Shown: positions 1 to 15,955 of the stretch, in pieces
How positions within the stretch are numbered: position 1 is the first letter of the stretch
Layout of the letters: every line of letters starts with the position of its first letter
Source of the DNA: an uncultured Blastocatellia bacterium
GTDB lineage: Bacteria; Acidobacteriota; Blastocatellia; Pyrinomonadales; Pyrinomonadaceae
Direction: 5' to 3'
DNA: 15,955 bases
Assembly: GCA_946480785.1 (NCBI GenBank)
Contig: CAMLLD010000104.1
Location: 1-15,955 of the forward strand
Program-made: the position numbers and the translations under genes
Notes under the pieces: model-generated
The model's input: the letters and a program-made list of their open reading frames with translations, nothing else
Told to the model about the DNA's origin: nothing
The model's database searches: none

Positions 1-55
1 GGTCGCATACCAACTTACACCCTCTTGCTTTTTACACACAGACTTTTACATCACC

Positions 56-60
56 GGAGA
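56..60 (+). promoter_or_regulatory. Shine-Dalgarno site of the DUF885 gene
   Basis: GGAGA lies seven bases before the ATG at 68, normal spacing for a Shine-Dalgarno site. It fixes the start that gives a complete signal peptide. I could not find a convincing -35/-10 pair in the 67 bases before the gene, so its promoter may lie outside the window. Confidence 0.7.
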
Positions 61-67
61 ATCAAAG

Positions 68-1879
68 ATGCGCTTTGGATACCGGCCGTTAGTTGTCGCG
101 CTATTAGTCTGCACTTTTGTGCACGTTGGGTTTGCTCAGACCGTCGCACGTGTTAGCGAGATGCGGGCGGCGATCGAGCGTTACACAGCGGACCGCGGCA
201 GTCTGACGCGCTCGTATCCGGTGGCGATCTCGCCCGCGCGGCGCGCGCGTTTCAAGAAGTTCTATGAGGAGTGGCTGGCGTCACTGAAATCGTTGGACTT
301 CGACGCGATGAGCCAGGAAGGCAAGATCGATTATCTGCTGTTCAAGAACCATCTCGAATATGAGTTGCGGCAGTTGGATATTCAGGCGCAGCAACTCGCC
401 GAGGTTCAACCGCTCGTTCCCTTCGCGAATACGATTATCGATCTCGAAGAAGCCCGCCGGCGTATGGAGCCGATCAATTCAGGCCAGGTCGCGGCTACGC
501 TGACGGAGTTGAAGAAGCAGGTGGACGAGCGCAGGCGCGCGGTTGAAGGCGGTTTGCAAGTGAAGAAGACCGTGGCGAATCGTGCGGTGGCGATGATGAC
601 GTTGCTGCGCATGAGTTTGCGCAACTGGTACACGTTCTACAACGGTTACGATCCGCTCTTCACGTGGTGGAACGACGAGCCTTACAAGTCTCTCGAAGAG
701 TCACTCACCAGTTACGAAACGTCGATTAAGGGGCGGCTGCTCGGGTTTCGCGCGGAAGCGGCGAAGGCTCAGTCCGTCACGACCCCGCTGCCGGGATCTC
801 AGGGCGTTCCAGGCGCTTCAGGCGCGAGGCCTAACGTCGCACGTGCCGGTGACGCCAGCGACATCGTGGGCGATCCGATCGGCCGCGAGGCGCTGCTCGT
901 CGAACTGCGTTCCGAGATGATTCCTTACACGCCCGAAGAATTGATCGCGATTGCCGAGAAAGAGATGGCGTGGTGCGAGAACGAGATGAAGAAAGCGTCG
1001 CGCGATCTCGGTTACGGCGACGACTGGCGCAAAGCGCTCGAGTACGTCAAGAACCTCTACGTCGATCCCGGCAAACAACCCGAGATGATTCGCGACCTCG
1101 CGCTCGAAGCGATCAAGTTTGTCGAAGACCACGATCTCGTCACGGTGCCGGAGCTGGCGAAAGAGAGTTGGCGCATGGAGATGATGACGCCCGAACGCCA
1201 GCTCGTGAGCCCGTTCTTTCTCGGCGGCGAAGTTATTCAAGTCTCGTTTCCGACCAACACGATGGCCCACGAGCAGAAGATGATGAGTATGCGCGGCAAT
1301 AACATTCACTTCGCGCGTGCGACCGTCTTTCACGAGCTCATTCCCGGCCATCACCTGCAAGGCTTTATGGCCGCGCGCAACAAGCCGTATCGTGCGATCT
1401 TCGGCACGCCGTTCTGGACTGAAGGCAACGCGCTTTACTGGGAGTTGTTGTTTTGGGATCTCGGCTTCGCGAAGTCGCCGGAGAATCGAATCGGGATGCT
1501 CTTCTGGCGGATGCACCGTTGCGCGCGCATCATCTTTTCACTCAACTTTCATCTGGAGAAGATGACGCCGCAGGAGTGTATTGATTTTTTAGTGAACCGT
1601 GTGGGCCACGAACGCGAGAACGCGACTGCGGAAGTGCGGCGTTCGTTCGATGGCAGCTACGGTCCGCTCTATCAGATCGCCTATCTGATCGGAGGCCTTC
1701 AACAATACGCTCTGCACAAGGAGCTGGTCGATTCCGGCAAGATGACGAACCGCGTCTTCAACGACGCCCTTTTGCACGAGAACCGCATCCCCATCGAACT
1801 CCTCCGCGCCGCGATTACGAACCAAAAGCTCACGCGCGATTTTGTGACGAACTGGCGGTTTTACGGCGACCCGAAGTAG
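68..1879 (+). CDS. Secreted DUF885 family protein, putative zinc metallopeptidase
   Basis: This 603-residue protein belongs to the DUF885 family, whose members look like zincin-type peptidases. Residues 1-23 form a signal peptide (basic start, hydrophobic core, cleavage near GFA-QT), so the product should act in the periplasm or outside the cell. HELIPGHH spans residues 422-429, and the FWTEGNALYWE segment follows with Glu452. By analogy with gluzincins, His422, His428 (or His429) and Glu452 would bind zinc, with Glu423 as catalytic base; this is inferred from the motif. A Gly/Pro/Ala-rich stretch near residues 237-268 looks like a flexible linker or insertion. The length is normal for the family. 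The start is supported by a Shine-Dalgarno site. The gene converges on the DUF4384 gene across a repeat-filled gap. The substrate is unknown; peptides are the likeliest guess. Confidence 0.93.
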   Translation: MRFGYRPLVVALLVCTFVHVGFAQTVARVSEMRAAIERYTADRGSLTRSYPVAISPARRARFKKFYEEWLASLKSLDFDAMSQEGKIDYLLFKNHLEYELRQLDIQAQQLAEVQPLVPFANTIIDLEEARRRMEPINSGQVAATLTELKKQVDERRRAVEGGLQVKKTVANRAVAMMTLLRMSLRNWYTFYNGYDPLFTWWNDEPYKSLEESLTSYETSIKGRLLGFRAEAAKAQSVTTPLPGSQGVPGASGARPNVARAGDASDIVGDPIGREALLVELRSEMIPYTPEELIAIAEKEMAWCENEMKKASRDLGYGDDWRKALEYVKNLYVDPGKQPEMIRDLALEAIKFVEDHDLVTVPELAKESWRMEMMTPERQLVSPFFLGGEVIQVSFPTNTMAHEQKMMSMRGNNIHFARATVFHELIPGHHLQGFMAARNKPYRAIFGTPFWTEGNALYWELLFWDLGFAKSPENRIGMLFWRMHRCARIIFSLNFHLEKMTPQECIDFLVNRVGHERENATAEVRRSFDGSYGPLYQIAYLIGGLQQYALHKELVDSGKMTNRVFNDALLHENRIPIELLRAAITNQKLTRDFVTNWRFYGDPK

Positions 1880-2047
1880 TGAGTTTGGCCGGCGAGATTT
1901 CTCTTTGTCGCGGAGCATCACCTTCGGCTCACCAGGATTTAGATGGTTTAGTAGCTGGAAATCTGTGCGACACGTTCGTACCAACTGCAATACCCGGGAC
2001 GACGGCTGTGATGAGCAATGGGCAAAAAGCTTTGCAGAAAAACGTGA

Positions 2048-2254
2048 AACGCCGAAGGCGTTAACTAATGCCAGCCCAGGGTGGGAGCGTAGCGACACCC
2101 TGGGGAAAGACCATCAAGACAGCCTGCAACGCTGAAAGCGTTGGCCACGATCTCCAAGCAAGGTTCGCCAACGCTTTCAGCGTTCGCGTGCGCTTTCTTT
2201 TTGGTACCCAGGGTATGAACCCTGGGCTAGAATTCGCGAACTCCTTCGGAGTTC
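2048..2254. repeat. REP/BIME-like inverted duplication of palindromes
   Basis: Six elements are arranged almost symmetrically. The left half holds AACGCC-GAA-GGCGTT (2048-2062), then CCCAGGGTG with CACCCTGGG (2075-2083 and 2096-2104), then AACGCTGAAAGCGTTGGC (2128-2145). The right half repeats the order reversed and complemented: GCCAACGCTTTCAGCGTT (2167-2184, exact complement of 2128-2145), CCCAGGGT-ATGA-ACCCTGGG (2207-2226) and GAACTCC-TTC-GGAGTTC (2238-2254). In both halves the outer hairpin reaches the AGCCCAGGGT element at the same distance. Each outer hairpin has a GAA or TTC triplet as its loop. The whole is a roughly 207-bp imperfect inverted repeat resembling paired REP elements. No transposase accompanies it. 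Confidence 0.85.
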
Positions 2255-2260
2255 ACCTCC

Positions 2261-2320
2261 CACACCTGCGTTCAGCTCTAACACCTGCGGTTCAGATCCA
2301 ACACCTGCGTTCAGCTCAAA
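2261..2320 (+). repeat. Short tandem repeat, about 20-bp unit, three copies plus a remnant
   Basis: The unit ACACCTGCGTTCAGCTC recurs at 2262, 2281 and 2301 with periods of 19-20 bases. The middle copy has one extra G and an A in place of C. A degraded fourth copy (AACTGCGTTCT) starts near 2319. There are no unique spacers between copies, so this is not a CRISPR array. The array sits between the palindrome cluster and the end of the DUF4384 gene. Its function is unknown. Confidence 0.75.
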
Positions 2321-2349
2321 ACTGCGTTCTACGACGAGGAACAAACAGA

Positions 2350-3225
2350 TCACCGCCGATACGAAAGCCGCAGCTTCACGAACATCGAATCGGTCGATTT
2401 CAAACTCGGGCGATAAAACAAAAGCTGTGGGGCGGGGGCGGTGGAGGTTAGGGCGCGGGTGCGCGATTCTTTCTCTTCTTTGGTCCAGGCCTGGCCCACC
2501 GTCGACATCTCCAACTTACCCACACCTGAACCCCACATCTTTTCCCAACTCGCAACTTGCGTCTCACTCAACTTCTGCGCTTTGTCAGTGATCTGCACGC
2601 CTTCGAGCGGCGCCGGTGTCACCAGCACACTCACGACCTCGGCAACGTGGTCGGGACGGCTTTTGCGCATCGTGAAGAACGGCGGCGCGTCATCCTGCGC
2701 AGGAATTTCAAGCAGTCTGCCGGCGCTCACCGAGTTGTCACCACCTACAGTGCGCGTCGTAGGAAAGATCAAGTAAGGCTCGCCTAACGAACCGTCCGCA
2801 TACTGCTCGCGATCGATCACGTAGAGATAACCCGAACGCACCGCTTCCACACTGATGCGCAGTCGATCGCCCTGCGCGAGTTTCGTCGTCGACGAGATGC
2901 GCTCCGGCAACCACTCGGTGGTCGAGTTGTCGTCGTGAACGATCAGCCGCTCGCCCGAATCGGAGCGGTTCGCCGGACGGAGACGCCAAATGGTAACGCC
3001 GACAACCGTGTCGGGGGCCACGTTATCGACAGGCACATTCGGCGTCGCTACACGATAGCGTCCGCCCGGCCGGCGCCGGCTCGCCGTGGGTTTGTTCGCC
3101 GCCGGAATGATGAAAGCGGTGTCCCAAAGTTTTCGCGTGGCTTCGTCCGTCTTTTGGGCCGTGGCCAAAAACGAAGCCGCCACAATGAGGACCAGCATCA
3201 AGAAAAAACTCGTGAGTGACTTCAT
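2350..3225 (-). CDS. Secreted DUF4384 domain protein
   Basis: From the chosen start this is a 291-residue protein. Residues 1-23 are a signal peptide (MKSLTS, long hydrophobic core, ATAQ). A low-complexity basic linker runs to about residue 60. The DUF4384 region covers about 75-200: VVGVTIWRLRP, then GDRLRISVEAVRSGYLYVID and a YLIFPT strand. A conserved tail follows with WEKMW (227-231) and a closing strand. The ATG at 3225 is preferred over upstream ATGs because AAGGAG (3233-3238) lies seven bases ahead and the ATG overlaps the CHAT stop as ATGA, indicating translational coupling. DUF4384 domains commonly accompany CHAT, caspase-like and kinase proteins; the biochemical role is unknown. The module resembles the C-terminal half of the nearby kinase. 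The likely role is binding or presenting a partner or ligand for the CHAT protease in the envelope (inference). Confidence 0.9.
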   Translation of the reverse strand: MKSLTSFFLMLVLIVAASFLATAQKTDEATRKLWDTAFIIPAANKPTASRRRPGGRYRVATPNVPVDNVAPDTVVGVTIWRLRPANRSDSGERLIVHDDNSTTEWLPERISSTTKLAQGDRLRISVEAVRSGYLYVIDREQYADGSLGEPYLIFPTTRTVGGDNSVSAGRLLEIPAQDDAPPFFTMRKSRPDHVAEVVSVLVTPAPLEGVQITDKAQKLSETQVASWEKMWGSGVGKLEMSTVGQAWTKEEKESRTRALTSTAPAPQLLFYRPSLKSTDSMFVKLRLSYRR

Positions 3226-6200
3226 CTCCATTCTCCTTGCATCACAAACGGCGCCCAGTAATAAGGCGACTGCCATTGCGAGGTACGCAGCAGCTCGATC
3301 TGCGCCGCACGCAACGCAGCCGCAGGCGTCTTGCCGTCGCGTAACATGCCCGCGTAAAGACGCTGCATCAACGAGGCCGTCGCTTTGTCGTTAACATTCC
3401 ACAAACTCACAATCACGCGGCGAGCGCCGGCGTACATGAAACCGCGCGTCAGACCTTCGAGCCCTTCACCTTGCACATCTTTGCCGAGACCCGTTTCACA
3501 CGCACTCAGCACGACGAGCTCCGCCGGAAGTTTCAGGTTGTAAACGTCATGCGTGCGCAGGAACCCGTCCTGCGGTTTGCCCTCCGCGTCGTAAAGCGAA
3601 AGCACGATCGCGGAAAGACCAGCGCGCGTCGTGTCGAGATAACCATGCGTGGCGAAGTGAACGTAGCGATACTTGCTGAGTTCGCCGCCGGTAGCGATCT
3701 CGCGATTCGCGCGAAAGTCGAGCGCTTTCAGGTTCGATCCGTTGCGCGCGACGGCGAGAATTTGATCGGCTTCAGTGCGCGTGAAGGGCAAACGTGAAAT
3801 CGAAAGCTGGCCGCCTATTGCTGTTCCAGCGGGAAGATGTTCAAGACTCCGCGTACCGGCTGCGACCGCAGATGTTTCGGCGCTTCTTTTGACTCGCGGA
3901 TCGTTCGTGGAAAAAACGGGATCCGCGATCACGGCGAGCGTTTTCGGCGCCGGTTCGCGATTCGCGAGGTTCTGTCGTTGCACTGCAAACGCCGAAGCCG
4001 ACGACAAGCTCACAACTTCATGGTCCAGGATCAGCGGACGATGATTCGCAACCGGCAACGCAGCAAACGGAACGTATTGCAAAGCGCCATCGGCAACGAT
4101 CACTAAACGTTTATCCTTCAACTCCGCAGCCGCCGGCCCGAGAATCATCCGGCTTAGTTCGGCAGCCGATTGTTGGAACTGAGCGTCCGCCGCAGCGATG
4201 CGCGCGGTGCGCTGCGCCGGTGTTTCGATCGACTTCGAAACGCTGCGCGCAACCAGCGACTCGTACGCTTGCCGCGCAAGCTCCTGAATCGCGTCCTGCT
4301 TCGGCAGCACGTAAGACTTTAGCGAATCCGAGCCGACGAGCCACAGATAACTGCGCTCACTTCCGAGCGCGTACTCGAGCAGCAACGTATCCGGATCGAG
4401 TTGTTGCTGAATCTCTTTCAACCCCAACGGCTGCGGCTGCGTTAGCGCCGCGTACTGCGGACTGCTTTGACGAATCGCCGCCTCTACCTGCTGGTATTGG
4501 TCTTCAAGCGCGCTAATCTCACGCTCCAGGGTCGCGAGTTCCTCACCGCTGTCCTTGCGCAGCTTGAGTTGCAACTCACGTTGTGCTTTGGCGTTCATGT
4601 CGCGCGTGACTTCGCGTTCCTTTTCCAACAACCCCGCGTCCACGCCGCGGCGAATATCGACACGCGCTTCGTTCAATTGCTCCACGAGACTGCGCGCGCG
4701 GCTGCGTTCACTCGCCTGCAAAGCCTCAGCATCAAAGCCGCGCGCCGGCTCCGCCGCGTGCTGTTGCATCAACGCGTCGATGTAAAACTCGTACGCTTTC
4801 TCGATCGACGCGCGATAAGAAGCGCGCAATTGAAGGCTACCAGATCGAGCACGAACGGTTTCTCGCAACGCGAGCGACTCGACGATCCGTTTGCGCGCCT
4901 CTTCCAGGTGGCCGCGCTTCTGTTCCGCCCGCGCGATTCCTTCCAAAGCCATGCCGGCGTTGCTGAGATCGCCGAGACTGCGAAACGTCGCGAGAGCCTG
5001 CGTAAATCGCTCGATGGCCTGGTCCGGCTGGTTCCGCAGATTGAGGGCTTCACCACTATTCATGACCGCTATTGCCTCGCGGCGCAAATTGCCGGCAGCG
5101 TGCAGCGCTTCGATTGCCTGTTGGTGATATTCGATTGCCTTTTGACTCTGTCCCTCTGCTGCGTACGTCATCCCGAATTCGTCGAGCGTCTCGCCTTCCT
5201 GCGCGTGATTGCCGGTTTCGCGTTGCAGCGTCTGCGCCTGGCTGAAATACAGTCGCGCCTTCTCGTATTCACTCAACCGTCTGTAGGACCGGCCAATGTT
5301 CAAGAGCGTGTATGCCTGGGCGTTCTTGTCGGTCCCTAATCGCAGCAGAGTGAGGGCTTGCTGCAGGTAGTCGAGTGCTTTCTCCGGTTCGCCTGAATTG
5401 GCGTAGGCGATACCGATATTGTTGAGGGTGAGCGCGATGTTTTGTTTGCTGTCGAGGGCCTGGTAGATCGGCAACGCCTGCCCGAAGAACTCGAGCGCCT
5501 TCTGCCAGTCGGCCACGTCGCTGTAGATTTTGCCGATGTTGCTGAGCGCGTTTCCTTCAGCTAATTGCCAGCCTCCTGCATGCGCTAACTTGAGTGCTCG
5601 TTGGTAATGATTCAAGGCCTTGCTGATGTCGCCGAGGATGTCGAGCATGCCGCCGGCGTAAGTCAGCGTTCCCGCTTCCAGACGCGAATCTTTAAGGCTG
5701 GCTGAGAGCGTGAGCGTTTGATCGAAATAGTCGAGCGCTTTGCGATAATCGTTCAAGCGGTAATAAGAGATGCCAATGGACAACAAGGTGAGGGCGCGCC
5801 GGTACGTGTTACCCGCCGCCTCAAAGAGCGGCAGTGCTTGTTCGTACTTATCGATTGCCGCACGCTTTGGCGGCGCGCCTTGTTGCACCCGCAGTTTTCT
5901 CGCTTCGTCGAAGAGCACCTGGGCCGCCGCGTGGTCCTTGTCAATCGCGCTCGCATCGCGCAAAGCAACGATCTTTATTTCATAACGTCCGGTAGGCGCT
6001 TGCGCGTTTGGCGCGCGGATGTCAACGCGATACTCGCCGGAAACCGGAGCAACGAGAATGATCGGTTCCGATCCCCAGCGATCGTTCGGGCTGTCGCTCT
6101 CGGTGAGTTGTTTGCCATCGGGACTGAAGACTGCGGTAACGACGTCAACATCCTGTTGCTCGACAATCGCGTTCAGGAATTGACCGGACGTGAGCGCAAT

Positions 6201-6350
6201 TCGATAAGAGTTAGTTTCGCCGCCTTTCAGGTCGCGGGTGACTGCGGCGAGCGCCGGCAACTCCTTCGCTGTTTGTGCAAACACAGACAGCGCAGAGATC
6301 GCCAGCGCCGCTAACAGTCGAACCACAGGTGGAAACAGCCTCTTGTTCAT
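3222..6350 (-). CDS. Secreted TPR-CHAT (caspase-like) protease
   Basis: This 1042-residue protein has a signal peptide (1-25, ending VFAQ) and a beta-sandwich at about 38-130 resembling pre-peptidase C-terminal domains (DVDVVTAVFSPDGKQL, SGEYRVDIRAP). A helical repeat region follows with eight TPR units of exactly 40 residues (about 186-505). Next come helical or coiled-coil segments (about 540-630) and a C-terminal CHAT domain (about 650-1042). The CHAT caspase-type dyad is intact: His902 in HFATHGYLD and Cys951 in LSACETGLG, 49 residues apart. CHAT proteins are clan CD cysteine peptidases related to caspase and separase; the TPRs would bind partner or substrate. Secretion is notable because many CHAT effectors are cytoplasmic. 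The gene lies 47 bases after the duplicated-domain gene and overlaps the DUF4384 gene by four bases. No strong Shine-Dalgarno precedes the ATG. Substrate and activating signal are unknown. Confidence 0.95.
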   Translation of the reverse strand: MNKRLFPPVVRLLAALAISALSVFAQTAKELPALAAVTRDLKGGETNSYRIALTSGQFLNAIVEQQDVDVVTAVFSPDGKQLTESDSPNDRWGSEPIILVAPVSGEYRVDIRAPNAQAPTGRYEIKIVALRDASAIDKDHAAAQVLFDEARKLRVQQGAPPKRAAIDKYEQALPLFEAAGNTYRRALTLLSIGISYYRLNDYRKALDYFDQTLTLSASLKDSRLEAGTLTYAGGMLDILGDISKALNHYQRALKLAHAGGWQLAEGNALSNIGKIYSDVADWQKALEFFGQALPIYQALDSKQNIALTLNNIGIAYANSGEPEKALDYLQQALTLLRLGTDKNAQAYTLLNIGRSYRRLSEYEKARLYFSQAQTLQRETGNHAQEGETLDEFGMTYAAEGQSQKAIEYHQQAIEALHAAGNLRREAIAVMNSGEALNLRNQPDQAIERFTQALATFRSLGDLSNAGMALEGIARAEQKRGHLEEARKRIVESLALRETVRARSGSLQLRASYRASIEKAYEFYIDALMQQHAAEPARGFDAEALQASERSRARSLVEQLNEARVDIRRGVDAGLLEKEREVTRDMNAKAQRELQLKLRKDSGEELATLEREISALEDQYQQVEAAIRQSSPQYAALTQPQPLGLKEIQQQLDPDTLLLEYALGSERSYLWLVGSDSLKSYVLPKQDAIQELARQAYESLVARSVSKSIETPAQRTARIAAADAQFQQSAAELSRMILGPAAAELKDKRLVIVADGALQYVPFAALPVANHRPLILDHEVVSLSSASAFAVQRQNLANREPAPKTLAVIADPVFSTNDPRVKRSAETSAVAAGTRSLEHLPAGTAIGGQLSISRLPFTRTEADQILAVARNGSNLKALDFRANREIATGGELSKYRYVHFATHGYLDTTRAGLSAIVLSLYDAEGKPQDGFLRTHDVYNLKLPAELVVLSACETGLGKDVQGEGLEGLTRGFMYAGARRVIVSLWNVNDKATASLMQRLYAGMLRDGKTPAAALRAAQIELLRTSQWQSPYYWAPFVMQGEWR

Positions 6351-6397
6351 GCTCGTAGCCAGTCTTCCAAACGACCAGCGGCCATGTATTCGCCGTA

Positions 6398-7105
6398 CTA
6401 AGCCGAGGCAGCCGAAGCACTCTCTTCCCCTTCTCCGACGGGGCCCACCCCAGATTGAGCCTGGAACGTGCCATCCTGCTCGTTGGTGATGCTGTCAGGA
6501 TTTGACCAGTGGCCGCACGCCTGCTCGTCGTCGATCACGAATTCAGTAACAGTCCAGTCGATTGAATCATGCGTAAAACTCCAATCCGTGCCGGACGTCA
6601 AGCCGGACTGAAGTAGATTGTCGTGCTTACTGTAGAAGTCGTAGGGACCGCCAGGCGCCGTTGGTACGAAGTAACAATGCTTCAGCTTGTCCTTGTCCGA
6701 CCCGCCCGTCACCATGTTGTCATGAATGAGGATGGCGTCGGCTGGCCGCGTGTCGGCAGCCTCTTTTTTGTCGTCATCGGTGAGATCACCAACACCCGAT
6801 TGAGCTTGAAACGTTCCTTCTGGTTCAGCAGCGTTTTCGTCGATTTGCCAGTGTCCGCACGCTCCGCTTTCGTCAATGTGAAACTTGATCACATGGAAGT
6901 TAAGGTCATCAATGGTGAAGTTGAAATCCTGACCGGACACGATGTTAGCCGCCCGAATCTTATTCCCCGGGGTAAAGAAGTTGTAGACCCCGTCGGGCTG
7001 GTTGGGCGCGTGCTGAAAATAACACTGATGAAGCACTTTCCCGCGTTCGCCGGTAGTAGTGTTGATCGCTATCTTTAGGCTGATGGGGCTGATGTTGTCG
7101 TTCAT
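6398..7105 (-). CDS. Hypothetical protein with two copies of an unknown domain
   Basis: I do not recognise a family for this 235-residue protein. The ATG at 7105 is chosen because AAAGGAG (7112-7118) sits six bases ahead; an ATG twelve codons upstream has no such site. There is no signal peptide or membrane segment, so it is probably cytoplasmic. It contains an internal duplication of about 85 residues (about 22-106 and 139-221). Each copy has the order CYF, YNFF or YDFY, SGxDxxFT, FxID, ACGHW and GTFQAQSGVG, rich in aromatic residues and predicted mostly beta. Cys28/Cys83 and Cys144/Cys197 are equivalent positions. An acidic linker joins the copies, and a Glu/Ser/Ala tail ends the protein. 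It is the first gene of the CHAT operon, so it may be a cytoplasmic partner, inhibitor or sensor for that system; this is guesswork from position. Confidence 0.85.
   Translation of the reverse strand: MNDNISPISLKIAINTTTGERGKVLHQCYFQHAPNQPDGVYNFFTPGNKIRAANIVSGQDFNFTIDDLNFHVIKFHIDESGACGHWQIDENAAEPEGTFQAQSGVGDLTDDDKKEAADTRPADAILIHDNMVTGGSDKDKLKHCYFVPTAPGGPYDFYSKHDNLLQSGLTSGTDWSFTHDSIDWTVTEFVIDDEQACGHWSNPDSITNEQDGTFQAQSGVGPVGEGEESASAASA
6443..7042 (-). repeat. In-gene tandem duplication encoding two beta-type domains
   Basis: Two related coding blocks, about 7042-6788 and 6691-6443, encode homologous domains in one gene. The strongest identity is at the end of each copy, where both encode ACGHW and then GTFQAQSGVG. 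The DNA has diverged enough (AGATTGAGCCTGGAACGTGC against CGATTGAGCTTGAAACGTTC on the plus strand) that this is an old duplication, not a recent copying event. Confidence 0.8.
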
Positions 7106-7111
7106 TGTCGT

Positions 7112-7118
7112 CTCCTTT
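7112..7118 (-). promoter_or_regulatory. Shine-Dalgarno site of the duplicated-domain gene
   Basis: On the minus strand AAAGGAG lies six bases before the ATG at 7105, one of the strongest ribosome binding sites in the window. It decides the start codon in favour of 7105 over the ATG at 7141. Confidence 0.75.
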
Positions 7119-7324
7119 GGTGGGTGGTGTTGTTCACACAAGCGAAACGCCTGTGCTCTGGGCGGCGAACGTGCGCCCTGGCCGGGTTGCGCGTCGCACT
7201 CGTCTCAATTATTAACGCGAGAACTTTTCGAGAAAACCACCAAAATCCGGCCCTGCCGAATGCGTCTGCATTGTGCTGAGAGGGAAAACTAAATCCTGGA
7301 AGAGTCCGGGTTTTGAATGGCCGG

Positions 7325-7353
7325 ATCATATGCCGCGAACCGGCGGAGGTCAA
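7325..7353 (-). promoter_or_regulatory. Sigma70-like promoter for the CHAT/DUF4384 operon, with a long leader
   Basis: On the minus strand TTGACC (7348-7353) and TATGAT (7325-7330) are separated by 17 bases. Each hexamer matches the sigma70 consensus at five of six positions. The site begins 13 bases after the kinase stop codon. Transcription would start near 7318 and leave an untranslated leader of about 210 bases before the ATG at 7105. That leader contains a near-palindrome GGCGAACGTGCGCC (7164-7177, plus strand). I recognise no riboswitch and no independent terminator in it. The promoter implies that the effector operon can be transcribed separately from the sigma-kinase genes. Confidence 0.55.
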
Positions 7354-7366
7354 TCGTGTTTCGTAA

Positions 7367-9196
7367 TCAGTGGTGTTCGAGCTTGACCGGATACACGAGG
7401 ACGTTGTCGGTTGTTTTGACTGTCGTCAGCGTGTCGCCGCGTTCGACTTCCGGTTTGCTCGTTGTTTGCGTCAATAAGAAATCCTGCACGAGTTTGTTCT
7501 GCGCCGGATCGGTGATGAGTCCGCCGGTTTTCTGACTGGCAAACTTCTTCAGCGCGTCAACCTCTGGTATCGCGTCCCTGGAAAAGATCAGCCACACTCG
7601 TTCAATCCCCTGCTCCTTGTCGAAAGTGAACCAGCTCACCGCGGGAATCTGGAGCTCGGTGTTGGCGCTTAGCAGAGACGAGCCTTCGTTTGCTGTCGGC
7701 GAGGGGAAGAGCACAACAAACTCGGCCGCGTCGGAACCGTTTCGCGGTCCTTCGTTGAGCACGTAGAGATGACCGGCTTGCGGACTACGAACGTTTAGCC
7801 GGATCGCGTCTTTCAACTCAAAATTGATCTCGCCCGCGAGCGTATAGATTTTTTCCTTTCCCGCTCTCGTCTGGCGCACTGTGATCCAGTAGGTGAGCGC
7901 TCGTTCAGAAACGGGCCCAACGGACGTACTGGTCGTCGTTGCCGTAGCGGCAGGTTGCGCTCGCGAGCGGCGCCAGACGTTAACGCCGAAAGTCACCGCA
8001 ATGAAGAAGGCCAGCACCAGGAGGGCAACAGCCAAGGCGCGCTTATTGTCGGTTTTACGATCACGCTGGTCCAAAGCAACAGGTCCGCCCTCGAGCTGCT
8101 TTCTCAGGTTGCGCAGATCGATCAGCATGTCCTTCGCTGTTTGATATCGATCTTCAACGTCCTTCGCCATCGCCTTGTTAACGATCCGTTGCAACTCAGG
8201 CGGCGTCTGCGGAGCCGCTTTCGCGAGCGGCGGCGGATCGTTCTCGATGATCTGCACGAGCGTGTGACTAATGGTTGGACCACCGAACGGCATCGCGCCG
8301 GTCACCATCTCGTAAAGCATCACCCCCGTGCTCCAGATGTCGGTGCGTTCATCGACGGCGCGCGACTGCGCCTGTTCGGGAGACATGTAGTTGATCGTGC
8401 CCATCAACATGCCGGGCGCGGTCTTCATCTCCGTCGCTGCTTCGGAATCAGAATTGTGATCCCTCGCTAGCGTCGGTTGCTTCTCGGTCACTTTCGCCAA
8501 ACCGAAATCGAGCACTTTCACGACGCGATCGCGCCGGCGAATCATCACGTTTTCCGGTTTGATGTCGCGGTGAACGATGCGCGCTTCGTGCGCGGCGTCG
8601 AGCGCGGCGAGTATTTGGATCGTGATGTCGAGAATTTCAGTCAGCTTCAGGCGTTGGGTACGCAAATGGTCGCGCAGCGTATGGCCGTCGATGAACTCCG
8701 TCGCGAGATACGTCAAAGTGTTCGCTTCGCCGAACTCGAAGATCGTGAGGATGTTTGGTTGGTTCAACGATGACGCGACTCTCGCTTCCTGGCGAAAGCG
8801 CTGCATGCGTCGCTTGTCTGACGAGACGTCGGTGGAGAGCACTTTCAACGCGACGGTGCGATCGAGACGCGAGTCGCGCGCGAGATAAACCTCGCCCATG
8901 CCGCCAGCGCCGAGTCGATCGAGAATGAAATAAGCGCCAAACTGCTGGCCTTTATTGAGCGCGGGAGCGTGTTCTTCATTGATGCTCAGCAACGCAGCGC
9001 CCTGCTCCGCCGCGTGTCCGCCGATGAAGTTTTCCGCATTCGCCTGCTGATGCGACGCAATCAGTTTCTCGACTTCGGAACGCAGCGCGTCGTCGTCGCC
9101 GCATTTCTCCGCCACAAAATCGCGGCGCGCATCACTGTCGAGCGAGATGGCCGATTTGAAAATCTGACTGATCTGGCGCCAGCGTTCGGGAGTCAA
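7367..9196 (-). CDS. Transmembrane Ser/Thr protein kinase with extracytoplasmic DUF4384-like domain
   Basis: This 609-residue protein opens with MTPERWRQI, the N-terminal segment typical of kinases paired with X6-type ECF sigma factors. The kinase domain covers about 87-365, with glycine loop LGAGGMGEVY, Lys118 (VALK), Glu137, the catalytic loop HRDIKPEN (Asp211), DFG at 230-232 and SPE at 272-274. All key residues are present, so it should be active. A single membrane helix spans about 386-407. The outer part (about 430-609) resembles DUF4384 (IRLNVRSPQAGHLYVL, FVVLFP) and the secreted protein encoded at 2350-3225. The TTG at 9196 overlaps the sigma factor stop as TTGA, and the N-terminus fits the family from its first residue. 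The likely job is to sense an envelope cue and phosphorylate the sigma factor or other cytoplasmic targets (inference). Confidence 0.94.
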   Translation of the reverse strand: MTPERWRQISQIFKSAISLDSDARRDFVAEKCGDDDALRSEVEKLIASHQQANAENFIGGHAAEQGAALLSINEEHAPALNKGQQFGAYFILDRLGAGGMGEVYLARDSRLDRTVALKVLSTDVSSDKRRMQRFRQEARVASSLNQPNILTIFEFGEANTLTYLATEFIDGHTLRDHLRTQRLKLTEILDITIQILAALDAAHEARIVHRDIKPENVMIRRRDRVVKVLDFGLAKVTEKQPTLARDHNSDSEAATEMKTAPGMLMGTINYMSPEQAQSRAVDERTDIWSTGVMLYEMVTGAMPFGGPTISHTLVQIIENDPPPLAKAAPQTPPELQRIVNKAMAKDVEDRYQTAKDMLIDLRNLRKQLEGGPVALDQRDRKTDNKRALAVALLVLAFFIAVTFGVNVWRRSRAQPAATATTTSTSVGPVSERALTYWITVRQTRAGKEKIYTLAGEINFELKDAIRLNVRSPQAGHLYVLNEGPRNGSDAAEFVVLFPSPTANEGSSLLSANTELQIPAVSWFTFDKEQGIERVWLIFSRDAIPEVDALKKFASQKTGGLITDPAQNKLVQDFLLTQTTSKPEVERGDTLTTVKTTDNVLVYPVKLEHH

Positions 9197-9774
9197 TTCG
9201 AGGCACTCTCGGCAAGTTGTTTATGGAGCCACGCGCGTGCCATGTTCCAGTCGCGCGTGACGGTGTTTTCGGAAACGTGCAATACGCCCGCGATCTCCTC
9301 GTTGTTCAAGCCGCCGAAGTAGCGCAGCTCGACCACCTGGCTGCGCCGTGAATCCATTTCGGCGAGAGTCTTCAACGCTTCGTCAAGCCGGAGCAACTCC
9401 GCCCCGATGCCGCTCGTCACCGCCACGGCTTCGTCGAGCGAGACTTGTTGCGCGCCGCCGCCGCGTTTCGCATACGCGTGCCGGCGCGCGTGATCGATCA
9501 GGATGCGGCGCATGATCTGCGCGGAGATGGCGAAGAAGTGCGAACGATTGGCCCAATGCACGTTCTTCTGATCGACGAGCCGCACGTAAGCTTCGTTGAT
9601 CAAAGCGGTGGTTTGCAGCGTGTGGCCTTTTCGTTCCCGGCTCATGTAGCGGCGCGCGAGCCGGTGCAGCTCGTCGTAGACCAGCGGATACAACTCGTCG
9701 AGCGCGGACTGGTTTCCATCGCTCCATTCAGCGAGCAGTTGCGTGATCTCGTGCTGCTTTGGTGGTCTTCTCAA
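9193..9774 (-). CDS. ECF sigma factor, sigma-70 X6 type
   Basis: This 193-residue sigma factor has region 2 in the first half (ALDELYPLVYDELHRLARRY, then HTLQTTALINEAYVRLVD) and region 4 in the second (VVELRYFGGLNNEEIAGVL, a helix-turn-helix with VSENTVTRDW). Ordinary ECF factors carry acidic residues in region 2.2 that bind core polymerase. Here the stretch is LQTTALINEAY (residues 53-63), largely neutral and with Thr55 and Thr56. Kinase-dependent ECF factors such as Vibrio EcfP lack the acidic patch and are switched on by threonine phosphorylation in that region; the adjacent kinase makes this plausible here. The start appears to be TTG at 9774, directly after an in-frame TAA and without a Shine-Dalgarno site. 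The gene is only 12 bases downstream of the ferritin-like gene, so translation may depend on coupling. No anti-sigma gene is visible. Confidence 0.93.
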   Translation of the reverse strand: MRRPPKQHEITQLLAEWSDGNQSALDELYPLVYDELHRLARRYMSRERKGHTLQTTALINEAYVRLVDQKNVHWANRSHFFAISAQIMRRILIDHARRHAYAKRGGGAQQVSLDEAVAVTSGIGAELLRLDEALKTLAEMDSRRSQVVELRYFGGLNNEEIAGVLHVSENTVTRDWNMARAWLHKQLAESASN

Positions 9775-9786
9775 TTAATAATTAAA

Positions 9787-10245
9787 TCAGGTCTGGTACT
9801 GCGTGATCTCGCCGGGCTTGCGCAACATCTTGTTCACTTCACCGACGTGCAGCTCTTCCTCCGCGATCATGCGGCGAGCATATTCTTCAAGCAACACTGA
9901 ACGATCGCGCACCAGTTCCAAAAGTTGCTTGTAAAGAGCGAGTCCCTCGTTCTCAGCTTTGAGTGATTCGATGAGGATGTCGTTGATGCCGTGTTTGTGC
10001 GTCTCGAGCAGCGCGCCGATCTTCAGTGACGGATGCTCGCCGAAATGCGTGACGAGTTCGCCCGCTTCGTTCGCGTGCGCGAGACAAGTGGTCGCTTCGT
10101 TGCGCAACCAGCTCACGATCGGAATACGGTTGTGACCAAAAACCATGAGGGCGTAATGCGTATAGCGCACGACGCCCGCGAGTTCGGCTTCCATTATGTG
10201 GTTTAGTAGTTTGACCGCCGTCGTCTTATCGAAATCTTCCGCCAT
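9787..10245 (-). CDS. Bacterioferritin-like ferritin-fold protein
   Basis: This 152-residue four-helix protein matches the bacterioferritin/ferritin-like superfamily in length and motif order. By comparison with E. coli Bfr, candidate di-iron ligands are Glu21 (EAELAGVVRY), His57 (CLAHANE), Glu98 (KAENEG), Glu130 and His133 (EEELH). The glutamate normally three residues before the first histidine seems to be Cys54 instead. If my alignment is right, the metal site is altered. No methionine in the usual haem-binding place is obvious to me. The likely role is iron storage or peroxide and iron handling in the cytoplasm. AAGGAGG sits three bases before the ATG, rather close. The gene starts eight bases after the dimethylargininase-like gene and ends 12 bases before the sigma factor gene. 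Assignment to true Bfr rather than a related ferritin-like family is uncertain. Confidence 0.85.
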   Translation of the reverse strand: MAEDFDKTTAVKLLNHIMEAELAGVVRYTHYALMVFGHNRIPIVSWLRNEATTCLAHANEAGELVTHFGEHPSLKIGALLETHKHGINDILIESLKAENEGLALYKQLLELVRDRSVLLEEYARRMIAEEELHVGEVNKMLRKPGEITQYQT

Positions 10246-10253
10246 AGTCCTCC

Positions 10254-11024
10254 TTAAAACCGCAACGACAGGCAGCTAAGGCCGCCGTCCATCTTTTCAA
10301 ACTCCGACATCTCTAATGTGACTGTTTGATAACCCAGATTCTGCAACTTCTGTCGCAGCAGCGGAAAACCCGCAGCTACCAGAATCGAGTCGTTTACGCA
10401 CAAACAGTTTGCGGCGTATGCCTCTGCGCTGTCTACGTCCATCAGATCGTAATCGGAAAGTTGTTCCAGTCTCTTTAGCTCGTCAATCACGAGCATCCGG
10501 TTGCCGCCGAGATAAGCGAGTCCGCTCTTTAAGTGCAGGATATTACTCAGGCTGCGGATGTCGATCAAAGTCGAATCGTAGCCGAACGCGCTGAGGACGG
10601 CTGCGAGTTGCGCGGCGCCGTGTTCGTTGGTGCGGTGCGAAACGCCGATAAAGAACTCGTTGCCCGCTTCGCAAATGTCGCCGCCGTCGAGTGTGCCGGG
10701 CTCACTGATCTCGAAAACGCGCGGATAGTGGTCCAGCAACACGCTGCGGATCTCTTCGATCTCACCGAGCCGGCTGGCAGCTCCCGGTCGCGTGATGATC
10801 GCGCCGCGTTCCGTCAACACCGCCGTGTCTTCCACAAACGTTGAATCCGGATAGCGCTCGTCAGCCGCCAGATGCGTCAACTTTAAGCCGCAGTTTTCGA
10901 GCGCACGGCAATAGGCTGCATGCTGTTCGAGCGCGAGGTCGTAATTCGGCTTGCCGAGATCGACACGCGTCAGACCATCGGCGAAGTTCGCAGCAGGAGG
11001 TCGAACAATCGCGCGCGTGAACAC
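10254..11024 (-). CDS. Dimethylargininase-like (DDAH family) amidinohydrolase
   Basis: This 256-residue enzyme belongs to the guanidine-modifying (pentein) superfamily and best fits NG,NG-dimethylarginine dimethylaminohydrolase, which converts methylated arginines to citrulline plus methylamines. Visible signatures are DSTFVEDTAVL (60-70, with Glu65/Asp66), LDGGDI (112-117), the catalytic His164 in ILHLKSG, and Cys251 in the closing DGGLSCLSLRF. Length and C-terminus are typical of bacterial DDAH-like proteins. Arginine deiminase-type activity on another guanidino compound cannot be excluded. Translation starts at GTG (11024), immediately after the transporter's TGA, with GGAAGG eight bases upstream lying inside the transporter's last codons. 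This arrangement points to coupling. Placement between a peptide importer and a ferritin-like gene suggests catabolism of methylarginine released from peptides, an inference only. Confidence 0.92.
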   Translation of the reverse strand: MFTRAIVRPPAANFADGLTRVDLGKPNYDLALEQHAAYCRALENCGLKLTHLAADERYPDSTFVEDTAVLTERGAIITRPGAASRLGEIEEIRSVLLDHYPRVFEISEPGTLDGGDICEAGNEFFIGVSHRTNEHGAAQLAAVLSAFGYDSTLIDIRSLSNILHLKSGLAYLGGNRMLVIDELKRLEQLSDYDLMDVDSAEAYAANCLCVNDSILVAAGFPLLRQKLQNLGYQTVTLEMSEFEKMDGGLSCLSLRF

Positions 11025-12428
11025 TCAACGAACCTTCCCCATCATGCGCTTGATCGCCGGCGTGAGCAGCGCGAGTATGCCCGCGGACACGAGCAGACCA
11101 ACCGCGATGCCGCCGTAGAGTTCCGCGAGGCGCGACGGGTTCTTCGAGTCGAAGAATCCAGAGAGATAACCCGCCAGCTTGTTGCCGAAGGACGCCGCGA
11201 GAAACCAGATGCCCATCATGATGCCGACGAGTTTTACGGGAGCGAGTTTCGTCACCGTGCTCAAACCGATCGGACTCAAACACAACTCGCCGCACACCGC
11301 GAGAAAGTAAAGCGCCACGAGCCACCAAACACTCACTCTGCCTCCCGCCGTGAACAGCGACGCCGGCACCAGCAGCATGAACGCCAAGCCGATGAAGCCG
11401 AGGCCGAGCGCAAACTTCCGCGGACTCGAAGGCTGTCGATCTCCCATCCGAATCCAAAGCCACGAAAACACCGGCGCCAGAATGATCACGAACGTCCCGG
11501 TCAACGACTGTAGAAACGGCACCGGAAAACTTATGCCGAACATTTTGTTCCGCACCAGCCTGTCAGCAAACAGATTCAGGCTCGCGCCTTTCTGCTCGTA
11601 GGCACCCCAGAACAGGATCGTGAACAGAAAGAAGATGAAGACGACGAAGATGCGTTTCCAATCGTCGCGCGTTAAAGGCTGGCGCGCAGCGACGTCGTCT
11701 GTCTTGATCTTCGACGCTTTCTTCAGCTTGTTGCCGACGCCTTTGAGTCGTTCCTGATGCAGCAGGTAAATGATCAGGCCCACGATCATGCCCACGCCGG
11801 CCGCGCCAAAACCCCAGTGCCAACTCGTATTCGGATCCTGGCCCATCGACACGAGAAAACTCTTGAACGTCTCGCCCTTCGCGAGATAGCCGACGACGAA
11901 GCCCGCCAACACCGAACCGAGATTGATGCCCATGTAAAAGATCGAGAAGCCGCTGTCGCGCCGCGGATCGTTTTCGCGATACAGACCGCCGACCATCGTG
12001 CTGATGTTAGGTTTCAAGAGACCGGTGCCGACCGAGATCAGGATCAGTCCGAGATAGAACGTCGTCATCGAACGGAACACGAGCGAGAAGTGGCCGGCCG
12101 CGATGATGAGTCCGCCGAGAAACACAGCGAGACGCGCGCCGGTGACGTAGTCTGCGATCAGTCCGCCGGGCACTGCGGTCAGGTAAACGGACATCGTGTA
12201 GGTGCCATAGATCGACGCCGCGTCCTTCACGGTGAAACCGAGTCCGCCCTGCGCGGCGGCGGAAGTCATGTAAAGGATCAGGATCGAACGCATGCCGTAG
12301 TAACTGAAACGTTCCCACAGCTCGGTGAAAAAGAGCGTGCCCAGCCCGCGCGGATGCCCCAGCAAGCCGGTGGTTTCAGTGACTTGCGCCTCTTCGAGTT
12401 CGGTGGTCAGGACGGCTTCGTTGGTCAT
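11025..12428 (-). CDS. POT/PTR2 family proton-dependent peptide transporter
   Basis: This 467-residue membrane protein is a major facilitator of the proton-coupled oligopeptide transporter family. The diagnostic ExxERFxYY motif is at 36-44 (ELWERFSYY), GGLIADYVTGAR at 88-99, and the PTR2 signature GTGLLKPNIS at 134-143, followed by FYMGINLGS. Many hydrophobic segments are consistent with 12-14 membrane helices in the inner membrane. The family imports di- and tripeptides with protons. The length is slightly shorter than many bacterial homologues, but both ends look complete. The ATG at 12428 has no Shine-Dalgarno site, and the promoter upstream would give a leader of only a few bases, so the message may be nearly leaderless. 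The gene opens a five-gene run down to the kinase, with gaps of 12 bases or less. Confidence 0.94.
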   Translation of the reverse strand: MTNEAVLTTELEEAQVTETTGLLGHPRGLGTLFFTELWERFSYYGMRSILILYMTSAAAQGGLGFTVKDAASIYGTYTMSVYLTAVPGGLIADYVTGARLAVFLGGLIIAAGHFSLVFRSMTTFYLGLILISVGTGLLKPNISTMVGGLYRENDPRRDSGFSIFYMGINLGSVLAGFVVGYLAKGETFKSFLVSMGQDPNTSWHWGFGAAGVGMIVGLIIYLLHQERLKGVGNKLKKASKIKTDDVAARQPLTRDDWKRIFVVFIFFLFTILFWGAYEQKGASLNLFADRLVRNKMFGISFPVPFLQSLTGTFVIILAPVFSWLWIRMGDRQPSSPRKFALGLGFIGLAFMLLVPASLFTAGGRVSVWWLVALYFLAVCGELCLSPIGLSTVTKLAPVKLVGIMMGIWFLAASFGNKLAGYLSGFFDSKNPSRLAELYGGIAVGLLVSAGILALLTPAIKRMMGKVR

Positions 12429-12439
12429 AAATGGGCCGC

Positions 12440-12468
12440 AATATAGCCGCAGCGCCGGGAAACTTCAA
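12440..12468 (-). promoter_or_regulatory. Sigma70-like promoter of the transporter-to-kinase operon
   Basis: On the minus strand TTGAAG (12463-12468) and TATATT (12440-12445) are separated by 17 bases, matching the sigma70 consensus at four and five of six positions. The start of transcription would fall about 4-7 bases before the ATG at 12428, giving a leaderless or near-leaderless mRNA. This agrees with the missing Shine-Dalgarno site. A direct heptamer repeat, AAACTTC twice (12460-12473, plus strand), overlaps the -35 element and could be an operator. Confidence 0.55.
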
Positions 12469-12529
12469 ACTTCCGGGGCGCATCTATGCCGCTAACGCCG
12501 TCTCTCCCTGACCCGTCAAAAACCGTGTT

Positions 12530-13687
12530 ATGAAAACTACTACCCTTCTACTACTCTTCGCTTTTCTAGCTTTTTGTTCGCCTTTACACGCGCAATCAGG
12601 GCGGAACCGCAATACCAAACCACCAACGGAAACGAAGACCGAAAAGAGCGACGCCTCGACTGATACCGGCGTTAACGAGTCGAAGATCGATCCGAACGGC
12701 GAGACTGTCGAAGGCGATGTGATTCGCACGGACACCGCGCTCGTCATGGTTCCCGTCTCGGTGATGGATCGCTCGGGGCGTTACGTGCCGCTGCTGAAGC
12801 GCGAAAACTTCCGCATCTCGGAAAACGGCGTCGAACAGAAGATCGCTTACTTCGCTACGACCGATTCGCCGTTCACGGTGGTGTTGTTGATCGATACGAG
12901 CGGTTCGACGCATTTCAAACTCGACGAAATTCAGGACGCGGCCATCGACTTCGTCAGCAAACTGAAAGACAACGACAGCGTGATGGTGATGTCGTTTGAC
13001 GATCGCATCTCGGTCGAGTGTAGAGCGACGACGGATCGCGAAGAGATCAGACGCGCCATCAAACACACGCGCACCGGCGGCGGCACGCGTCTTTACGACG
13101 CGGTGGAAGACATTCTCAAGAAACAGCTCAACACGATTCCCGGCCGCAAAGCCGTCGTGCTCTTCACTGACGGTGTGGACACGACCAGCCATCGAGGAAC
13201 TTACGAGAGCACGCTTCGTCTCGCGGAAGAATCGGACGCGCCGATCTACGCGGTTGACTACGACACGTCGGGAACGGGTTCGATCTACGGTGGCGGCGGG
13301 ATTCCGGTGCCGGGCGGACGTGGCGGCATCATCTTTGGTTCGCCGTTTCCGCGTCCCGGAGGAGGAACGGTCGGTGGTGGGATCGGCGATTACAAACGCG
13401 CCGTGCGATACCTGCACGCGATTTCAGAAACAACCGGCGGACGTTTCTACAGCGGCGATTCGATGTTCGGCATCGGGCAGGCGTTTACGTGGATCGCGGA
13501 AGAGCTTGGTCGGCAGTACAGTCTGGGCTATTACCCCAACACGGCCGGCAAAGAGGGCGAGCGGCGGCAGATCAAAGTGAAGACGACCGAGCCTGATCTG
13601 GTGGTGAAGTCACGCGATAGTTACATCTACTCGGAGCCGAAAAAAGGCGCGAAAGATTCGAACTGGTCCACGACGACGCAACGTTGA
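12530..13687 (+). CDS. Secreted VWFA-related acidobacterial-domain protein
   Basis: This 385-residue protein fits the VWFA-related domain family common in Acidobacteriota. Residues 1-22 are a signal peptide (MKTTTLLLLFAFLAF, ending HAQ). A Lys/Thr/Glu-rich linker follows, then an N-terminal beta region (VPVSVMDRSGRYVPLLKREN, SENGVEQKI). The von Willebrand A domain begins at VVLLIDTSGST, with the metal-binding DxSxS at 122-126, Thr186 (GGGTRLYDA) and Asp214 (LFTDGVD), so the MIDAS site looks intact. Residues about 246-287 form a Gly/Pro-rich insertion. The C-terminal part (EELGRQYSLGYYP) is typical of the family. The role is probably protein-protein or surface adhesion outside the cytoplasm; the partner is unknown. 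No Shine-Dalgarno precedes the ATG. The gene is divergent from the transporter and convergent with the ATPase gene, whose stop lies five bases away. Confidence 0.92.
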   Translation: MKTTTLLLLFAFLAFCSPLHAQSGRNRNTKPPTETKTEKSDASTDTGVNESKIDPNGETVEGDVIRTDTALVMVPVSVMDRSGRYVPLLKRENFRISENGVEQKIAYFATTDSPFTVVLLIDTSGSTHFKLDEIQDAAIDFVSKLKDNDSVMVMSFDDRISVECRATTDREEIRRAIKHTRTGGGTRLYDAVEDILKKQLNTIPGRKAVVLFTDGVDTTSHRGTYESTLRLAEESDAPIYAVDYDTSGTGSIYGGGGIPVPGGRGGIIFGSPFPRPGGGTVGGGIGDYKRAVRYLHAISETTGGRFYSGDSMFGIGQAFTWIAEELGRQYSLGYYPNTAGKEGERRQIKVKTTEPDLVVKSRDSYIYSEPKKGAKDSNWSTTTQR

Positions 13688-13692
13688 GTTTT

Positions 13693-14664
13693 TCAAATAC
13701 AAAAAGGCGTGAAGGACGCGAGGTGGTTTTGGAGCGCCTTCGCGCCGGTGATCTCGTAGGGTTGTTGCGGCGCAAGGAAGATTTCGATTGAGCGCCGGCG
13801 AAACTCATTGCCGCGAAACTTTGCACAGAACTCGTTCGCGACTTCGAGCTGTCCTTTGCGTCGGGCTTTGCAGAAGCGGCACTGCTTCGCCGCATCTTCT
13901 GAAACCACGCCGTTGATGATCAATCTCCGCAATGGCACTTTCAATTTATCCAGCGCCTTCGCGAGATCCATCGTCTCTTCCAAACTCATCCGCTCGGGAA
14001 TCGCCACGCCGACAAACTCGCACGTCTCCGGATCTGTCAGCAGCGCCAGCACGCGCTTGATGCTTTTCGATAACGCGACCAGTTCCTCCGCGACTTCGGT
14101 TGCGCGCACCACGTTCTGATATTTCAACAACAGCTTCATGAACGTCCTGATCCACGAGAGCGCGACCTCGGGCAATTCGAGAAAGCGGATCAGATGGCCC
14201 GTCGGCGCAGTGTCGAGAATGATCGAGTCGTAACGGTTTTCGTCGAGCAGTTCGCTGATCGTGCCGAGCGCGGCTATCTCGTCGATGCCGGGTGGAGTTA
14301 GTTCGACGAGCTCGCGCATCGCTTCGCGATCGAACTGGATCTCCATGCCCGCACGACCGGACAGCGACGTAAACAGATCGTCAGTCCACGAGCGATAACG
14401 TTGCTTGAGCTCTTCAAACCACTTGCCGGGATCGATCTCCATCGCGTCGAGATTCTTGCGGCCCGCGACGCCCTTTTTAAGTTCGCCGATCGGTTCGGCG
14501 AAGCCGTCGGATAGTGAGTGCGCGGGGTCGGTGGAAAAGACGAGCAGTTTGCGTTTGGGATCTTGTTTGGCCGCGCCCAGCGCGTACGATGCCGCGGCAG
14601 TAGTCTTCCCAACACCACCCTTCCCACCGAAGATCGTTATTTTTTTGATTTCGGCGCCTTCCAA
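13693..14664 (-). CDS. ArsA/Get3-family P-loop ATPase (downstream copy)
   Basis: This 323-residue protein has the single ArsA/Get3 ATPase domain. The deviant Walker A with signature lysine is at 13-21 (GGKGGVGKT), switch I STDPAHS at 44-50 and switch II DTAPTGH at 151-157. A CxxC pair (Cys262, Cys265 in CRFCKARR) corresponds to the zinc-binding pair that joins Get3 dimers. The family includes arsenite-pump ATPases and tail-anchored-protein targeting factors. No arsenic genes are nearby, so a Get3-like role in handling hydrophobic or assembly clients seems more likely than arsenic resistance (inference). The only usable start is TTG at 14664, with AGGA eight bases upstream inside the preceding gene, giving a 28-base overlap with the other ATPase. 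The stop lies five bases from the convergent VWFA gene. Confidence 0.93.
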   Translation of the reverse strand: MEGAEIKKITIFGGKGGVGKTTAAASYALGAAKQDPKRKLLVFSTDPAHSLSDGFAEPIGELKKGVAGRKNLDAMEIDPGKWFEELKQRYRSWTDDLFTSLSGRAGMEIQFDREAMRELVELTPPGIDEIAALGTISELLDENRYDSIILDTAPTGHLIRFLELPEVALSWIRTFMKLLLKYQNVVRATEVAEELVALSKSIKRVLALLTDPETCEFVGVAIPERMSLEETMDLAKALDKLKVPLRRLIINGVVSEDAAKQCRFCKARRKGQLEVANEFCAKFRGNEFRRRSIEIFLAPQQPYEITGAKALQNHLASFTPFCI

Positions 14665-15587
14665 ATCGTAGTTCCTATTTTCTCCAACTGGTCCAACCCT
14701 CTAACCTCGTCGACCATCAGCGGCACCTGATGAATGCGAAGCTCCGCGAAAGTTTTCTCAATTTCCTTCAACCACGGCCGTTGCGTCTTCACACGCGCGC
14801 GACAATACACGCAACCCGCATGTTCCTGCTCCACTCGATTCACGATCAAATCCCCAACCGGCACGCCTTGCTTTCTCAACAATTCCCAATAACGCTCAGT
14901 CTCGCGCACACTCATCGCTTCAGGGATTGCGACCAAAGTAAAGTTCGTCTGCTCCTCGTTGTAGAGCATCTTGCGCACCGCTTCGATCCGCGCCGTCAGA
15001 TCCTGAAGAAACAGATCGACTTCATCCGCCACGGCTCTGCGCCTTGCGAAGTGCTCGATCATGTAGCGATGCTTCTCGCCCATGCGATCGAGCGCATGGA
15101 CCATGCGCGTGAACACTTCCGGCAAACGCAACAACCGCGACGTGTGTCCCGACGGCGCGGTGTCGACGACAAGGTGCGCGTACTTCCCTTCCCGATCCAA
15201 CTCGCTCAACTCAAACAACGACATCACCTCGTCGAGTCCCGGCAACGAAAGGTTCAACAACTCATTGATGTCTTCTTCGTCGAGCAACGTGCCGCGTTCC
15301 GCGATCTCCGCGAGCACCTTCCCGTGCGCGGTGCGAAAGCGTTCGAGCGCAAGCGTCGCGTCCATCTCGTACGCGATGAGCTTCGCGCCGTTGCGTTCGG
15401 CAACGCGAACCAGACGATTGCCGATCTTCACGTCCAGACTGTCAGACAGCGAATGCGCGGGATCCGTCGAGAAAAGCAGGATGGAATCGTTTTTGGTGAG
15501 GGTGTTAAGAAGAAACAGGGCGGTGGCGGACGCAGCGGTAGTTTTGCCGACCCCGCCTTTCCCACCGAAGAATAGATATCGCTTCAC
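14637..15587 (-). CDS. ArsA/Get3-family P-loop ATPase (upstream copy)
   Basis: This 316-residue protein is a second ArsA/Get3-type ATPase. Walker A GGKGGVGKT is at 8-16, TDPAHS at 41-46, DTAPSGH at 142-148, and the CxxC pair at Cys259/Cys262 (CVYCRAR). It is clearly paralogous to the downstream copy but quite divergent, especially in the helical client-binding part (about 85-130 and 160-215), so the two probably handle different clients or form a heterodimer. The start is GTG at 15587 with no clear Shine-Dalgarno. It is in the same frame as the preceding gene, whose TGA lies 24 bases upstream, and the only in-frame start after that stop is this GTG. Overlap with the downstream ATPase gene implies one transcript. 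No arsenite transporter or regulator gene is visible. Confidence 0.93.
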   Translation of the reverse strand: MKRYLFFGGKGGVGKTTAASATALFLLNTLTKNDSILLFSTDPAHSLSDSLDVKIGNRLVRVAERNGAKLIAYEMDATLALERFRTAHGKVLAEIAERGTLLDEEDINELLNLSLPGLDEVMSLFELSELDREGKYAHLVVDTAPSGHTSRLLRLPEVFTRMVHALDRMGEKHRYMIEHFARRRAVADEVDLFLQDLTARIEAVRKMLYNEEQTNFTLVAIPEAMSVRETERYWELLRKQGVPVGDLIVNRVEQEHAGCVYCRARVKTQRPWLKEIEKTFAELRIHQVPLMVDEVRGLDQLEKIGTTIWKAPKSKK

Positions 15588-15611
15588 GCTATAGCCGCGT
15601 AGCGTCGCAGA

Positions 15612-15955
15612 TCATCGCTCGCCGAAACCGCCAGGATCGTCACCACCGACTTCAATCACAAAACTCGACGAATCAGCCGTGGCGCCCTGCGCGGTGGCTT
15701 CATGGAGTAGATCGAGTTGTCGCGCCTTGATCACGCGCAGCCGCGCAAACAACTCCGCTTCGCGCGCTTTGAACTCCTCGTCCGAGATCTCCTCCAACTC
15801 ATAACGCATCTGCAACTCGAGCAACTGGTCCTTGATCGCTTCGACGCGCTCCCGGGTCTCGGGCCGGGTCTGCAGGTCGTTGGCGAGTTGCGCCAGCGCC
15901 TCCTCGACCTTCACGCGCACCGGGTGCGCAGGATCGGTGGACATCTCGACCGTGA
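15612..15955 (-). CDS. Small acidic helical protein, partial at window edge
   Basis: The frame is open to the right edge. An ATG at 15944 would give 110 residues, but it lacks a good Shine-Dalgarno, so the true start may lie outside. The visible protein is mostly charged helix. From the ATG, residues about 4-45 (DPAHPVRVKVEEAL, LQTRPETRERVEAIKDQLLE) recall helical segments of DUF445/YjiN proteins. Residues about 44-75 (LQMRYELEEISDEEFKAREA) recall the acidic C-terminal helix of gas-vesicle protein GvpG. Both likenesses are from memory and could be coiled-coil convergence. A Gly/Asp-rich tail ends the protein. It lies 24 bases upstream of the ArsA/Get3-like pair in the same direction, so it is likely co-transcribed and may be an accessory of the ATPases. 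Family unassigned. Confidence 0.7.
   Translation of the reverse strand, partial: TVEMSTDPAHPVRVKVEEALAQLANDLQTRPETRERVEAIKDQLLELQMRYELEEISDEEFKAREAELFARLRVIKARQLDLLHEATAQGATADSSSFVIEVGGDDPGGFGER

Follow-up and report, generated by a model that had tools for sequence, protein, structure and literature searches.

A membrane kinase and an ECF sigma factor as the probable switch for a secreted CHAT protease and, in relatives, for scattered toxin-like genes

The activation of sigma factors by kinases is a recently recognised mechanism, and the two worked-out cases cited, EcfP-PknT of Vibrio parahaemolyticus and EcfK-PknS of Xanthomonas citri, are both proteobacterial. In ECF43 factors, STTA or QTTA replaces DAED, the factor is phosphorylated directly, and linkage to a kinase is a hallmark (PMC8999054, PMC13147305). 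EcfK-PknS induces a T6SS upon contact with amoebae (PMC13147305). The genomic context of ECF54, for which regulation by proteolysis was proposed, includes CHAT, subtilase and carboxypeptidase genes (PMC8999054). In the Caspase/EACC conflict systems a caspase-like protease, an EACC2-caspase with variable C-terminal domains, is encoded near an ECF sigma factor (eLife 2021, PMC8195603).

The window (the whole stretch of DNA analysed, 15,955 nucleotides from an uncultured Blastocatellia bacterium) resembles EcfP-PknT and EcfK-PknS in pairing a non-acidic xTTA/xATx ECF factor with an adjacent transmembrane kinase, but the outer domain of its kinase is DUF4384, and its operon encodes a predicted barrel protein together with a CHAT protease and a protein of the DUF4384 type. 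A further likeness is that EcfK-PknS controls an antagonism apparatus (a T6SS, against amoebae); in place of a T6SS, the probable targets in relatives of the present system comprise toxin- and lectin-like genes. The window shares with ECF54 an ECF gene beside a CHAT-domain gene, but its ECF factor is paired with a kinase and carries QTTA; it shares with the Caspase/EACC systems a caspase-like protease gene near an ECF gene, but combines TPR-CHAT with a kinase. The TPR plus CHAT architecture is common to the window and Csx29 of type III-E CRISPR (Craspase); however, the window CHAT protein has a signal-peptide-like start, and no Cas family was found among the ten window proteins scanned with Pfam, whereas a Craspase would have Cas7-11/gRAMP and CRISPR genes alongside; nor did Rfam match anything in the window. 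Our literature search found no paper joining the CHAT domain with DUF4384, and none joining at least three of CHAT domain, Hanks-type, ECF sigma, Acidobacteri and perforin. The features of the locus are as follows.

9193..9774, minus strand: ECF sigma factor, 193 aa (TIGR02999/PF07638)
7367..9196, minus strand: Hanks-type Ser/Thr kinase with C-terminal DUF4384 (PF00069 + PF14326)
7325..7353, minus strand: sigma70-like promoter candidate TTGACC-N17-TATGAT, directly past the kinase stop
7213..7242, minus strand: predicted ECF target promoter TGGTG-N15-TCTCGCGTTA, a conserved footprint
6398..7105, minus strand: two-repeat small ("two-domain") protein, 235 aa (ORF, structure prediction)
3222..6350, minus strand: TPR-CHAT caspase-like protease, 1042 aa (PF12770 + TPRs)
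2350..3225, minus strand: DUF4384 protein, 291 aa (PF14326 below cut-off; hhalign)

An ORF check placed all five genes on the minus strand within 2350..9774, exactly as originally predicted. The ECF and kinase genes overlap by 4 nt (ATGA), and the same 4-nt ATGA overlap joins the CHAT stop to the DUF4384 start, in agreement with the coupling of these two genes claimed earlier. For the two-domain gene the likeliest start is ATG 7105, which has an AAAGGAG box, instead of TTG 7141, and for the DUF4384 gene it is 3225 rather than 3276. Since a gap of about 260 nt containing the conserved promoter-like element separates the kinase gene from the two-domain gene, the genes are probably transcribed as two units, ECF-kinase and small-CHAT-DUF4384. 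The sigma70-like TTGACC-N17-TATGAT is retained in three of the four closest modules, window included, and the fourth has the second box only. The leader looked on inspection as if it might form an RNA structure, but this was rejected (z-score 0.26), and an Rfam scan of the window gave no match at gathering scores. PADLOC returned a TPR model and kinase models only, nothing system-specific.

The sigma factor is assigned by both Pfam (PF07638, E 9.9e-60) and NCBIfam (TIGR02999, E 1.3e-69). Its region 2.2 carries QTTA at residues 54-57, where ordinary ECFs have DAED, and Thr occupies the EcfP phosphosite in 18/18 aligned ECFs, window included. The neighbouring kinase gene (PF00069, E 1.3e-50) is of Hanks type, and its translation shows VALK, HRDIKPEN and DFGL. 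Because QTTA matches the published ECF43 consensus and the ECF and kinase genes form a pair, the kinase most likely activates the sigma factor by phosphorylation, as far as can be judged from sequence; the most likely phosphosite is Thr56. The original prediction had the sigma factor resetting expression, which is better replaced by activation of sigma by the kinase, given the ECF43 QTTA motif. EcfK still functions when its matching residue Thr51 is changed to Ala, and Thr106 in the linker counts as a further site (PMC13147305), so Thr56 need not be the sole switch. The kinase has one TM segment at about residues 387-408, and its C-terminal DUF4384 (PF14326, E 1.6e-6, 28.5 bits, above the cut-off of 27) is predicted to lie beyond the membrane.

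The protease matches PF12770 with E 2.9e-66 (224.3 bits, cut-off 24) and contains TPRs. It carries HFATHG (His902) and LSACETG (Cys951), both invariant in 20 aligned sequences including the window, which we take to be the His-Cys catalytic dyad of CHAT. The secreted DUF4384 protein scores 24.9 bits against PF14326 (E 2.1e-5), under the 27-bit Pfam cut-off. Its relationship to the kinase outer domain, asserted earlier, gained support from a profile comparison (hhalign, probability 92.4, E 5.3e-7). An Ig-like beta-sandwich is predicted for it, and the fold search returned generic Ig-like matches only, with no Foldseek match at E<=0.001. Signal-peptide-like starts were found on both the CHAT and DUF4384 proteins, consistent with the extracytoplasmic location first proposed for them.

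The two-domain protein has no match in Pfam, NCBIfam or PADLOC and no signal-peptide-like start. Two 8-stranded calycin-like barrels are predicted for it, and in both repeats GTFQAQSGVG comes last, ahead of a disordered stretch rich in acidic residues. Relatives with one barrel occur at L001 and elsewhere. The small proteins, with one to three repeats, are the fastest-evolving part of the module and share little beyond a short tail motif with an aromatic residue, in most cases G[TSE][FWY]xA. They form a new, fast-diverging family of predicted beta-barrels without signal peptides. The tail regex [GP][TSE][FWY].[AGV].[SATQ], drawn post hoc and thus a description rather than a test, matched 7/177 greedily chosen ORFs of 90-400 aa from 37 loci, each directly upstream of a CHAT-family gene. 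When a looser version was run on the ORFs lying upstream of 124 CHAT-family ORFs, it hit a few unrelated-looking ones as well (e.g. in L020, L040, L074, L080). A GTDB-220 scan with the small-protein alignment gave 93 pattern matches, none confirmed by tblastn, the family being too divergent for such a scan. Cleavage at the repeated GTFQAxSGGG itself was considered but became less likely, because GTFQA forms the last predicted barrel strand, which leaves the disordered stretch after it as the sole remaining candidate. A conserved C-terminal ASA signal was dropped, being absent from the small proteins of L125, L132, L134 and L135.

Relatives were taken from the GTDB family of the closest genome compared (119 genomes). 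A TPR-CHAT-family gene lies downstream of the kinase in all 12 of the strongest kinase-outer-domain loci, a count that is partly biased, since the search profile (A4) included L001, L125, L126 and L127, found via the small protein beside CHAT; in three of the 12, the contig end falls before the CHAT domain. Among loci outside the profile set the figure is 8/8. The ECF gene is upstream of the kinase in 10/10 readable loci, a secreted DUF4384 gene follows downstream in seven of eight, and the small protein gene is an optional part, present in 8/12 relatives. The neighbourhood survey proposed with the original prediction, which named a lack of co-occurrence as grounds for rejection, thus found the five-gene unit conserved, and because of this synteny the arrangement is not chance. 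More distant loci (L136, L138-L142, L144, L180, L182, L184 and L185) have the kinase and DUF4384 genes with no CHAT gene between them, so these two may be the older core.

The element TGGTG-N15-TCTCGCGTTA at 7242-7213 (minus strand) lies 107 nt before the small gene and is the sole exact match in the window. The TGGTG/TCTCGCGTTA footprint precedes the small gene in eight of nine small-gene modules, window included, seven with N15 and L125 with N17. At L135 (genome G107) the module and small gene occur without a footprint site. At L125, where the spacer is longer, the ECF is of QATA type and 50% identical, and the sigma-promoter assignment is not clean. No site was found at the four modules that lack a small gene, so CHAT is not always under the footprint promoter. 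L134 carries a second copy ahead of its DUF4384 gene. In the family, 20 sites were found in 8/119 genomes: 6/7 genomes with module and small gene have the footprint versus 2/112 others (Fisher 5.6e-8; the motif had been defined in part from these carriers). The reversed-motif control gave three sites in the 119 genomes, none in the seven with module and small gene. Among 396 sampled genomes of the phylum, two had the footprint, both carriers, and the control gave none. The footprint therefore looks like a promoter recognised by the sigma factor.

Eleven further footprint sites lie outside the modules in carrier genomes. The first genes after them include ones for MACPF (1.7e-15), Toxin_10 (1.6e-14) with RicinB, GH18 (2.4e-13) with Jacalin, LamG (3.7e-18), the hydrolase DUF900 (1.5e-16) and, in three cases, Collar (tail-collar) proteins; four of the 11 (L230, L231, L236, L237) have no recognised family. 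Eight of the 11 products lack a signal-peptide-like start. The gene starts 333 nt from the site at L231 and 336 nt at L235, and at L238 the contig end cuts the locus. In a control of ten neighbouring genes at 10/11 extra loci, no toxin or lectin domain was found. These regulon sites come from relatives, while the window itself shows one promoter. The scattered pore-forming and sugar-binding toxin-like genes suggest a programme of defence or attack, and the membrane kinase and sigma factor probably switch on the secreted protease and, in relatives, these genes.

Based on the above results, we suggest, with a probability of roughly 0.6, that the locus is a phospho-ECF switch in command of a regulon for antagonism or against predators, and that CHAT and DUF4384 form the periplasmic arm of this regulon; the phosphorylation, the use of the promoter and the toxicity are all predicted. 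The DUF4384 domain of the kinase would sense a cue outside the inner membrane, and the kinase would then phosphorylate the partner ECF43-type factor, most likely at Thr56, as the QTTA motif and gene pair indicate. The phosphate would supply the negative charge needed for sigma to bind RNA polymerase. Active sigma would transcribe from TGGTG-N15-TCTCGCGTTA promoters, as their footprint and distribution suggest. One such promoter would drive the operon for the small barrel protein, the secreted TPR-CHAT protease and the secreted DUF4384 protein; in relatives the same sites stand before scattered pore-former-, lectin-, chitinase- and hydrolase-type genes, which they would regulate. CHAT may process a periplasmic substrate. 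The DUF4384 protein, since it shares the outer domain of the kinase, probably tunes kinase or protease. The role is most likely attack on, or defence against, other organisms, e.g. grazing protists or competitors. By prediction, the locus extends the kinase-activated sigma mechanism to uncultured soil Acidobacteriota, with an exact predicted phosphosite and promoter now at hand for testing. It also ties signal-peptide TPR-CHAT proteases and DUF4384 to a candidate regulon whose products are of MACPF, BinA/B-like, ricin, jacalin and LamG type. The role of secreted CHAT proteases in such bacteria thereby becomes directly testable, and the footprint motif offers a means to find further effectors in metagenomes.

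A self-contained envelope-stress loop, in which kinase, CHAT and DUF4384 monitor the envelope, sigma adjusts their expression and the toxin-like genes are incidental, would suit the signal-peptide-like starts, the DUF4384 domain common to the kinase and the secreted protein, the second promoter copy at L134 and the distant loci without CHAT as a possible older core. We nevertheless consider it unlikely: nine exact extra sites occur in three carriers versus three in 113 genomes (the six with module sites left out), and the genes after the extra sites are skewed to toxin and lectin domains that the neighbouring genes lack. The closed five-gene loop first envisaged is thus probably not what the locus encodes, since the probable sigma promoter also precedes dispersed toxin- and lectin-like genes in relatives. 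The analysis gave no sign that CHAT or DUF4384 feeds back on the kinase. CHAT could instead act upstream: by cleaving either the outer domain of the kinase or the secreted DUF4384 protein, it would control sigma through proteolysis. This seems very unlikely, as QTTA indicates phosphorylation as the switch and CHAT follows the putative sigma promoter in the way expected of a target, although CHAT and DUF4384 are coupled and proteolytic control was suggested for ECF54, whose context has CHAT genes (PMC8999054).

It is likewise highly improbable that the element belongs to a different regulator, as promoter or operator, and stands beside the ECF-kinase pair through coincidental co-inheritance. 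Such a reading would accommodate the exceptions at L125 and L135 and the sigma70-like TTGACC-N17-TATGAT upstream of the element, but the constant distance between its two boxes suits an ECF promoter, almost every searched genome without the module lacks the element, and two sites in G117 lie beside another QTTA ECF-kinase pair (L239). A further, quite unlikely reading is a "poison-pill" programme: on contact with attacker or prey, the kinase-activated sigma factor would induce pore-forming, lectin and glycosidase proteins that are kept cytoplasmic, having no signal peptides. A caspase-like protease in the periplasm would be induced with them, and its activation would lyse the cell or otherwise free them. 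The small barrel proteins would then be a new diversifying effector family or substrates of the protease.

The two G117 sites mentioned above differ from the others in their spacer letters. A search for contractile delivery systems found sheath genes in 3/6 carriers (G001, G098 and G101), whose footprint sites do not coincide with their sheath loci, and the T6SS gene VipB in one of the six (G088).

Based on ORFs and domain searches, five genes lie on one strand at 2350-9774, in agreement with the original prediction:

minus strand, first gene: ECF sigma factor (domain matches)
minus strand, second gene: transmembrane kinase carrying DUF4384 at its C-terminus
minus strand, third gene: small two-repeat protein without a database match
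minus strand, fourth gene: TPR-CHAT protease with a signal-peptide-like start
minus strand, fifth gene: DUF4384 protein with a signal-peptide-like start

In the window, the ECF and kinase genes overlap by 4 nt, as do the CHAT and DUF4384 genes; 47 nt separate the small gene stop from CHAT, and about 260 nt lie between the kinase and the small gene. Such an arrangement points to two transcripts, one for ECF-kinase and one for small-CHAT-DUF4384. Immediately past the kinase stop, TTGACC-N17-TATGAT (7325-7353, minus strand) is a candidate sigma70-like operon promoter; it is retained in the related loci L001 and L128, and L126 keeps the second box only. The module neighbours genes for a DUF885 protein, a ferritin-like protein and an arginine-deiminase-family protein (68-1879, plus strand; 9787-11024, minus strand), found in the same place in L001 and partly in L126, L128 and L190. 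Two adjacent ArsA/GET3-like ATPases, recognized by eye, are encoded by overlapping ORFs at 13693-15587 (minus strand).

The closest relative compared, L001 (an Acidobacteria MAG), is syntenic across the entire locus and flanks. In the 119 genomes of its GTDB family, the kinase outer domain was found in 31 (E<=1e-25), the DUF4384 protein in 30 (E<=1e-25) and the CHAT protein in 53 (E<=1e-150). We inspected the 12 strongest kinase loci from 11 genomes (L001 and L125-L135), and the predicted co-occurrence of the five families was borne out. A same-strand TPR-CHAT-family gene follows the kinase in 12/12; at L126, L127 and L132, the contig stops ahead of the CHAT domain, leaving just the N-terminal portion of the protein in view (E 1.1e-57, 1.4e-224 and 9.9e-297, respectively). 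Where contigs extend far enough, ECF precedes the kinase at 10/10 loci and a secreted DUF4384 gene lies downstream at 7/8, with none in 5.8 kb downstream at L131. A small ORF separates kinase and CHAT at 8 of the 12 loci (absent from L129, L130, L131 and L133). It should be noted that this sample is partly biased, as the search profile for the kinase outer domain contained L001, L125, L126 and L127, themselves found via the small protein; CHAT is also present at the 8 loci outside the profile. Weaker matches often have kinase and DUF4384 with no CHAT between (L136, L138-L142, L144), so this pair may be the older core and the five-gene module its conserved elaboration. The class-level loci L180, L182, L184 and L185 also have no CHAT between the two; L175-L179 and L181 retain kinase and CHAT.

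The kinase-small gene intergenic alignment of four close modules shows a footprint of conserved islands amid a diverged background. The strongest, TGGTG-N15-TCTCGCGTTA (7242-7213, minus strand), occurs once without mismatches in the window. Of the 9 modules having the small gene, the window included, 8 carry it (L125 with N17; L135 without it), as do 0/4 modules lacking that gene; L134 has a second copy upstream of the DUF4384 gene. The sigma type of L125, the missing site in L135 and the site-less modules without the small gene show that the wiring varies among relatives.

When the 119 genomes were searched with TGGTGN{14,17}TCTCGCGTTA, 20 sites were found, distributed over 8 genomes (G001 and G098, 5 each; G100, 3; G101 and G117, 2 each; G088, G093 and G059, 1 each), and the reversed control gave 3 (G023, G028, G090). 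The element occurs in 6/7 genomes with module and small gene versus 2/112 others (Fisher 5.6e-8), the exception being G107, which holds L135. Since carrier genomes partly defined the motif, the extra sites are the independent point. Both G117 sites adjoin a different ECF-kinase pair with the QTTA motif (L239), and the G059 site (N17) may be due to chance. In a phylum sample of 396 genomes, the N15 form was found in G001 and G101 only (control 0).

The module itself accounts for eight of these 20, and nine others lie elsewhere in G001, G098 and G100. With a longer pattern and <=3 mismatches allowed, 12 genomes were scanned and 5 of them yielded 17 sites in total (control 0), two of which are additional (G088:C189, G098:C217). 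The first genes downstream of these 11 non-module sites form the putative target set:

L228: MACPF
L229: DUF900 hydrolase
L230: 527-aa protein, signal-peptide-like start
L231: uncertain ORF, 333 nt from the site, signal-peptide-like start
L232: LamG
L233: GH18+Jacalin
L234: RicinB+Toxin_10
L235 (G098:C161, 1453-3015, minus strand): a row of three genes with the Phage Tail Collar domain (PF07484), 336 nt from the site
L236: 196-aa protein
L237: 110-aa protein
L238: TPR protein cut by the contig end, matching the N-terminal portion of the CHAT profile (E 4.3e-159), signal-peptide-like start

No toxin or lectin domain was found among 10 neighbouring control genes scanned at 10 of the 11 loci. Eight of the 11 first genes have no signal-peptide-like start (exceptions L230, L231 and L238). 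Contractile sheath genes occur in 3/6 carriers searched and VipB in 1/6, so such proteins might leave the cell by injection, or else by lysis. Two module-carrying genomes each contain a contractile-injection-like locus with a pair of sheath genes (L248, G001:C7; L249, G101:C31).

We suggest the following mechanism. The DUF4384 domain would sense a cue, the kinase would phosphorylate the sigma factor, and the latter would then recognize the TGGTG-N15-TCTCGCGTTA promoter; the target proteins may be toxic, and CHAT presumably has a role within the system. Kinase-sigma pairs are of a known kind. According to PMC8999054, kinase-partnered ECF factors do not have the acidic DAED in region 2.2, and EcfP has STTA, phosphorylated on the second Thr; PMC13147305 gives QTTA as the ECF43 consensus, with the Thr conserved in 88%. 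The window ECF has QTTA at residues 54-57. Thr occupies the EcfP phosphosite position in 18/18 aligned ECFs (window included), QTTA being retained in 10 and replaced by QATA, QPTA, QPTV, EATS or EPTL in the rest. The window kinase has the catalytic motifs and one TM segment. From these motifs we infer that the kinase activates the ECF via phosphorylation, with Thr56 as the first candidate. Caution is needed for Thr56, because EcfK with the matching Thr changed to Ala kept its function and a linker site also matters (PMC13147305). The nearest precedent is EcfK-PknS, which controls a T6SS and switches it on upon amoeba contact (PMC13147305); this would fit an antagonistic role for the present system.

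Among the matches listed from open-access PubMed Central papers, we found no description of this gene composition, of a DUF4384 sensor, of the predicted new barrel family or of a promoter with a toxin-/lectin-like target set.

Other arrangements were also observed. In L187 (G151:C1170, 838-2708, minus strand), three proteins of 180-200 aa with similar C-termini (..QVDPEMDVMAE) are encoded in tandem after an ECF-kinase(DUF4384) pair, with no CHAT on the same strand; here a different family of small proteins takes the corresponding place. L189 (G101:C19, 2255-8287, minus strand) is a further CHAT locus, in which the gene upstream of CHAT carries a tail motif of the type found in the module's small proteins (GTWEASQGG); its downstream genes (192 aa and 367 aa) look sigma- and anti-sigma-factor-like by eye, and no kinase was seen there. 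In L029 and L045 (= L105 = L191), an approximately 320 aa protein, anti-sigma-factor-like by eye, precedes the CHAT genes, which by the same inspection appears to be a non-kinase arrangement.
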